64,000 nucleotides of DNA, from contig NZ_JACVXA010000004.1 of assembly GCF_014903745.1 (NCBI RefSeq), positions 62,001 through 126,000 of the forward strand, written 5' to 3'. The notes under the pieces were generated by a model that saw nothing but the letters and a program-made list of their open reading frames with translations, was not told the origin of the DNA and ran no database searches. This stretch comes from Mangrovicoccus algicola (lineage in GTDB: Bacteria; Pseudomonadota; Alphaproteobacteria; Rhodobacterales; Rhodobacteraceae). The position numbers and the translations under genes were made by a program. Positions 1 through 64,000 of this stretch are shown in pieces; the stretch's first letter is position 1; each line of letters begins with the position of its first letter.

Positions 1-597
1 CGTGGCATGGAACAGGAAGATCGCCTCGTTGGTATAGGCGGGCCAGCCGAGCCGCAGCATCGTGGGGAAGGTCACGCGGCGGAATTTCTGGAACGGGCCC
101 ATGCCATAGGCCTCCGCCGCCTCCAGGTCGCCCTTCGGGATGGCGCGCAGCGCGCCGGTGAAGATCTCGGCGGAATAGGCGGAGGTGTTGAGGAACAGCA
201 CGATCAGCGCCCCCGCCCAGGCCTTGGTCAGCCAGCGCGTCTGGGCAGTGATCTCCACCAGCCCCAGATTGAACTCGATCCCCTCGCGCGGCAGCAGCAC
301 GAAGGCCTGGTAGGCGATGAAGAACTGGATGAACAGGGGGCTGCCGCGGAACACGAAGACGAACCAGTCGGCAGGCCGGCGCAGCAGCGGGTGGTCCGAG
401 GTCCGGGCCACCGCCAGCAGCGTGGCGAAGCAGAATCCGAAGAGCAGCGCCAGCGCCCCGAAATAGACGTTCCAGATCAGCCCCGATCCGATCAGCACCA
501 CCTGGTCGCACAGCGTGAAGTCGCTGCGCGGCAGCAGGCGTTCGCCGATGCCGATCGCGCGCAGCCCGTAGGCCTCGATCACGCCCGCGCAGCTCAT
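1..597 (-). CDS. Polar amino acid ABC transporter permease (second subunit, 3' end outside window)
   Basis: Inner-membrane permease of a histidine/arginine/octopine-type uptake system (HisM/ArtM family). The 199 visible codons hold the N-terminal half with several hydrophobic segments and the start of the EAA loop: a stretch reading AEAYGMGPFQKFRRVTFP, which docks onto the ATPase. The ATG at 597 overlaps the TGA of the upstream permease by 4 bp (ATGA), so the two are translationally coupled and probably form the heterodimeric channel. The C-terminus lies beyond base 1. Family assignment is firm; the substrate is not determined. Confidence 0.88.
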   Translation of the reverse strand, partial: MSCAGVIEAYGLRAIGIGERLLPRSDFTLCDQVVLIGSGLIWNVYFGALALLFGFCFATLLAVARTSDHPLLRRPADWFVFVFRGSPLFIQFFIAYQAFVLLPREGIEFNLGLVEITAQTRWLTKAWAGALIVLFLNTSAYSAEIFTGALRAIPKGDLEAAEAYGMGPFQKFRRVTFPTMLRLGWPAYTNEAIFLFHAT

Positions 598-1475
598 GCC
601 GCCGCCTTTCTGTGCTTCTCGCCCGCCGCCGTCGCCTGGCCGAGGCTGAGCCGGTGCGACAGCCGGGCAAAGACCCGCTCGGACAGCGAGGTCAGCGCCA
701 GGTAGAAGACCAGGAGCCCCAGGAAGTACCACAGACGCCAGTCGGGATGCGGATAGGCGAAGGTCGAGGTCTTGGACCCGCCCAGTTCGCGCGCCCAGTA
801 GACGATGTCCTGCACGCCCAGCAGGAACAGAAGCGGCGTCGCCTTGACCAGGATCTGCCACAGGTTCGACAGGCCCGGCAGGGCATAGATCCACATCTGC
901 GGCACGAGGATCCGCCAGACGGCCTGGGAATGGCTCATGCCATAGGCCTCGGCGGTTTCGATCTGGGCGCGCGGCACCGCCCGCATCGCCCCCGAGAGAA
1001 CATTGGCGGCGAAGGCGCCGAAGACCACCGCGAAGGCCAGCACCGCCAGCGCGAAGCCATAGCTTTCATGCACCCATTGCGGCGCGGTGTTCAGCGGCAG
1101 CTTGGCCTCGGCGCAGACGAGAAAGTCGCTGCCCTGGCGCACCGGCTGGTCCCAGTCGGGGCATTTCGCCTTGTGGCGCAGCCATTCCAGCCCCTGGTCC
1201 AGCGCGATCGGCACGAAGAGGAAGAAGATGATGTCGGGAATGCCGCGCACCATCGAGGTATAGGCCGTCCCCAGCCAACGCAGCGGCGCCACGCGCGACC
1301 GCGAGGCCAGCGCGCCGAGAAAGCCGAAGGCCAGCGCCGCGGGCGCCGTGACCGCCAGCAGCAGCAGCACGGTGCCGAAGGACCAGTAGAAGGCGATCTG
1401 CTTGCCCGTGGTCAGGTAGCAGGCCATCCAGCGCAGGTCGTCCAGGGCGGAGGGGGCGGTGCAGAATTCGAACAT
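594..1475 (-). CDS. Polar amino acid ABC transporter permease (first subunit)
   Basis: A 293-residue inner-membrane permease of the HisQ/ArtQ type. Hydrophobic segments span about residues 30-55, 75-95, 145-165, 200-220 and 245-265, and the EAA docking loop (AEAYGMSHSQAVWRILVPQ) lies near residues 175-195. An insertion of about 50 residues at roughly 95-145 (the outward loop before the third segment) contains two cysteines (KCPDWD and FLVCAEAK) that could form a disulfide. Such a long loop is seen in some proteobacterial basic amino acid permeases. It follows the binding-protein gene by 42 bp and overlaps the next permease by 4 bp. Confidence 0.93.
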   Translation of the reverse strand: MFEFCTAPSALDDLRWMACYLTTGKQIAFYWSFGTVLLLLAVTAPAALAFGFLGALASRSRVAPLRWLGTAYTSMVRGIPDIIFFLFVPIALDQGLEWLRHKAKCPDWDQPVRQGSDFLVCAEAKLPLNTAPQWVHESYGFALAVLAFAVVFGAFAANVLSGAMRAVPRAQIETAEAYGMSHSQAVWRILVPQMWIYALPGLSNLWQILVKATPLLFLLGVQDIVYWARELGGSKTSTFAYPHPDWRLWYFLGLLVFYLALTSLSERVFARLSHRLSLGQATAAGEKHRKAAA

Positions 1476-1517
1476 CGCGACGGCGCGCCCGGGTCAGGCC
1501 CGGGCGCACATGGCTCC

Positions 1518-2237
1518 TCAGAAATCCGGGTCCATGCCGGGGAACCACTTCTCCAGAAGTTCGGCCATCTTGCCGTCCTCCTTCATCGAGGCCAGCGCGG
1601 CATCCATCTTCTCCTTCAGCTCCGTGTCGCTTTCGCGCAGGCCGATGCCGATGCCCTTGCCCAGCATCACGTCCTCGCCGATGAAGACCAGGTCCGGATC
1701 CTCCTCGACGATCGGCACGAGGAAGCCCTTGTCGGCCAGCACGGCATCGGCCTCGCCGTTGCGCACGGCGGCGACGGATTCATCGGGCGTGGCGAATTCC
1801 ACCAGGGTCGCGCCGCTTTCGGCGACATGGGTGGCCTGGATGGTGGCGGCCTGCGCGGCAACCACGGCCGAGGTCACGTCGATCTCGTCCAGCCCGGCAT
1901 AGGCGGAGGGGTCGGGCGGGTAATAGGCCTGGGTGAAGTCGATGACCTCGTCGCGCTCGTCGGTGATCGACATGCCCGCCGCGATGGCGTCGTAATTGCC
2001 CGAGACGAGGTTGGGGATGATGCTGTCCCAGTCGTTGGTGACCCATTCGCAGGTCAGCTCCGCGCGGGCGCAGACCTCGTTGGCCACGTCGATGTCGTAG
2101 CCGTCCACCTCGTTGGCATCGTTGATGAAGTTATACGGAGGATAGGCGCCCTCCGTGCCGATCCGCACGACGTCCTGCGCGGCGGCCATCCCGGCCGTGG
2201 CGGTCAGAAGGACCGTGCCCAGAAGCAGCTTTTTCAT
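1518..2237 (-). CDS. Periplasmic polar amino acid-binding protein
   Basis: A 239-residue solute-binding protein (SBP_bac_3 family) that captures an amino acid in the periplasm for the neighbouring permeases. A Sec signal peptide (MKKLLLGTVLLTATAGMAAAQ, cleavage after AAA or AQ) precedes the lobe-1 motif TEGAYPPYNF. The family motifs GYDIDVANEVC and a D-E-R-x-E-x-I-D-F segment follow. Family relatives bind lysine/arginine/ornithine, histidine or opines; the sequence alone does not choose among them. It lies between the ATPase (31 bp upstream) and the permeases (42 bp downstream), the usual order for this class. Confidence 0.93.
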   Translation of the reverse strand: MKKLLLGTVLLTATAGMAAAQDVVRIGTEGAYPPYNFINDANEVDGYDIDVANEVCARAELTCEWVTNDWDSIIPNLVSGNYDAIAAGMSITDERDEVIDFTQAYYPPDPSAYAGLDEIDVTSAVVAAQAATIQATHVAESGATLVEFATPDESVAAVRNGEADAVLADKGFLVPIVEEDPDLVFIGEDVMLGKGIGIGLRESDTELKEKMDAALASMKEDGKMAELLEKWFPGMDPDF

Positions 2238-2268
2238 GGAAGTCTCCCTGTTTGTCTTTCTCGGGGTC

Positions 2269-3039
2269 TCAGGCGGCGGTCGCGGCCAGGAACTGGCGCA
2301 GCCGTTCGGATCTGGGCGCGGAGAAGAGCTGCGCGGGCGGCCCTTCCTCCTCGATCAGGCCCTTGTGAAGGAACACGACATGGTCCGAGATGTCGCGCGC
2401 CATGCGCATGTCATGGGTGACCAGCATCATCGTGCGGCCCTCGTCGGCAAGGTCGCGGATCACGCGGACCACCTCCTGCTCCAGCTCGGGATCGAGCGCC
2501 GAGGTCGGTTCGTCGAAGAGAAGCGCCCGCGGCCGCATGGCCAGGGCCCGGGCGATGGCGGCGCGCTGCTGCTGGCCGCCGGACATCTGCGCGGGGTAGA
2601 CGTCGCACTTGTCGCCGATTCCCACCCGCTCCAGCAGGGCGCGGGCGCGCGCCTCCACCTCGGCGCGGTCCTCGCCCAGCACGGTCAGCGGGCATTCCAT
2701 CACGTTCTGCAGCACCGTCATATGCGCCCAGAGGTTGAACTGCTGGAACACCATGGACAGGCTGGTGCGCACCCGGCGGATCTGTTTCGCATCGGCGGGA
2801 CGGCGCGCCGCGCCATGGCCCCGCCAGGCGATCGGCTCGCCCTCGAAGAGGATCTCGCCCTGCTGGCTGTCCTCCAGAAGGTTGCAGCAGCGCAGCAGCG
2901 TCGACTTGCCGGATCCCGAGGACCCGATCAGCGACACGACATGGCCCCGCTCGGCCCGCAGAGAGACGCCCTTCAGCACTTCCAGCGGCCCGTAGGCCTT
3001 GTGCAATTCCCTGATCTCGATGACCGGCGTTTCGCTCAC
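2269..3039 (-). CDS. Polar amino acid ABC transporter ATP-binding protein
   Basis: Cytoplasmic ATPase (HisP/GlnQ type, 256 residues) that powers the uptake system encoded downstream. Walker A is GSSGSGKST, the ABC signature is MSGGQQQR, Walker B runs LLFDEPTSALDPE and the switch histidine lies in VTHDM. The start chosen is GTG at 3039 because AGGAG sits 7 bases upstream (complement of 3047-3051). An in-frame ATG at 3066 has no such site and would add nine residues absent from relatives. It is the first gene of a four-gene operon. Confidence 0.93.
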   Translation of the reverse strand: MSETPVIEIRELHKAYGPLEVLKGVSLRAERGHVVSLIGSSGSGKSTLLRCCNLLEDSQQGEILFEGEPIAWRGHGAARRPADAKQIRRVRTSLSMVFQQFNLWAHMTVLQNVMECPLTVLGEDRAEVEARARALLERVGIGDKCDVYPAQMSGGQQQRAAIARALAMRPRALLFDEPTSALDPELEQEVVRVIRDLADEGRTMMLVTHDMRMARDISDHVVFLHKGLIEEEGPPAQLFSAPRSERLRQFLAATAA

Positions 3040-3222
3040 GCGCTGACTCCTGTGGCCCGCGCCCATTTACGTCAGCCTTGGGACAATTGCGCAAGGGCCG
3101 GAATGGTGGCCGTGGCGGAAATTCCGGGCAGGTGCCGCTTTGCCGGGCACAAGCCGGTGCGCCGAGCGGCGGGGAGGGGGCCGCACCGTGCCGCGGCGGC
3201 CCGGGCGCCGCCCGGCCGGGGG

Positions 3223-3663
3223 TCAGAGGCGGCGTTCGACGCGTTGCCGGGCCAGCGCGCTGTCGCGGTCGTTCACGCCGAGGAAGTTCGCCACCATGCG
3301 CAGCAGGGCATCTTCCTCGTCATCGCGCGCGCCATCGGCCAGCACGACCTCCCACAAAGCCTCCATCACCCTTTCGCGGTCCTCATAGGCGACGCCGTCC
3401 TTGATCGCGCGGGTGAAGCGCACCGTGTCCGGTGCCTGCCGCTCCAGTTCCTCGGCATCGCCGCGCAGCCGCGCGGCCTCGAAGGGCGACAGCCCGTATT
3501 GCCGCGCCAGCACCCTGTCGATGCGCGCGACCTCGATCTCGGCATATTCGCCATCGGAGCGGGCGACCCGCACGAGAAGCGCCGCCAGCGCCAGCCGCGC
3601 ATCGGGCTCGGGCAGGCGCGCGGGCGCCGGGTCGAGCAGGGATTTGAGCAGATCACCGAACAT
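3223..3663 (-). CDS. TerB-family protein
   Basis: A 146-residue soluble, mainly helical protein of the TerB / DjlA-N-terminal fold. The family signature of an acidic metal-binding helix pair is visible in VARSDGEYAEIEVARIDRVL near residue 33 and ADGARDDEEDALLRMVANFLGV near residue 108. TerB-like proteins associate with membrane stress complexes, including tellurite resistance in some species, but no other ter gene is present here. A tellurite role is therefore not implied. It is monocistronic, convergent with nothing and divergent from the lectin-like gene. Confidence 0.8.
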   Translation of the reverse strand: MFGDLLKSLLDPAPARLPEPDARLALAALLVRVARSDGEYAEIEVARIDRVLARQYGLSPFEAARLRGDAEELERQAPDTVRFTRAIKDGVAYEDRERVMEALWEVVLADGARDDEEDALLRMVANFLGVNDRDSALARQRVERRL

Positions 3664-3823
3664 GGGAGTGACCTAAGGCCTTTGCCCGTCGCCGCCAAGG
3701 GCGTTTCCGCGCCATGGCCCCCGGGGCGCCCTCCGTTACCGTCACTTAACCTTGAGAACAGGTCGCGATAGGCAGCGGCGCCCCGGCCATGCCATTGCGG
3801 AGACAGGTGCAACTGGGGGTGGC

Positions 3824-4417
3824 ATGATGCAGCATTCATCGATTCGGTTTCTGGCATGCGGGGCCTTCGCCTGGGGGCTGGCGGCTGTCCCGGCCGGGGC
3901 GGCGCCGCTGCAATGGGCGCAGAACGGTCATTACTATGAACTGGTCGCGGGCGATTTCAGCTTCCATGATGCGCTGGCGGCGGCGGCGGCGCGGTCGCAT
4001 GAGGGTCTGGCCGGGCATCTGGCCACGGTCACCACGGCGGCGGAATGGGCGTTCCTGGACACGATCCTCAACCCGGCCGGGGTGACCGCCTGGCTGGGTG
4101 GTTCGGATGCCGCTGCGGAAGGAACCTGGGAATGGGTGGCAGGCCCCGAGGCGGGCCTGGCCTTCTGGCAGGGCGATCCCTCCGGGGCGGCCCGCAACGG
4201 GCTTTTCGCGGGTTGGAATCCGGGCGAGCCCAACAACCTGAATGACGAGGACTACCTGCTGGGATGGTACGGCGCGGGCTGGAACGACATCGGCATCGAT
4301 GATCGCCGCGCCATGCTGGTGGAATATTCGATTCCCGCCGCCGTGCCGCTGCCTGCGGGGGTGATCCTTCTTGCCGGGGGGCTGGGCGCGCTGGTGCTGC
4401 TGCGCCGCCGGGGCTGA
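3824..4417 (+). CDS. C-type lectin-like surface protein with VPLPA-CTERM anchor
   Basis: A 197-residue exported protein. After a Sec signal peptide (about residues 1-27) comes a C-type lectin-like domain. The Trp-Asn-Pro-Gly-Glu-Pro-Asn stretch (WNPGEPNN) is the EPN calcium/sugar-binding motif of mannose-type lectins, and GWNDIG supplies the WND motif. The C-terminus is PLPAG, a hydrophobic helix and RRRG. This is a VPLPA-CTERM sorting signal, normally processed by an exosortase. Start ATG 3824 follows a GGGGGTGG tract; ATG 3827 is an alternative. Sugar binding and surface location are inferred from the motifs. No exosortase gene is in the window. Confidence 0.8.
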   Translation: MMQHSSIRFLACGAFAWGLAAVPAGAAPLQWAQNGHYYELVAGDFSFHDALAAAAARSHEGLAGHLATVTTAAEWAFLDTILNPAGVTAWLGGSDAAAEGTWEWVAGPEAGLAFWQGDPSGAARNGLFAGWNPGEPNNLNDEDYLLGWYGAGWNDIGIDDRRAMLVEYSIPAAVPLPAGVILLAGGLGALVLLRRRG

Positions 4418-4534
4418 TCCGGGGCCCCCGCATGCGCCCCGCAGGGGCCGGGCATGGAAGGCCATGCTTGCCGGAAACGGATGGATGCCCTAGCGTCAGG
4501 ATGTTTCGGTCAAGGTCATTCCGCGGGGGAGAAG

Positions 4535-5791
4535 ATGGAAATTCTCGAAGGCGCCCTGGCGTTTTCGGTGGTGATGATCGTGCTGGCGACGGTCGTCACT
4601 GGAATTACCGAGGCCTGGCTCCGGGCCCGGCGCAAGCGCCAGGCGATGCTGGCCGACGCGCTGTGCCAGATGGTGCTGGACCTGTCCGCCAAGCCGGGCG
4701 ACGGCAATGTCTTCTGGCTGCAGGCCCGGCCCGAGGGATGGCCGGTGCGGCTGGTGGACGAACTGACCTACAACACGACGCTGGGCCCGATGGAGATGTA
4801 CCGGGCGCCGCCGGGATGGGCCGCGCGCCTGATGCACGCGCTGCGCGACCTTCTGGGCGCCACCTGGTATGCCGCGCTGCACCCGGGGGCCGCCGCGTCC
4901 CGTCAGGGGCTCAGCCATGCGGCCCGGCGCAAGGCCGCGGCGGCGCGGCAGGCGGGGGAGGGCGCGATGGCGAAGGAGGCGGTAGAGCCGGGGCTGTGCC
5001 TGCCGCATCGCTGCCGCATCGACCAGCTGACCCCCGAGGGCTTTGCCCGGCGGCTGGCGCGCAACCCCGATTACCGCGACCGGATCGTCACGGCGCAGGA
5101 CTGGGAGGCGGCGCTGCGCGGTTTCCTGAAATACCAGGCCCTGACCCATGAGAGGTTCCGCAAATACGCCGCCACCGCGGCGCTGGTCGTGGCGCTCGGC
5201 GTGGCCGTGGTGTTCAACATCAATGCCGGGCGGGTCTTTCTCTATGTCATGCAGGATGACAGCGCCCGCGAGGCGCTGATCGACTCCGCGCCCGAGATCG
5301 ACGCGCTCTATCACAGCTACCTGGAACGGCTGGCGGCCAGTTCCGACCCGGCCCAGCGGGATGCGCTGGAACGGCAGGTGGAGGCGATGCGCGGCTTCTA
5401 CGGCGAGACGATCGGCCGGATGACCGAGGCGCAGTCCCTGCCGGTGGGCTTCGACTACTACCCGCATTGCCGCTTGCTGGGCGCGGCCGCACCGGCCTGC
5501 GACAGCAGCATCGGCGATACGGACCGGCCGGTGATCTGGCTGGCCAATGTGGTGATCGCAGGCTTCCTGATCGGGCTGGGCGGGCCGTTCTGGTACAAGG
5601 TCTTCGACGGGCTGTCGCGCCTGTCGCGGATGCTTGGCCGGGGGGCGAGCCCCGCGGTCGATCCCGAATTGCTGGGCAGCAACGGCGATATCGGCGCGGG
5701 GGTGAAGCCCCGCACCGAGCGCGAGACCATCCGCGACGCGGTGGAGGCGGCGCTGGATGAACGCCGCCTGCTGGGATGGGGCGAGGCCTAG
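4535..5791 (+). CDS. Hypothetical membrane protein with large cytoplasmic/periplasmic loop
   Basis: A 418-residue protein I do not recognise. One hydrophobic segment lies at the N-terminus (about residues 5-28), one near 210-232 and one near 340-360, with a long polar region between the first and second and a helical region between the second and third. The latter contains two cysteines (PHCRLLG and PACDSS). An RRKRQ stretch after the first segment suggests that the following loop is cytoplasmic. ATG 4535 is preceded by GGGGGA at a good distance, so the in-frame ATG at 4454 is rejected. It is monocistronic. Confidence 0.75.
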   Translation: MEILEGALAFSVVMIVLATVVTGITEAWLRARRKRQAMLADALCQMVLDLSAKPGDGNVFWLQARPEGWPVRLVDELTYNTTLGPMEMYRAPPGWAARLMHALRDLLGATWYAALHPGAAASRQGLSHAARRKAAAARQAGEGAMAKEAVEPGLCLPHRCRIDQLTPEGFARRLARNPDYRDRIVTAQDWEAALRGFLKYQALTHERFRKYAATAALVVALGVAVVFNINAGRVFLYVMQDDSAREALIDSAPEIDALYHSYLERLAASSDPAQRDALERQVEAMRGFYGETIGRMTEAQSLPVGFDYYPHCRLLGAAAPACDSSIGDTDRPVIWLANVVIAGFLIGLGGPFWYKVFDGLSRLSRMLGRGASPAVDPELLGSNGDIGAGVKPRTERETIRDAVEAALDERRLLGWGEA

Positions 5792-6136
5792 CAGCGGCGG
5801 CAGACGCGGGGATCCGCGCATGGCGGCCCCCCGCCCGAGGCGCGACTCTGGACAAAGGCCGGGTTATCGTGTGGTATCAGAAGATGCAGGGGACCAGCCG
5901 CGGGCGTCCTGCGGTGTCTTGAGGTCCGGCTGTCGCGACCCGGTCCGCAGCGTCCCCGTGCCGCAATGCCATTGGATGCGGGTCCCGCCGGGACGCGACG
6001 CGGGGGGCTCAAGACCCATCGGCGAAAGCGATAAGTCGGTCGGCATCTGTTCATAAATTATGGACAGTTCGTCCTTGCCACCATAGATTGAATGGGCCGA
6101 ACGCAGAAATTCGGATCGGCTTCAGGGGGCTGAAAC
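5792..6136. other. Intergenic region (345 bp) ahead of the MarR gene
   Basis: No coding sequence with typical codon use was seen. The only marked structure is an AT-rich, near-perfect palindrome at 6047-6067, listed separately. The rest is GC-rich spacer. Confidence 0.6.
6047..6067. promoter_or_regulatory. Candidate MarR-type operator palindrome
   Basis: Arms CTGTTCATAA (6047-6056) and TTATGGACAG (6058-6067) flank a single A. They match as an inverted repeat at 9 of 10 positions. This AT-rich 21-bp site stands out in GC-rich DNA, lies about 70 bp upstream of the MarR-family start codon, and has the size and symmetry expected for a MarR dimer operator. Autoregulation is inferred. Confidence 0.6.
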
Positions 6137-6574
6137 ATGAATGTCATCGCGCCGATCTTCGGCGGAACGTCCGATTCCCTTCACATGCGCATCAACCGCG
6201 CCCGCGAACGCGTCGTGGCGCCGATCCGCGCCTTTGCCGCGCGGTCGCATCTCACGGAACAGCAATGGCGCATCCTGACGGTCCTGGAGGAGCAGGGTCC
6301 GATGGATGCCACCCGCCTGTCCGAGCAATGCGGTCTGCTTCTGCCCAGCCAGACGCGGATCATCCAGACGCTGATGGAAAAGGCGCTGGTCTCGCGCTGC
6401 CGCGACCTGCGCGACCGGCGCCGCCAGACCCTGGCGATCACCGATGCCGGACGCGCGGTGGTGTCCGATCACGCGGAGGATCTGGCCATGCTGTCGGCGC
6501 GCATCGAGTCCCGGCTGGGGCGCAAGAGACTAGCGACGCTGATCGAACTGCTGGACGAACTGGAACGGATCTGA
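6137..6574 (+). CDS. MarR-family regulator, HpaR-like
   Basis: A 145-residue winged-helix repressor. The core LTEQQWRILTVLEEQGPMDATRLSE, the recognition helix region LLLPSQTRIIQTLMEKALV and the wing RDLRDRRRQTLAITDAG resemble HpaR, the homoprotocatechuate-pathway repressor. No aromatic-degradation gene is nearby, so the target may be itself or unlinked genes. The palindrome at 6047-6067 is a likely binding site. The gene is monocistronic and ends in a strong hairpin shared with the convergent b561-YceI gene. Confidence 0.88.
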   Translation: MNVIAPIFGGTSDSLHMRINRARERVVAPIRAFAARSHLTEQQWRILTVLEEQGPMDATRLSEQCGLLLPSQTRIIQTLMEKALVSRCRDLRDRRRQTLAITDAGRAVVSDHAEDLAMLSARIESRLGRKRLATLIELLDELERI

Positions 6575-6575
6575 G

Positions 6576-6607
6576 CCCTCGGGCCGCGCCCCGGCGCGGC
6601 CCGAGGG
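6576..6607. terminator. Bidirectional hairpin between convergent genes
   Basis: A perfect 15-bp inverted repeat has arms CCCTCGGGCCGCGCC (6576-6590) and its complement (6593-6607), separated by CC. It lies immediately after the MarR stop and before the stop of the minus-strand b561-YceI gene. There is no U-tract, so termination would rest on the very stable stem. Confidence 0.65.
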
Positions 6608-6613
6608 CGGGGC

Positions 6614-7828
6614 TCAGGACCCGGCCGGGCGGGCGGTCAGCGCGATATCGACCCGCACCGCGAAGCCCAGCGATCCCTCATCGGGGTGATTTGCCGTGCC
6701 GATGCCGAAATCGCGCCGGTCCAGCGTCACCGAGCCTGTCGCCCGTGCGGCGCCATCCTGCATCGCCAGCGTGAAGGGAAGCTCCACGGGAACCTGCCGG
6801 CCTTTCAGCTCCAGCGTCCCGCGCGCGAGGTAGCTGCCATCTTCCAGCCGCTCCAGCCCGGCCTCGAAGACCGCCTCGGGGAACCCGGAGGCATCGAAGA
6901 ATTCCGCGCCCCTGGCCTGTTCCGTGACGGTCCCGAGCGTCAGGCTGGGCACCGAGATGCGGATGACTGCATCCCCCGCCGGGCCGGGGCCCGCTTCCGG
7001 GTCGAAGGAGATGACGGCGGTCCAGTCGGCGAAGCGCCCGGTGACGTCGGATCCGAACTGGTGCACGGTGATCTCCAGGCTGCCGTCTTCGACGGTCCAG
7101 TCGCTGGCGGCCTGTTCCAGGGCGGGCGCGGCCGGGCTGCCGCCCGGGACCGGCCGGGCCCCGTTCAGCCCGACCGCCACGGCCACGGCCCAGACCGCCA
7201 GCGCCGCCGCCGCCGCAGGCAGGTGCCGATGCGCGGCCTGCGGCGCGGCGACGGCAACCCGCCCGGGCAGCATCCGCCGCAGCGTCGCGTCGCGGTCGAT
7301 CAGGTGATGTTTCAGCGCGCCGGCCACATGCAGCCCGACCGCCCCCAGCAGCAGCCAGGCAAAGACCGAATGCAGGCTGCCGAACAGCGCCGAGACGGCG
7401 GGACTTTTCGGCACCAGCGGCAGCGACTGGCCGAAGGGCCACCAGATCGGCGCGAAGCCCTCGGTCGCGGCATGGTCGATCCAGCCCGCCAGCGGAACCG
7501 CCACCAATGCGCCGTAGAGCACCCAGTGCACCGTTTCGGCGGCCAGGCTTTCCAGCCGCCGCTCGGGATGCAGAAGCGCCGGGCGCGGCTGTCCCAGCGC
7601 CCAGAGGATGCGCGCCAGCGCCACGAAGAACAGCGTCACGCCCAAGGTCTTGTGCAGCGAGAACAGCGTGGCCTTGGTCGCCAGCGCCGCGGCGCTGTCA
7701 TAGGGCCAGGCATGGGCGACATAGCCCAGCGGCCAGAGCGAGAGGATCAGAAGCGCGGTCAGCCAGTGGAAGGTCTTGGCGACGCTGCCATAGCTGTGCC
7801 GCGTGTTTCTCGGCGGGGATGCGGGCAT
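6614..7828 (-). CDS. Cytochrome b561 - YceI fusion protein
   Basis: A 404-residue fusion. Residues about 10-200 form a four-helix cytochrome b561 domain (starting at HSYGSVAKTFHWLTALLI) with histidines placed for two b haems (KTFHW, SLHKTLG, LHSVFAW, LHVAGALKHH). A linker with a fifth hydrophobic stretch leads to a YceI-like lipocalin domain at about 235-400 (DWTVEDGSLEITVHQFGS onward), a fold that binds polyisoprenoids such as ubiquinone. The likely role is membrane quinone/electron transfer with the YceI barrel in the periplasm. Start ATG 7828 has GGAG upstream; the upstream in-frame codons back to 7906 lack support. Confidence 0.88.
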   Translation of the reverse strand: MPASPPRNTRHSYGSVAKTFHWLTALLILSLWPLGYVAHAWPYDSAAALATKATLFSLHKTLGVTLFFVALARILWALGQPRPALLHPERRLESLAAETVHWVLYGALVAVPLAGWIDHAATEGFAPIWWPFGQSLPLVPKSPAVSALFGSLHSVFAWLLLGAVGLHVAGALKHHLIDRDATLRRMLPGRVAVAAPQAAHRHLPAAAAALAVWAVAVAVGLNGARPVPGGSPAAPALEQAASDWTVEDGSLEITVHQFGSDVTGRFADWTAVISFDPEAGPGPAGDAVIRISVPSLTLGTVTEQARGAEFFDASGFPEAVFEAGLERLEDGSYLARGTLELKGRQVPVELPFTLAMQDGAARATGSVTLDRRDFGIGTANHPDEGSLGFAVRVDIALTARPAGS

Positions 7829-7939
7829 GGGAGGCTCCGGGATGGGTTGCTGTCCTGCCCCTGCATAGCCCGCGGCGCGCCGCCGCCCAATCCGGCACCG
7901 GCGCACATCCCCCCTGCGCGCCTGCCTGCCGCGCGGCGG

Positions 7940-8881
7940 TCACAGCCCCGGGATGGTCAGGAACAAGAGCCCGTTGATGGTCAGCAGCGACAGCACCGTG
8001 GCCAGGACCTGCGCGGCGGAGGCCAGCGTCTCGCCGCCATGGCGCGCGGCGAACAGGGTGAAGATGGTGAACATCGGCACCCCCGCATACAGCACCCCGC
8101 CGATCACCGTCGCATGGTCCAGCCCCGGCAGCGCCGAAAGCACCAGCCAGACCGCCAGCGGATGCGCCACCAGCTTGGCCAGGGTGATCACCGCCGAGGG
8201 CAGGCCCGCGCCGCGGATGTCCTCATGCGCGATGAAGCCGCCCACAAGCATCAGCGACATGACCGGGGCGGCGGTGACGATCATCGACATGCTGCGCGCC
8301 AGCGGCTCCGGCGGCTCGATCCCCGTCACCGAGACGGCAAGCCCGGCGACCAGGGCGATCATCAGCGGAGAGCGCGCCATGCCCGCCAGAACGGCCCTGA
8401 GCGCATGCAGGAAGCTGGCGCTGCGGGTCTCGATGCTTTCGGCCAGCGAGACGCAGAGCGGGATGACGATCATGTTCTCGGCCAGCAGGATCCAGGCGAA
8501 GATCGTCGCCGCACGGTCCGGCCCCAGCGCGATCGCGGCCACGGGCAGGCCGAAGAAGGCGCTGTTGGAACTGCCGCAGCCCAGGCCCAGGATCACCGCG
8601 CGGCCCGGCGGATGGCCGAAGGCGCGCATCATCGCCAGCGCCATCGCCGCGATGAGCAGGAGCGAGCCGGCGGAATAGCCCGCCACGAAGCGCCAGTTCA
8701 GCGCCATCAGCGCCCCCGGCTTCGACACGGCGGCGAAGATCAGCACCGGCAGGCAGACCTTCAGCGCGAACTGTCCGACCCCGCCCAGGTTCTCGGGCGG
8801 CAGGTAGCCTGATCGGACCACCGCGAACCCGGCGGAGATCAGCAGATAGAGCGGCACGGCAAGGAGGAAGACGTCCAGCAT
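7940..8881 (-). CDS. AEC (auxin efflux carrier) family transporter
   Basis: A 313-residue inner-membrane permease with about ten hydrophobic segments in two halves. The family hallmark GLGCGSSNSAFFGLPVAAIALG near residues 98-119 and the second-half GGVLYAGVPMFTIFTLFA near 262-280 match AEC transporters, which export or import small organic acids. The substrate is unknown. It sits upstream of the b561-YceI gene on the same strand but is 111 bp away and probably independent. Confidence 0.88.
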   Translation of the reverse strand: MLDVFLLAVPLYLLISAGFAVVRSGYLPPENLGGVGQFALKVCLPVLIFAAVSKPGALMALNWRFVAGYSAGSLLLIAAMALAMMRAFGHPPGRAVILGLGCGSSNSAFFGLPVAAIALGPDRAATIFAWILLAENMIVIPLCVSLAESIETRSASFLHALRAVLAGMARSPLMIALVAGLAVSVTGIEPPEPLARSMSMIVTAAPVMSLMLVGGFIAHEDIRGAGLPSAVITLAKLVAHPLAVWLVLSALPGLDHATVIGGVLYAGVPMFTIFTLFAARHGGETLASAAQVLATVLSLLTINGLLFLTIPGL

Positions 8882-9102
8882 CAGGACGGCATCGCGGATC
8901 GGGCGGGGGAGGTCATCGGAGGTCTCGCTTGGCTGACTGTGCCAGCGGTATCACCCGGCGCCGGTCGGGGTCGATGCGGCGCATCGGGCCCCGGTACGGG
9001 ATCCCGGCAGGGGGGCGGGCTGCGGATTGCAACCGGCGGCGGCATTGGCTATGCGGCTTGCCAGACTTATTGACGCAAGACCGACAAGCTGGAGGGCACG
9101 CC

Positions 9103-10038
9103 ATGGCGCGCGCATATGTGTTTCCGGGGCAGGGTGCCCAGACCATCGGCATGGGCCGTGCGCTGGCAGAGGCCTATCCCGGCGCGAAAGCCGTGTTCGA
9201 CGAGGTCGACGAGGCCCTGGGCGAGAAGCTTTCCGCGCTGATCTGGGAGGGCGAGATCGCCGATCTGACCCTGACGCAGAATGCCCAGCCCGCGCTGATG
9301 GCCTGTTCGCTGGCCGCCGTGCGCGCGCTGGAGGCCGAGGGCTGGCAGATCGGCTCGGGCGCCTATGTGGCGGGGCATTCGCTGGGCGAATACTCGGCCC
9401 TGGCCGCTGCGGGCGCGCTGAGCGTGGCCGATACCGCGCGGCTGCTGCGCGCGCGCGGGGCGGCGATGCAGGCGGCCGTGCCGGTGGGCGTGGGCGCGAT
9501 GGCGGCGCTGCTGGGCCTGGATTTCGCCGCCGCCGCCGCGGTGGCCGCCGAGGCCGCCGAGGGCGAGGTCTGCCAGGCTGCCAATGACAACGATCCGGGC
9601 CAGGTCGTGGTCTCGGGCCACAAGGCGGCGGTGGAGCGCGCCGTGGAGATCGCCAAGACCCGCGGCGCCAAGCGCGCCGTGATGCTGCCCGTCTCCGCCC
9701 CCTTCCACTGCGCGCTGATGCAGCCCGCCGCCGAGGTGATGGAGGCGCGTCTGGCCGAGGTGGAAATCGCCGCCCCGGTCATCCCGGTGGTGCAGAACAC
9801 GCTGACCCTGGCGGTGTCGGACCCGGTGACGATCCGCGCCGAACTGGTGCGGCAGGTCACGGGCTCGGTCCGCTGGCGCGAGAGCATCGCCTGGATGGCG
9901 GCGCAGGGCGTCGACGAGATCTGGGAAATCGGCGCGGGCAAGGCGCTCTCGGGCATGATCCGCCGCATCGATCGCGGCCTGGCCTGCAAGGCCGTCGGCA
10001 CGCCAGGCGACGTCAAATCGGTGCTGGCGGAGGCCTGA
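9103..10038 (+). CDS. fabD: Malonyl-CoA:ACP transacylase
   Basis: Transfers malonyl from CoA to acyl carrier protein, supplying chain-extension units for type II fatty acid synthesis in the cytoplasm. The 311 residues match the usual length (E. coli FabD 309). FPGQGAQ opens the protein, the nucleophile is Ser93 in GHSLGEYSAL, and the His partner lies in SAPFHCALMQPA. ATG 9103 has GGAGGG upstream; the longer frame back to 8929 is not supported. It begins the fab block, which continues with fabG about 1 kb downstream. Confidence 0.96.
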   Translation: MARAYVFPGQGAQTIGMGRALAEAYPGAKAVFDEVDEALGEKLSALIWEGEIADLTLTQNAQPALMACSLAAVRALEAEGWQIGSGAYVAGHSLGEYSALAAAGALSVADTARLLRARGAAMQAAVPVGVGAMAALLGLDFAAAAAVAAEAAEGEVCQAANDNDPGQVVVSGHKAAVERAVEIAKTRGAKRAVMLPVSAPFHCALMQPAAEVMEARLAEVEIAAPVIPVVQNTLTLAVSDPVTIRAELVRQVTGSVRWRESIAWMAAQGVDEIWEIGAGKALSGMIRRIDRGLACKAVGTPGDVKSVLAEA

Positions 10039-10048
10039 GCCCCCGCCC

Positions 10049-10071
10049 GGCGGGCCCCGGCCGGGCCCGCC
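10049..10071. terminator. Hairpin between fabD and the convergent VPLPA gene
   Basis: Arms GGCGGGCCC (10049-10057) and GGGCCCGCC (10063-10071) enclose a five-base loop. There is no U-tract. Its position between two convergent stop codons supports a bidirectional terminator role, but GC-rich hairpins are common here. Confidence 0.45.
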
Positions 10072-10077
10072 CGCAAC

Positions 10078-10779
10078 TCAGCCGCGGCCCCGTCGGGCCA
10101 GGCGCAGCGCCCCCATCAGCCCCGCGCCGCTCATCAGCAGCCAGGCGCTTGCCGGCAGGGGGATGGGCGCGACGGGGGCAGAGGTCAGCTGGAAGGTCTG
10201 GCGCTGCCCGACCAGGTCGATCCCCAGCAGGTTGTCCGAGACGATCGAGATCGAGTTGTCGGTCCAGCTGATCGTGTTGCCGGTATCGATCCCGGCGATC
10301 TGCGAGACGCCGGTGATGACCTCGCCGCCCTGCAGGTCGAGCCCGCCGATCAGCCAGTCCGCCGTTCCGTCGAAGCCCGCGCTCAGCGGGATGTTCAGGT
10401 CCGCTGCCGGAAATGGCAGGTCGACGGTGATGGCCGGGGTGATGTCGAAGACCAGCTCGAACGTATCCGCCGAGATCCAGTCCACCCCCAGCACGCCCAG
10501 CACGATATCCGTCGTCAGCAGCCCGGCGACATCGACATCGAGGATCGTGTAGGCCATGCCCAGATCGAACACCTCGCCGGAATTGGGGTAATTCACCGTG
10601 CCGCCATTGGTGACGCCGACCGAGACCGGCAGGCCGGGCAGCAATTCGTTGAGGCCGATCAATTCCGAATAGGCACTGAAGCCCGATCCGTCGACCACGC
10701 CGGCCCTTGCCTCGGTCGAGAGAATGGCCGGGGCCGCCGCGAGGCAGCCGGCCAGCAGAATGGGTGATGCGCGCATCAT
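10078..10779 (-). CDS. Exported beta-rich protein with VPLPA-CTERM-like anchor
   Basis: A 233-residue protein of unknown function. A Sec signal peptide (MMRASPILLAGCLAAAPAIL, cleavage after ARA) leads into a Gly/Asp/Thr-rich, apparently all-beta region without cysteines. The C-terminus is PIPLPASAWLLMSGAGLMGA followed by LRLARRGRG: a PLPA motif, a hydrophobic helix and a basic tail, the exosortase-type sorting signal. Start ATG 10779 has GGAGG upstream. It lies on the opposite strand between fabD and fabG and has nothing to do with fatty acid synthesis by sequence. Surface or extracellular matrix location is inferred. Confidence 0.75.
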   Translation of the reverse strand: MMRASPILLAGCLAAAPAILSTEARAGVVDGSGFSAYSELIGLNELLPGLPVSVGVTNGGTVNYPNSGEVFDLGMAYTILDVDVAGLLTTDIVLGVLGVDWISADTFELVFDITPAITVDLPFPAADLNIPLSAGFDGTADWLIGGLDLQGGEVITGVSQIAGIDTGNTISWTDNSISIVSDNLLGIDLVGQRQTFQLTSAPVAPIPLPASAWLLMSGAGLMGALRLARRGRG

Positions 10780-11100
10780 GTCTCTCCTCCCTGGGTTTCG
10801 AAAAAAGAAGGCAATGGTTACGCACGACATTGCGGGGGGCATGCGGCGGGCCGCGGGCGGCGGCGCCATCGGGATGCCCGTCCTCCCCGGATCCTAGCCC
10901 GGGCTCCGGCGACGTGTCTTCTATACATTCGGATAGAAAACTATTTGAATAAGTATACCGAATGTGTGTGCGGAAACGGTCCGGCGCGCAGGCGGGGCGC
11001 CGCGCGCGACGGGGCCGGGGCGGCGCCGAGAGGGATTGCACCCCTGCCGCCCGTTGCGCTACCCCGTCCCCCGATGTGACAAGAGGGGCATAGGACGACC
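10780..11100. other. Divergent intergenic region upstream of fabG (321 bp)
   Basis: No gene was seen. An AT-rich island at about 10920-10966 stands out, bounded by inverted octamers ACATTCGG (10925-10932) and CCGAATGT (10958-10965) 33 bp apart. It is placed to carry promoters for both the VPLPA gene and fabG. Confidence 0.5.
10925..10965. promoter_or_regulatory. Spaced inverted repeat in AT-rich promoter island
   Basis: Perfect inverted octamers (ACATTCGG at 10925-10932, CCGAATGT at 10958-10965) have centres 33 bp apart, about three helical turns. They flank AT-rich DNA suitable for a promoter. The regulator is unknown. Confidence 0.4.
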
Positions 11101-11838
11101 ATGTTCGACCTGACAGGCAAGACGGCGCTGGTGACCGGCGCTTCGGGGGGGATCGGCGCGGAGATCGCGCGCGCGCTCCACGGCGCGGGGGCCACGGTGG
11201 GGCTTTCCGGCACGCGGGTGGAGCCGCTGGAGGCGCTGGCTGCCGAGCTGGGCGGGCGGGCGCATGTCCTGCCCTGCAACCTTTCGGATCCCGAGGCGGT
11301 GACGGCCCTTCCGAAACAGGCCGCCGAGGCGATGGGATCGGTCGACATCCTGGTCAACAATGCCGGCATCACCCGCGACAACCTGTTCATGCGGATGTCG
11401 GACGAGGAATGGGCCGGCGTGATCGAGGTCAACCTGACCTCCACGATGCGCCTGTGCAAGGGCGTGCTGCGCGGCATGATGAAGGCGCGCTGGGGCCGGA
11501 TCATCAACATTTCCTCGATCGTCGGCGCGACCGGCAATCCCGGGCAGGGCAATTACGCCGCCGCCAAGGCGGGGATGATCGGCATGGGCAAGTCGCTGGC
11601 CTACGAGGTCGCCAGCCGCGGCATCACGGTGAACGCGGTGGCGCCGGGCTTCATCGCCACGGCCATGACCGACAAGCTGAATGACGAGCAGAAGGGCGCC
11701 ATCATGGGCCAGATCCCGGCGGGCCGCATGGGCAGCCCCGAGGAGATCGCGGCCGCCGTCCTGTACCTGGCAAGCCCCGAGTCGGGCTATGTCACCGGTG
11801 CCACGCTGCATGTGAATGGCGGCATGGCGATGCTCTGA
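11101..11838 (+). CDS. fabG: 3-oxoacyl-ACP reductase
   Basis: NADPH-dependent reduction of beta-ketoacyl-ACP, the first reductive step of fatty acid elongation. It is a 245-residue classical short-chain dehydrogenase. The glycine-rich cofactor motif TGASGGIG is at residues 12-19, NNAG at 86-89, and the catalytic Ser139, Tyr152 and Lys156 (YAAAK) are present. The ATG at 11101 gives the exact family length. It precedes acpP by 228 bp, the standard order in this group. Confidence 0.96.
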   Translation: MFDLTGKTALVTGASGGIGAEIARALHGAGATVGLSGTRVEPLEALAAELGGRAHVLPCNLSDPEAVTALPKQAAEAMGSVDILVNNAGITRDNLFMRMSDEEWAGVIEVNLTSTMRLCKGVLRGMMKARWGRIINISSIVGATGNPGQGNYAAAKAGMIGMGKSLAYEVASRGITVNAVAPGFIATAMTDKLNDEQKGAIMGQIPAGRMGSPEEIAAAVLYLASPESGYVTGATLHVNGGMAML

Positions 11839-12066
11839 GGCCCTGCGCACGGGGTGTTACAGGCCGGGGCGAAAGCGTTTGCGTCGGTCTGCACCTGTGC
11901 TATAGGCGCGCAAGATTTTTCGGGGGGCTCTCCAGAAGGGAGCGGCCCGGCCGGGGAATCCGGGGCTGCGGCGCTTCCCATGCGCCCTGTCCGGCAGAAG
12001 GGTCAGAGGGCCCGCAACAGACCGTTATTCGGGCACCCGCCCTGAGATAAAAATGAGGAACCGAAG

Positions 12067-12303
12067 ATGAGCGATATCACCGCCCGCGTCAAAGCAATCG
12101 TCGTGGAGCAGCTGGGGGTCGAGGAAGAGAAGGTCAACGAGCAGGCGTCGTTCATCGACGATCTCGGCGCCGACTCGCTCGACACGGTGGAACTGGTGAT
12201 GCGGTTCGAAGAAGAGTTCGGGATCGAGATCCCGGACGATGCCGCCGAGAAGATCCAGACCTTCGGCGATGCCGTGTCCTTCATCGAGAAGGCCCAGGCC
12301 TGA
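12067..12303 (+). CDS. acpP: Acyl carrier protein
   Basis: A 78-residue acidic four-helix carrier. Ser37 in [10 protein letters not shown] receives the phosphopantetheine arm that holds growing acyl chains. ATG 12067 follows a GAGGAACCGAAG leader. A strong intrinsic terminator follows directly at 12330-12360, so acpP is transcriptionally separated from fabF although they are normally neighbours. Confidence 0.97.
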
Positions 12304-12329
12304 TCCACGGCCCGCAACCGAGAGATTTC

Positions 12330-12360
12330 GAATGGCACCCCTGCGGGTGCCATTCTTCGT
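12330..12360 (+). terminator. Intrinsic terminator of acpP
   Basis: A perfect 11-bp stem, GAATGGCACCC (12330-12340) and GGGTGCCATTC (12345-12355), has a CTGC loop and is followed by a T-rich stretch (TTCGTTTC). It lies 27 bp after the acpP stop. Confidence 0.85.
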
Positions 12361-12391
12361 TTCGGGGCCCCGGTCGCGCAGGGCGGGCGGC

Positions 12392-13234
12392 TCAGTTGCC
12401 CGGCAGCGGGGGCACCCCGCGCAGGTACAGCATCACCGCCTGCAGGTCCTGCGGCGTCATCTGCGCGAGAAATCCGTAGGGCATGGGCGGGCGCATCGGG
12501 CTGCCATCGGGGCGGATCCCTTCGGTGATCATCGCCGCCAGCGCGGCATCGTCATAGCCGCCGATCCCGTCCGGCCCGCCCGTGATGTTCGGTGCCGTCA
12601 CCTCCCCCCAGGGGCCGTGGAAGACAAAGCCGCCCTGGCCGAGCGCATTGGCGTAATCCGGCCCCGTCTCCGTCATCGGCGAGTGGCATTCCATGCAATG
12701 GGCGAGGCTGAGCGCGATATAGCCGCCATATTCCGCGCTCACCCCCTGCGGCGGCGCGGTGACCTGCGTCACCGGCGGGCCCCAGGCCGGGGGCAGGGGG
12801 ATGCGGTAGCTGGAGGCGGGTTCGGAATGCTCCACCGCGGGCAGCGTCCGCAGGAAGGCCACGATCGCGGCAAGGTCGTCATCGGATATCCCGCGATAGG
12901 CGGCGAAGGGCATCGGCGGGCCGATCAGGCTGCCATCGGGGCGCAGCCCCTCGCGGATGGCGCGGGCCAGTTCCGCGTCGCTCCAGCCGCCGACCGGGCC
13001 TGCGGGCGTTATGTTGGGCGCATGGGCGGTGAAGGCGGGGCCGTCCTCCACCAGCCGCCCGGCAAGTTCGCGCGCCGGGTCGAACCCCTCGGGGCCCAGC
13101 GGGGTATGGCAGTTGCCGCAGCCCATCGGGCCGCGGACCAGGTAGGCGCCGCGCGCCAGCTGTTCGGCGGGAGGACCGGCCGATGCGGGCGCTGCGCAAA
13201 GCAGCAGGGCGAAAAGGCAGGCTGCGTCCTTCAT
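12392..13234 (-). CDS. Dihaem cytochrome c
   Basis: A 280-residue periplasmic electron carrier. After a signal peptide (MKDAACLFALLLCAAPASAG) come two related haem domains. The first has CGNCH near residue 39 and the second CMECH near 179. Each is followed by a P-N-I-T segment and a methionine in a GPPMPF / RPPMPY context that should supply the sixth ligand. This arrangement resembles cytochrome subunits of membrane dehydrogenases, but no dehydrogenase partner is adjacent. It sits on the opposite strand between acpP and fabF. The start at 13234 is chosen for the signal peptide and a nearby GGAGA. Confidence 0.88.
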   Translation of the reverse strand: MKDAACLFALLLCAAPASAGPPAEQLARGAYLVRGPMGCGNCHTPLGPEGFDPARELAGRLVEDGPAFTAHAPNITPAGPVGGWSDAELARAIREGLRPDGSLIGPPMPFAAYRGISDDDLAAIVAFLRTLPAVEHSEPASSYRIPLPPAWGPPVTQVTAPPQGVSAEYGGYIALSLAHCMECHSPMTETGPDYANALGQGGFVFHGPWGEVTAPNITGGPDGIGGYDDAALAAMITEGIRPDGSPMRPPMPYGFLAQMTPQDLQAVMLYLRGVPPLPGN

Positions 13235-13474
13235 CAATGCTCTCCTTGGAAATCGGCCGCCGCCATGGCGGCGCGCGCCGCGGAGAATACCGCATGAGGC
13301 GAGTCGGTCTCGAAGGATTCTGCGTGCACGGGCATTCCCCGGCACGGGTCGCGGTTTCCCGCCGGCAGGCGGGGATGCCGGGCGGGGCGGCGGCTTTCCT
13401 CCGGGTCTTGCGCTTGCCGCACCGCGCGGCACAGGGTATCAGGCGCCAAAGGCTAATGATAACGGGAGCAGACG

Positions 13475-14737
13475 ATGCGTCGGGTAGTCGTGACAGGATT
13501 GGGCATGGTGTCGCCGCTTGCCTGCGGGGTCGAGGAAACCTGGAGCCGCCTTCTGGCGGGGCAGTCAGGGGCGGGCACGATCGGCAAGTTCGACGCCGGC
13601 CATCTGGCGACGACCTATGCCTGCGAAGTCCCCTATGGCGACGGCACGGACGGCACCTTCAACCCCAATGACTGGATGGAGAAGAAGGAGGCCCGCAAGG
13701 TCGACGAATTCATCCTCTTCGGGATCGCCGCGGCCGAGCAGGCCGTGCGGGATTCCGGCTGGATGCCGCAGGATGACGAGGGCCGCGAGCGCACCGGCGT
13801 GCTGATCGGGTCCGGCATCGGCGGGCTGTCGACCATCGCCGATACCGCGATCCTGCTGAAGGAACGCGGACCGCGCCGGGTCTCGCCCTTCTTCATTCCC
13901 GGCTCGCTGATCAACCTGATCTCGGGGCAGGTCTCGATCCGCTACGGGTTCAAGGGGCCGAACCATTCGGTCGTCACCGCCTGCTCGACGGGCGCGCATG
14001 CCATCGGCGATGCCTCGCGGCTGATCCAGCTGGGCGATGCGGACGTGATGATCGCCGGCGGGGCCGAGGCCGCGATCTGCGAATTGGGCATCGCGGGCTT
14101 CAACGCCTGCAAGGCGCTGTCGACCAAGCGCGGCAACGATCCGCAGCGCGCCAGCCGCCCCTATGACGCCGACCGCGACGGGTTCGTCATGGGCGAGGGC
14201 GCGGGCATCCTGGTGCTGGAGGAATACGAGCACGCCGTCGCCCGCGGCGCGAAGATCTATGCCGAGGTGCTGGGCTACGGCCTGTCGGGGGATGCCTATC
14301 ACATCACCGCGCCCTCCGAGGATGGCGACGGCGCCAAGCGGGCCATGACCGCCGCGATCAAGCGCGCCGGGATCGACCCGTCGCAGATCGACTACATCAA
14401 CGCGCACGGCACCTCGACCATGGCCGACACGATCGAGCTGGGCGCGGTGGAGGCGATCCTGGGCGATGCGGCGTCCAAGGCCACGATGTCCTCTACCAAG
14501 TCCTCGATCGGGCACCTTCTCGGGGCGGCCGGCGCGGTGGAGGCGATCTTCTCCATCCTGGCGATCCGCGACCAGGTGGCGCCGCCGACCATCAACCTCG
14601 ACAATCCCGCGGTGACGCCCAGGCTGAGCCTGGCGCCCAATGCCAAGCAGGAGCGCGAGATCAAGATCGCGCTGTCCAACAGCTTCGGTTTCGGCGGCAC
14701 CAACGCGTCGCTGGTCCTGGGCGGGGCGCCCGCCTGA
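13475..14737 (+). CDS. fabF: 3-oxoacyl-ACP synthase II
   Basis: Condenses malonyl-ACP with acyl-ACP, including the step that sets unsaturated chain length. It is a 420-residue thiolase-fold enzyme. The nucleophile Cys170 (VVTACSTGAH), His311 (INAHGTST) and His347 (SSIGHLLGAAG) form the KAS II triad, and the C-terminal NSFGFGGTNASL loop is intact. The ATG at 13475 gives full family length. Its stop overlaps the mltG start by one base (TGATG), so the two are coupled. Confidence 0.96.
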   Translation: MRRVVVTGLGMVSPLACGVEETWSRLLAGQSGAGTIGKFDAGHLATTYACEVPYGDGTDGTFNPNDWMEKKEARKVDEFILFGIAAAEQAVRDSGWMPQDDEGRERTGVLIGSGIGGLSTIADTAILLKERGPRRVSPFFIPGSLINLISGQVSIRYGFKGPNHSVVTACSTGAHAIGDASRLIQLGDADVMIAGGAEAAICELGIAGFNACKALSTKRGNDPQRASRPYDADRDGFVMGEGAGILVLEEYEHAVARGAKIYAEVLGYGLSGDAYHITAPSEDGDGAKRAMTAAIKRAGIDPSQIDYINAHGTSTMADTIELGAVEAILGDAASKATMSSTKSSIGHLLGAAGAVEAIFSILAIRDQVAPPTINLDNPAVTPRLSLAPNAKQEREIKIALSNSFGFGGTNASLVLGGAPA

Positions 14738-15897
14738 TGTGGAAATCCGTCGCGTCGAATTTCCTGACGCTTCTGATCGTGGCGCTGATGGCGCTGTCGG
14801 GGGCGATCTACTGGGCGCAGCGCAGCTGGGTCACGCCGGGCCCGCTGGCCGAGGCTGTTTGCGTCAGCGTTCCGCGCGGCGGCACGATGACCGGTGTCTC
14901 GGCCGAGCTGGAGGCCCTGGGGGCGGTGTCCAATGCCCGCATCTTCCGGCTGGGATCGGACTATACCGAGCGCAGCGCCAAGCTGAAGGCCGGCAGTTTC
15001 CTCGTGCCCGCGGGCGCCTCGATGGAACAGATCGCCGACCTTCTGACCGTCTCGGGGCAGAGCACCTGCGGCGCCGAGGTCAATTTCCGCATCGGCGTCA
15101 CCCTTGCGGAACTGCAGCTGCGCGAGATCGTGCCGGAGACGGGGCGCTTCGAGGTGATCGAGGAATTCGCCCCCGACGCGCCGCGCCCGGCCGCCTATCA
15201 GGACTTCCTCGACCGGGGCTTCGGCAGCATGCGCGTCACCGTCGCCGAGGGCGTGACCTCCTGGCAGATCAGCAATGCGCTGGGGCAGCTGGACATCCTG
15301 GAGGGATCGGTCGATGCGGTTCCCGCCGAGGGAATGCTGGCGCCGGGCAGCTATGACATCGCCCCGGGCGACGCGCGCGGCGACATCCTGGCCGAGATGA
15401 CCCGCCGCCAGACCGCGCTTCTGGACGAGGCCTGGGCGACGCGGTCCGAGGGACTGCCCTACGCGACCAAGGAAGAGGCGCTGACCATGGCCTCCATCGT
15501 CGAGAAGGAGACCGGCGTCGATGCGGAACGCCCGACCGTCGCTTCGGTCTTCGTCAACCGGCTGGAGCAGGGGATGCGCCTGCAGACCGACCCGACGGTG
15601 ATCTACGGACTGACCGAGGGCAAGGGCGTGCTGGGCCGCGGGCTGCGCGCCAGCGAGCTGCGCCGCCACACGCCCTACAACACCTATGCCATCGACGGGC
15701 TGCCGCCGGGGCCCATCGCCAATCCCGGCGCCGCCGCGATCGAGGCGGCGCTGCACCCGGCCGAAACGGAATACCTGTATTTCGTGGCCGATGGCACGGG
15801 CGGGCATGTCTTCTCCACCACGCTGGCCGAACACAATGCCAATGTGCGTAAGTGGCGCGAGATCGAGCGCCAGCAAAGGGAGCAGACCGGACAGTGA
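14737..15897 (+). CDS. mltG: Endolytic murein transglycosylase
   Basis: A 386-residue inner-membrane enzyme that cleaves nascent glycan strands and so sets their length. The N-terminal anchor (about residues 8-26) is followed by a LysM-like region and the YceG catalytic domain. The catalytic Glu is in ASIVEKETGV, and the conserved tail motifs LQTDPTVIYGL, TPYNTYAIDGLPPGPIANPG and YLYFVADGTGGHVFS are present. It overlaps fabF by one base, a pairing typical of alphaproteobacteria. Confidence 0.95.
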   Translation: MWKSVASNFLTLLIVALMALSGAIYWAQRSWVTPGPLAEAVCVSVPRGGTMTGVSAELEALGAVSNARIFRLGSDYTERSAKLKAGSFLVPAGASMEQIADLLTVSGQSTCGAEVNFRIGVTLAELQLREIVPETGRFEVIEEFAPDAPRPAAYQDFLDRGFGSMRVTVAEGVTSWQISNALGQLDILEGSVDAVPAEGMLAPGSYDIAPGDARGDILAEMTRRQTALLDEAWATRSEGLPYATKEEALTMASIVEKETGVDAERPTVASVFVNRLEQGMRLQTDPTVIYGLTEGKGVLGRGLRASELRRHTPYNTYAIDGLPPGPIANPGAAAIEAALHPAETEYLYFVADGTGGHVFSTTLAEHNANVRKWREIERQQREQTGQ

Positions 15898-16062
15898 TTG
15901 TCCGGCCTGCGATTTGCAGCATTGGGAAGGGCTGCCTCTGACTGCCCGGTTCCGGATGGAGCCGGGCAGAAACTTTTCGGAACCGTGGCCGGGCGTTGCC
16001 GTGCGGCCATGGTTCCCGCGCGAAATCGCTTTGGTGCTGAAATCCCGCGCCTTATGAAATAC

Positions 16063-16078
16063 TTTACTCGACGGTAAA
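16063..16078. promoter_or_regulatory. Small inverted repeat ahead of the LuxR-type gene
   Basis: TTTAC (16063-16067) and GTAAA (16074-16078) form a short dyad 27 bp before the ATG of the LuxR-type receptor. It is in the position of an autoregulatory site. The arms are short, so chance occurrence is possible. Confidence 0.3.
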
Positions 16079-16104
16079 AGATATCCGATCCGATAGGTGC
16101 TGCG

Positions 16105-16842
16105 ATGGCCGGGTCAGCCGCGAATTTCCTGATCGATCTGGCCGACCGGCTGCATCGCGCCGATCCCGGGCAGGATCCCGATGCGGGATGGCGCGACAGC
16201 GTCGGCATCGCCGAGGCGCTGGGGCTGACGGGGCTGAATGCAGGGGCGGTCTTTTCCGGATCGGTCGATCCGCTCTGGGTGCGCTTCCATGTCGGGCAGG
16301 ATTGGGCATCGGACTATGCGCAGCCCGCGCTGCGCGGGGCCGATCCGATGTGGCGCTGGCTGCCGCGGGGCGAGCCGCGCCTGAAAGTGACCGCCGCCGG
16401 GCTGGCCGCCAGTTCCGCGGGCGCGCCGCTGGCGGCGGCGATGCGGCAGCGGGACTACAACCATATCGAGATGTTCAAGTCGCGCCGGGGCGCGGTGACC
16501 GGGGTCGTCATCATGGGCGCCCGGGACCCGATGGAGTCGGTGATGGGTCCCGAGCGCGCCGCGCTCCTGCCGGTGGTGGCGGCGATGATGGCCGGGCGCA
16601 TCGCGCCCCCCGCTGCCGGAGGGGGCGAGCTGGGCATCCGCTATGGCCGGCTGTCGGGGCGCGAACGCGACGTGCTGGGCCTCCTGGCGCAGGGCATGGG
16701 CAATGGCCGCATCGCCGAACGGCTGGGCCTGGCCGAGGTGACGGTGCGGCTGCATCTGAAAAATGCGCGCGACAAGATGGGGGCGGCGACGCGCGAACAG
16801 GCGCTGGCCCTGGCCATGGCGCGCGGCCAGATCAGCCTGTGA
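16105..16842 (+). CDS. LuxR-family transcriptional regulator with acyl-homoserine lactone-type sensor domain
   Basis: A 245-residue regulator. Residues about 10-165 match the autoinducer-binding fold. Trp67, Tyr71, Asp80 and Pro81 reproduce the W-x3-Y-x8-D-P spacing of ligand-contact residues known from TraR. A C-terminal LuxR helix-turn-helix (LSGRERDVLGLLAQGMGNGR to KNARDKMGAATREQAL) spans about 180-235. No luxI synthase is near, so this is a LuxR solo that may sense an endogenous or foreign signal. It is monocistronic; ATG 16105. Confidence 0.85.
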   Translation: MAGSAANFLIDLADRLHRADPGQDPDAGWRDSVGIAEALGLTGLNAGAVFSGSVDPLWVRFHVGQDWASDYAQPALRGADPMWRWLPRGEPRLKVTAAGLAASSAGAPLAAAMRQRDYNHIEMFKSRRGAVTGVVIMGARDPMESVMGPERAALLPVVAAMMAGRIAPPAAGGGELGIRYGRLSGRERDVLGLLAQGMGNGRIAERLGLAEVTVRLHLKNARDKMGAATREQALALAMARGQISL

Positions 16843-16912
16843 GACCGCGCTTGGCTATGGCAAATGCCCGCCCGGCCGGCTAAGGCATCCGCGCCAGAAA
16901 AGGGGGTGCGCC

Positions 16913-17608
16913 ATGGCAATTCCGGAATTCTCGCGGTCGATCAAGATCGCGCCGTCGATCCTCTCGGCCGATTTCGCCGATTTCGGCGCCGAGATCCGCG
17001 CGATCGAGGCCCAGGGCGCCGACTGGGTGCATGTCGACGTGATGGACGGGCATTTCGTGCCGAACCTGACCTTCGGTCCGCCCGCGGTGAAGGCCTTCCG
17101 CCCGCATGTGAAGACGGTGATGGATGTCCATCTGATGATCGCGCCGGTGGATCCCTATATCGACGCCTTCGCCGAGGCGGGGGCCGATATCCTGACCGCC
17201 CATGTCGAGGCGGGGCCGCATATCCACCGCACGCTGCAGGCGATCCGCGGGGCGGGGATGAAGGCGGGCGTCGCGCTGAACCCGGGCACCCCGGCCGAGG
17301 CGGTGGCGCATCTGCTGGACCTGACCGACCTGATCTGCGTGATGACCGTCAATCCCGGCTTCGGCGGGCAGAAATTCATCGACATGACCGCCAAGATCAG
17401 CGCCCTGCGGGCGATGATCGGCGACCGTCCGGTCCATATCGAGATCGATGGCGGCGTCACGCCCGAGACCGCGCCGCTGGTCGCGGCGGCGGGGGCCGAT
17501 GTGCTGGTCGCGGGCTCGGCGGTGTTCAAGGGCGGATCCGTCGCCGATCCGGCCCCCTATGGCGCCAATATCGCGGCCATCCGCGCGGCGGCCGGCGCCG
17601 CGGTCTGA
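16913..17608 (+). CDS. rpe: Ribulose-phosphate 3-epimerase
   Basis: Interconverts ribulose 5-phosphate and xylulose 5-phosphate in the pentose phosphate pathway and, where present, the Calvin cycle. It is a 231-residue TIM barrel. The metal/catalytic motifs are SILSADF, VHVDVMDGHFVPNLTFG, DVHLMI, TVNPGFGGQKFI and EIDGGV. ATG 16913 follows AGGGGGTG. A strong hairpin follows the gene. Confidence 0.96.
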   Translation: MAIPEFSRSIKIAPSILSADFADFGAEIRAIEAQGADWVHVDVMDGHFVPNLTFGPPAVKAFRPHVKTVMDVHLMIAPVDPYIDAFAEAGADILTAHVEAGPHIHRTLQAIRGAGMKAGVALNPGTPAEAVAHLLDLTDLICVMTVNPGFGGQKFIDMTAKISALRAMIGDRPVHIEIDGGVTPETAPLVAAAGADVLVAGSAVFKGGSVADPAPYGANIAAIRAAAGAAV

Positions 17609-17626
17609 ACCGCGCGATCCCCGTTC

Positions 17627-17654
17627 CCCCGCGCCGGGCCGACCCGGCGCGGGG
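17627..17654 (+). terminator. Hairpin after rpe
   Basis: A perfect 12-bp stem, CCCCGCGCCGGG (17627-17638) with CCCGGCGCGGGG (17643-17654), and a CCGA loop lie 19 bp after the rpe stop. There is no immediate U-tract. It separates rpe from the transglutaminase operon. Confidence 0.55.
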
Positions 17655-17785
17655 AGGCCGGCAATCCGGTCAAAATTTAGGCAGCCCGCCCGCGCGGCCG
17701 GGGGCGCGGCGGCCCGCGCACTGGTGTCACTTCACATTCTGTGAAAGCGTTCCCGACAAAGAAGGGTACGAGGGCGCAGTTACTC

Positions 17786-20700
17786 ATGTCGATCAAGGCC
17801 AGCATCTATCACCTGACCCATTACAAGTATGACCAGCCGGTGGTCCTGGGTCCTCAGGTCATCCGGCTGCGCCCGGCGCCGCATTCGCGGACCCGCGTGC
17901 TGAGCCATTCGCTGAAGGTCAGCCCGGGCGGGCATTTCGTGAACCACCAGCAGGACCCCTATGGCAACTGGCTGGCGCGTTTCGTCTTTCCCGAGCCGGT
18001 CACGGAATTCAAGATCGAGGTCGACCTGGTCGCCGACATGTCGGTCTACAACCCCTTCGATTTCTTCGTCGAGGAACGCGCGGAATTCTATCCCTTCGAC
18101 TATCCCGAGGAGCTTCTGGAGGATCTGTCGATCTACATGAAGCCCGAACCCGCGGGCCCGCATCTGAAGACCTTCCTCGAAGGCGTGCCGACGGAGAAGA
18201 TGCGCTCGGTCGATTTCGTCGTCGACCTGAACCGCCGCGTCAACGAGGCGGTGGAATATGTCGTGCGCATGGAGCCGGGCGTCTATACGCCCGAGGAAAC
18301 CTTCGAGGCCGGCAAGGGGTCGTGCCGCGACAGTTCCTGGCTGATGGTGCAGGCGCTGCGGCACCTGGGCCTCGCCGCGCGCTTCGTCTCGGGCTACCTG
18401 ATCCAGCTGAAGCCCGATCTGGAGGCGCTGGACGGACCGTCGGGGACGGATGTTGATTTCACCGACCTGCATGCCTGGTGCGAGGTCTTCCTGCCGGGCG
18501 CGGGGTGGATCGGCTTCGACCCGACCTCGGGCCTGCTGACCGGCGAGAGCCACATCCCGCTGGCCGCCACCCCGCATTACAAGAATGCCGCGCCGATCTC
18601 GGGGGGCTTCTCGGCGCCCGAGGACCTGGAAACTGAATTCGCCTTCGACATGCAGGTCACGCGCGTGGCCGAGCATCCGCGCATCACCAAGCCCTTCTCG
18701 GATGAAAGCTGGGACGCGCTGAACGCGCTCGGTGCCCATGTCGACCGCAAGCTGGCGGAAAACGACGTGCGCCTGACCATGGGCGGCGAGCCGACCTTCG
18801 TGTCGATCGACGATTTCGAATCCGATGAATGGAATTCCGCCGCCGTGGGGCCGCAGAAACGCGCGCTGGCCGATGTTTTGATCCGGCGGCTGCGCGAGAA
18901 ATTCGCGCCGGGCGGATTCCTGCATTACGGCCAGGGCAAGTGGTATCCGGGCGAGACCCTGCCGCGCTGGACCTTCTCCTGCTACTGGCGCCGCGACGGC
19001 AAGCCGATCTGGAACGATCCCGACCTGATCGCCCGCGAGCTGCCGGAGGCGGAGGTCAAGAAGGAAGAGGCGCCGAGCTACGAGGATGCCGCGCAGCTGA
19101 CCACGGCGATTGCCGAGGCGCTGTCGGTGGAGACCGGCAACATCATGCCCGCCTACGAGGACCCGGCCGAATGGCTGCTGCGCGAGGGCGGGCTGCCGGA
19201 CAATGTCGATCCGGAGAACTCCAAGCTCGAGGATGCCGAGGAACGCCAGCGGATGCTGAAGGTCTTCGAGCGCGGGCTGACGAAGCCCGTGGGCTACGTG
19301 CTGCCGGTCCAGCCCTGGCAGGTCAAGCACACGACCAGCCGCAAGTGGATGTCGGAGAAATGGAAGACCCGGCGCGGCAAGCTGTTCCTGGTGCCCGGCG
19401 ACAGCCCCGTGGGCTACCGCCTGCCGCTGGGGGCGCTGCCCTATCTGAGCCCGGCGGAATACCCCTATATCAACGAGGCCGACACCACGCTGGAACGCCC
19501 GGCGCTGCCGGACATCTCGCGCGAGATGGCCGAGAGACTGGGGCGCGAATGGCTGGACCAGAAGGTCGCGCAGGTCACCTACGAGACCGCCGAGAAGGAC
19601 GGGCCGGTTCCCCAGAGCCTGTACGAGATCGACGGCCATGTGCGCACCGCCATCTCGGTGGAGCCGCGCGACGGCCGCCTGACGGTGTTCCTGCCCCCCG
19701 TCGTGTGGCTGGAGGATTACCTGGAGCTTGTCGCCGCCTCCGAGGCCGCGGCCAAGCGGCTGGGCCTGCCCGTGCATATCGAGGGCTATCCGCCGCCCTC
19801 CGACCCGCGGCTGAACGTCATCAAGGTCACGCCCGATCCCGGCGTGCTGGAGGTCAATATCCAGCCCGCCGCCAACTGGGACGAGGCGCGCGAGATCACC
19901 GAGACGATCTATGAGGAGGCCCGCCAGAGCCGCCTGGGCGCCGACAAGTTCATGATCGACGGCAAGCATACCGGCACGGGCGGCGGCAACCATGTCGTCA
20001 TCGGCGGCGCCACGATCATGGACAGCCCCTTCCTGCGCCGCCCGGATTTGCTGCGGTCGCTGATCCTGCACTGGCAGCGCCACCCGTCGCTGAGCTACCT
20101 CTTCTCCGGCCTCTTCATCGGCCCGACCAGCCAGGCGCCGCGGGTGGACGAGGGCAGGGCGGACCATCTCTACGAGCTGGAGATCGCGCTTCAGCAGATC
20201 CCGGCCCCCTGGGAAGGCATGCCGCCGCTGCCCTGGCTGACCGACCGGCTGCTGCGCAACCTGCTGGTCGACGTGACCGGCAACACCCACCGCGCCGAGA
20301 TCTGCATCGACAAGCTGTATTCGCCCGACGGCCCGACCGGCCGGCTGGGGCTGGTCGAATTCCGCGGCTTCGAGATGCCGCCCAATGCGCGCATGTCGCT
20401 GGCCCAGCAACTGCTGATCCGGGCGCTGATCGCGCGGTTCTGGGAGACCCCGCTTTCCGGCAGGCTGACGCGCTGGGGCACGACCCTTCACGACCGGTTC
20501 ATGCTTCCGCATTACCTGTGGGAGGACTTCACCGGCGTCCTGGAGGATCTGCGCGAGCATGGCTACGCGATGCAGCCCGACTGGTACAAGGCCCAGGCCG
20601 AGTTCCGCTTTCCCTTCTGCGGCGAGGTGGAGGGGCCGGGCATCCACCTGGAACTGCGCCAGGCGCTGGAACCATGGCACGTGATGGGCGAGACCGGGGC

Positions 20701-21157
20701 GATCGGCGGCACGGTGCGCTATACCGACAGCTCGACCGAGCGGGTGCAGGTCAAGCTGAGCACCACCGACCCCGCGCGCTATGCCGTGGCCTGCAACGGA
20801 CGGCTGGTGCCGATGCAGAAGACCGCGGAAAACGGGGTCTCGGTCGGGGGCATCCGGTACAAGGCCTGGCAGGCGCCGCTGGCGATGCATCCGGTCGTGC
20901 CGCTGCATGTGCCCCTGACCATCGATGTCTTCGACACCTGGTCGAACCGTGCCGTCGCGGGCTGCGTCTATCACGTGGCGCATCCGGGCGGGCGCAATTA
21001 CGACACGTTCCCGGTCAATTCCAACGAGGCCGAGGCGCGGCGTCTTGCGCGTTTCCAGCCGCACGGGCATACGCCGGGACTTTACGTGCCGCCGCTGGAG
21101 ACGCCGCATCCGGAATTCCCGATGACGCTGGATCTGCGGCGCCTCGCCGGGATGTGA
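17786..21157 (+). CDS. Transglutaminase-like / DUF2126 protein
   Basis: A 1123-residue protein. The N-terminal third is a bacterial transglutaminase-like domain (N-terminal beta region, then core) with the triad Cys180 (GKGSCRDSS), His229 (DLHAWCEV) and Asp245 (GFDPTSGL). The remaining roughly 800 residues match DUF2126, a module that co-occurs with permuted ATP-grasp and alpha-E proteins and is thought to act in peptide-like amide synthesis or hydrolysis. Start ATG 17786 was chosen because the family begins at this point; the SD (GAGGG) is weak. The gene is followed 3 bp later by the ATP-grasp gene. Confidence 0.88.
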
Positions 21158-21160
21158 TGA

Positions 21161-23584
21161 GTGACAACGCAAGACAAACCTGAGCGTCGCGGCGGGCTCG
21201 CGGCGCTCATCCGCGACTACAGCCCGGCGGAGAACACCGCCGACGAGCTGGTCGATCCGGCGGGGCAGATGCGCCCCGTCTGGAAGGATTTCATCGGCCA
21301 GTTCGGACGTCTCTCGGGTCCGGACATGGAGCGGCGGTTCCACAGGGCGGAACAGTACCTGCATGATGCGGGGGTCTATTACCGCGAATACGATCACGGC
21401 TTCTCGCGCGAACGCGCCTGGCCGCTGAGCCATATTCCGGTCCTGCTCTCCGAGGAGGACTGGGCCGGGATCTCCGCGGCGCTGGTGCAGCGCGCCAACC
21501 TGCTGGAGGCGATCCTCGCCGATCTCTACGGGCCTAACCACCTGGTCGCGGATGGCCATCTGCCCGCCGCGCTGGTCGCGGCCATGCCCGAATGGCTGCG
21601 CCCGATGGTGGGGGTGACGCCGAGGTCCGGGCATTACCTGCATTTCATCGCCTTCGAGATCGGCCGCGGCCCCGACGGGCGCTGGTGGGTCCTGGGCGAC
21701 CGGACCCAGGCGCCGACCGGGGCGGGCTTTGCCGTGGAGAACCGCGTGGCCATGTCGCGCATGTTCCCGGAGTATTTCGCCGACCGCACGGTGGCCAAGA
21801 TCGGCGGGTTCTTTTCCGCCTTCCGCTCGGCGCTGGAATACCTGTCGGACGCGGCCGAGGGCGGGGTCGGGGTCCTGACCCCGGGCATGCTGAACCAGGG
21901 CTATTTCGAACATGCCTATATCGCGCGCTACCTGGGCTTCATGCTGCTGGAGGGCGAGGATCTGGTGGTGCGCGACGGGCGCGTCATGGTGCGCACCGTC
22001 AACGGGCTGCAGCCGATCAGCGTCATCTGGCGGCGCATCGACAGCGCCTGGGCCGATCCGCTGGAGCTGAACGAGGCCTCGCGGCTGGGCACGCCGGGCC
22101 TGGCCGGGGCGGTGCGGCAGGGGGCGGTGACGATGGTCAATGCGCTGGGATCGGGCGTGCTGGAGACCCGCGCGATGCTGGCCTTCATCCCGCGCATCTG
22201 CCAGGCGCTGACCGGCGAGCCGCTGCAGATGCCCAATATCGCCACCTGGTGGTGCGGGCAGGGGGCGGAGCGCAGCCATGTGCAGGCCAATACCGACCGC
22301 ATGATGATCGCCTCCGCCCTTGCCACGCGGCTGCCCTTCGACAGCGACGGCAAGACCGTGCTGGGCGGGCGGTTCCGCGACAGCGCGCGCGGTCCCATCG
22401 CCGACTGGATCGCCGCCGAGGGGGGCAACCTGGTCGGCCAGGAGGTGGTGCGGCTGTCCACCACGCCGGCCTGGGACGGCGCGGCGCTGGTGCCGCGGCC
22501 GATGAGCCTGCGGGTATTCGCGGCGCGCACCTCCAAGGGCTGGACGCTGATGCCGGGGGGCTATGCAAGGGTCGGGCGCGACCGCGAATCGACGGCGATC
22601 TCGCTGCAGCGGGGCGGCTCGGTCGCCGATGTCTGGCTTCTGGCCGATCCGCCGGGGGCGCAGACGGCGATCGCCGAGGCCCGCTCTTCCCTTGGCGCGC
22701 GTCCGGATCTGAGCCTTCTGCCCAGCCGCGCCGCCGACAACCTCTACTGGCTCGGCCGCTATGTCGAGCGCGCCGAGGGCACGATGCGGCTGCTGCGGGC
22801 CTTCCATGTGCGCCTGGCCGACAATGCCGCCGCGGACATGCCGCTTCAGCATGCCATCGCCGAGGCGCTGACCGTGGCGGGGGTGGATGTGGCCGAGCCG
22901 GTGCCGGGGGCGCTGACCGACATGCTGGATGCCGCCGTCCAGAGCGCGGCGCAGGTGCGCGACCGTTTCTCCGTCGATGGCTGGCTGGCGCTGAAGGAAT
23001 TGCAGGGCGCGGCGCTTCTCCTGGCGGAAAACCACCTTTCCGGAGAGCTGCCGCGATCGGGGGATGACATCGCGCGCGAGATCTCGGGGCTGCTGCGGCA
23101 GGTGACCGGGTTTTCGGGCCTGGTCCAGGACAACATGTACCGCTTCACCGGCTGGCGGTTCCTGTCCATCGGCCGGGCGCTGGAACGATCGATGGATACC
23201 TGCGCGATGCTGGCGCGGTTCTGCGACGAGGCAGCCCCCGAGGGCGGGCTGGACCTGGCGGTCGAGCTGGGCGACAGCGGCATCACCCACCGGCGGCGCT
23301 ACACGATTGCCACCAATCGCCAGACGGTGATCGACCTGCTGGCGCTGGACGGGCGCAACCCGCGGGGGCTGCTCTACCAGCTCAACCGCATGCGCACGCT
23401 TTGCGAAAGGCTCCCGGGCGCGGAAAATCACGGGCGGCTGGCCGATTTCTACCGCGCGGTGATCCGGGTGCAGACGGATATCGAGCTTCAGCGCCCGCAG
23501 ACGCTGGACAGCCAGGCGCTGTGGAAGACCCGCGGCGAACTGATGGAGGTTTCCAACCTGCTGACGCAGCATTTCTTCAGGTGA
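21161..23584 (+). CDS. Circularly permuted ATP-grasp - alpha-E fusion protein
   Basis: An 807-residue fusion. Residues about 60-480 are the circularly permuted ATP-grasp domain (DUF404/DUF407), with the features YYREYDHGF, LYGPNHLVADG, YLGFMLLEGEDLVVRDG and GGYARVG. Residues about 490-800 are the all-helical alpha-E domain (DUF403), starting at LLPSRAADNLYWLGRYVERA. ATP-grasp ligases join a carboxylate to an amine using ATP; the product here is unknown. The start is GTG 21161, three bases after the DUF2126 stop. In many genomes these two domains are separate adjacent genes. Confidence 0.9.
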   Translation: MTTQDKPERRGGLAALIRDYSPAENTADELVDPAGQMRPVWKDFIGQFGRLSGPDMERRFHRAEQYLHDAGVYYREYDHGFSRERAWPLSHIPVLLSEEDWAGISAALVQRANLLEAILADLYGPNHLVADGHLPAALVAAMPEWLRPMVGVTPRSGHYLHFIAFEIGRGPDGRWWVLGDRTQAPTGAGFAVENRVAMSRMFPEYFADRTVAKIGGFFSAFRSALEYLSDAAEGGVGVLTPGMLNQGYFEHAYIARYLGFMLLEGEDLVVRDGRVMVRTVNGLQPISVIWRRIDSAWADPLELNEASRLGTPGLAGAVRQGAVTMVNALGSGVLETRAMLAFIPRICQALTGEPLQMPNIATWWCGQGAERSHVQANTDRMMIASALATRLPFDSDGKTVLGGRFRDSARGPIADWIAAEGGNLVGQEVVRLSTTPAWDGAALVPRPMSLRVFAARTSKGWTLMPGGYARVGRDRESTAISLQRGGSVADVWLLADPPGAQTAIAEARSSLGARPDLSLLPSRAADNLYWLGRYVERAEGTMRLLRAFHVRLADNAAADMPLQHAIAEALTVAGVDVAEPVPGALTDMLDAAVQSAAQVRDRFSVDGWLALKELQGAALLLAENHLSGELPRSGDDIAREISGLLRQVTGFSGLVQDNMYRFTGWRFLSIGRALERSMDTCAMLARFCDEAAPEGGLDLAVELGDSGITHRRRYTIATNRQTVIDLLALDGRNPRGLLYQLNRMRTLCERLPGAENHGRLADFYRAVIRVQTDIELQRPQTLDSQALWKTRGELMEVSNLLTQHFFR

Positions 23585-23597
23585 GGAGGGGGGCGCG

Positions 23598-24503
23598 ATG
23601 CCGACACGCTATGACATCCGGCTGAAGATCTTCTACACCTACGGGCAGGCGACCAGCCTGGGCCAGCATGTCATCCGCATGCAGCCGCTGGAACTGCCGC
23701 GGCGCCAGCACGTCTCGGTCCGGCACCTGGCGATCTCGCCGCGTCCCACGGAACGCCGCGAGGGAACGGATTTCTTCGGCAATCGCGTGGTGGAGGTCGG
23801 GTTCGGCGGCCGCGTGGCGACGGGGATCGAGTTCCGGCTGAAAGCCTGGGTGGAACGCCGCGGCCAGCGCCCGGGGCTGGACATATCCCCGTCCATCGCC
23901 CGGCTGCCGATGGAGCTGGCGGCGATCCGCGACCTCGACGGGCAGGCGCCGCATCATTTCCTGCCGCCCTCGCCCAGGGTGGGCACGATCCCGGAGATCG
24001 CCGCCTTCGCGCAGGAGGTGCTGCGCCCGGAGATGACCGCGCTGGAGGCGGTCACCGCGCTGGGGCTGGCGATCCATGCCGAGATGGAGTTCCTGCCCGG
24101 CGCCACCGATGCCGACACCCTGCCGGCGGAGGCCTTCCGCCAGCGCAAGGGGGTCTGCCAGGACTATGCCCATATCATGATCGCGGGGCTGCGCGCCGCG
24201 GGACTCCCGGCGGGCTACGTGTCGGGCTTCCTGCGCACGCTGCCGCCCGAGGGGCAGGCGCGGCTGGAAGGGGCGGATGCCATGCATGCCTGGGTGCGGG
24301 CCTGGTGCGGGCGCGAGATCGGCTGGGTCGAATACGATCCGACCAATGCGATGATGGCCAGCGAGGATCATGTCGTGGTGGCTTATGGGCGCGACTATGC
24401 GGATGTCTCGCCGGTCAAGGGCGTGACGCGCATGTCGGGGGTCGGCGGCACAGGCCACAGCGTCGACGTGGTCGAGTTGCCGGGCGGAGCGGATCACGAA
24501 TAG
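23598..24503 (+). CDS. Transglutaminase-like cysteine protease/amidase
   Basis: A 301-residue stand-alone transglutaminase-family protein with the same N-terminal beta domain and core as the first gene of this operon. Its triad is Cys187 (RKGVCQDYAH), His230 (AMHAWVRAW) and Asp247 (EYDPTN). ATG 23598 has GGAGG upstream and follows the ATP-grasp gene by 13 bp. Together the three genes form a predicted peptide-forming and peptide-cleaving cassette. No Anbu-type proteasome-like peptidase, its frequent companion, follows. Confidence 0.9.
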   Translation: MPTRYDIRLKIFYTYGQATSLGQHVIRMQPLELPRRQHVSVRHLAISPRPTERREGTDFFGNRVVEVGFGGRVATGIEFRLKAWVERRGQRPGLDISPSIARLPMELAAIRDLDGQAPHHFLPPSPRVGTIPEIAAFAQEVLRPEMTALEAVTALGLAIHAEMEFLPGATDADTLPAEAFRQRKGVCQDYAHIMIAGLRAAGLPAGYVSGFLRTLPPEGQARLEGADAMHAWVRAWCGREIGWVEYDPTNAMMASEDHVVVAYGRDYADVSPVKGVTRMSGVGGTGHSVDVVELPGGADHE

Positions 24504-24516
24504 CGGCCTCGGCAGG

Positions 24517-24987
24517 TCAGCAGAGCCGCGGCAATTCCCGCGCTCCCGGCGCCGTCCCCAGCCCCAGCACCGCGCTGAGGCCGGGATTGGCCGTGGTCAG
24601 CTCGGACAGGGCGATGCCGTCCAGCGCGGCGTAGAAGGCCTCCACGGCCCGGCCCAGAACGCCGCGCAGCCGACAGTGCTCGGCGATCGGGCAATGGTTC
24701 TCGGCGCCCTCGAAGCATTCGGCGAAGGGCACGGAGGATTCCAGCGCGCGAATCACGGCGCCGATATCGATCTCGCCGGGCGGGCGCGCCAGGCGCAGCC
24801 CGCCATTGCGCCCGCGCGTGGTGCGGATGACGCCCTGCTGGCCCAGCAGGACGATGACATGCGCCAGATGGTTTTCCGAGGCGTTGCAGGCCCGCGCCAC
24901 CTCGGCCTTGCGCACGGTGCGCCCGTCATTGACCGCGCAGAACATCAGCGTCCGCATGGCCAGGTTTGTCCGTAGCGTCAGTCTCAT
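24517..24987 (-). CDS. Rrf2-family Fe-S regulator, NsrR/RirA-like
   Basis: A 156-residue winged-helix regulator. Three cysteines, Cys91, Cys99 and Cys105 (ECFEGAENHCPIAEHCRL), are placed to bind an iron-sulfur cluster, as in NsrR (nitric oxide sensing) and RirA (iron sensing). The segment SENHLAHVIVLLGQQG and RTTRGRNGGLRLARP is closer to NsrR-type sequences. A perfect FNR box lies 70 bp upstream at 25057-25070, implying oxygen control of its expression. Start ATG 24987 is chosen from the conserved MRLT beginning. The choice between NO and iron signal cannot be made here. Confidence 0.87.
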   Translation of the reverse strand: MRLTLRTNLAMRTLMFCAVNDGRTVRKAEVARACNASENHLAHVIVLLGQQGVIRTTRGRNGGLRLARPPGEIDIGAVIRALESSVPFAECFEGAENHCPIAEHCRLRGVLGRAVEAFYAALDGIALSELTTANPGLSAVLGLGTAPGARELPRLC

Positions 24988-25056
24988 GCCGGTCCCTTCC
25001 CCGCCTTGCCGCCATTGCTTCGAGACCCAGACTGCCCGCGGCGGCGTGGCCCGTCC

Positions 25057-25070
25057 TTGATCCCGATCAA
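25057..25070. promoter_or_regulatory. Perfect FNR/FnrL box
   Basis: TTGAT-CCCG-ATCAA exactly matches the FNR-family consensus TTGAT-N4-ATCAA. It lies 70-83 bp upstream of the Rrf2 start codon (24987, minus strand) and about 190 bp upstream of the divergent unknown gene at 25262, so it could serve either. FNR-type regulation under low oxygen is inferred from the match. Confidence 0.75.
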
Positions 25071-25261
25071 TGCCGCGCGGGCGGCGGTCGCGCTTTGCAG
25101 TCGCAGCGACGAAAGTGGGTATTTTTAGCGGGAATTGATTTGCCCGGTCGGGGAATCCATGCAGTATCTTCCGTGACATTCCGGCCGGACCGGAGCGGGC
25201 CTGGCAGAAGACCGGGCGATGACGGTCCAGGGCGCCGGAGCCCAGGGGAGGACACGGGTTC

Positions 25262-26386
25262 GTGGCCCGTGACGGCACGCATATGGCATATGACAATTCG
25301 TCCGCTCCGGGACAGGGCGGGGATCGTGACAACCCGTTCGGCCGGGTCCCGGGACTGTCGGCGGTGATTGCGGGCTCCGGCGGCGGGTCTTCCCGGACCG
25401 GGCATCTGCGCTGGTCCGCCCCCAAGGCGGGAGGCGCCGCGCGACCGCGCTCCGGCGCGGCGGCGCTTGCCGCCGAACGCAGCCTGGCCGGTACCGGAAT
25501 GGCGCTGGAGGAGGCGCATCGCGGGGCAAGGCTGCTGGATGTGGCGATCTGCCCGCGCAGCCCGGCCGCCGCGGCGCGGCTTGCCCCCGGGCTGGCCTGC
25601 TATCTGGGCATCGACGAGGAGACGATCGCGGCGGGGCTGGCGCAGGGGCCCGGCTGGATCCTGCGTCATGTCGGGGCCCCGGCACTGCAGCGGGTGCAGC
25701 GGCAATTCGCCTCCCGCGAGGTGGCGGTGCGCCTCTCCGATCCGGTCACGACCAGCTATGACCTGGACCTGTCCCGGATGGACCGCCGGGCATTGCCGCT
25801 GCTGGCGCGCCATTGCGCGAGGCTGGGCCTCGCGCCGCATCTGCAGGCGCCGGTCGGCGCGGCGGTGGCGGCGCATCTGGCCGATCGCTTCGGCCGCCAC
25901 GGGCTGGACCTGACCGACAGGGCATTCCTGCCGCATTGCGTCCTGCTCACCCGCCTGCCGGGGCACCGGCACGGCCGCGCGGCGCTGGCCGCGCTGTCGG
26001 GGCTGGCACCGGCGGAGATCCCGCAAACGCCGCTGGCGCTGCCGCTGGTGCTGGACCGGGGGCTGGACCGCAACGAGGCGCGCGAGGCGGTGATCGCCTA
26101 TACCGCGGCCGGGCTGGCGACGCTGGCGCTGACCCGCGGCGACGCGCTGCGTCACCTCGCGGCCTGTCGCGGGACCGGGTCAGGCGGGCTCTGCCGCAGC
26201 CGGGAAGACCTCCTGCAGCAGATCGACGAAGGCGCGCAGCCGGTGGGTCATGGTTCGCGCGGCGGGATGAAGGAGGCTCAGCTCGACGGGCAGGCTGCTC
26301 CATTGCGGCAGGTGGCGCAGCAGCCGTCCCGCGGCAATGTCGTCTGCCACGAGGTATTCCGGCAGAAGCGCCAGTCCCGCCCCTGA
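25262..26386 (+). CDS. Hypothetical protein with 3' end antisense to the LysR gene
   Basis: An open frame of 374 codons not recognised as any family. The N-terminal 80 residues are Gly/Ala/Ser-rich. From about residue 90 to 305 the sequence is regular, helical and has normal codon use (LDVAICPRSPAAAARLAPGL onward). The last roughly 70 codons (26180-26386) run antisense through the 3' end of the LysR gene and read as low-quality protein. The native C-terminus may therefore have been lost by a frameshift or deletion. The start is GTG 25262 with GGGGAGG 10 bases upstream. Function unknown. Confidence 0.5.
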   Translation: MARDGTHMAYDNSSAPGQGGDRDNPFGRVPGLSAVIAGSGGGSSRTGHLRWSAPKAGGAARPRSGAAALAAERSLAGTGMALEEAHRGARLLDVAICPRSPAAAARLAPGLACYLGIDEETIAAGLAQGPGWILRHVGAPALQRVQRQFASREVAVRLSDPVTTSYDLDLSRMDRRALPLLARHCARLGLAPHLQAPVGAAVAAHLADRFGRHGLDLTDRAFLPHCVLLTRLPGHRHGRAALAALSGLAPAEIPQTPLALPLVLDRGLDRNEAREAVIAYTAAGLATLALTRGDALRHLAACRGTGSGGLCRSREDLLQQIDEGAQPVGHGSRGGMKEAQLDGQAAPLRQVAQQPSRGNVVCHEVFRQKRQSRP

Positions 26387-27070
26387 CAGCGCGGCGGCAT
26401 GGACGCCGGGATAGGAGGAGAGGCCCAGCCCCCCCGCGAGGCGCACGAAAACCTCGTCCCGGCCGTCGCTGAGATGCCAGGTCTGGATCAGCCCGATGCC
26501 GTGCAGCACCACGGGACAGTCCCCGATCGCGCGCGGATGCGCCGGCGGCGCGGTCAGCGCACCGGGCGCCGCGACCAGCACGCTCGTGCTGTGGAACAGC
26601 GGCCGGCAGACCAGCGCGCCGCTGCCGCGTCCCAGCCGGATCACCGCGTCGAACCCGTCTTCCTCGGGGTCGGGCTGCCCGTCGGTCAGCACGATCTCCA
26701 GCGTCAGGCCGGGATGGCGGCGGCGGCATTCGGCGGCCAGCGGACCCAGGAAGGTCTGCCCGAAGAGCTGGGGCGCGGCGATGCGCAGATGGCCGCGCAG
26801 CGGCCCGGCCGTTCCGTCCAGGGATTGCGCGATCTCGGCGGCATCGGCCAGGATCCGCTCGGCCCGCGCCAGCACGATCGCGCCTTCTTGGGTCAGGCGC
26901 AGCCGCCGCGTGCTCCGCTCGATCAGCGTCACGCCGAGATCGCGTTCCAGATCCTGGATGCGCTTGGAGACGGTGGATTTCGGCGTCTCCAGCCTGCGGG
27001 CGGCCGCGGCGAAGGAGCCCTCTTCGACGACCGCGCTGAATTCGCGCAGCGCATTCAGATCCATGGACAT
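26180..27070 (-). CDS. LysR-family transcriptional regulator
   Basis: A 296-residue activator/repressor. The N-terminal winged helix-turn-helix (LNALREFSAVVEEGSFAAAA, then STVSKRIQDLERDLGV) is of the AaeR/DsdC-like subtype of LysR with a P-K-S-T-V-S recognition helix. A substrate-binding domain follows from about residue 90. Targets cannot be read from position: upstream dtd is not a typical partner. Its 3' end overlaps the unknown plus-strand frame by 207 bp. Confidence 0.9.
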   Translation of the reverse strand: MSMDLNALREFSAVVEEGSFAAAARRLETPKSTVSKRIQDLERDLGVTLIERSTRRLRLTQEGAIVLARAERILADAAEIAQSLDGTAGPLRGHLRIAAPQLFGQTFLGPLAAECRRRHPGLTLEIVLTDGQPDPEEDGFDAVIRLGRGSGALVCRPLFHSTSVLVAAPGALTAPPAHPRAIGDCPVVLHGIGLIQTWHLSDGRDEVFVRLAGGLGLSSYPGVHAAALSGAGLALLPEYLVADDIAAGRLLRHLPQWSSLPVELSLLHPAARTMTHRLRAFVDLLQEVFPAAAEPA

Positions 27071-27096
27071 CGGTCTGGTTCGCTCCTCGTGAATGC

Positions 27097-27552
27097 TCAG
27101 GACGGGTCGCGGTCGGCGCTGTCCATCCAGATCGTGACCGGCCCGTCATTGACCAGGTGGACCTGCATGTCGGCGCCGAAGACCCCGGTTTCGACGGCGA
27201 TGCCCGCCTCCGCCAGCGCCCGCACGAACTCCTCGTAGAGCCGCTGCCCGGTCTCGGGACGCGCGGCGCGGGAAAATCCGGGGCGGTTGCCGCTGCTGGT
27301 ATCGGCGGCAAGGGTGAACTGGCTGACGACGAGGGCGCTGCCGCCGGTCTGCAGCAGCGACAGGTTCATCTTGCCCGCGGCATCGGGAAAGATCCGCAGT
27401 TTCGCGATGCGCGCGGCCAGCGCCGCGGCACGGGCCGCGTCATCGCCCTCCATCGCGCAGACCAGGATCACCAGGCCGGGACCGGTGCGGCCCCTTGTCT
27501 GGCCCGCGATCTCGACGCGGGCCTCGGTCACTCTCTGGATCAGTGCACGCAT
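27097..27552 (-). CDS. dtd: D-aminoacyl-tRNA deacylase
   Basis: Removes D-amino acids (and glycine from tRNA-Ala) mischarged to tRNA. At 151 residues it has the family length. It begins [13 protein letters not shown]; the two signature motifs are SQFTLAA and the cis-proline segment [11 protein letters not shown]. The start at 27552 is the standard family start; upstream codons to 27645 are not conserved-looking. It is located 26 bp before the LysR start on the same strand, possibly a two-gene unit. Confidence 0.95.
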
Positions 27553-27692
27553 GCGGGGCCTCTGCGGTCTAGGACGGCGGCGAAGGCCGCCGCCTGCGGG
27601 ACTCCATCGCGCGTTGCCGGGACCGGGGCAAGGCCCGGGCGGCAAAAATTCTTGCTCTCGCCTGTGCCGGGCTTTCGCGCTATCGGCAGGGG

Positions 27693-28811
27693 ATGAGCGA
27701 AAACGACGATTACGAGCTGTTCCTGGTGGCCGCGCCGGGGCTGGAACCGGACCTGGCGCGCGAGGCGGCGGCCCTGGGACTTTCCGATATCGCCGAGGGG
27801 CCGGGGGGCGTGACGGCGCGCGGCGACCGGGCCGCGCTTCAGCGCGCCAACCTGCATCTGCGCTGCGCGTCGCGGGTGCTGCTGCGGTTCGCGGCCTTCC
27901 GCGCGCCGCACCTGGCGCAGCTCGACAAGCGCGCCCGCCGTCTGGCCTGGGACCGGATCCTGCCCCCCGGCCTGCCGGTGCGGGTGGAGGCGGTCTGCAA
28001 GCGATCGCGCATCTATCACCAGGGGGCGGCGGCCGAACGCATCGGCGCGGCCATTGCCGATGGCGCCGGGGCGACGATCGCCGCCGATGCCGCCACGGTG
28101 GTCAAGGCCAGGATCGAGGATGACCTCTGCACCCTTTCGCTGGATACCAGCGGCGAGCCGCTGCACCGGCGGGGCCACAAGGAGGCGGTGGGCAAGGCGC
28201 CGCTGCGCGAGACGCTGGCCGCGGCCTTCCTGGCGCGCATGGGATTCGACGGGTCGCAGACCGTGGTCGATCCGATGTGCGGCTCGGGCACCTTTCCGAT
28301 CGAGGCGGCCGAGATCGCCGCCGGACTGGCGCCGGGCCGGTCGCGCCGCTTTGCCTTCGAGGATCTGGGCGGGTTCGATGCCGAGGCCTGGGACGCCATG
28401 AAGGCCGCGCCGGTCGCGCGGGCGCCGGTTCAGCGCTTCTTCGGTCATGACCGCGATGACGGGGCGATCCGCATGGCCACGCAGAATGCCCGCCGCGCCG
28501 GAGTGGAGGGCTGGACCGCCTTCTCGCGCCAGCCGATCAGCGACCTTGCCCCGCCGCCCGGCCCGCCGGGGCTGGTCATGGTCAACCCGCCCTATGGCGC
28601 GCGGATCGGCGAGCGCAAGCTGCTCTTCGCCCTTTACGGCACGCTGGGGCGGGTCCTGTCCGAGCGGTTCGCGGGCTGGCGCCTGGGCATGGTGACCAGC
28701 GATCCGGGCCTGGCGAAGGCCACGGGGCTGAGTTTCCTGCCCGCCGATCCCCCGGTCTCCCTGGGGGGGCTGAAGGTCGCGCTCTACCGCACGGCGCCGC
28801 TGGGACGCTGA
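27693..28811 (+). CDS. THUMP-domain class I RNA methyltransferase (RlmL/YpsC type)
   Basis: A 372-residue SAM-dependent methyltransferase. An N-terminal ferredoxin-like/THUMP RNA-binding region (about 5-160) precedes the Rossmann domain, with the SAM motif [21 protein letters not shown] near residue 190 and the catalytic [10 protein letters not shown] near 299. The N-P-P-Y motif indicates methylation of an exocyclic or ring nitrogen, as in N2-guanine of 23S rRNA by RlmL. It lacks the second RlmK domain found in E. coli RlmL. ATG 27693. Confidence 0.9.
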
Positions 28812-28817
28812 ACGGGC

Positions 28818-31800
28818 TCAGAACCATGGCGCCTCGGGGGCTTCCAGCGTGGTGAGGGCCAGGTCGAAGTGATCGCTGCCCGCCGGGGCGCGCGGGGCCG
28901 CGGCCGCGGCGGGGCCGGGCAGGGAGCCCAGATCGGCGCCGGTGATCTCGGCGCCCGCGGCCAGGGTGATGCGGGGATCGGCGGCGATGGCGGCGACCGG
29001 CGTGAACAGCGTTGCCCGGCCTTCGGCAGGGACGGCGGCGGCGGATTGCCCGGCGCCATCGGCCAGCCCGGCGGCGAAATCGGCGGCCCCCGTTCCGTCC
29101 AGGCTCTGGTATTGCAGCGCGATGCGCCCGTCCTCGTGCAGCAGGATCTGGAAACTGACCCGTCCCGTCCCGCCATGCAGCGTCATCCCGAGATATTCGA
29201 AGACCACCCGCGCGCCGCCGCTGTCCTGCCAGGTCCGGACGAGGCCGCTATCGCCGTCGAGATCGGCCCAGAACCCGGCGACAAGCGGGCCGGCGCGGCC
29301 GGGATCGAGCAGGGGCCGCGGCTCGGACAGGCCGCCCGCGCCGCCGAAGCTGAGATAGCCGTCGGCGGCAAGCACGACCCGGGTTTCGCCCCGGCCGAAG
29401 AAGGGAAAGAGGAAGGGCAGATCGAGGCTCAGGCTGCCATCGTCGCCCAGCCCCTCGATGGTCTGCGCCTCCGGCGGCGCTTCGGCCCAGTCCTGGACCC
29501 TCGCCGCCACCGAGTAGCCGTCGCGGCCGGTCGCCGCGGTGGCGCTCCAGCCCTCCGGCAGGTCCTGGCGCAGGGCGTAGGTCCCGGGTCCCGGCGCCTC
29601 GAACCGGTAGCTGCCATCGGCGGCGGTCAGCGCCCCGGGTTCCTCCGCCTGCCGCAGGCCGTCCCCGTCGAGATCCAGCCAGACCCGGCGCCCGGCGATC
29701 GCGGCCTCCCCGGCGTCGCGCAGCCCGTCGGCATCGGCATCCAGCCAGAGCCTGCCGGACACGAACTGCCCCGCCAGGCTCTGTCCCGTGACGGGGCCGG
29801 TCCCCGCGAGGGCCAGCAGGTTCAGGCTCTCGGAAAGGTGGCCGGTCTCGTTATCGGCGGTGCGGTCCTCCTGGACCAGCAGGGTGATCCGGCGGGGATC
29901 GAGCGCATCGACCACGGCCTGGGCGGGGTCGGCGCCGCGGGCGCTGGCCAGCTGCGCCAGCACCAGCGGCACGCCCTCGAAACCCGTGGCGAAGCTGTGG
30001 GCGGTGCTGGTGCCCTCGCTGCGCAGCTGCGCCAGTTCCCAGGCCGCGGACCTGCCCGCATCCGCGCCGGTTCCCACGGCCAGCCAGCCCACGGTCTCTG
30101 CCGCGCGGCTGCCGGAATTGCGCGCCTCCGCCGCTTCCAGTGCCAGGCCGACCCCTGCGGTGGTTGCAGGCTGCTGGCGGGTCCCGACGAAGGCGGGATC
30201 GGACAGGGTCTGGACCTGGGAGAAGACGGCCGGGGCTTCGGCGAAGCCCGCGGAGAATGCGATATCGGCATAGCCCGCGGAGGAGAGCGTCGCGATCCGC
30301 GCATGGCCCGCCTCGATGAGGGTGCCGTCGGACATCACCCAGCTGCCCGCTTCCAGCGCGAGGTAGCCCCAGCGTCCTTCGGCGACGGTGCCGCCTCCGG
30401 GGGCCTGCATTGCCACGGTGAATCCCCCCGCCTCCAGCGAGAGCAGCCGCGGCGCGGCGGCGCCGGGCGGGTCCATCCCCTCCGCCGCCAGGAGGAACAC
30501 GACCGGGTCGGTGTAGTCGCGGGCGAATGCCACCTGCACCGGGTCGCCGGCCACCGGGCCGATCATGCCGCTTTCCCCGAAGCTCATCGCGCGGGGTTCG
30601 ACCGTGACGGTCGGGGCCGTGACGGTCCCGGCGCGGGTCTCGATCTCCAGTTCCGTGCGGATGACCGAGGGCGGGCGGGAGGTGAATCGCAGGCTGTCGC
30701 CGCTGGAGGGGGTCTGCGGCTGCAGGATGCGCTCCGCGCTGCCCGCGTTGATCCCGATCGCGTATTGCCCGGGCAGGCGGGGGAGGTCGCCATAGGAAAA
30801 CACGATGTCGCCGTCGCGCTGCAGCACCATCTGGAAGTCCAGCCGGGCCTCGCCCGAGAAGCTGCGCACCCCGGCATAATGCAGCGTCACGCGGTCGGGT
30901 TCGCTCAGCCACAGCACCTGGCCGCCATATTGCGTGGTCAGATCCGCCCAGAGGGGCGCGATCGACCAGGCGGGCGCGTGCTCCAGCTCGCGGATGCGGA
31001 AGGTCTGGCCGGGGCTGCCCAGGGTGACGATGCCGTTGGCCGAGACGGTCAGCGCGTCGAAGCTGCGGCCGAACAGGCTGGCGGTGAAGGGCAGGGCCAG
31101 GCGCAGGCTGCCCTCGTCGCCGAGATCCAGGACCCGGCCCGTCCCGCCCAGGTCGCGCCAGGCCGCCTGCTCCTGCACGATGCGCCATTGCGCGGGGGCC
31201 CCGGCCTGCTGCCAGCCCTGCGGCAGCGCCACGGTGGGCGCATGCAGCCCCGGTGCCAGCCCGGCGAAGCCCCAGGCCCCGGTGGCATCGGTCAGTGTGG
31301 CGGGTTCATCCGCATCCGCTTCGCCGTCGCCATCCGCATCGAGGAAGACGCGCCAGCCGGGCAGGCCGTCGCCTGCCGCATCGGCCACCCGCCCGGTCAG
31401 CAGCACCCCGGCCTCCACCGCCGCCGCGGCATTGACGCGCCCGCCGCTGGCCGTGCGCGCCGCCAGTTCCGCCACCGGGTCGGAACTGTCGATCAGGCGC
31501 TGGCGCAGCTCCTCGGGGCGCATCAGCGGATCGCGCGCCAGGATCAGCGCCGCGATCCCCGCCACATGCGGCGCGGCCATCGACGTGCCGCTCATGTACC
31601 CGTAGCCCGCCCCGGGCAGGGTGGAGAGGATCTGCGCGCCGGGGGCGGCGACATCGACGGTGGCAATCCCGTAATTCGAGAACTCCGCGAGCCTGTCCGC
31701 GGCGGTGGTGGCGGCGACCGAAACGACATTCGAGGCGGGAAGGCTGGCAGGGTAGTGCGGATCCGCGTCCGTGTTGCGCGCGCCGTTCCCGGCGGCGGCG

Positions 31801-32636
31801 ATGACGGTCATGCCCTCGGTTCTGGCCAGGCGGACCGCATCCGCCAGCGCCGCGGGAAAGCTGCTGCCGCCCCAGCTGCAATTGGCGATCCGCGCCCCCG
31901 CCAGCGCCGCGTATTCGATCCCGCGGATGGCATCGAAGACGCTGCCGGTGCCGTCATCGCCCAGGATGCGCACCGCCATCAGCTCGGCCTCGGGCGCGAC
32001 CCCGGCCAGGCCGATGCCATTGCCGGCCACCGCCGCGATGGTTCCGGCGACATGGGTTCCGTGGGAATGGCCGTCCATGGGGCGCGCGTCGTTCTGCACG
32101 AAGTCATAGCCATGCAGGTCGTCGACGAAGCCGTTGCCGTCATCATCGATCCTGTTTCCCGCGATCTCGCCGGGATTGATCCAGATATTCGCCGCCAGGT
32201 CGGGATGGGCATAGTCGATGCCGGTATCGATCACCGCCACCAGCACGCCCGCCCCGCGGCTCGTCTCCCAGGCTTCGGGCAGGTCGATATCGGTATCGGC
32301 GGCATTGTCCAGCGCCCAGAGCGCCCCGGCGCGGGGATCGTCGGTGAATCCCTGGGCCGCGAGCTGCAGGTCCTGGTGCAGTTCCAGCGCCGCCGCCGCG
32401 GCATACCAGCTTTCGGCGGCGAAGCTGTCCAGCAGCGCCTGCGTCACCGGCCGCTCGCATCGCCACAGTTCGAACCCCCATTCCCGTGTCGCCGCGACGC
32501 ATTCGGCGCCGAGCGCGGCGCGCAGCGCGTCCATCGCGGCGGGATCGGCCGTGCCGTCATGGTGGACGATCACGTCCCGCCCGGCCGCGCCGCGCGCGGC
32601 AAGCCCGGTTTCCGCACCGTCCTGGAATGTCAGCAT
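28818..32636 (-). CDS. Large subtilisin-like (S8) serine protease with repeated beta modules
   Basis: A 1272-residue protein. A prodomain-like N-terminus (1-120) without Sec signal precedes the peptidase S8 domain, with Asp137 (VIDTGIDYAHP), His192 (HSHGTHVAGT), Asn284 (AAGNGA) and Ser352 (MSGTSMAAPHVAG). Then come an SdrD-B-like module (GRVADAAGDGLPGWRVFLDA) and a beta module (DLGDEGSLRLALPFTASLFG). A middle region of H-type-lectin-like repeats follows, and then a second SdrD-B-like and beta module pair (GLGDDGSLSLDLPFLFPFFG). ATG 32636 has GGAGG upstream. The missing leader suggests type I or other non-Sec export; no exporter genes are adjacent. Confidence 0.88.
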   Translation of the reverse strand: MLTFQDGAETGLAARGAAGRDVIVHHDGTADPAAMDALRAALGAECVAATREWGFELWRCERPVTQALLDSFAAESWYAAAAALELHQDLQLAAQGFTDDPRAGALWALDNAADTDIDLPEAWETSRGAGVLVAVIDTGIDYAHPDLAANIWINPGEIAGNRIDDDGNGFVDDLHGYDFVQNDARPMDGHSHGTHVAGTIAAVAGNGIGLAGVAPEAELMAVRILGDDGTGSVFDAIRGIEYAALAGARIANCSWGGSSFPAALADAVRLARTEGMTVIAAAGNGARNTDADPHYPASLPASNVVSVAATTAADRLAEFSNYGIATVDVAAPGAQILSTLPGAGYGYMSGTSMAAPHVAGIAALILARDPLMRPEELRQRLIDSSDPVAELAARTASGGRVNAAAAVEAGVLLTGRVADAAGDGLPGWRVFLDADGDGEADADEPATLTDATGAWGFAGLAPGLHAPTVALPQGWQQAGAPAQWRIVQEQAAWRDLGGTGRVLDLGDEGSLRLALPFTASLFGRSFDALTVSANGIVTLGSPGQTFRIRELEHAPAWSIAPLWADLTTQYGGQVLWLSEPDRVTLHYAGVRSFSGEARLDFQMVLQRDGDIVFSYGDLPRLPGQYAIGINAGSAERILQPQTPSSGDSLRFTSRPPSVIRTELEIETRAGTVTAPTVTVEPRAMSFGESGMIGPVAGDPVQVAFARDYTDPVVFLLAAEGMDPPGAAAPRLLSLEAGGFTVAMQAPGGGTVAEGRWGYLALEAGSWVMSDGTLIEAGHARIATLSSAGYADIAFSAGFAEAPAVFSQVQTLSDPAFVGTRQQPATTAGVGLALEAAEARNSGSRAAETVGWLAVGTGADAGRSAAWELAQLRSEGTSTAHSFATGFEGVPLVLAQLASARGADPAQAVVDALDPRRITLLVQEDRTADNETGHLSESLNLLALAGTGPVTGQSLAGQFVSGRLWLDADADGLRDAGEAAIAGRRVWLDLDGDGLRQAEEPGALTAADGSYRFEAPGPGTYALRQDLPEGWSATAATGRDGYSVAARVQDWAEAPPEAQTIEGLGDDGSLSLDLPFLFPFFGRGETRVVLAADGYLSFGGAGGLSEPRPLLDPGRAGPLVAGFWADLDGDSGLVRTWQDSGGARVVFEYLGMTLHGGTGRVSFQILLHEDGRIALQYQSLDGTGAADFAAGLADGAGQSAAAVPAEGRATLFTPVAAIAADPRITLAAGAEITGADLGSLPGPAAAAAPRAPAGSDHFDLALTTLEAPEAPWF

Positions 32637-32820
32637 GCCCCGCCTCCGGTCCCGTCGTCCCGGAGCGCAGGATAGGCCCGGATGCGCCGCGATCCGGTTA
32701 ACCGCGGCCGCGAGGGGCGTTGCCGGATTGCGGCAATTCCCGTCAAATTGCGCATGCCCGGCAGCGCGGCCGCGCCTTCGCGATCCGGCCATGGCAGGGT
32801 CGGGGCAAAGGAGTTCCGCC

Positions 32821-33918
32821 ATGTCCCAGTCCCGCGACGCGAAAGTGATCGATACCGCAATCCGGCTGCTGTTTCTCGGCGGGTTCTGCCTGCTGGCCTT
32901 CCAGCTTGTCGCGCCGCTTTTCGGGCTGATGATCTGGGCGGTGATCCTGGCGGTGGCCGTCTATCCCGCCCATGCCTGGCTGAGCGCGCGCCTGGGCGGA
33001 CGGTCGGCGCCCTCGGCGCTGCTCTTGACGCTGCTGGGGCTGGCGATCACGCTGGGGCCGGTGGCGGTGATGGCCGCGCAGGTGATCGACGCGGTCGCCT
33101 GGATGGTGGCGGCGGTGCAGCAGGGCAGCGTCGCGCTGCCCTCGGCCGACCGGCTGGCGCAGGTGCCGCTGATCGGGGCGCGGCTGGTGCAGGCCTGGGA
33201 CGCCTTCGGCGCCAATCTCGCGCAGCTTCTGGCGCAGGTCGGACCGGTGCTGCTGTCGACCGGGCGGATCGTTCTCGGCAAGGTCGCGGGGGTGGGCATC
33301 GCGCTGGCGATGCTGTCGCTGTCGGTGATCATCATGGGGCTTCTGTTCCGGCCCGGCCCGGCGCTGGTCGCGCAGGCGCGCCGCTTTGCCAACCGCCTTT
33401 TCGCGCCGCGCGGCGCGGGATTCGTCGACCTCGCCGGGGCGACGGTGCGCAATGTCTCGCGCGGGGTGATCGGGGTCGCGGTGATCCAGGCGCTGCTGGC
33501 GGGCATCATCATGGTCGCCTTCGGCGTGCCGCTGGCCGGGCCGCTGACGCTGGTGGCGCTGGTGCTGGGGATCGTCCAGATCGGGCCGGGGCCGGTCCTG
33601 ATCCCGGTCATCATCTGGGCGTGGTTCGCCATGGCGACCGGCTGGGCGGTGCTGTTCACCATCGTCATGCTGCCGGTCATGGTGGTCGACAACGTGCTGC
33701 GCCCGATGCTGATGGCGCGGGGGCTGGAGACGCCGATGCTGGTGATCCTGGTCGGCGTGCTGGGCGGCATGTTCGCCTATGGGCTGATCGGGCTGTTCAT
33801 CGGGCCGGTGATCCTGGCGGTGTTCTACGAGCTGGTGACCGCCTGGGTGAATGCCGCGGAGCCGGAAACGGTGGCGCCGCCCGAGTCGCCGGGAGATGAG
33901 CCGTCGCATCTGCCCTGA
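32821..33918 (+). CDS. AI-2E/PerM-family transporter
   Basis: A 365-residue inner-membrane protein of the AI-2 exporter (PerM/YdiK) superfamily. It has two N-terminal membrane helices, a coiled stretch at about 95-130, and then five or more helices, with the family signatures GIVQIGPGPVLIPVIIWAW and DNVLRPMLMARGLETPMLVI. Members export small signals or have Na+/H+ antiport roles; the substrate here is unknown. ATG 32821 has GGAG upstream. It is divergent from the protease gene with 184 bp between. Confidence 0.87.
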   Translation: MSQSRDAKVIDTAIRLLFLGGFCLLAFQLVAPLFGLMIWAVILAVAVYPAHAWLSARLGGRSAPSALLLTLLGLAITLGPVAVMAAQVIDAVAWMVAAVQQGSVALPSADRLAQVPLIGARLVQAWDAFGANLAQLLAQVGPVLLSTGRIVLGKVAGVGIALAMLSLSVIIMGLLFRPGPALVAQARRFANRLFAPRGAGFVDLAGATVRNVSRGVIGVAVIQALLAGIIMVAFGVPLAGPLTLVALVLGIVQIGPGPVLIPVIIWAWFAMATGWAVLFTIVMLPVMVVDNVLRPMLMARGLETPMLVILVGVLGGMFAYGLIGLFIGPVILAVFYELVTAWVNAAEPETVAPPESPGDEPSHLP

Positions 33919-34183
33919 AGGGCGCCGCGGCAGGCTGCGCATTTGCCGGGCGGCAACTCGGCCGGATCCTGCCGCCCCCGTCTTGCAGGGGCGGCCGCGG
34001 GCTCACGGCAGGTTTCGGTTTCGCAAGAATGAATCAACAAACATGTCGGCAGGATTGCCGTTAACCACAATCGGCGCAGTCTTGCCGACAGCACCGGGTC
34101 CCAGACGGATCCGCCCTTGCGGGCCACCGCGAAGCGGTGCAAGGGCATCCTCGATCCGCACCGGTGCGGAGGAGAGCAGAGTG
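33919..34183. other. Intergenic region before the 28-residue ORF (265 bp)
   Basis: No longer gene was seen. It holds the 5' leader of the small ORF, including the palindrome at 34156-34169. A less GC-rich stretch at about 34010-34075 could contain a promoter, but no convincing -35/-10 pair was found. Confidence 0.4.
34156..34183 (+). promoter_or_regulatory. Strong SD with palindrome that may mask it
   Basis: GGAGGAG (34168-34174) lies 9 bases before the ATG of the small ORF. The 14-base palindrome CCGCACCGGTGCGG (34156-34169) overlaps its first two bases, and TCCT at 34148-34151 could pair with AGGA (34170-34173) across a bulge. Folding could therefore close the site, allowing temperature- or ligand-dependent translation. 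This is inference from sequence only. Confidence 0.4.
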
Positions 34184-34270
34184 ATGCCGCAAGCAACCCA
34201 GAAGGGGTCTAAACCCCAGCCGGACAGCCGTCCGAAACCCGTCCAGTTCACCGACTGGGCCATGATCTGA
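34184..34270 (+). CDS. Possible 28-residue microprotein
   Basis: A short open frame encodes 28 residues, Lys/Gln/Pro-rich at the start and ending PVQFTDWAMI. Support comes from the strong SD GGAGGAG 9 bases upstream and a canonical intrinsic terminator beginning 6 bases after the stop (34276-34303). Together these bracket a very short transcription unit between the AI-2E permease and the cold shock gene. No homology is recognised. It could instead be the leader of a small RNA, or a leader peptide. Confidence 0.5.
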   Translation: MPQATQKGSKPQPDSRPKPVQFTDWAMI

Positions 34271-34275
34271 AGAAC

Positions 34276-34303
34276 ACGGAGCGCCGCGAGGCGCTCCGTT
34301 TCT
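34276..34303 (+). terminator. Intrinsic terminator after the 28-residue ORF
   Basis: A perfect 10-bp stem, ACGGAGCGCC (34276-34285) and GGCGCTCCGT (34290-34299), with a GCGA tetraloop is followed by TTTCT. It is one of the clearest factor-independent terminators in the window. Confidence 0.85.
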
Positions 34304-34489
34304 GCTTGCGGGGCGGGGGGCCAAGACGAGCCTTGCACCGACTCGGAAAACGCGCCATTTTTGACCATGCATACGTCTTTTGCACTCGACCCGCTGCCTC
34401 CGTTCCGGCTGTCAGACCTCGATCCGCACTGACCACGGCCGGGCTGCCGCAATTCCGCGGGCAGCAACTACGACAGGAGACACGGGATC
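34304..34489. other. 5' leader of the cold shock gene (186 bp)
   Basis: The space between a terminator and the cspA start is AT-richer than its surroundings at 34345-34390. A TTGACC hexamer at 34361-34366 could be a -35 element. The transcript leader would then be about 90-100 bases, in keeping with cold shock genes. No defined riboswitch fold was recognised. Confidence 0.35.
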
Positions 34490-34696
34490 ATGCCGAAGGG
34501 TACCGTGAAATGGTTCAACCAGACCAAGGGCTACGGCTTCATCGCGCCTGACGAGGGCGGCAAGGACGTGTTCGTCCACATCTCGGCGGTCGAGCGCTCC
34601 GGCCTCACCGGGCTGAACGACAACCAGAAGGTCGAGTACGAACTGCGCTCGGGCCGCGACGGCCGCGAGAGCGCCACGGACCTGGTTGTTCTCTGA
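34490..34696 (+). CDS. cspA: Cold shock domain protein
   Basis: A 68-residue single OB-fold RNA chaperone. The RNP motifs KGYGFIAPD (RNP1) and VFVHISAVE (RNP2) are intact, together with KWFNQTKG at the start. It binds single-stranded RNA and melts secondary structure. About 185 bases separate it from the upstream terminator, leaving room for the long 5' leader typical of cold shock mRNAs. ATG 34490 has AGGAGA upstream, and a terminator with five T residues follows. Confidence 0.95.
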   Translation: MPKGTVKWFNQTKGYGFIAPDEGGKDVFVHISAVERSGLTGLNDNQKVEYELRSGRDGRESATDLVVL

Positions 34697-34728
34697 GCCG
34701 CGCATCGCGGCGGACCCGACAGAATTCA

Positions 34729-34760
34729 GGCCGCGCCGGGAGAACCGGGGCGGCCTTTTT
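34729..34760 (+). terminator. Intrinsic terminator of the cold shock gene
   Basis: The stem GGCCGCGCCGG (34729-34739) pairs with CCGGGGCGGCC (34745-34755) except for one internal mismatch. The loop is GAGAA, followed by TTTTT (34756-34760). Confidence 0.85.
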
Positions 34761-34816
34761 CATGCGGCATCCTCGTCCCGCCGCTGCGCGACAAGACCCG
34801 TCCGACGGGACGGCCC

Positions 34817-35002
34817 TCAGCGCGCCTTGCGCAGGAACTTGCCGATCTGGCGCACCGCCATGCCCGCGGCGGCGGTCTTGAGCGCGCCGTGGCGTCCGGC
34901 GCCCGCGCGGTAGGTGGCGGGACGGCGCGCGCCGCGATGGGTGCGGGCGCCGTGGCCGGCATAGGATTTCGCGGCAGATTTCAGCATCGACTTCAGCGAC
35001 AT
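34817..35002 (-). CDS. Small basic hypothetical protein
   Basis: A 61-residue, strongly basic protein (many Arg, Lys and His) beginning MSLKSMLKSAAKSYAGHGAR and ending GKFLRKAR, with a hydrophobic patch AAAGMAVRQIG. The start at 35002 has AAGGAGG at ideal distance. No family is recognised. Composition suggests nucleic acid or anionic membrane binding, which is inference only. It lies 91 bp downstream of the orphan ParA on the same strand. Confidence 0.65.
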   Translation of the reverse strand: MSLKSMLKSAAKSYAGHGARTHRGARRPATYRAGAGRHGALKTAAAGMAVRQIGKFLRKAR

Positions 35003-35093
35003 GGTCTGTCCTCCTTCGGAACTGCTCATGCCGGGTCAATGCGCGGGCCCCCCGTGGCGTTCCCGGGGGCCGCGGCGATGGGCGCCGCTCCGC

Positions 35094-35732
35094 TCAGCTG
35101 TTGAGGATGTCGGCGATCTCGTTGCACAGCTTGCGGATCTCGACCGCGGCGGGACCGCGCGCGGCCTTTTCCACCACGCCCTGGCCCTCGCCCAGAACCT
35201 CGGCATAGATCACCCGGCTGTTCAGCACGGTCTCGGCCGCGGGGCTCTCGAGCTCGCGGATCCGCCCGGCGATATCGGCGGTCAGCCTGGCCCGCGGGGC
35301 GGCCCGGTTCAGCACCAGCAGCGTCTTGCGCCTTTCGCGCTGCGCCATTTCCAGGACGCTTTCCGTCGCCCAGACATCGACCTGGCTGACCGCGACCGGC
35401 ACCACGACCAGATCCGAGGCGCGCAGCGCCGGACGCAGGTCGCTATCGACCTTGGGCGGGGTGTCGACGATGACGATCTCGTTGTGCTTCAGCAGTTTCT
35501 CCAGCTCGTAGGAGACCCCCCACGCGCTGGCCGTGGCGAAATCCAGCCCGGCCTCGCCGTTCATCGCCGCCCGCCGCGTCATGAACCAGCGCCCCAGCGA
35601 GCCCTGCGGATCGGTATCCAGCACCGCGACGCTGTGGCCGCGCCTGGAAAATTCCACCGCCAGGTTGACGGCCAGCGTGGTCTTGCCCGACCCGCCCTTC
35701 TGCTGGGCGACCGTGATCGTGAATCCTGACAT
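35094..35732 (-). CDS. ParA/MinD-family ATPase (orphan)
   Basis: A 212-residue deviant Walker-type ATPase. The P-loop is KGGSGKTTLAVNLA near residue 12 with the signature lysine, followed by DTDPQGS and VDTPPK. Such ATPases form dynamic patterns on nucleoid or membrane to position plasmids, chemoreceptor arrays, carboxysomes or division proteins. No parB or cargo gene is adjacent, and the chromosomal parAB is not here, so its cargo is unknown. ATG 35732 has AGGAGG upstream. It is divergent from nadD. Confidence 0.88.
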   Translation of the reverse strand: MSGFTITVAQQKGGSGKTTLAVNLAVEFSRRGHSVAVLDTDPQGSLGRWFMTRRAAMNGEAGLDFATASAWGVSYELEKLLKHNEIVIVDTPPKVDSDLRPALRASDLVVVPVAVSQVDVWATESVLEMAQRERRKTLLVLNRAAPRARLTADIAGRIRELESPAAETVLNSRVIYAEVLGEGQGVVEKAARGPAAVEIRKLCNEIADILNS

Positions 35733-35912
35733 CTGGCACCTCCTGCCCAACTGGACACCGCATCTGGGGGGAACGCAACGGAAAACCGGGTGGCGCAGCG
35801 CAAAGCGGACCGGCTGCGGCCGCGCGCGCCGCAGCGCGCGGCGCTGTGGCGGCGCAGAGGCCGTTGACAAGCCCGGATCGCCGCTAGAAGGAGGGCATCC
35901 GGGAGACGAGCG

Positions 35913-36530
35913 ATGCGCCATGTGATCGGACCGGGCCGCCCCCTTGCGCGGCCGGGACAGGTAATCGGATTGCTCGGCGGATCATTCGATCCGCCGCATG
36001 AAGGGCATGTGCATGTCACGCTGGAGGCGATGAAGCGGTTCCGGCTCGATCGGGTCTGGTGGCTGGTCTCGCCCGGCAACCCGCTGAAACGCGAAGGCCC
36101 CGCCGAATTGCCGCGGCGCATGGCGGCGGCAAAGGCGATGGTCGGCGGCCATCCCCGCATCACCGTCACCGATATCGAGAGCCGCCTGGGAACGCGCTAT
36201 ACCGCGCAGACGCTGCAGGGGCTGGCCGGGGCCTATCCCGGGGTGCGCTTCGTCTGGCTGATGGGCGAGGACAACCTGGCGGGGATCCATCGCTGGGACC
36301 GCTGGCAGGCGATCTTCGATTCAGTGCCGATCGGCGTGCTGGCGCGGCCGGGACAGCCTGCGGCGGCGCGCACGGCACGGGCCTCCAGGCTCTATCGCGG
36401 CGCGCGGCTGGGCGTGGCGGCGGCGGGGCTGCTGGCCCGCGCCCCGGCCCCGGCCTGGTGCCACCTTCCGATCCCGTTGCGCAGCATCTCCTCCACCGCT
36501 ATCCGTGCCAGCGGAAACTGGGTGCGCTGA
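35913..36530 (+). CDS. nadD: Nicotinate-nucleotide adenylyltransferase
   Basis: Joins nicotinate mononucleotide to AMP in NAD synthesis. It is a 205-residue nucleotidyltransferase with [14 protein letters not shown] (the H-x-G-H motif) and the C-terminal RSISSTAIR motif that contacts ATP. The frame begins at ATG 35913 with a 16-residue extension before the core, as in other members of this order. In many Rhodobacteraceae nadD stands near rsfS; here dacB follows by 72 bp. Confidence 0.95.
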
Positions 36531-36602
36531 GCGCCGCTCTTGATTTTTCAACCTTTTGCGGCGACTGTGCGCCGCGCGAGTTCCCCGATGCAGGAGATGT
36601 GC

Positions 36603-38117
36603 ATGCAGAGTGTCACGCGACGCAGTGTCCTGGCCGCCCTCGGCGCGATGGCGGCGTCGCCGCTGCAGGCGCAGCTGGCACAATCCCCCATGCCGCGGCC
36701 GCGTCCCGAGGGGCTGGAGGAGCTTGTCCGCGCCGCCCGTCCGGTGCAGGCGCGCAGCGACATCGTCGAGGCTTCCGCGCAGCTGATCGACCGGTTCCGC
36801 CTGGGCGGCGAGGTGGCCTTTGCGCTGGCGGATGCGCAGACGGGCGAGGTCCTGGCGGGACGCGACGCGGAAACGCCCATGGCCCCGGCCAGCACCTGCA
36901 AGACGATCACCACCGCCTATGCGCTGGAACATCTGGGCGCGGCCTACCGGTTCCGCACCCGCATCCTGGCCACCGGGCCGCTGAAGGACGGGCGGCTGGA
37001 AGGCGACCTGATCCTGGCCGGGGGGGGCGACCCGACGCTCAGCTCCGACGATATCGACGCGCTTCTGGACCAGCTGGCGGGGCTGGGCCTGACCGAGGTG
37101 ACGGGGCGGTTCCTGGTCTGGGCCGGGGCATTGCCGCATGTCGAGGAAATCGATCCCGGCCAGCCCGACCATCTGGGCTACAACCCTTCCGTCTCGGGGC
37201 TGAACCTGAATTTCAACCGCGTCCATTTCCAGTGGAAGCAGCAGGGCGGCGATTATCAGCTGCAGATGGATGCGCGGGCCGGCCATGTCGTGCCGCCGGT
37301 GCGCATGGTGACGATGAGCACCTCCAACCGCAGCGGTCCGATCTTCACGCTGGATGCCGAACCCGGAGGGACGGAGACCTGGACCGTCGCGCGCCCGGCG
37401 CTTGGCGGCGAGGGGGCGCGCTGGCTGCCGGTGCGCAACGCGGCCGGCTACACCGCCGAGGTGATGCGCACCCTGGCCGCGATGCGCCGCCCCGCCCTGG
37501 CCCTGCCGGAGCCCGAATTCATCGAGGCGCTGCCCCCGGCGGTGCCGGTGGCGCTGCATCAGGGGCCGCCGCTGGCGGAAGTCGCGCGCGACATGCTGAA
37601 ATATTCCACCAACCTCACCGCCGAGGTTCTGGGGCTGACCGCATCGGTGGCGCGCACTGGAACGCGGCCGCGGGACCTGGCGGACTCGGCCGCCGAGATG
37701 ACCCGCTGGGCACAGGGATTCGGCATGACCGAGTCGCAGCTGGTGGATCATTCCGGGCTGGGCCCCGAATCGCGGGTCACGGCGCGGGACATGACGCGCC
37801 TGCTGCATCATGTCGGCATCGACGGGCCGCTCTGGCCATTGCTGAAACCGGTGCACCTGTCGGACAAGAACGGCCGGGCCGAACCGTTCGAGCTGCGCGC
37901 CAAGACCGGGACGCTGAATTTCGTCAGCTGCCTGGTCGGCTATGTCCGCCGTCCGGGAAAACGGGCGATGATCTTCGCCATCCTGACCGCCGAGCCCGAG
38001 CGCCGCGCGGCCATCGCGCCGGGCGACGAGGAACGCCCGGCGGGGTCGCATGGCTGGACGACCAGGTCGCGCGCGCTGCAATACGACCTGATCCGGCTGT
38101 GGTCCGACAAGCTGTGA
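36603..38117 (+). CDS. dacB: D-alanyl-D-alanine carboxypeptidase/endopeptidase (PBP4 family)
   Basis: A 504-residue periplasmic enzyme that trims or opens peptidoglycan cross-links. The signal has a twin-arginine pattern (TRRSVLAALGAMAASPLQAQ), suggesting Tat export. Catalytic motifs are SxxK at Ser97-Lys100 (APASTCKT), SxN in KYSTNLTAE and KTG in AKTGTLN. The inserted domain typical of class C PBPs lies between the first two. ATG 36603 is chosen for AGGAG 7 bases upstream. Confidence 0.93.
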   Translation: MQSVTRRSVLAALGAMAASPLQAQLAQSPMPRPRPEGLEELVRAARPVQARSDIVEASAQLIDRFRLGGEVAFALADAQTGEVLAGRDAETPMAPASTCKTITTAYALEHLGAAYRFRTRILATGPLKDGRLEGDLILAGGGDPTLSSDDIDALLDQLAGLGLTEVTGRFLVWAGALPHVEEIDPGQPDHLGYNPSVSGLNLNFNRVHFQWKQQGGDYQLQMDARAGHVVPPVRMVTMSTSNRSGPIFTLDAEPGGTETWTVARPALGGEGARWLPVRNAAGYTAEVMRTLAAMRRPALALPEPEFIEALPPAVPVALHQGPPLAEVARDMLKYSTNLTAEVLGLTASVARTGTRPRDLADSAAEMTRWAQGFGMTESQLVDHSGLGPESRVTARDMTRLLHHVGIDGPLWPLLKPVHLSDKNGRAEPFELRAKTGTLNFVSCLVGYVRRPGKRAMIFAILTAEPERRAAIAPGDEERPAGSHGWTTRSRALQYDLIRLWSDKL

Positions 38118-38198
38118 GGCGCCGTTTCGCCCGGCAGGGCGGGCGGCGCGGAGGGCGGGCCGGTCCCGTCCGCGGGACGGGCGCGGCCCGCGCCGCGA

Positions 38199-38933
38199 TC
38201 ACGCCGCGTCGAGCGCCGTGATGATCGCCCCGAAATCCGCTGCCTTCAGCGAGGCGCCCCCGACCAGCGCGCCGTCGACATTGGAGACGGCGAAGATCTC
38301 GGCGGCATTGCCCGGCTTCACCGACCCGCCATAGAGCAGGGGGATGTCCTCTGCCGCCGCGCCGAAGCGCGCGGCCAGCGTGGCGCGCATGGCGTCATGG
38401 ACCTCGGCGATCTGCTCCAGCGTGGGCGTGCGCCCCGTCCCGATCGCCCAGACCGGTTCATAGGCGATCACCAGCCCGGCGGTCTCGGGCAGCGATCCGG
38501 CCAGCTGGGCCTCGACCACGGCCAGGGTTTCGCCGGCATCGCGCTCTGCCTCGGTTTCGCCGACGCAGATCACCGGCAGCAGCCCCGCAGCCAGCGCCGC
38601 CTCGGCCTTGGCCTTCACCAGCGCGTCGTCTTCGCCGTGATCGGCGCGGCGTTCGGAATGGCCCAGGATGACATGGCTGGCCCCTGCATCGGCCAGCATC
38701 GGCGCGCTGACATCGCCGGTATGCGCGCCCTTGGCCGCGGCATGGCAATCCTGTCCGCCGACGGCGACGAAGCTGCCCGCGCAGGCCTCCGCCATGGCGG
38801 CGACCAGGGTCGCGGCCGGGCAGACCAGCACGCCGCAGCCCGGCGCCGGGGCCTGCAGCAATGTGCGAATCTCGGCCAGGTCGGCGCTGAGCCCGTTCAT
38901 CTTCCAGTTTCCTGCCGCCAGCTTGCGTGCCAT
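38199..38933 (-). CDS. tpiA: Triosephosphate isomerase
   Basis: Interconverts dihydroxyacetone phosphate and glyceraldehyde 3-phosphate. It is a 244-residue TIM barrel. Motifs are AAGNWKMNG (catalytic Lys), GHSERR (catalytic His) and [11 protein letters not shown] (catalytic Glu). ATG 38933 is preceded by AAGGA; the TTG two codons upstream is not needed. It is convergent with dacB and divergent from the second LuxR-type gene. Confidence 0.97.
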
Positions 38934-39084
38934 CGCCAATTTCCTTCTGAGCCGTGAAGAGGCCGGTTATCCGGCCCCCGCAGAGGCTTAGCACATGATC
39001 GCCCGGGGGCAAGCGGGGCAAGGCGCCGCCTGCGCGGCGGGCAGATGACGCAATCGTGAGGCGTCGTGCATCTTTTGCTTTCTC

Positions 39085-39113
39085 CCGAAGCGGTCCTGTC
39101 GCATAGTCTTCGG
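39085..39113. promoter_or_regulatory. Inverted repeat ahead of the second LuxR-type gene
   Basis: CCGAAG (39085-39090) and CTTCGG (39108-39113) form a spaced dyad in the tpiA/LuxR divergent region, 40 bp before the TTG start. It could be an operator. The arms are short, so confidence is low. Confidence 0.3.
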
Positions 39114-39152
39114 CAGCGGATTATTGCCGATTGTTATTTTCAGGAGGAGCCA

Positions 39153-39905
39153 TTGAGCGTACGTGAGAGATTCGCGCATCTATTGATAGACACGGCGGGC
39201 CGTCTGGCAGGCGCGCCGGACGAAGACACGCGCTGGCAGGTGATCACGGATATTTGCGGCAGCCTCGGCGCGACGTCGGTGAATTCGGCCGGTTTCGTCG
39301 AGCGGGGCGGACAGATGGCCTGGATGCGCAGCACCATTCCCCGCAGCTGGATGGAAGAGTACCACGAGTCCGGGCTGGGCGATGTCGATGCCATCCTCGC
39401 GATGGCGCGGCGCGGACGGCTGCCGGCGGTGCTGGACATGCGGCGCTTGCCGTCCTTCGGCCGGGATGCGGTCCGGCGGACGCAGCTGGACGCGCTCCGC
39501 GAGGGGTCCGGGATGCGCTATTGCCTGGCCGCGACCAGCAGTTCCGGCGGGTTGCGGCGCATGCTGGCCATCACCACCAGCGACGATCCGCGGGACATAT
39601 TCGGCAAGGGCGCGGCCCGGGCCTTCGCCACGATCGGAACGCTGCTGTCGATGCAGCTTTCGGCGCCGCGCGTCGGGGATACCGCCGACCTGTTCGGCGG
39701 CACCGCGCCGCGTCCCGCCGAGGAGGACCTGCGCATCCTGCGCGCCATGGCGGGGGGGCGGGGATTGCTGGCCGTGTCCGCCGGGCTGGGAATGGGGCCG
39801 GGGGATTTGCGTCTGAGGCTTCGCGAGATCTGCGCGAAGCTGCAGGTTTCCACCCATGAGGAGGCGCTGGAGATGGCCCAGGCCAGGGGGCTGCTGCAGG
39901 CCTGA
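39153..39905 (+). CDS. LuxR-like regulator with autoinducer-type domain and degenerate helix-turn-helix
   Basis: A 250-residue protein with the same layout as the receptor at 16.1 kb. Trp66, Tyr70 and Asp79 keep the ligand-contact spacing, but the usual Pro is Ala80. The C-terminal region (PAEEDLRILRAMAGGRGLLA to EICAKLQVSTHEEALEMA) keeps the LuxR helix pattern. It has lost the T-V-K-x-H recognition signature, so DNA binding may be altered. The start is TTG 39153, directly after AGGAGGAG; the upstream ATG at 39066 has no SD. No luxI is near. Confidence 0.75.
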   Translation: MSVRERFAHLLIDTAGRLAGAPDEDTRWQVITDICGSLGATSVNSAGFVERGGQMAWMRSTIPRSWMEEYHESGLGDVDAILAMARRGRLPAVLDMRRLPSFGRDAVRRTQLDALREGSGMRYCLAATSSSGGLRRMLAITTSDDPRDIFGKGAARAFATIGTLLSMQLSAPRVGDTADLFGGTAPRPAEEDLRILRAMAGGRGLLAVSAGLGMGPGDLRLRLREICAKLQVSTHEEALEMAQARGLLQA

Positions 39906-39925
39906 CGGGGCCTGCAGACCGCGGA

Positions 39926-40285
39926 TCAGCCCTGCGGGGGTTCGGCGAATTTGATCGATTCGCCGCAGCCGCAGGCATCCACGACATTGGGATTGCGGAA
40001 CTTGAACCCCGCTTCCAGCAGGGACACCTCGTAATCGATCTCGGTGCCGAAGAGGAACATCTGTGCCATCGGCGCGATCATCACGCGGGCCCCGTCCTGT
40101 TCCACCACCTCGTCCATCGGGTTCACCTCCGAGACGTATTCCATGGTGTATTCCATCCCCGCGCAGCCGCCCTTCTTGACGCCGATGCGCAGCCCCTGGC
40201 TGGCATCCTTCGTCATCAGGCGGCTGATCTGCCTTGCAGCTGCCGGGGTGAGGGTCACGGCCTGCTTGCCGGGAATTGCGAACAT
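39926..40285 (-). CDS. A-type iron-sulfur carrier (ErpA/IscA/SufA family)
   Basis: A 119-residue protein that holds and transfers nascent Fe-S clusters. The three family cysteines are present: GGCAGMEY and the C-terminal ACGCGES. The 119-residue length and the insert MDEVVEQDGARVMIAP fit the HesB family. ATG 40285 has AGGAG upstream. A MIP18-family assembly factor gene lies 1.5 kb away on the same strand, with the DUF3307/SatD-like pair between them. Confidence 0.93.
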   Translation of the reverse strand: MFAIPGKQAVTLTPAAARQISRLMTKDASQGLRIGVKKGGCAGMEYTMEYVSEVNPMDEVVEQDGARVMIAPMAQMFLFGTEIDYEVSLLEAGFKFRNPNVVDACGCGESIKFAEPPQG

Positions 40286-40357
40286 GGTGGGCTCCTGACT
40301 TGAAGTCCAAAGATAAGGGAGCGGGGCGGCCAACTCAAGGGTGCGCGGGCGGGGCGC

Positions 40358-41107
40358 TCAGGGGGAGAGCAGCCCGGGCAGGCCCTCGGGCTGCAGCGCC
40401 AGGATCAGCATCCGCGTGGCCAGCCCGGTCATCACCGCCCAGCCCACGGAAGCCAGCGTGCCGATGATGACATATTCGGCCAGCTTGCGGCTTTTCTGAG
40501 CGTCCGAGAAGCGCAGCACCGATTTCGCCGCCACGAGGATCGCCAGCCCGGCCACCGTGCCGGTCAGCACCGAAACGAAGGCCAGCGCGCGTTCGATCTG
40601 GCCGATCGTGGCGCCCGCGCCCTTGAGGCCGCCGCCATTGACCTGGGCGCGCAGGCTCCAGTCGCGCGCCAGAAGCGGCGCGATCACAAGCTGCACCGCG
40701 ATGCCGCCCGCGCGGGTGGCAAAGAGCAGCCCGGCCGCCAGCGCCATCAGCGCGGGGGCGGGTGCGGGCAGCAGACCCGCCCAGATCCCGTCCTCCCACC
40801 CCGCGGCGAAGAGGGGCGGCAGCACGAAGATCGCGGCCAGGTGGACGCCCTGGTCGGCGGCATAGCTGCGCAACCCGCCCTTGCCCAACCGCGTCTTGGC
40901 AGCGTCCGTGGCGACATGCAGGAGCGTGACGGCAAGAACCAGCGGCAGCGCAGCGAATCCCAGCGCGATCCATGCGGTGGCGAAGACGATCGCGCCATGC
41001 AGGGCCAGGACATGCGGACGCCGCTTGTTGGCGACGATCCAGTCGCTCTGGAAGGCATAATCCGCAAGCACATGCGCCAGCAGGAGCGCGGCGGAGGTTT
41101 CTGGCAT
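40358..41107 (-). CDS. DUF3307 membrane protein
   Basis: A 249-residue polytopic inner-membrane protein. It opens with the DUF3307 signature LLLAHVLADYAFQSDWIVANK, followed by an H-G-A-I-V helix, LLHVATDAAK and three more hydrophobic segments. DUF3307 genes often lie next to SatD-like genes, as here; the function is unknown. ATG 41107 is preceded by GGGGAGC. A TTG at 41134 is rejected because it would place coding sequence over the tandem repeats at 41131-41179. Those repeats form its own upstream control region. Confidence 0.82.
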   Translation of the reverse strand: MPETSAALLLAHVLADYAFQSDWIVANKRRPHVLALHGAIVFATAWIALGFAALPLVLAVTLLHVATDAAKTRLGKGGLRSYAADQGVHLAAIFVLPPLFAAGWEDGIWAGLLPAPAPALMALAAGLLFATRAGGIAVQLVIAPLLARDWSLRAQVNGGGLKGAGATIGQIERALAFVSVLTGTVAGLAILVAAKSVLRFSDAQKSRKLAEYVIIGTLASVGWAVMTGLATRMLILALQPEGLPGLLSP

Positions 41108-41130
41108 GGGGGCTCCCCGATCCGGGATAA

Positions 41131-41179
41131 ACAAGCGGTATGATTTGTAATGCTAAAAACAAGCGCTGCGGTTTGTAAT
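41131..41179. promoter_or_regulatory. Tandem 21-bp operator-like repeats between the SatD-like and DUF3307 genes
   Basis: Two copies of ACAAGCG-N6-TTTGTAAT (41131-41151 and 41159-41179) repeat with a 28-bp period and agree at 17 of 21 positions. Each copy contains a dyad ACAA...TTGT. They are AT-rich in GC-rich DNA and lie directly upstream of the DUF3307 start. The helix-turn-helix of the neighbouring SatD-like protein is the natural candidate to bind them. Confidence 0.65.
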
Positions 41180-41197
41180 TGAAAATACCGGACGCGG

Positions 41198-41833
41198 TCA
41201 GAGCGGGCGGGTTTCCGCCCAGCCCAGGGTGTCTTCTATCGCGCGGAACCCGGCCAGGTCCAGCCGGTCCTGCACTGCCTGCTGGGTCAGGCCGAGGGCG
41301 GCGCCGATCTCCGCCTGGGTGGGGGGGGCCGGGGCGAGGGCGGCGGCCACCGCCTCGGCCTGGGCGGCGCTCCAGCGGGCGGAGAGCGCGTCGATCAGCG
41401 CCGCCATCTCGGGCAGGCCCGCCGGGGCATCCTGGGGGGCCACGGCCAGCCTGCGACGGCGCGGCAGCGCATCCAGAAGGCGCCCGGCATGGCGGAAGGC
41501 AGGGCCGTCGGCATCGGAGAGGTCGCGGCTGCCGGGGTGGTCTATGCCGCCATAGCCCAGCACGATGCGCGTCGCGGGCAGGTCCTCTGCCACGCGGAAC
41601 CTCGCCCTGAGCAGCAGGGCAGCGCGCAGCCCCAGCGTGCCGGGCAGGATCAGCGCCTGCCATCCATCGCCGCGGAACCGGGTCAGGCGGGCCGGGGTGC
41701 CGGTCCAGTCGGCGACGGTGGCGAAGCAGTCATCCAGCAGCGCGAAGGCGGCCCCCACGGCATCCGGCCCGGCGCGGACGGATCCGACCAGGTCGCCGCA
41801 GAGCACCGCGCCTTGCGCCGCATCCGCTGTCAC
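41198..41833 (-). CDS. SatD-like protein: divergent palm-type domain plus helix-turn-helix
   Basis: A 211-residue protein. The N-terminal half matches the SatD pattern, with acidic motifs LCGDLVGSV (Asp14) and RFRGDGWQAL (Asp56). These resemble the paired metal-binding aspartates of nucleotide cyclase/GGDEF palm domains. The C-terminus (TQAEIGAALGLTQQAVQDRL, about 172-191) is a helix-turn-helix. The start at 41833 overlaps the MIP18-family stop by 4 bp. Partnered with the membrane protein DUF3307, it may be a signalling or stress module. The enzymatic reading is inference. Confidence 0.7.
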   Translation of the reverse strand: MTADAAQGAVLCGDLVGSVRAGPDAVGAAFALLDDCFATVADWTGTPARLTRFRGDGWQALILPGTLGLRAALLLRARFRVAEDLPATRIVLGYGGIDHPGSRDLSDADGPAFRHAGRLLDALPRRRRLAVAPQDAPAGLPEMAALIDALSARWSAAQAEAVAAALAPAPPTQAEIGAALGLTQQAVQDRLDLAGFRAIEDTLGWAETRPL

Positions 41834-42195
41834 ATGAAGCCCAGTTCCAGCCGCGCCTCGTCGGACATCATCTCCATCCCCCAGGGCGGGTTCCAGGTCA
41901 GGTCGACATTGACGCTTTTCACGCCGGGCAGGGGTTCGACGGCATCCGCGACCCAGCCGGGCATGTCGCCCGCGACCGGGCAGCCCGGCGCCGTCAGGGT
42001 CATGATGATGTTGACCTCGTTCTCGTCGTTGATCTCGACCGTGTAGACCAGGCCCAGATCGTAGATGTTCACCGGGATCTCGGGGTCGTAGACGCTGCGG
42101 CAGGCCTCCACCACCGCCTCGTGAAGCGGGTGTTCGGTGGAAGACGGCTTGATCAGCGGCGCTCCCTCGATGTCGGAGCTTTCGGTCAGGGACAT
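41830..42195 (-). CDS. MIP18/DUF59-family Fe-S assembly protein (SufT-like)
   Basis: A 121-residue protein involved in Fe-S cluster maturation. Family motifs are DPEIPVNIYDLGLVY and TAPGCPVAGDMPGWV (conserved Cys), ending NPPWGMEMMSDEARLELG. ATG 42195 has GAGGAA upstream. It is the first gene of a run coupled by ATGA overlap to the SatD-like gene. An A-type carrier lies downstream on the same strand, so this locus probably represents a detached part of a suf-type gene set. Confidence 0.92.
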   Translation of the reverse strand: MSLTESSDIEGAPLIKPSSTEHPLHEAVVEACRSVYDPEIPVNIYDLGLVYTVEINDENEVNIIMTLTAPGCPVAGDMPGWVADAVEPLPGVKSVNVDLTWNPPWGMEMMSDEARLELGFM

Positions 42196-42267
42196 GCAGG
42201 TTCCTCGCGTTTCGCCCGGAAATATAGGGGACAAGCGGCCGCGCGTCCAGACGGGCGGCCCGCCGGC

Positions 42268-43683
42268 TCAGTCCTTGGGGACGGTCGCGCTGCGGCGTAC
42301 CGGGGCGGGGCGGACGCGCTTCTCGATATCCTGGTACAGCGTCTCGACGATGTTCTTGCCGGTCGCCTTCTCGATCCCCTCGAAGCCGGGCGAGGAATTG
42401 ACCTCCAGGACCTTCGGCCCGTCATTCGAGCGCAGGATATCCACCCCCGCCATGTTCAGCCGGAAGGCCTTGGCGGCGCGGATGGCGATGTCGCGCTCCT
42501 CGCGGGTGATGCGCACCATCTTGGCGGTGCCGCCCTGGTGCAGATTGGAGCGGAACTCGCCCTCGCTGGCCGAGCGTTTCATCGCCGCCACCACCTTGCC
42601 CGAGATCACCAGGCATCGCACATCCTCGCCCGCGGCTTCCTTGACGAATTGCTGCACCAGGAAATTCGCCTTGAGCCCGCGGAAGGCCGAGATCACCGAT
42701 TCCGCCGCCTTGCGCGTCTCGGCCAGGACGACGCCCTTGCCCTGCGTCGATTCCAGCAGCTTCACGATCAGGGGCGCATTGCCCACCAGCTCGATCAGGT
42801 GCTGCGTGTCCTTGGGCGAGGAGGCGAAGGCGGTGACCGGCATGTTGATGCGGTGGCGCGCCAGAACCTGATGGGCGTGCAGCTTGTCGCGGCTTGCGGT
42901 GATCCCGTCGGCGGGGTTCACGCAATAGGTGCCCACCGTCTCGAACTGGCGGATCACGGCGGTGCCATAGGGGGTGATCGACGCGCCGATGCGCGGGATC
43001 ACGGCGTCATAGCGCGGCAGGCGGTTGCCGTCGTAATGCACTTCGGGACTGTCGGCATTGATCGCCATGTAGCACAGCGAGGTATCGATCACCTCGACGA
43101 CATGGCCGCGATTCTCGCCCTCGGCGACGATGCGGCTGGTCGTGTAGTTCTTGGGTTCGCGGCTGAGCACGGCGACGCGCAGCGTGCGCCGCGGCGCGTG
43201 GGTGCGCACATCCGCCGTGTGGTAGACGTCATAGCTGAGTTCCGGCTGGCAGCAGCGATCCGCGGCGGCGACCAGCATGTCATCCATCAGCGCCTGCCGC
43301 CCCAGCAGCATGCGATAGGCCATGGCGCCGCGATTGGTCAGCGTGACCTCGATGGGCCAGGACCGGTTGCCCATATGCACCTCGGTGCGGATGACATAGC
43401 GCAGCTCCATGTCGCCATTGGAGGATGTCACCTCGCGGCGGTCGACAATGGGGGCCGAGCAGGGGATCGACAGCTCGTCGCGCCCGGGGATCGGATGCAC
43501 GCCGAAGCGGACCTTGGGCCGGTTGATCGGGCCGAAGGGTTCGATGTCGAAGGCGTGCAGCGCCGAGGTCCGCGCGCCGGTATCCACCTTGGCCTTGAGC
43601 GCCGGAAGTCCCAGCGAGGGCAGGGAGAGCCATTCCTCCCAGCCAAGCCGGAAATCCGTCTGATCGGTGCTGCTGTCGGTCAT
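42268..43683 (-). CDS. RimB-RimK fusion: zinc/aspartyl-type protease domain plus ATP-grasp glutamate ligase
   Basis: A 471-residue fusion. Residues about 10-150 form the retropepsin-like RimB/ATP-dependent zinc protease domain (KAKVDTGARTSALHA). Residues about 168-455 form the RimK ATP-grasp ligase (VLSREPKNYTTSRIVAEGEN; VKLLESTQGKGVVLAET; GVDILRSNDGPKVLEVNSSP). In E. coli RimK adds glutamates to ribosomal protein S6 and RimB regulates or trims this. The fusion places both activities in one chain. The target here is presumed, not shown. Confidence 0.9.
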   Translation of the reverse strand: MTDSSTDQTDFRLGWEEWLSLPSLGLPALKAKVDTGARTSALHAFDIEPFGPINRPKVRFGVHPIPGRDELSIPCSAPIVDRREVTSSNGDMELRYVIRTEVHMGNRSWPIEVTLTNRGAMAYRMLLGRQALMDDMLVAAADRCCQPELSYDVYHTADVRTHAPRRTLRVAVLSREPKNYTTSRIVAEGENRGHVVEVIDTSLCYMAINADSPEVHYDGNRLPRYDAVIPRIGASITPYGTAVIRQFETVGTYCVNPADGITASRDKLHAHQVLARHRINMPVTAFASSPKDTQHLIELVGNAPLIVKLLESTQGKGVVLAETRKAAESVISAFRGLKANFLVQQFVKEAAGEDVRCLVISGKVVAAMKRSASEGEFRSNLHQGGTAKMVRITREERDIAIRAAKAFRLNMAGVDILRSNDGPKVLEVNSSPGFEGIEKATGKNIVETLYQDIEKRVRPAPVRRSATVPKD

Positions 43684-43802
43684 GCGATGCCCCTGAGGTG
43701 CTGGCTTTGCCGCCGCCCTAGCCTCTGGCGGGGCAGGCGGTCAATGCGCTTGGCGCGCGAAATCCAGGGGCCGTGTCTTGGCACGGCCGGTGAAATGGCT
43801 AG

Positions 43803-44963
<1,161 letters not shown>

Positions 44964-45167
44964 ATCGCCCATGTCCGGTCCGGGCGGCGCGGGAACATCG
45001 GCCGCCCCGGCCCGTTGGCCGGATACCCCGTCGGCGCGGCGCCGCGCGCCGGACCGCCCGGGGGGCGTCCGAATGACAGGGACGCCGGAATCATGTATCT
45101 TCGCCCGGCCCGGGTGTCGTGACCGCCCCGGCAGGAGGAGACCGACCAGAGGCAAAGGAGGTGCCAG

Positions 45168-45350
45168 ATGGACATGACGACGATATCCCAGCACGCACAT
45201 GCGCTTTATCGCGCCCATGGCGACCGCGCCGAGGCCGAGGCGCAGAAACAGTACCGCGCCGCCGAGACCCGCGGCGCCAGCGCCGAGGCCGAGGACTGGA
45301 AGGCGATCCGCCGGACGATCCGCATGCTGCGCGGCCCCAACGAAAGCTGA
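45168..45350 (+). CDS. Small helical hypothetical protein
   Basis: A 60-residue protein rich in Ala, Glu, Arg and Gln (HALYRAHGDRAEAEAQKQYR and further). It is predicted to be a continuous amphipathic helix. ATG 45168 has AAGGAGG upstream, strong evidence for translation. No family is recognised. The context (between tgt and an unknown gene) gives no functional clue. The preceding 200 bases hold no other gene. Confidence 0.6.
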   Translation: MDMTTISQHAHALYRAHGDRAEAEAQKQYRAAETRGASAEAEDWKAIRRTIRMLRGPNES

Positions 45351-45410
45351 CCACGGCCCGCGGGCAGGCGGGTCCTGCCCGTGGACGCCCATGCTGCTGC
45401 GGGCCGGGCG

Positions 45411-45824
45411 CTAGCCGCGATAGCCCGGGCGTTCGCAGACCTTCAGGTCCTGGAAATTGGTGATCGAGGCTGCCAGCAGCGCCAGCACCCGCGGCGTCAG
45501 CTGGTCCTTGTCCCAGTCGCGCACCACCGTAATCGGGTTGCGGCTGGTATGGATATGGATCGTGGCGCCGTTGGTGGGGTGGCGGAATTCCTCGACCGCG
45601 ACCTCCCGTCCTGTCCGGTCGGACTGGTTTTCGATGAAGTAGTGATGGCCCACCATGTCGGTCTCGCAGACGGACATGCGGCCGATATTGGCGGCATCGG
45701 CGTGATGCTGGGTGATCCGGCCGAAATGCGTGTCGGTCAGGAAATAGACGCTGGGCCGCGCCCGCAGGTCGCCGGTATAGCCGTAGATATTGTAGACCTT
45801 GTAGAAATCGTCGCGATAGCCCAT
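45411..45824 (-). CDS. Hypothetical protein
   Basis: A 137-residue soluble protein not recognised. It is unusually rich in aromatic residues and histidine (MGYRDDFYKVYNIYGYTGDL, THFGRITQHH, MVGHHYFIEN) and has two isolated cysteines (SVCETD and KVCERPG). An alternating pattern suggests a beta-sandwich, and the histidines could bind metal. The SD AGGAGG at 45829-45834 (complement) supports the ATG at 45824. It is monocistronic. Confidence 0.7.
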   Translation of the reverse strand: MGYRDDFYKVYNIYGYTGDLRARPSVYFLTDTHFGRITQHHADAANIGRMSVCETDMVGHHYFIENQSDRTGREVAVEEFRHPTNGATIHIHTSRNPITVVRDWDKDQLTPRVLALLAASITNFQDLKVCERPGYRG

Positions 45825-45912
45825 CGGAGCCTCCTGTGATGGCAGTCAGGGCTAGGTCGCGCCGGGCGGCGGAACGGTTCAATCTGCGCGGGGGGGATCG
45901 TCCGCCCGGTCG

Positions 45913-46359
45913 TCACAGCGGCCGCGACATCCGCAATCCTGTCCCATCCTCGCCGCGATACCCCCGGCTTTCATAGAAGCGCCGCGCGCTGAGCGTGCTT
46001 TCCAATCGGCAGGCCCCGGCGCCCATCCGGCGCGCGGCCTGTTCCAGCCGGGCGAGAAGGGCGCTGCCGGTGCCGCCGAACTGCACGGCCGGATCGACAT
46101 AGAGCAGAAGGACCGTGCCGGCCGCATCGACCATGCCGGTGCCCGTCAGGGTTTCCGCCTCCTGCGCCACCAGCAGGGCCGCATCGGGCCGCCGCGCCCA
46201 GCGGATCCAGGCCGCCTCGGTCTTGTTGGCCAGCCAGGGCTCCAGCAGACGGGGGGCGTCGCCGTGATCGGCGCTGCACAGCCGGGTGATGGAGGCGCGG
46301 ATCAGGGCCACCGCTGCGGCGGCATCGGCCTCGCGTCCCGGCCGGATCGTCACGGTCAT
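45913..46359 (-). CDS. GNAT-family N-acetyltransferase
   Basis: A 148-residue acyl-CoA-dependent acetyltransferase. It begins MTVTIRPGREADAAAAVALI. The CoA pyrophosphate loop region is VDPAVQFGGTGSALLARLEQ, and the C-terminal SARRFYESRGYRG motif is typical of the fold. The substrate is unknown. ATG 46359 is preferred over GTG 46368 because GGAG lies 8 bases upstream of it. It is monocistronic. Confidence 0.88.
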   Translation of the reverse strand: MTVTIRPGREADAAAAVALIRASITRLCSADHGDAPRLLEPWLANKTEAAWIRWARRPDAALLVAQEAETLTGTGMVDAAGTVLLLYVDPAVQFGGTGSALLARLEQAARRMGAGACRLESTLSARRFYESRGYRGEDGTGLRMSRPL

Positions 46360-46440
46360 GTCTGGCACTCCGCCTGCCGGCCGCGCCTGCGCGGCCTGCC
46401 GCCGATCCTACATGATTGCCGGGGCGCGGGAAGGCGCGGC

Positions 46441-46470
46441 AAAGAAAAAGGCCCCCGCGTCGCGGAGGCC
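46441..46470 (-). terminator. Intrinsic terminator of rplY
   Basis: On the minus strand, GGCCTCCG pairs with CGGGGGCC (one G-U pair) across a CGACG loop, followed by a TTTTTCTTT tract (46441-46449). It lies 38 bp after the rplY stop. Confidence 0.85.
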
Positions 46471-46507
46471 TCTCGATATCCTGCGGACGACGCCGCGGGG
46501 GAAGGGA

Positions 46508-47125
46508 TCACGCCTCTTCGGCGGTCTCGTCTTCCTCGTCGGCCGCGCCGCCGATCCCGGCAGGTGCCTGGATGTTCGCGATCACGAAGTCGCGGTCGAT
46601 GGTCGGCTTGACGCCTTCGGGCAGCTGCGCATCCGAGATGTGGATGGTGTCGCCGATCTTGCGGCCTGCCAGGTCGATGACGATCTTCTCGGGGATGTCA
46701 CCGGCGGTCACGACCAGTTCGACCTCGGGACGAACCTCGGTCAGCACGCCGCCGCGCTTCAGCCCGGTGCACTGCTCGTGGTTGATGTACTCCACGTGGA
46801 TGAACAGGTTGATCTTCGATGCGCGGCGCAGGCGCATGAAATCGACATGGGTCGGCAGGTCCTTGACCACGTCGCGCTGCACGTTGCGGCAGATCACGCG
46901 CACATCGTCCTGGCCCTCGATCTTCAGGTTGAAGAGCGTGGACAGGAAACGCCCGGCCTTCAGGCGCTTGAGCAGCACGTTGAAGGGGATTTGGATCGCC
47001 TGCGGCTCGCCTTCGCCGCCATAGACCACACCAGGCACCATGCCGTCACGGCGTGCTGCGCGAGCGGCCCCCTTGCCCGTCCCCGCGCGGACCTGGACTT
47101 CGAGATCAGGAATCTCTCCAGCCAT
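46508..47125 (-). CDS. rplY: 50S ribosomal protein L25 (general stress protein Ctc type)
   Basis: Binds 5S rRNA in the large subunit. The 205-residue long form has an N-terminal 5S-binding L25 domain (about 1-95) and the C-terminal TL5 beta domain (about 96-185). It ends in an acidic tail ([11 protein letters not shown]). ATG 47125 has AGGAGA upstream. In this order pth usually follows, but here a terminator and an acetyltransferase come next. Confidence 0.95.
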
Positions 47126-47335
47126 AATTCTATCTCCTAGATGAGAGGGCCGCCTCCAAGGGTGTCGGCCCGGATGAACGGCGCCCTTAGCCGGGAAAGG
47201 GGCGGGGGGCAAGGGCAAAACGCCCGGGGCCGTCCCGGACCTATACCAAATGCCGAATTGATCGCCGGGGCGCGGGCGTCTCAGACTGCCCCCCGCAAGG
47301 CTGCCACAGCAGTGCGGCCGCATCGGGAGGATATC

Positions 47336-47989
47336 ATGGGATTTCTGTCTAGGCTCTTCGGCGGCGAGGCGCCATCGGCCGCATCCGCCGCGCCGGCGCG
47401 CCCGGCGGTGTCGACCAGCGGGGTGCAGATCCACCCGTCGGTCGATGGCGGGGTGGCTCCGGCGGCACCGGGTTTCGCCGGCGGCGTGCTGCGCTGCGGC
47501 TGTGCCACCGACAAGGTCGAGGTGACGCTGTCGGGGCAGACCGCGCATAATCACGTCTGCGGCTGCACGAAATGCTGGAAACCCGCGGGGGCGGTGTTCA
47601 GCCAGGTCGCCGTGGTGCCGCGCGACCAGCTGGCCGTGACCGCCCATGCCGAGAAACTGTCGGTGGTCGACGGCTCCGCCGCGATCCAGCGCCATGCCTG
47701 CACCGGCTGCGGCACCCATATGTACGGGCGCATCGAGAACCAGGCCCATCCCTTCCACGGGCTGGATTTCGTCCATACCGAACTGTCGCCGCAATCGGGA
47801 TGGTCCCCGGCCGAGTTCGCGGCCTTCGTCTCCTCGGTGATCGAGGCGGGGGTGGATCCGTCGCGCATGGACGGGATCCGCGCCCGGCTGCGGGAGCTGG
47901 GGCTGGAACCGTATGACTGCCTGTCGCCGCCGCTGATGGATGCCATCGCGACCCATGTCGCGAAATCCAGCGGCGCGCTTCCGGCCTGA
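47336..47989 (+). CDS. gfa: Glutathione-dependent formaldehyde-activating enzyme
   Basis: Promotes formation of S-hydroxymethylglutathione from formaldehyde and glutathione, the entry step to the FlhA/FghA pathway encoded 8 kb downstream. The 217-residue protein has the Gfa/CENP-V zinc-binding cysteines: [20 protein letters not shown] and [10 protein letters not shown]. The N-terminal 45 residues are a low-complexity Ala/Pro extension. ATG 47336 has GGGAGG upstream. In Paracoccus denitrificans gfa is also linked to flhA; here regulators and unknown genes lie between. Confidence 0.94.
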
Positions 47990-48059
47990 GCCGTTCGCCG
48001 TGTGGTTGTTGCGTCATATGCCTCTTTGTTGTTGAGTTGGACTCAGGGAGGAATTCACC

Positions 48060-48773
48060 ATGAAGCATGACCGATTGATTTCGGGGGACGGGGCTGTGCG
48101 GTCCGTCCTCGTCATCGACGACCACCCGCTCTATGCCTATGCGCTGACCACGGCGCTGCAGCACGTGTTCGAGGATTGCCGGGTGCGCACGGCCGTCACC
48201 CTGAAGGAGGGGCTGGCTGCGATTGCGGCGGGGGCGGGGCCCGATTTGGTGATGCTCGACCTGCGGCTGCCGGACGTGTCGGGCCTGTCGGGGCTGATCC
48301 GCCTGCGCGAGCGGCTGCCCGAGACGCCGGTGCTGATCATCTCGGCCCAGACCTCGGTGGAGGTGGTCCAGTCGCTGATGGATCTGGGGGCGGCGGGCTT
48401 CGTGCCCAAGGACCTGCCGCTCCCGGCGATCGAGCAGGCCCTGGCCGAGATCCGCCGCGGCAACCGCTATCTGCCGGTGGAGTTCCGCGACGCGATGCGC
48501 CGCCGTCCGGCCGTGCCCTCCGAGCTGGAGAATATCAGCCGCCGCATCGCCGAGCTGTCGCCGCAGCAGATGCGCATCATGAAGCTGATCTGCGCGGGCA
48601 AGGCCAACAAGCAGATCGCCTATGAACTGTCGCTGGCCGAGGCGACCGTCAAGGCGCATGTCACCGCGCTGCTGCGGCGGCTGGGGGTGCAGAACCGCAC
48701 CCAGGCGGCGGTGATGATGGAAAGCGTCAGCCTGCAGGACGAGACTGGGGAGACACCGCGGCAGCGGGGATAG
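48060..48773 (+). CDS. NarL/FixJ-type response regulator (FlhR/AgmR-like)
   Basis: A 237-residue two-component regulator. The receiver has the acidic pair Asp20-Asp21, phosphoacceptor Asp67 (VMLDLRLPD) and the PKDLP lysine. The C-terminal LuxR helix-turn-helix (LSPQQMRIMKLICAGKANKQ onward) is complete. The position upstream of the FIST and kinase genes and of xoxF parallels FlhR in Paracoccus and ErbR/AgmR in Pseudomonas, regulators of PQQ-alcohol and formaldehyde oxidation. ATG 48060 has AGGGAGG upstream. The target promoters are inferred. Confidence 0.9.
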   Translation: MKHDRLISGDGAVRSVLVIDDHPLYAYALTTALQHVFEDCRVRTAVTLKEGLAAIAAGAGPDLVMLDLRLPDVSGLSGLIRLRERLPETPVLIISAQTSVEVVQSLMDLGAAGFVPKDLPLPAIEQALAEIRRGNRYLPVEFRDAMRRRPAVPSELENISRRIAELSPQQMRIMKLICAGKANKQIAYELSLAEATVKAHVTALLRRLGVQNRTQAAVMMESVSLQDETGETPRQRG

Positions 48774-48777
48774 GGGC

Positions 48778-49959
48778 ATGGGAAACCTGATCGCCGACCC
48801 GGTGGCGCGCGGCCCCGGCACGGCCAGCCCGGTGACGGTTGCGGTGTCGCGCGCGGCCCGGGCGGATAGGGCCGTGGAGGAGATCGCCGCGCAGCTCTGC
48901 GGGCGCGACATCTGCTTCGTCCTGGTGTTCTTTCCTGCCGGGCTGGACAGGGAGGCGCTGGCGCAGGGGCTGGACCGCGCCCTTGCCGGGGTGCCGGTCT
49001 TCGGCTGTTCATCGGCAGGGCAGATCACGCCGGAGGGCTACGAGAGCGGCGCGCTGCTGGCCATCGCCTTCCCCAAGGCGCATTTCCGCTGCGCCTCGCT
49101 GCTGATCTCGCCCCTGAAGCCGCTGGCGATCAGCCGCATCTCCCGCGACCTGCGGCGGCTGGCCTCGCGCTTTCCGCGCACGGCCAGCTGGAACCGGCTG
49201 GCGCTGACCTTCGCGGACGGGCTGTCCAAGCAGGAGGACATGCTGGTGGCGACGATGGTCACGACGCTGGAGGATCTGCCCTGTTTCGGCGGATCGGCCG
49301 CCGATGACCACGATTTCGCCGAAACCTTCGTGCTGCACGGGGGAAGGGTTCTGAGCGATGCCGCCGTGGTCCTGCTGATCGAGACGGACATGGAATTCGC
49401 GGGGCTGGGCTTCGATCATTTCCTGCCCTCGCATCAGCACATGGTCGTCACCCGCTCGATCCCCGAGGAACGCATCGTCGCCGAACTCAACGGCGCCCCG
49501 GCCGCGGCGGAATATGCCCGCCAGCTGGGCCTGTCGGTCGACGAGCTGACGCCTAAGGTCTTCGCCGAGAACCCGGTGCTGGTGCGCACCAACGCGATGT
49601 ACCATGTCCGCGGCATCCAGCAGGCGCTGCCCGACGGCTCGCTCAGCTTTCTCTCGGCGATCGAGGACGGCCTGCTGCTGACCCTGGGCGAGGGGCAGGA
49701 CCTGATCGCCAAGCTGCGCGCCGGGCTCGACGTCACCGATGCGCGGGGCAGGCGGCCGGATTTCATCCTCGGCTTCGATTGCTACCTGCGGCGGCTGGAA
49801 CTGGCGCAGAAATCCCTCACCGGCGCGGCCTCGCGGATCCTGGCCCAGAACCGCGTCATCGGATTCAACACCTATGGCGAACAGCATTGCGGGGTCCATG
49901 TGAACCAGACCTTCGTCGGCGTCGCGTTTTTCGGACCCTCATGGACCACCCTTCCCTGA
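48778..49959 (+). CDS. FIST-domain sensor protein (NosP-like)
   Basis: A 393-residue cytoplasmic sensor with FIST_N (about 20-205) and FIST_C (about 215-365). Typical segments are GCSSAGQITPEGYESGALLAI, LTFADGLSK, CFGGSAADDHDF and IGFNTYGEQHCGVHVNQTFV. In Pseudomonas the FIST protein NosP binds haem and nitric oxide and controls a partner hybrid kinase (NahK) located beside PQQ-alcohol dehydrogenase genes. The order here, four bases after the response regulator and overlapping the kinase by 19 bp, is the same. Ligand identity is unproven. Confidence 0.9.
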   Translation: MGNLIADPVARGPGTASPVTVAVSRAARADRAVEEIAAQLCGRDICFVLVFFPAGLDREALAQGLDRALAGVPVFGCSSAGQITPEGYESGALLAIAFPKAHFRCASLLISPLKPLAISRISRDLRRLASRFPRTASWNRLALTFADGLSKQEDMLVATMVTTLEDLPCFGGSAADDHDFAETFVLHGGRVLSDAAVVLLIETDMEFAGLGFDHFLPSHQHMVVTRSIPEERIVAELNGAPAAAEYARQLGLSVDELTPKVFAENPVLVRTNAMYHVRGIQQALPDGSLSFLSAIEDGLLLTLGEGQDLIAKLRAGLDVTDARGRRPDFILGFDCYLRRLELAQKSLTGAASRILAQNRVIGFNTYGEQHCGVHVNQTFVGVAFFGPSWTTLP

Positions 49960-52193
49960 TCGACCCCTCCGACCCGCCCGAACGGCAGGTGCAGAAACAG
50001 GCGCGCATCATCGACGCGCTGTTGCGGCGCAATGCCCGCCAGCACACGGTGGGCCATTCGGCCTATGCCGCCTTCCAGTCGGCGGTGACGCTGCAGGAAC
50101 AGGTCTGGGCCAAGACCCGGGACCTCGAACGCGCCTCGGGCGAGCTGGAGCAGCTGCGCATCGACCGCGAACGCAGCCGCAAGACCCTGACCGAGGCGCT
50201 GTCGGTGATGGAGGGGGGCTTCGCGCTGTTCACCGAGGGAAGGCTGGATATCTGCAACGACCTGTTCGAGACGCTGCTGCCGGATGTGGCGCACCGGATC
50301 CGTCCGGGGCTGGGCGTGCCCGAATATTTCGATGCGCTGCGCGGCTCGGCGCATGTGCTGAACCAGGACGGCCGCACGCGCGAGGCACTGGCGCGGGCGC
50401 GGGAGATGCCGAAAGGGCAGAGCGTCAATACCTTCGTGGTCGGCCTGATCGGCGACCGCTGGTTCCAGTTCAGCCTGCAGCGGATGAGCGCCGACAGCCA
50501 GATCATCCTGCAGACCGACATTTCCGGCATCGTCCGCCGCGCCCGTCGCGAGAAGGACCACCTGATCGACATGCATGCCCATTACATGCAGGCGGCCTTC
50601 GATCACATGTCCTCGGGGCTGGGCACCTTCTCGCGCGAGGGGGCGCTGCTGATCCACAATGACCGGTTCCGCGAGCTTCTGGGTCTGCCCCCGCGGCTGG
50701 TGCGCACGGGGACGGCCTTCGACGACATTCTGGATTTCATCCGCGCCGGGCACGACCTGCAGCAGGAGGACCCGCCGGGCGGCACCGACTGGCGCGAGGG
50801 GCTGCGCGCGGCGGGGCATATCCGCAAGCGGCTGCGCCATTCCTCCGGACGGGTGCTGGGGCTGCATGTTCACCCGCTGCCCGATCGGGGCTTCCTCGCC
50901 GATATTTCCGATATCACGCTGGAGGTGCAGGCGACCGAATTGCTGGAACGGCGGGTGGAAGAACGCACGGCCGAGCTGACCGCCGCCAATATGGCGCTGC
51001 GCGAACAGCATGCGCGCCAGGCCCGGGTCAAGCAGGAGCTGAAGCGCGCCAAGGATCTGGCCGAGGAGGCGGTGACATCCAAGACGCGGTTCCTCGCCGC
51101 CGCCAGTCACGACCTGCTGCAGCCCGCCAATGCGGCCAAGCTGCTGCTCAGCTCGCTGGCCGAGAAGGCGCGCGACAGCGAGTTGATCGGCATGGTGGAG
51201 CGGCTGCAGGGCTCCTTCGCCTCGATGGAGTCGCTGCTGCAGGCGATCCTCGACATCTCGCGGCTGGATTCCACGGCCTCCGATCTTTCCGCCGCGCCGG
51301 TCTGCCTCGGCCCGCTGATGTCGGCCGTTGCCGAGGACCAGGCGCCGCTGGCGGCGGAACGGCGGGTCAGCCTCTCGGTGGTGCCCTCCACGGCCTGGGT
51401 GATGAGCGACCAGCGCTATCTGCTGCGCTCGATCCAGAACCTCGTGGTCAACGCGATCCAGTATTCGCCCGGCGGCCGCGTGCTGCTGGGGTCCCGGCGG
51501 CAGGGCGACAGCGTGGTGCTGGAGGTCCACGATACCGGCATGGGCATCGGCCCCGCGGACCAGCAGCGGATCTTCGAGGAATTCACCCGCGCGGGTGGTC
51601 CGGGGGCGGGGCCGGGCATGGGGCTGGGGCTGTCCATCGTGGAGCGGACCTGCAGGCTTCTGGGACATCGGGTGTCCGTCCGCTCCGCGCTGGGCGTGGG
51701 CTCGGTCTTCTCGGTGGCGATGGCGCGGGCGCAGGCCCCGCGGGACCTGCTGCCCGTCGCCGCGGCGGGCCCGGCCCTGCCGGGGGGCGACCTGGACCTG
51801 CTGGTGCTGGTCATCGAGAATGATCCCGACCTGCTTTTCGCCACGGTGCAGGTGCTGGAGGGCTGGGGCGCCTCGGTCTTCGGCACCTGTTCGGCGGAGG
51901 AGGCGCTGGCGGTGACGGCCGAGATCGGCATCCCGCCGGACCTGATCCTGGCGGATTACCACCTGGATGACGGCGCCACCGGGGTCGAGGCGATCACCGC
52001 GGTGCGCCGTGCGGCCGGTGCCGCGATCCCCGCGCTGATGGTCACCGCCGATCGCAGCGTGGAACTGATGGAAGCGGCCCGCGCCATCGGCGCGGAGGTG
52101 CTGACCAAGCCGGTCGACCTGCAGAAACTGCGCCGCCGCACCGCCGCCGCGATGCGCCAGCGCCACGGCTTTTCCGCGATGACCGCCTCCTGA
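49941..52193 (+). CDS. Hybrid histidine kinase (NahK/FlhS-like)
   Basis: A 750-residue soluble sensor kinase with no membrane segment. There are two PAS-type regions (about 75-200 and 210-335), a coiled coil (about 330-385) and a dimerisation helix with His390 in ASHDLLQPANAAK. The ATPase carries Asn504 (VVNAIQYS) and DTGMGIG. The C-terminal receiver (about 618-745) has phosphoacceptor Asp672 (LILADYHLDD). The H-box and layout match the NahK/FlhS group that pairs with FIST sensors. ATG 49941 overlaps the FIST gene, so the complex is co-translated. Confidence 0.9.
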   Translation: MDHPSLIDPSDPPERQVQKQARIIDALLRRNARQHTVGHSAYAAFQSAVTLQEQVWAKTRDLERASGELEQLRIDRERSRKTLTEALSVMEGGFALFTEGRLDICNDLFETLLPDVAHRIRPGLGVPEYFDALRGSAHVLNQDGRTREALARAREMPKGQSVNTFVVGLIGDRWFQFSLQRMSADSQIILQTDISGIVRRARREKDHLIDMHAHYMQAAFDHMSSGLGTFSREGALLIHNDRFRELLGLPPRLVRTGTAFDDILDFIRAGHDLQQEDPPGGTDWREGLRAAGHIRKRLRHSSGRVLGLHVHPLPDRGFLADISDITLEVQATELLERRVEERTAELTAANMALREQHARQARVKQELKRAKDLAEEAVTSKTRFLAAASHDLLQPANAAKLLLSSLAEKARDSELIGMVERLQGSFASMESLLQAILDISRLDSTASDLSAAPVCLGPLMSAVAEDQAPLAAERRVSLSVVPSTAWVMSDQRYLLRSIQNLVVNAIQYSPGGRVLLGSRRQGDSVVLEVHDTGMGIGPADQQRIFEEFTRAGGPGAGPGMGLGLSIVERTCRLLGHRVSVRSALGVGSVFSVAMARAQAPRDLLPVAAAGPALPGGDLDLLVLVIENDPDLLFATVQVLEGWGASVFGTCSAEEALAVTAEIGIPPDLILADYHLDDGATGVEAITAVRRAAGAAIPALMVTADRSVELMEAARAIGAEVLTKPVDLQKLRRRTAAAMRQRHGFSAMTAS

Positions 52194-52221
52194 GCGGCTG
52201 CGGCAGAAAAGGGAGGAACCG

Positions 52222-52878
52222 ATGATCCATTTCCCGAAGGCGGCGCTCCTGGCGGGGCTGCTGGCGCTTGGTGCCGCCGGACCGGGCGGGGCGGCGGCGG
52301 AGGCGGTGGTGCCGCAGGCGGTGCTGTTCCGCGAGGGCACGCTGGACGCGCTGCCGCAAGACCATGCGCTGCTGTACCGGCGCGACGTGGACCTGCCCGC
52401 CGATGCCGCATTCGCCGCCGCCCAGAGCGGGGTGATGCAGCTGGCCCATGCGCCCGATGCGCCGGGCCAGGTGCGGCTCGGCTTCGGTCCCGACAGCGAC
52501 CACCTGCGCGTCCTGGGGGCCTTCCCGGCAGCCACCGGCAACCCGATGGCGATGGTGCATCTGGAAACGCTGGTGCGCGACATGGCGCGGCTGACCGGCG
52601 GCAGCCAGTTCTACATCCGCAACCGCCTGAAGGAGGCGCTGCTGCGCCCGGTGGCGGCGGCGGGGACGCAAGGCGGCACGGAAATCGTGCTGCATCCCTT
52701 TGCCGGGGATGCCAATGCCGCGCGCATGGGCGGCTTTGCCGGGCTGGAGATCCGGGCCGTCGCCGGGCCCTCCGTGCCGGGATGGTATCGCAGCCTCGAG
52801 GCCATTGCGCCGGACGGGTCGGGCGGCGTCCTGTACCGGTCGGTCATCCGTTTCGAGGCAGAGGAGGCATTGCCATGA
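52222..52878 (+). CDS. Hypothetical periplasmic protein in the methylotrophy island
   Basis: A 218-residue exported protein: signal peptide at about residues 1-27 (AALLAGLLALGAAGPGGAAA), then a soluble alpha/beta domain of unknown family (HLETLVRDMARLTGGSQFYI) with no cysteines. ATG 52222 has GGGAGGA upstream and lies 28 bp after the kinase stop. It is coupled by an ATGA overlap to the next small exported protein. Position between the regulators and the quinoprotein relay genes suggests a role linked to methanol or alcohol oxidation; this is inference. Confidence 0.72.
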   Translation: MIHFPKAALLAGLLALGAAGPGGAAAEAVVPQAVLFREGTLDALPQDHALLYRRDVDLPADAAFAAAQSGVMQLAHAPDAPGQVRLGFGPDSDHLRVLGAFPAATGNPMAMVHLETLVRDMARLTGGSQFYIRNRLKEALLRPVAAAGTQGGTEIVLHPFAGDANAARMGGFAGLEIRAVAGPSVPGWYRSLEAIAPDGSGGVLYRSVIRFEAEEALP

Positions 52879-53222
52879 AAGGCCCGGGTCTTGCCCTGCT
52901 GCTGCTGGTGGCCGCGCCGGGGGCGGCGCAGCAGATCGACCAGCGGTTCAACGACTATCCGACCGCGGCGCGCGCCGATTACGTCTTTGCCTGCATGGCG
53001 GCGAACGGGCAGGGGCGCGACGTGCTGGAGCGCTGTTCCTGTTCGGTCGACCAGATTGCCGCGGTGCTGCCCTATGCGAAATACGTGGAGGCGGAGACGG
53101 TCCTGTCGATGCGCCAGGTCGGGGGGGAGCGGATGGCCGTGTTCCGCGGCACGGCGGTGACGGACGCCCTGGTCGCCGATCTGCGCCGCGCCCAGGCGGA
53201 GGCGGAGATCCTGTGTTTCTGA
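52875..53222 (+). CDS. Small cysteine-containing periplasmic protein
   Basis: A 115-residue exported protein of unknown family. A signal peptide (MKGPGLALLLLVAAPGAAQQ) is followed by a helical domain with four cysteines: FACMAAN, ERCSCSV and the last-but-one residue in EILCF. The spacing suggests two disulfides rather than haem, since no CxxCH motif exists. The start overlaps the stop of the preceding gene (ATGA), so the two proteins are made together and may interact. Confidence 0.75.
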   Translation: MKGPGLALLLLVAAPGAAQQIDQRFNDYPTAARADYVFACMAANGQGRDVLERCSCSVDQIAAVLPYAKYVEAETVLSMRQVGGERMAVFRGTAVTDALVADLRRAQAEAEILCF

Positions 53223-53232
53223 TCCCGCCCGC

Positions 53233-54024
53233 TCAGCTGCCGCCTTCCTTGGGCAGGTCGGCATGGAAGCGGTTGCCCTCGGTATCGGTGGCCGTGACGC
53301 TGAGCGCGGGCGCGCCATTGTCGACATAGCCGAAGCGGAAGACGGGATTCTCGCTGACCGAGATGCCGCCTTCCATGCGCAGCAGCAGCTCCGCCCCCTG
53401 GCGGATCTCCAGTTCCGAAATGAAATGCGCGGGGATGAACAGATGGCTGACCTGGTCGCGCTGCAGCCCGGAATAGTTGGGATGGCGGATCATCACCTGC
53501 GCCTCGCGGCGGAGCCCGGAGGCGGGGACGAAGCTGCGCAGCTTCATCTGCCCCATCACGGCGCGCGCGGCCTCGGGATCGCGCGAGGCAGGCGCGGCGC
53601 AGCCGCCGGAGGCCTTGACATGGCGCCCCGCCATGGCGAGCCCCTCCGCCGTCGCGGCGATCACCCGGACATCCGAATACTGGTTGACCCGCACCCGCAA
53701 TTCCAGGTCGATGGGCGACATGCCGGGGCCGAAGGCGAATTCCGCGGCGACCGGCGCGGGGTTCTCGTCGACCACCACGGTGGCGGCGGTGATGGCGCGC
53801 GCTGGATCGGTCTGCCGGATGCGCACCGGCACCGTCGCCGCGTCATGGGCGCGATAGGGGGCCTCCACCTCGAAGAGCCCCGCGCCCCCGGCGATCGGCG
53901 CCTCCCCGGCGATGTCGTAGCGCAGCGCCTGCCAGGTCTCGCCGTTCAGCAGCGGATTGTCCTGCGCCGGGGCGGGCAGCGGCAGGGTGGCGGCCAGCGC
54001 CAGAAGCACGGCTTTGCAGGGCAT
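53233..54024 (-). CDS. Quinoprotein dehydrogenase-associated SoxYZ-like carrier
   Basis: A 263-residue periplasmic fusion of a SoxY-like domain (about 35-150) and a SoxZ-like domain (about 165-260) after a signal peptide (MPCKAVLLALAATLPLPAPA). The SoxY swinging-arm cysteine survives in ASGGCAAPASRD, though in a different context from the GGCGG of true SoxY. This family accompanies PQQ dehydrogenases rather than sulfur oxidation genes. Its cargo is unknown. ATG 54024 has GGAGG upstream. It is divergent from the metallohydrolase gene, its usual companion. Confidence 0.9.
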   Translation of the reverse strand: MPCKAVLLALAATLPLPAPAQDNPLLNGETWQALRYDIAGEAPIAGGAGLFEVEAPYRAHDAATVPVRIRQTDPARAITAATVVVDENPAPVAAEFAFGPGMSPIDLELRVRVNQYSDVRVIAATAEGLAMAGRHVKASGGCAAPASRDPEAARAVMGQMKLRSFVPASGLRREAQVMIRHPNYSGLQRDQVSHLFIPAHFISELEIRQGAELLLRMEGGISVSENPVFRFGYVDNGAPALSVTATDTEGNRFHADLPKEGGS

Positions 54025-54116
54025 GCGGTGTCCTCCCTCTCTTCCTCAGGTTGCAAGCCTGCCATGGAATGCGCCGCAGGGGGAGCACATTCCGGTGATC
54101 GGCCGCGGGGGGACGG

Positions 54117-55148
54117 ATGTTCGAGATCCTGGTGACGCTCTGCGCGCTCGGCGGCGCGCCCTGCCGCGACATGCTGATCCCGGGGCCGGGATGGACGGAC
54201 CCGGCCGCCTGCCATGCGGCGGCTGCCGCGGCGGTGCCGCCCGATCTGCCGGGACTGGCCGCCTCCGGCCCGCCCTTCTGCGCCGCGGCCGGTCTGGGGC
54301 TGGCGCTGGAGGAGGCGGCGCCGGGGGTGTTCGTGCATGCGGGCCGGGTGGCCGAGCCCGATCCCGGCAATCGCGGCGATGTCTCCAACCTGGCGGTGGT
54401 CATCGGCACGCGGGCGGTCGCGGTGATCGACAGCGGCGGCAGCCGCGCGGTGGGCGAGAATCTGTGGCGGGCGATCCGGGCGCGGACCGACCTGCCGGTG
54501 ACGGCGGTGATCCTGACCCACATGCATCCCGACCATGTCTTCGGCGCCGCCGTCCCGGCCGCGGCGGGGGCGGAGGTTCTGGGCGCGGCGGGGCTGGGCC
54601 GGGCGATGGCCGACCGCGCCGCCAGCTATCTCGACCGCTACGCCGCGGAGATCGGGCCGGGTTTCCTGGGCAGCACGATCCCTGCCGTGTCGCGCGAGGT
54701 GGCGGACCGGGCCGAGATCGACCTGGGCGGGCGCGTGCTGAGCCTGCGCGCCTGGCCCGCGGCGCACAGCCCCGCCGACCTGACCGTCGCAGACAGCCTC
54801 TCGGACCTGCTCTTCGCGGGGGACCTGGTCTTCGACCGCCATCTGCCGACGCTCGACGGATCGCTGCGCGGCTGGCAGCATGTGCTGGAGAGCCTGGCGG
54901 CGGAGGCCTATGCGGGGGTCGTGCCGGGACATGGCGCGGCCGTGCTGCCCTGGCCCGGGGGCGCGGCGCCGATGCGCCGCTATCTCGACGCGCTGGCGGT
55001 GCAGACCCGCGCGGCCATCGCGGCGGGGGCGCGGATGGAGGAAGCGGTGGCCGCCGTCGCCGCGGCCGAGGCGCGAGGCTGGGCGCTGTCGGACCTGCAC
55101 CATCCGCGTAACGTCACCGCCGCCTATGCCGAACTTGAATGGGAATGA
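54117..55148 (+). CDS. Quinoprotein relay system zinc metallohydrolase (metallo-beta-lactamase fold)
   Basis: A 343-residue hydrolase. An N-terminal domain with conserved cysteines (ALGGAPCRD, DPAACHAA, PFCAAAG) precedes the metallo-beta-lactamase fold. That fold carries the zinc motif THMHPDHVFG and later ligands AAHSPADL, FAGDLVFD and VPGHGAAV. It co-occurs with the SoxYZ-like carrier near PQQ dehydrogenases, hence the proposed relay in which a group bound to the carrier is hydrolysed. The substrate is unknown. ATG 54117; no classical signal peptide is obvious. Confidence 0.88.
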   Translation: MFEILVTLCALGGAPCRDMLIPGPGWTDPAACHAAAAAAVPPDLPGLAASGPPFCAAAGLGLALEEAAPGVFVHAGRVAEPDPGNRGDVSNLAVVIGTRAVAVIDSGGSRAVGENLWRAIRARTDLPVTAVILTHMHPDHVFGAAVPAAAGAEVLGAAGLGRAMADRAASYLDRYAAEIGPGFLGSTIPAVSREVADRAEIDLGGRVLSLRAWPAAHSPADLTVADSLSDLLFAGDLVFDRHLPTLDGSLRGWQHVLESLAAEAYAGVVPGHGAAVLPWPGGAAPMRRYLDALAVQTRAAIAAGARMEEAVAAVAAAEARGWALSDLHHPRNVTAAYAELEWE

Positions 55149-55167
55149 TCCGGGGCGATGGCGGGGA

Positions 55168-55785
55168 TCATCCGCCGATCCGGGCCTCCAGCATCCGGGA
55201 GATGGCGTAGAGCCGCTTTTCCAGCAGCACCGGCGTTTCGCAGACATAGGTCAGGGATTGCTGGCGGTCGGCAAAGACCCGTTCATCCCACATCACCTGC
55301 CGTTCCAATGCGTCGACCCGGTCGAAATCAGGCTCGGGCGCGGCCATCAGGCGCTCCATTTCGCGCCGGTTCCGCTCGATCCGGGCCGAGAGGGCGATCT
55401 GGCTCTCGGCATAGTCCTCGATGCCCCGCATGATCCGGCCGCGCAGCTGCGAGAGCCTCTCGAAGCTCTCCGAGAAGAGGTAGCCCATCATCTCGGGGCC
55501 GTCGCCGTGGCGCTGCGCGAAGGCGTCCAGGGCGGGGCGGGCCTCTTCCGGGGGCGCCCGCCGCAGGACCAGCCGGGACACGACATCCGCGGCCTCTGCG
55601 GCGGTTTCGGCATCGAGCTTGATCTGCGGCAGCGGACGCGCCCACATCAGCCCGGGCGAGAGCCGGGGAACCTTGCGCTGGATGCACGGCCAGGAGGGAT
55701 CGGGCGCCGGCTGCGCGGCGACCGGCCCGGCGCAGAGCACCGCGAGGGCCAGCGTCGCAAGCATCTTAAAATGTTTCGCAATCAT
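55168..55785 (-). CDS. Hypothetical periplasmic coiled-coil protein
   Basis: A 205-residue exported protein. A signal peptide (AKHFKMLATLALAVLCAGPV) is followed by an all-helical domain with a long heptad-like stretch (about 125-170, SARIERNRREMERLMAAPEP). It has two cysteines (SWPCIQRK and YVCETPV), which may pair. ATG 55785 has GGGAGGG upstream. It lies between the metallohydrolase and flhA on the opposite strand. I do not recognise the family; location suggests an accessory role in periplasmic methanol oxidation. Confidence 0.75.
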   Translation of the reverse strand: MIAKHFKMLATLALAVLCAGPVAAQPAPDPSWPCIQRKVPRLSPGLMWARPLPQIKLDAETAAEAADVVSRLVLRRAPPEEARPALDAFAQRHGDGPEMMGYLFSESFERLSQLRGRIMRGIEDYAESQIALSARIERNRREMERLMAAPEPDFDRVDALERQVMWDERVFADRQQSLTYVCETPVLLEKRLYAISRMLEARIGG

Positions 55786-55914
55786 TCTTTTCCCTCCCGT
55801 GGCTTGAGGATACGCTTCGCCCCGGACGTGTCCAGCCACGGTATCGGGCAGGGGGCACATCCGAAGGTATGAATTGTTCCGGCCGGGGGGCGGCTCTACC
55901 GTTCCGGTCAATAG

Positions 55915-57080
<1,166 letters not shown>

Positions 57081-57081
<1 letters not shown>

Positions 57082-57917
57082 TGAGCCTGGAGATCCTCTC
57101 GGAGAACCGGAGCTTCGGCGGCGTGCAGGGGGTGTACCGGCACGCCTCTGCCGCCACCGGCGGCGACATGACCTTTGCCGTCTACCTGCCGCCGCAGGCC
57201 GCTCATGGCCGGGTGCCCTGCCTGTGGTACCTGTCGGGGCTGACCTGCACCCACGAGAATGCCATGACCAAGGGCGGGTTCCAGGAACATGCCGCGCGTC
57301 ACGGGATGGCGGTGATCTTTCCCGACACCTCGCCGCGCGGGCCGGGCGTCGCCGATGACGACGCCTATGACCTGGGCCAGGGGGCGGGGTTCTACGTCAA
57401 TGCCACCCGCGATCCCTGGGCGCCGCATTTCCGCATGTGGGATTACGTGACCGAGGAACTCTATGCGCTGGCGGCGGCGGAATTCCCGCTGGACGGGCGC
57501 CACGGGATCACCGGCCATTCCATGGGCGGGCACGGGGCGCTGACCATCGGGCTGCGCAACCCGGACAATTACGGGTCGCTCTCGGCCTTCGCGCCGATCG
57601 CCAATCCGACCCGGTCGGACTGGGGGCGCAAGCAGCTTTCGGCCTATCTGGGCGAGGACGAGGCGGGCTGGGCGATGCACGACGCCTCGATCCTCCTGGA
57701 GGAACGCGGCTGGAAGGGCGATCTGCTGATCGACCAGGGGGCCTCGGACCAGTTCCTCGACCTGCTGCGTCCCGAGGCGCTGGCCTCCGCCATGGCGCGC
57801 CGCCGCCAGCCGGGGGTGTTCCGCATGCAGCCGGGCTATGACCACAGCTATTACTTCATCTCGACCTTCGCGGGCGACCATGTCCGGTGGCACGCGGAAC
57901 GTCTGGGAGACTTGTAA
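57081..57917 (+). CDS. fghA: S-formylglutathione hydrolase
   Basis: Hydrolyses S-formylglutathione to formate and glutathione, completing formaldehyde detoxification. The 278-residue alpha/beta hydrolase (esterase D family) has the nucleophile Ser147 in GHSMGGHGAL, Asp in DQGASDQFLD and His257 in PGYDHSYYFI. Pathway-specific motifs LSGLTCTHENAMTKGGFQ and GRKQLSAYLG are present. It overlaps flhA by one base and is followed by the cytochrome c gene after 22 bp. Confidence 0.96.
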
Positions 57918-57939
57918 GCCAGGAAAGGACCTCGCCACC

Positions 57940-58323
57940 ATGAAGACCATCGCAGCCAGCCTGCTTGCCATCGGGCTCTGCCTCCCGGCCGTGGCGCAGG
58001 ATCTGCCCGGAGACCCGGAAAAGGGCGAAAGGGTGTTCCGCAAATGCATGGCCTGCCACGCTGTCGGGGACGATGCCAGGAACAAGGTCGGTCCCGAACT
58101 GAACGGCATCCTGGGCCGCACCACGGCCGCCGTCGAGGATTTCAGCTATTCCGACGCGATGGCCGAGAAGGGGGCGGAGGGCCATGTCTGGACCGCCGAG
58201 GAGCTTGACGCCTATCTCGCGGATCCCAAGGGGTTCATCCCCGGCAACAAGATGGCCTTTCCGGGGCTGAGGAAACCCCAGGAACGCGCCGACGTGATCG
58301 CCTACCTGGCGGGCTTCGAGTAA
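57940..58323 (+). CDS. Class I cytochrome c (c2/c550-like)
   Basis: A 127-residue periplasmic electron carrier. The signal peptide MKTIAASLLAIGLCLPAVAQ precedes a single haem site CMACH, followed by the family segments VGPELNGILGR and FSYSDAM; the axial Met is in GNKMAFPGL. Its place between fghA and xoxF suggests it takes electrons onward from the methanol dehydrogenase cytochrome to the terminal oxidase. This is inferred from context. ATG 57940 has AAGGA upstream. A strong hairpin follows its stop. Confidence 0.92.
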   Translation: MKTIAASLLAIGLCLPAVAQDLPGDPEKGERVFRKCMACHAVGDDARNKVGPELNGILGRTTAAVEDFSYSDAMAEKGAEGHVWTAEELDAYLADPKGFIPGNKMAFPGLRKPQERADVIAYLAGFE

Positions 58324-58344
58324 CGCGGCACGCCCGGCGCAACC

Positions 58345-58373
58345 GGTCCGGCGGCCCCGAGGGCGGCCGGACC
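58345..58373 (+). terminator. Strong hairpin between cytochrome c and xoxF
   Basis: GGTCCGGC (58345-58352) pairs with GCCGGACC (58366-58373). Inside it, after a G-G mismatch, GCCC pairs with GGGC across a CGA loop. No U-tract follows. It could end the flhA-fghA-cytochrome transcript or mark an RNA processing point that protects the xoxF message. Confidence 0.5.
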
Positions 58374-58526
58374 CCCAGACGGAGGACCAGCGCAGAGACC
58401 AAGACATCACCCGGCGCGCAGGAGAGGAGCCTGCAGACCGGTGTGCGTCCCGACGGGACCGGGCAGCGCGCGGCCATGGTGGGCCGGTGCGGCAAGGCCG
58501 GGGACATCCAACAAGGGAGGTAGACT

Positions 58527-60326
58527 ATGAAGACGTTCATGACCCTCGCATCCGTGGCCGCCATGGCCGCGGGCGGCGCGTTCGCCAGCGACACGCTGCA
58601 GGCCGAGATCGACAAGCCCGAACAATGGGTGATCCAGACCGGCGACTACAAGAACCAGCGCTATTCCAAGCTCGACCAGATCAACCGCGACACGGTCGGC
58701 GACCTGCAGGTGGCCTGGACCTTCTCCACCGGCGTGCTGCGCGGCCATGAGGGCTCGCCGCTGGTCGTCGGGGACACGATGTTCGTGCATACCCCTTTTC
58801 CGAACACCGTCTATGCGCTGGACCTGGCCGATGACGGGCGCATCAAGTGGAGATACGAGCCCAAGCAGGATCCGGACGTGATCGGGGTGATGTGCTGCGA
58901 TACCGTCTATCGCGGGGTGGCCTATGCCGATGGCAAGGTGTTCCTGCACCAGGCCGATACCACGGTCGTGGCGCTGGATGCCGAGACCGGCGAGGTCGCC
59001 TGGAGCGCTGTCAACGGCGATCCGTCCAAGGGCGAGACCAACACCGCCACGGTGCTGCCGGTGAAGGACAAGATCATCGTCGGCATCTCCGGCGGCGAGT
59101 TCGGCGTGCAGGGCCATGTCACGGCCTATGCGATCGAGACCGGCGAGCAGCTGTGGCGCGCCTATTCGGTGGGGCCCGACGACCAGATCATGGTCGATCC
59201 GGAGAAGACCACCGAGCTGGGCAAGCCCATCGGTCCCGACAGCTCGATCAACAGCTGGGAAGGCGACCAGTGGAAGATCGGCGGCGGCACCACCTGGGGC
59301 TGGTTCTCGGCGGATCTGGAGGAGAACCTGTTCTATTACGGGACCGGCAACCCCTCCACCTGGAACCCGGCGCAGCGGCCGGGCGACAACAAGTGGTCGA
59401 TGACCATCTTCGCGCGCGACATCGATACCGGGGTCGCGAAATGGGTCTACCAGATGACGCCGCATGATGAATGGGACTATGACGGCGTCAACGAGATGAT
59501 CCTCAGCGAGCAGGAGATCGACGGCGAGACCCGCAAGCTCCTGACCCACATGGACCGCAACGGCATCGGCTACACGATGGACCGGGTGACGGGCGAATTG
59601 CTGGTGGCCGAGAAATACGACCCCGTCGTCAACTGGACGACCGGCGTGGACATGGATCCCGAAAGCGAGACCTATGGCCGTCCGGCGGTGGTGGCCGAAT
59701 ACTCGACCGAGCAGAACGGCGAGGACGTCAACTCCACCGGCATCTGTCCCTCGGCGCTCGGCACCAAGGACCAGCAGCCCGGCGCCTACAGCCCGCGCAC
59801 GGAAACCTTCTACGTGCCGACCAACCATGTCTGCATGGATTACGAACCCTTCCGCGTGGCCTATACGGCGGGCCAGCCCTATGTCGGCGCGACCCTGTCG
59901 ATGTATCCGGCGCCCGACAGCCATGGCGGGATGGGCAACTTCATCGCCTGGGACAACATCAACGGCGAGATCAAGTGGTCGATCCCCGAGCAGTTCTCGG
60001 TCTGGTCGGGCGCGCTGGCCACCGCCGGGGACGTGGTCTTCTACGGCACGCTGGAGGGCTATCTCAAGGCGGTCGATGCGGAGACCGGCGACGAGCTCTA
60101 CCGCTTCAAGACGCCGTCGGGGATCATCGGCAACGTCATGACCTACGAACGCGAGGGCAAGCAGTATATCGGCATCCTCTCGGGTGTCGGGGGCTGGGCC
60201 GGGATCGGCCTCGCGGCGGGGCTGACCAATCCCAATGACGGTCTCGGCGCGGTGGGCGGCTATGCGGCGCTCAGCGACTATACCGCGCTCGGCGGACAGC
60301 TGACCGTCTTCGCGCTGCCGGACTGA
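58527..60326 (+). CDS. xoxF: Lanthanide-dependent methanol dehydrogenase XoxF
   Basis: A 599-residue periplasmic PQQ-dependent eight-bladed propeller that oxidises methanol. The signal peptide ends at about residue 20. Vicinal Cys123-Cys124 form the active-site disulfide ring. Metal ligands are Glu191 (SGGEFGV), Asn275 (GTGNPS) and the catalytic Asp317. Asp319 in EWDYDGVNE is the extra aspartate that marks lanthanide-using XoxF and is Ala in calcium-using MxaF. ATG 58527 has GGGAGG upstream. Large intergenic hairpins bracket the gene. Confidence 0.97.
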
Positions 60327-60346
60327 TCGCGGCCGCGCCCGAACCC

Positions 60347-60379
60347 GGCCGGCACGGGTGCCCAGCATCCGTGCCGGCC
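60347..60379 (+). terminator. Stem-loop between xoxF and xoxG
   Basis: A perfect 11-bp stem, GGCCGGCACGG (60347-60357) with CCGTGCCGGCC (60369-60379), encloses an 11-base loop. No U-tract follows. The position suggests partial termination or 3'-end stabilisation of xoxF mRNA, giving more XoxF than downstream cytochrome. Confidence 0.55.
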
Positions 60380-60403
60380 CGCTCCCACAGACAGGATCGC
60401 ATC

Positions 60404-60922
60404 ATGAAGTTCACCGCAAGCCTTCTGGCTGCTGGCCTGGCCGCCGCCGGGATGGCAGGCCAGGCCACGGCACAGGATGTCGACAACCTCAGCGTCGCCT
60501 ACGAGGAGGGAGGCCGCTACTATACCGAGGATGACGTGCCGACCTACAATATCGGCGAGGACGGCACCGTGGACTGGCTGACCTATTCGGGGTTCCGCCG
60601 CTACCATTCCGAATGCCATGTCTGCCACGGGCCGGAAGGCGAGGGATCCTCCTATGCCCCGGCGCTGAAGACCTCGGCCATCGACATGGACTATTATGAT
60701 TTCCTCGATGTCGTCACCAATGGCCGCAAGGTGGTCAATGCCGCCTCGCATAACGTCATGCCGGCCTTCGGCGACAATCCGAACGTCATGTGCTACATCG
60801 ACGACATCTACGTCTATCTCAAGGCGCGCGGCGCCGATGTCCTGCCCCGCGGCCGCCCGGGCCAGCGCGAGGACAAGAGCGACGATATCCGCGCCGCGGA
60901 GGAGGCCTGCCTTGGTCTCTAG
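60404..60922 (+). CDS. xoxG: XoxG-type cytochrome c, methanol metabolism-related four-cysteine family
   Basis: A 172-residue periplasmic cytochrome, the presumed direct electron acceptor of XoxF. The signal peptide (1-23) ends TAQ. The haem motif is CHVCH, the axial Met lies in HNVMPAFGDN, and two further cysteines (NVMCYIDD and EEACLGL) give the four-cysteine pattern of the methanol-metabolism cytochrome family. They probably form a disulfide. ATG 60404; the SD is modest. Its last 11 bases overlap the xoxJ start. Confidence 0.92.
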   Translation: MKFTASLLAAGLAAAGMAGQATAQDVDNLSVAYEEGGRYYTEDDVPTYNIGEDGTVDWLTYSGFRRYHSECHVCHGPEGEGSSYAPALKTSAIDMDYYDFLDVVTNGRKVVNAASHNVMPAFGDNPNVMCYIDDIYVYLKARGADVLPRGRPGQREDKSDDIRAAEEACLGL

Positions 60923-61757
60923 CCCGCGGGCCGGGCCCGCCGCCCTGGCGGCCGGGCTCGCGCTGCTCCTGGCGGGGGCGCCGGGACAGGCCCAGGTCAC
61001 GGATCTGGTCTCAACCAGCCAGTTCCGGGTCTGTGCCGATCCTGCCAACCTGCCCATGTCCGATGACAGCGGGGCCGGTTACGAGAACCGCCTGGCCGAG
61101 CTCTTCGCCGACCGGCTGGGCCTGCCGGTCAGCTATACCTGGTTTCCGATGGCGACGGGCTTCGTGCGCAACACGCTGCGCGCCAATCGCTGCGATGTCA
61201 TCATCGGCTATGCCCAAGGCCACGAGCTGGTGCAGAACACCAATCACTACATGACATCGGTCTACACGCTGGTGGTGCCCGCCGACGGTCCGCTGGCAGA
61301 GGTGGAGACGCTGGGCGATCCGCGGCTGCAGGGCCGCAGGATCGGCGTGGTCGCAGGCAGCCCCCCCGCCACGCACATGGCCAGGAACGGACTGATCGGC
61401 AAGGCGAAGGCCTATAACCTGAATGTCGATCGCAGGGTGGAATCCCCCGCGCTCGACATGCTCGATGACGTGGATCGCGGCGAGACGGATGCCGCGCTGC
61501 TGTGGGGGCCGCTGGCCGGGCCGCTGGTCAAGCAGGCGCATCCGGGCCTGAAGGTCGTGCCGCTCCTGAAGGAGACCGATCCGCCGCGGCTGTTCTTTCG
61601 CATCACCATGGGGGTGCGCCCGGGCGAGAAGAATTTCGAGCACGAGCTGAACTCGCTGATCCGCCGCAACCGCTCCGAGATCAACGCCATCCTGGCCGGG
61701 GCGGGGGTGCCGCTGGTCAATGACATGGGCACCGCCATGCTGGAGGCCGCGCCGTGA
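60912..61757 (+). CDS. xoxJ: XoxJ periplasmic binding-type protein
   Basis: A 281-residue member of the periplasmic solute-binding fold, required in relatives for activation or assembly of the methanol dehydrogenase. A signal peptide (about 1-28) is followed by FRVCADPANLPMSD, a hallmark of MxaJ/XoxJ. Later segments are NRCDVIIGYAQGHE and LLWGPLAGPL. The start is TTG 60912, supported by GGAGG 6-7 bases upstream and by the full signal peptide; no ATG fits. It overlaps xoxG by 11 bp. Confidence 0.92.
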   Translation: MVSSPRAGPAALAAGLALLLAGAPGQAQVTDLVSTSQFRVCADPANLPMSDDSGAGYENRLAELFADRLGLPVSYTWFPMATGFVRNTLRANRCDVIIGYAQGHELVQNTNHYMTSVYTLVVPADGPLAEVETLGDPRLQGRRIGVVAGSPPATHMARNGLIGKAKAYNLNVDRRVESPALDMLDDVDRGETDAALLWGPLAGPLVKQAHPGLKVVPLLKETDPPRLFFRITMGVRPGEKNFEHELNSLIRRNRSEINAILAGAGVPLVNDMGTAMLEAAP

Positions 61758-62290
61758 TCCGCGCGCTCGCCTGCCTTCTGGTGCTGGCGGGCAGGGCGGC
61801 GGCCGGGGAGGTGCCGGAGCCCGCGGGCTACCGGATGCAGGATTACCGCGCGCCGGTCCCCGCGACGCTGGCCGGGGCGCAGGTGCTCGATGCGGCCGCG
61901 GCGCATGCGCTGTGGCAGGCGGGGCAGGCGGCCTTCGTCGACGTGCTGCCGCGCCCGGTGCGGCCCGGGACGCTGCCCGAGGGCACGATCTGGCGCGACC
62001 CGCCGCGCCCCTCTATCCCCGGGGCGACCTGGCTGGCCAATTCCGGCTATGGCGACCTGGCGCCCGCGGATGCGGAGCGGTTCCTCGCGGCGCTGGAGGC
62101 ACTGAGCGGCGGCGATCCGGCGCATCCGCTTGTCTTCTTCTGCAAGGCCGAGTGCTGGATGTCCTGGAACGCGGCGCGGCGGGCGCTGGCCGCGGGCCAC
62201 CGGTCGGTGATGTGGTTCCCCGGCGGCACGGATGACTGGGCGGCGGCGGGCCATCCGCTGGCGCCCGCGACGCCTGCGCCGGGCTTCTAG
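61754..62290 (+). CDS. PQQ-dependent catabolism-associated CXXCW-type (rhodanese-like) protein
   Basis: A 178-residue exported protein with a rhodanese-like fold. The signal peptide (about 1-18) ends AAAG. The signature segment FFCKAECWMSWNAARRA carries two cysteines before Trp. Members are found only beside PQQ alcohol dehydrogenases; their biochemical role is unknown, though cysteine chemistry with the SoxYZ-like carrier is plausible. The start is GTG 61754, overlapping the xoxJ stop by 4 bp (GTGA). Confidence 0.9.
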   Translation: MIRALACLLVLAGRAAAGEVPEPAGYRMQDYRAPVPATLAGAQVLDAAAAHALWQAGQAAFVDVLPRPVRPGTLPEGTIWRDPPRPSIPGATWLANSGYGDLAPADAERFLAALEALSGGDPAHPLVFFCKAECWMSWNAARRALAAGHRSVMWFPGGTDDWAAAGHPLAPATPAPGF

Positions 62291-62291
62291 C

Positions 62292-62804
62292 CTAGTCCTC
62301 GGCGAAGATGCCGTAGGTCAGGACATAGCGCATCCCGCGTGTCCAGGACTGGTCGGTATTGGAGCGGATATCGACCGCCATGGCGCGCAGGATCCGGCCC
62401 TCGCCGGTCTCGCGCAGCACCAGGTCCATGGACAGGATCAGCTCGGATATCTTGCGCACCTGCCCGACGGCCACGTATTCCGCCCCGGCCTTGCGCGCGA
62501 TGCGGATCTCGCAGCCATTGCAGGCGGCGGGATTGACGATGCGGTCCAGGTCCGCGGCGACCGGACCCAGATCGGCCAGCACGAAGCCCTCCTGCGCGAA
62601 CCTCTCGCGCAGCATCCGCGTCAGCAGGCGGGCGCGCTCCTGCTCCTCGGGGCGGGTCGGGATGGCGGAGGCATTGACGAAGGTCACATCGGGAAGGGCC
62701 AGGCTGGCGCCGGGGGCGGGCAGGGGCGGCATCTCGGCAAGCGCGGCAGAACCGGCGCCGAGCCCCGCCAGCAGGAGGACAAGGATGCGCAGCATGGGGC
62801 GCAT
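62292..62804 (-). CDS. DUF3280-type periplasmic protein
   Basis: A 170-residue exported protein: signal peptide LRILVLLLAGLGAGSAALAE, then a domain typical of proteins found in PQQ-dependent alcohol dehydrogenase loci (DUF3280/DUF2380-like). It has two cysteines (AACNGCEIRIA) in a conserved-looking loop and ends SWTRGMRYVLTYGIF. Function unknown. The start is either ATG 62804 or ATG 62795; neither has a clear SD. It is convergent with the CXXCW gene at 1 bp distance and divergent from the ABC binding-protein gene. Confidence 0.78.
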   Translation of the reverse strand: MRPMLRILVLLLAGLGAGSAALAEMPPLPAPGASLALPDVTFVNASAIPTRPEEQERARLLTRMLRERFAQEGFVLADLGPVAADLDRIVNPAACNGCEIRIARKAGAEYVAVGQVRKISELILSMDLVLRETGEGRILRAMAVDIRSNTDQSWTRGMRYVLTYGIFAED

Positions 62805-62916
62805 GCTAGCGGCGGCCCGGGACCGCGCAACTCCGTCAAAGGTATCGGTTGGGTTCGCGCCCGGCCCGCGACATTCTGGCCGCAGAGGGAGCCCGGCCTG
62901 CCGGGGGGAGGACTTG

Positions 62917-64000
62917 GTGAGACTGATTGTTCCGCTGGCCGCGGCGGCATTCGGGCTGGCATCGGCCTGCATGGCGGCGGATCTGCGCACGGGCGTGCTG
63001 CGGGTCGATTACCCGTCGGTGCCGCCGGTGACGCGTCTGGATGCGCGGCCTTCGGATCTGGGCTTCGCCGGGGCCGCCCTGGCGCAGGAGGACAATGCCA
63101 CGACCGGCGGCTTCATGGGCCACGGCTATGCGCTGGAAACCGTGGCCGTCGCGCCGGAGGGCGCCGATGCCGCGCTGGACGCGCTGCTGGCGGAGGGCAT
63201 CGGGACGCTTGTCATCCTGGCGCGCGACGCGGATCTGCTGCGGCTGGCCGACCGGGCGGGGCCGGAGGTCCTGGTCCTCAATGCAGCCGCGCGCGGCACG
63301 GCGCTGCGCGATGGCGACTGCCGGGCGAATGTGCTGCATGTGACGCCGTCGGTGGCGATGCTGGCCGATGCGGCGGTGCAATTCGCCGCCTGGAAGAAAT
63401 GGACGCGGCTCTACCTCATCCACGGATCGAACCCGCAGGACCTGGCGCTGGCCGAGGCCTATCGCCGGGCGGCGGCGCGGTTCGGGGCGCGCATCGTGGA
63501 GGAGCGCGAATTCGAGGATACCGGCGGGGCGCGGCGCACGGATTCGGGTCATGTGATGGTGCAGCGCCAGCTGCCCGTATTCACCCAGGACGCCCGCGAG
63601 CATGACGTGGTGATCGCCGCGGATGCCTCCGATGTCTTCGCCCGCTACCTGCCCTTCCACCTGTGGGATCCGCGCCCGGTGATCGGCTCGGCCGGGCTGC
63701 AGCCGGTCAGCTTCGACCCCGCGCTGGAGGCCTGGGGCGCGACCCAGTTCCAGCGCCGCTTCGAGGCGCTGACCGGGCGGCGCCTGGCCGAGGCGGATTA
63801 CGACACCTGGCTGGCCCTGCGCGTGCTGGGCGAGGCCGTCACCCGCACCGGCAGCGCCGATCCCGCCACGCTGCGCGCCTATGCGCTGTCGGAGGAATTC
63901 GAGCTGGCCGCCTTCAAGGGGCAGAAGGTGACCTTCCGCCCCTGGAACGGCCAGCTGCGCCAGCCGGTCCTGCTGTTCGACGGCAGGATCACCGCCAGCG
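62917..64000 (+). CDS. ABC transporter substrate-binding protein of the PQQ-dependent alcohol dehydrogenase system (3' end outside window)
   Basis: 361 codons of a periplasmic branched-chain-amino-acid-type binding protein. After a signal peptide (RLIVPLAAAAFGLASACMAA) come the family features DLGFAGAALAQEDNATTGGF, GHGYALETV, a conserved WKKWTRLYLIHGSNPQD and VVIAADASDVFARYLPFHLW. This subfamily is linked to PQQ dehydrogenases and is followed elsewhere by permease and ATPase genes, here beyond the window. The start is GTG 62917 with GGGGGAGG upstream. The ligand is unknown. Confidence 0.9.
   Translation, partial: MRLIVPLAAAAFGLASACMAADLRTGVLRVDYPSVPPVTRLDARPSDLGFAGAALAQEDNATTGGFMGHGYALETVAVAPEGADAALDALLAEGIGTLVILARDADLLRLADRAGPEVLVLNAAARGTALRDGDCRANVLHVTPSVAMLADAAVQFAAWKKWTRLYLIHGSNPQDLALAEAYRRAAARFGARIVEEREFEDTGGARRTDSGHVMVQRQLPVFTQDAREHDVVIAADASDVFARYLPFHLWDPRPVIGSAGLQPVSFDPALEAWGATQFQRRFEALTGRRLAEADYDTWLALRVLGEAVTRTGSADPATLRAYALSEEFELAAFKGQKVTFRPWNGQLRQPVLLFDGRITAS

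Follow-up and report, generated by a model that had tools for sequence, protein, structure and literature searches.

A SatD-like protein with a cyclase-type fold and its membrane partner form a two-gene module with a predicted self-operator

Introduction

What might a small protein that joins a nucleotide-cyclase-like palm to a helix-turn-helix (HTH) be doing beside a membrane protein and a set of tandem dyads? The question is raised by a locus in the 64,000-nucleotide stretch of Mangrovicoccus algicola DNA analysed here (the window), for which an original prediction had proposed a possible nucleotide-producing sensor, a membrane partner and an autoregulatory operator on the plan of small signalling or defence modules. 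An answer provides a testable role for the protein family of SatD, which is without a mechanism in the literature searched.

Results

Genomic organization of the locus

The minus strand reads, in order, an Fe-S assembly gene, the SatD-like gene, a 90-nt gap, the DUF3307 gene and a SufA-type gene, with the first and last as neighbours outside the module:

41830-42234, minus strand: SUF-associated Fe-S assembly protein gene (TIGR02945, 151.2 bits against a cut-off of 143.4)
41198-41833, minus strand: SatD-like gene, an open reading frame of 211 aa with a GTG start, encoding a cyclase-fold domain and an HTH
40358-41107, minus strand: DUF3307 membrane gene, 249 aa from its ATG, encoding an N-terminal DUF3307 domain and a C-terminal SatD-partner module
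39926-40333, minus strand: downstream SufA-type gene (TIGR00049, 113.3 bits against a cut-off of 58.8)

The SufA-type gene does not reach the cut-off of TIGR01997, the SufA equivalog. The GTG start of the SatD-like gene lies over the TGA stop of the Fe-S gene, so that the overlap proposed originally exists but reads GTGA, not ATGA; likewise, the span first given to the module, 41107-41833, begins at the DUF3307 start codon, whereas the module includes the entire DUF3307 gene and reaches 40358. The downstream gene is a DUF3307 gene as predicted (Pfam PF11750, E 6.7e-12; 46 bits against a curated cut-off of 23). Further out, positions 42268-43683 encode a RimK-type ATP-grasp protein with a putative N-terminal Zn_protease domain (Pfam PF05618, PF18030, PF08443), and the protein encoded at 39066-39905 carries a sub-threshold autoinducer-binding domain match, with no clear LuxR-type HTH in Pfam.

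Fold and catalytic residues of the SatD-like protein

The predicted C-terminal HTH and both aspartate motifs, GDLVGS (D14) and FRGDGW (D56), are present in the SatD-like protein:

41381-41833, minus strand: class III nucleotide cyclase-like palm, residues 1-151, by Foldseek and VIA-align matches
41792-41794 and 41666-41668, minus strand: codons of D14 and D56 in the palm
41255-41284, minus strand: HTH recognition helix, residues 184-193, a helix in the model

Its structural model (mean pLDDT 96.8) matched 17 PDB chains at E <= 0.001 in Foldseek, all of them nucleotide cyclases (best E 9.7e-5) and the cUMP synthase 7r65 among them. The best VIA-align superposition reached a Z of 11.3 with an rmsd of 3.1 over 140 residues, and among the matches listed 49 of 50 rows were class III cyclases, the remaining one being a GGDEF domain at row 43 with a Z of 9.7, 1.6 under the best cyclase. 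Comparison of the predicted structure with the PDB thus gives a class III cyclase fold rather than an unrelated one, in agreement with the proposed cyclase-type palm. A PDB sequence search with the single SatD-like protein returned nothing at E <= 1, and the profile of alignment A3 (77 loci, the window included) found the class III cyclase Ma1120 at an E of 0.079, which is weak alone, with HTH domains scoring better. This weak profile alignment pairs R52 with the substrate lysine and places D14 and D56 at the two metal-ligand aspartates of class III cyclases.

Conservation was read from several alignments. In A1, whose 17 rows (window protein included, L015 excluded) were found without the motif, D14, R52, G55, D56, G57 and W58 are invariant in 17/17 rows; D14 and D56 are kept in 77/77 rows of A3, where the stretch 51-58 is invariant by construction, being the search pattern. 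Both metal aspartates are invariant in A5 as well, an alignment of eight rows of which five score over the cut-off of the Pfam SatD model PF16264, and in the translations of L143-L149. At position 114, which with position 118 we take from the class III cyclase motif to be the equivalent of the transition-state Asn and Arg (as we take R52 to be the substrate-lysine position), Asn occurs in none of the 77 A3 rows or the 17 of A1, and Arg at 118 in 40/77 and 11/17, respectively, both positions having been set by eye from motif spacing. Because the catalytic Asn is absent and Arg 118 is not conserved, the label "nucleotide-producing" is not supported.

The name "SatD-like" holds in one respect and fails in another: the window protein itself has no match to PF16264 at E <= 1, and the model has no match in its genome, but profile comparison by hhalign of A3 against A5 gives full-length homology (probability 99.9, E 4.2e-32, 205 columns). 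Five of the 77 relatives match PF16264 at E <= 0.1 (best 7.7e-5). With an input domain and a DNA-binding domain in one chain, the protein is built as a one-component transcription regulator is.

Distribution and neighbourhood

Of 147 genomes searched with the whole protein, 20 gave relatives. The window's family, with 90 genomes, supplied 19 of these, and the 20th is a weak partial match. The 19 family loci match the Fe-S protein in 19 cases, DUF3307 in 17 and SufA in 16; L014 sits at a contig end, G001 has a split locus and L018 is without SufA, which accounts for the misses. In the split case (L006 and L021), a genome of the same genus, SatD-like residues 7-101 lie inside one contig (C7), while residues 161-208 and a partial DUF3307 lie near the end of another (C8), by rearrangement or assembly error.

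As the whole alignment has no stretch conserved enough for a genome scan, a smaller alignment (A2) was used, and its pattern TRFRGDGW gave 93 confirmed loci, of which 80 were taken. These 80 are mostly labelled Rhodobacteraceae or its genera, with three labelled Gemmatimonadetes or Gemmatimonadales (L058, L061, L063). The latter contigs carry SatD, DUF3307 and GCAAG dyads and are without the Fe-S gene or SufA; they reflect either lateral transfer or misbinned contigs. The Fe-S gene was not found in L058, L060, L061 and L063 and lies some kilobases off in roughly ten more loci, so the slot, though common, is not universal. Fifteen family genomes without a SatD match all keep the Fe-S gene, and in these SufA starts within ~120 nt of it in eight, further away in four, and was not found in three.

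Beyond the family, Pfam SatD matches occur in 8/398 genomes of the phylum, five of them over the cut-off, but in 0/14 control genomes; in another class, the SatD profile matches 15/369, among them three repeat genomes of the phylum set and five short, weak matches. The SatD module is accordingly present in several proteobacterial groups. In tblastn searches with the Fe-S and SufA proteins, nothing was found at the 15 well-scoring outer SatD loci (L132-L139 and L143-L149, 2.4-3.6 kb each); the Fe-S neighbourhood is a trait of the window's family.

Neither 72,556 plasmid records nor 50,697 phage records yielded a relative by tblastn at E <= 0.001, 13 pattern matches in viral contigs included no relative, and PADLOC, which covers known systems, assigned both proteins to 0 families. 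Because PADLOC gives no match and the plasmid and phage records hold no relatives, the likeness to defence modules proposed originally is not supported, and on the same results the defence and mobile-element readings were set aside.

The constant membrane partner

The membrane partner carries, at its C-terminus, a segment distinct from DUF3307:

40400-40636, minus strand: C-terminal membrane module of the DUF3307 protein, residues 158-236, by hhalign and HMM

The model of the DUF3307 protein (pLDDT 94.5) finds no clear relative in the PDB: the best Foldseek E is 1.7, and the best VIA Z, 6.8, lies under the tool's meaningful level for helical models. In alignment A4 the DUF3307 part has invariant H12, D16, H37, H64, D68, K71, D85 and H89, and the C-terminal part invariant E172, R173, K195, S196, R199, E211, Y212, G216, T217 and S220, the latter in the motif IGxxER...AAKSxxRF...AEYxxIGTLxS.

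The survey of SatD-DUF3307 pairs bears out a constant membrane partner: DUF3307 matches downstream of SatD in 80/80 loci (80 of the 93 confirmed), and an HMM of the C-terminal module matches all 15 outer loci at E 2.8e-11 or better. Window-family partners and partners without DUF3307 align by hhalign with a probability of 99.0 (E 3.4e-18, 78 columns). An HMM of the DUF3307 part matches 7/15 outer loci; the DUF3307 domain was therefore rejected as the constant SatD partner in favour of the unnamed C-terminal membrane module. Of five outer partners, four gave nothing in Pfam and the fifth a single dockerin match below threshold; no known cyclic-nucleotide receptor domain was reported by Pfam for these five or for the window's partner.

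The DUF3307 domain also occurs in other settings. That of the window matches the phage membrane-protein family phrog_2470 (E 1e-12), filed under morons and host takeover. In 14 of the 147 genomes, all without a SatD match, DUF3307 is found in frames of just 131-195 aa (L036, L037, L039, L040, L042 and others), which by length are without the C-terminal module; one genome (G010) has both kinds of DUF3307, and in another (G083), which has no SatD match, a long DUF3307 frame sits at the start of a contig.

Tandem dyads at the SatD operon

The gap between the two genes holds two 28-nt repeats, 41129-41156 and 41157-41184, which are 75% identical, each containing an 18-bp dyad built as 6+6+6:

41159-41176: predicted operator dyad 1, ACAAGCGCTGCGGTTTGT (minus strand ACAAACCGCAGCGCTTGT)
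41131-41148: predicted operator dyad 2, ACAAGCGGTATGATTTGT (minus strand ACAAATCATACCGCTTGT), 28 bp from dyad 1 and 23 nt before the DUF3307 start codon

Written as ACAAR-N8-YTTGT repeated after 28 bp, the pair pattern occurs with 0 mismatches at this single place in the 4.39 Mb genome; with up to 3 mismatches allowed the scan found it nowhere else, and the reversed control pattern had no match. The tandem repeats with internal dyads and a 28-bp period, as originally called, are confirmed. A promoter scan called no promoter-like site over the window operators.

Among the relatives, with the spacing left free between 22 and 40, the best dyad pair falls at 28 bp (17 loci) or 29 bp (51 loci) in 68/80 loci, and the spacing peak at 28/29 bp is absent from shuffles. 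With the spacing fixed at 28/29 bp, no base preference and significance set at P <= 0.02 over 100 dinucleotide shuffles, a significant pair is found in 72 of the 77 A3 loci (which exclude L068, a seeming copy of L067, and L105, L121 and L124, which have no clean full-length SatD frame) and in 9/12 further loci. Far from being missing in close relatives that keep both genes, the repeats accompany the pair. The same test on 120-nt stretches gives 63/74 upstream of SatD, compared with 1/75 upstream of the Fe-S gene, 2/80 inside SatD and 0/80 inside DUF3307. By sequence, namely by locus specificity, recurrence in relatives and control stretches, the dyads qualify as the candidate autoregulatory operator proposed at the outset, placed at its own operon.

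The array lies directly upstream of SatD in most relatives, where SatD and DUF3307 mostly abut or overlap; at the SatD-DUF3307 junction it is found in the window and in L062, L080, L098, L103, L115, L117, L130 and L131, and G023, G028 and G064 have pairs at both places. The 67 upstream arrays comprise two dyads in 24, three in 30, four in 11 and five in 2, hence three to five in 43/67, where dyads beyond the pair were counted without a shuffle control; in 40/67, 0-5 nt separate the end of the last dyad from the script-chosen start codon. Two loci, L108 and L065, have five dyads at a ~29-bp period upstream of SatD, like a tiny repeat array. The dinucleotide TA at dyad positions 9-10 is commoner in second than in first dyads (28/73 vs. 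6/73, p 2.4e-5) and in the last dyad (16/40 vs. 8/91), which would fit a -10 element in the last dyad, a -35 TTG in the preceding one and a nearly leaderless transcript.

Searched for at 29-bp spacing with as many as 2 mismatches, a GCAAG pair turned up in 10 of the 147 genomes; eight carry it at the SatD operon only, G077 and G125 elsewhere, and the reversed control pattern matches one of the 147. Dyads are also present at three loci without Fe-S neighbours (L058, L061, L063). Outside the window's family, the free-spacing scan gives mostly noise, so the spacing was fixed there at the family's 28/29 bp; a significant pair was then found at 7/15 SatD loci and not at the other eight, with nothing near significance at L132, L143, L144, L148 and L149.

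Covariation of the recognition helix with the half-site

For 73 loci with readable pairs (L080, L098, L114 and L117 dropped), 184 SatD columns were ranked by their association with the first base of the half-site. Residue 184 came first and residue 188 second, and the HTH columns as a group outrank the remaining ones (Mann-Whitney p 0.0037). Places three and four went to columns 139 and 140, neither of them in the HTH, which points to common descent. On re-reading, the pairs of L080, L098 and L117 overlap or adjoin the end of satD and fit the residue 184 rule, while L114 has one dyad and a half and was excluded from the resulting set of 87 loci.

In these 87 loci R184 goes with G at base 1, Q184 with A, and P, T, A or K184 with T, the last class having been defined post hoc, after the data were seen. 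The rule fits 82/87 (R-G 50, P-T 15, Q-A 10, T-T 3, A-T 3, K-T 1), with L073 (P, G), L128 and L129 (both Q, T) against it and ties at L065 and L095. Arg-guanine and Gln-adenine are familiar contacts; the window protein has Q184 and the half-site ACAA, where Q184 is predicted to read the A. Ser or Thr at 186 accompanies G at base 4 (CAG for CAA) in 5/5 cases, CAG occurring in no other locus, a rule noted before L080 and L098 were read; in L016, P185 accompanies GAAAG instead of GCAAG. The fit is 87/87 at base 4 and 86/86 at base 2, results that are favoured by the CAA-core bonus with which the pairs were mostly picked. When this bonus is removed, R-A (4) and R-T (2) also appear among those 71 A3 loci whose pair is significant and whose base is clear, the R-A assignments looking like a shifted register.

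The base 1 rule holds in 9/9 further loci with a significant pair. Outside the family it agrees with L133 (P, T), L137 (R, G) and L139 (Q, A) and is broken, in the register chosen by the scan, at L138 (R, T) and L147 (Q, T), with L134 (L, T) and L135 (V, T) carrying residues that it does not cover. On a tree of the palm domain the helix and operator traits change just 1 to 5 times each; all independent pairs with a differing residue go in the expected direction (about 2, 2, 2 and 1 for the four traits), too few for a sign test by trait to reach 0.05. The first column ranking looked overwhelming, and this tree control weakens the claim: as the independent changes are few, the match of helix to operator constitutes support, not proof.

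Discussion

The analysis establishes a real two-gene module. In one bacterial family it has a predicted self-operator, and its constant partner is found outside that family as well. Its computed features are a class III cyclase fold, invariant metal aspartates, the constant partner and dyads that are nearly confined to the locus and vary with the recognition helix. Taken together they make it probable, in our judgement, that the SatD-like protein is a dedicated self-regulating repressor with a cyclase-like front half, and that the regulated product is the adjacent membrane protein.

In the mechanism that we propose, an HTH dimer would bind each 18-bp dyad, with residue 184 likely contacting base 1 and residue 186 affecting base 4. 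At least two bound dimers would then cover the promoter, the TTG of one dyad serving as the putative -35 and the centre of the next as the -10, and would thereby turn the operon off. In the window the dyads lie between the two genes and would thus mainly control the DUF3307 gene, the SatD-like gene presumably being expressed with the Fe-S gene. More tentatively, the cyclase-like domain may no longer cyclise but bind a nucleotide or Mg-nucleotide at its dimer interface, the bound nucleotide might set the spacing of the two HTHs and so release the operator, and the membrane partner could act on, move or sense the same signal.

The same fold could instead belong to an active enzyme, making a cyclic or other nucleotide messenger that the membrane partner senses, with the HTH acting in operon feedback only. 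The class III fold with 7r65 among its matches would suit such an enzyme, as would metal aspartates that stay invariant in A1, A5 and L143-L149 and an R52 that occupies the position of the substrate lysine without variation in the family; yet neither alignment has Asn at position 114, Arg 118 is kept in about half of A3 and 11 rows of A1, and Pfam recognizes no cyclic-nucleotide receptor domain in the window's partner or the five outer ones, so that we hold active catalysis to be unlikely and prefer a repressor that senses a nucleotide or metal to a cyclase. The dyads might, alternatively, serve a different regulator as its operator or be a regulatory repeat of a general kind, the SatD HTH having some other role. 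The small number of independent helix-operator changes and the eight outer loci lacking a significant pair leave some room for this, but the dyads hardly occur outside the SatD locus, persist at L058, L061 and L063, where the Fe-S neighbours are missing, and vary with SatD residues 184 and 186, which makes it distinctly improbable.

Improbable in the extreme, finally, is a defence module of cyclase-like sensor and membrane effector as in Pycsar, the system in which we take the cUMP synthase 7r65 to have its role. That synthase has a fold in common with the SatD-like protein, a membrane gene adjoins, and presence is patchy (19 of 90 family genomes); against these stand the negative PADLOC, plasmid and phage searches, a chromosomal slot shared by most family members, and the combination of one constant membrane module with a self-operator. 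A bolder extension of the self-regulating repressor, which we regard as rather doubtful, would make SatD a widespread signalling class whose cyclase fold handles and possibly makes a nucleotide, which represses itself through the dyads and whose partner's C-terminal module is a receptor or exporter; if true, SatD and the membrane module would form a self-contained messenger circuit, not described in the literature searched.

SatD thereby gains a fold, a probable job as a self-repressor and a predicted binding site at almost all family loci examined, together with a readable helix-to-base rule and a constant partner that is an unnamed membrane module, not the DUF3307 domain. Should the cyclase-like half sense or make a nucleotide, it would represent a new type of input for bacterial transcription control. 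The SatD-family literature, in the parts seen, gives a context of acid tolerance or protein translocation and no regulator role; no open-licence title or abstract retrieved on SatD, cyclase-type repressors or the Streptococcus mutans sat genes describes SatD as a regulator, and DUF3307 appears in the open-licence texts, so far as seen, in a phage gene list and with no known mechanism.

Compared with known systems, the SatD-like protein shares with class III nucleotide cyclases such as Ma1120, Cya2 and OaPAC the fold and both metal aspartates, but differs from them in having no catalytic Asn, a nonconserved Arg, an Arg in place of the substrate Lys and an attached HTH. Actinobacterial cyclase-HTH fusions, for example the mycobacterial Rv0386, also combine a cyclase domain and an HTH in one chain, as larger proteins with an ATPase between the two; we know of no tandem self-operator or SatD partner among them. 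The window's membrane protein matches both DUF3307 (PF11750) and phrog_2470 and adds to them the C-terminal module. The SatD family (PF16264) itself has a Pfam model that does not match the window protein; the two have in common full-length profile homology, a GD at strand 1, a GD at the hairpin, a C-terminal HTH and, encoded next door, a membrane protein that carries the same C-terminal module.
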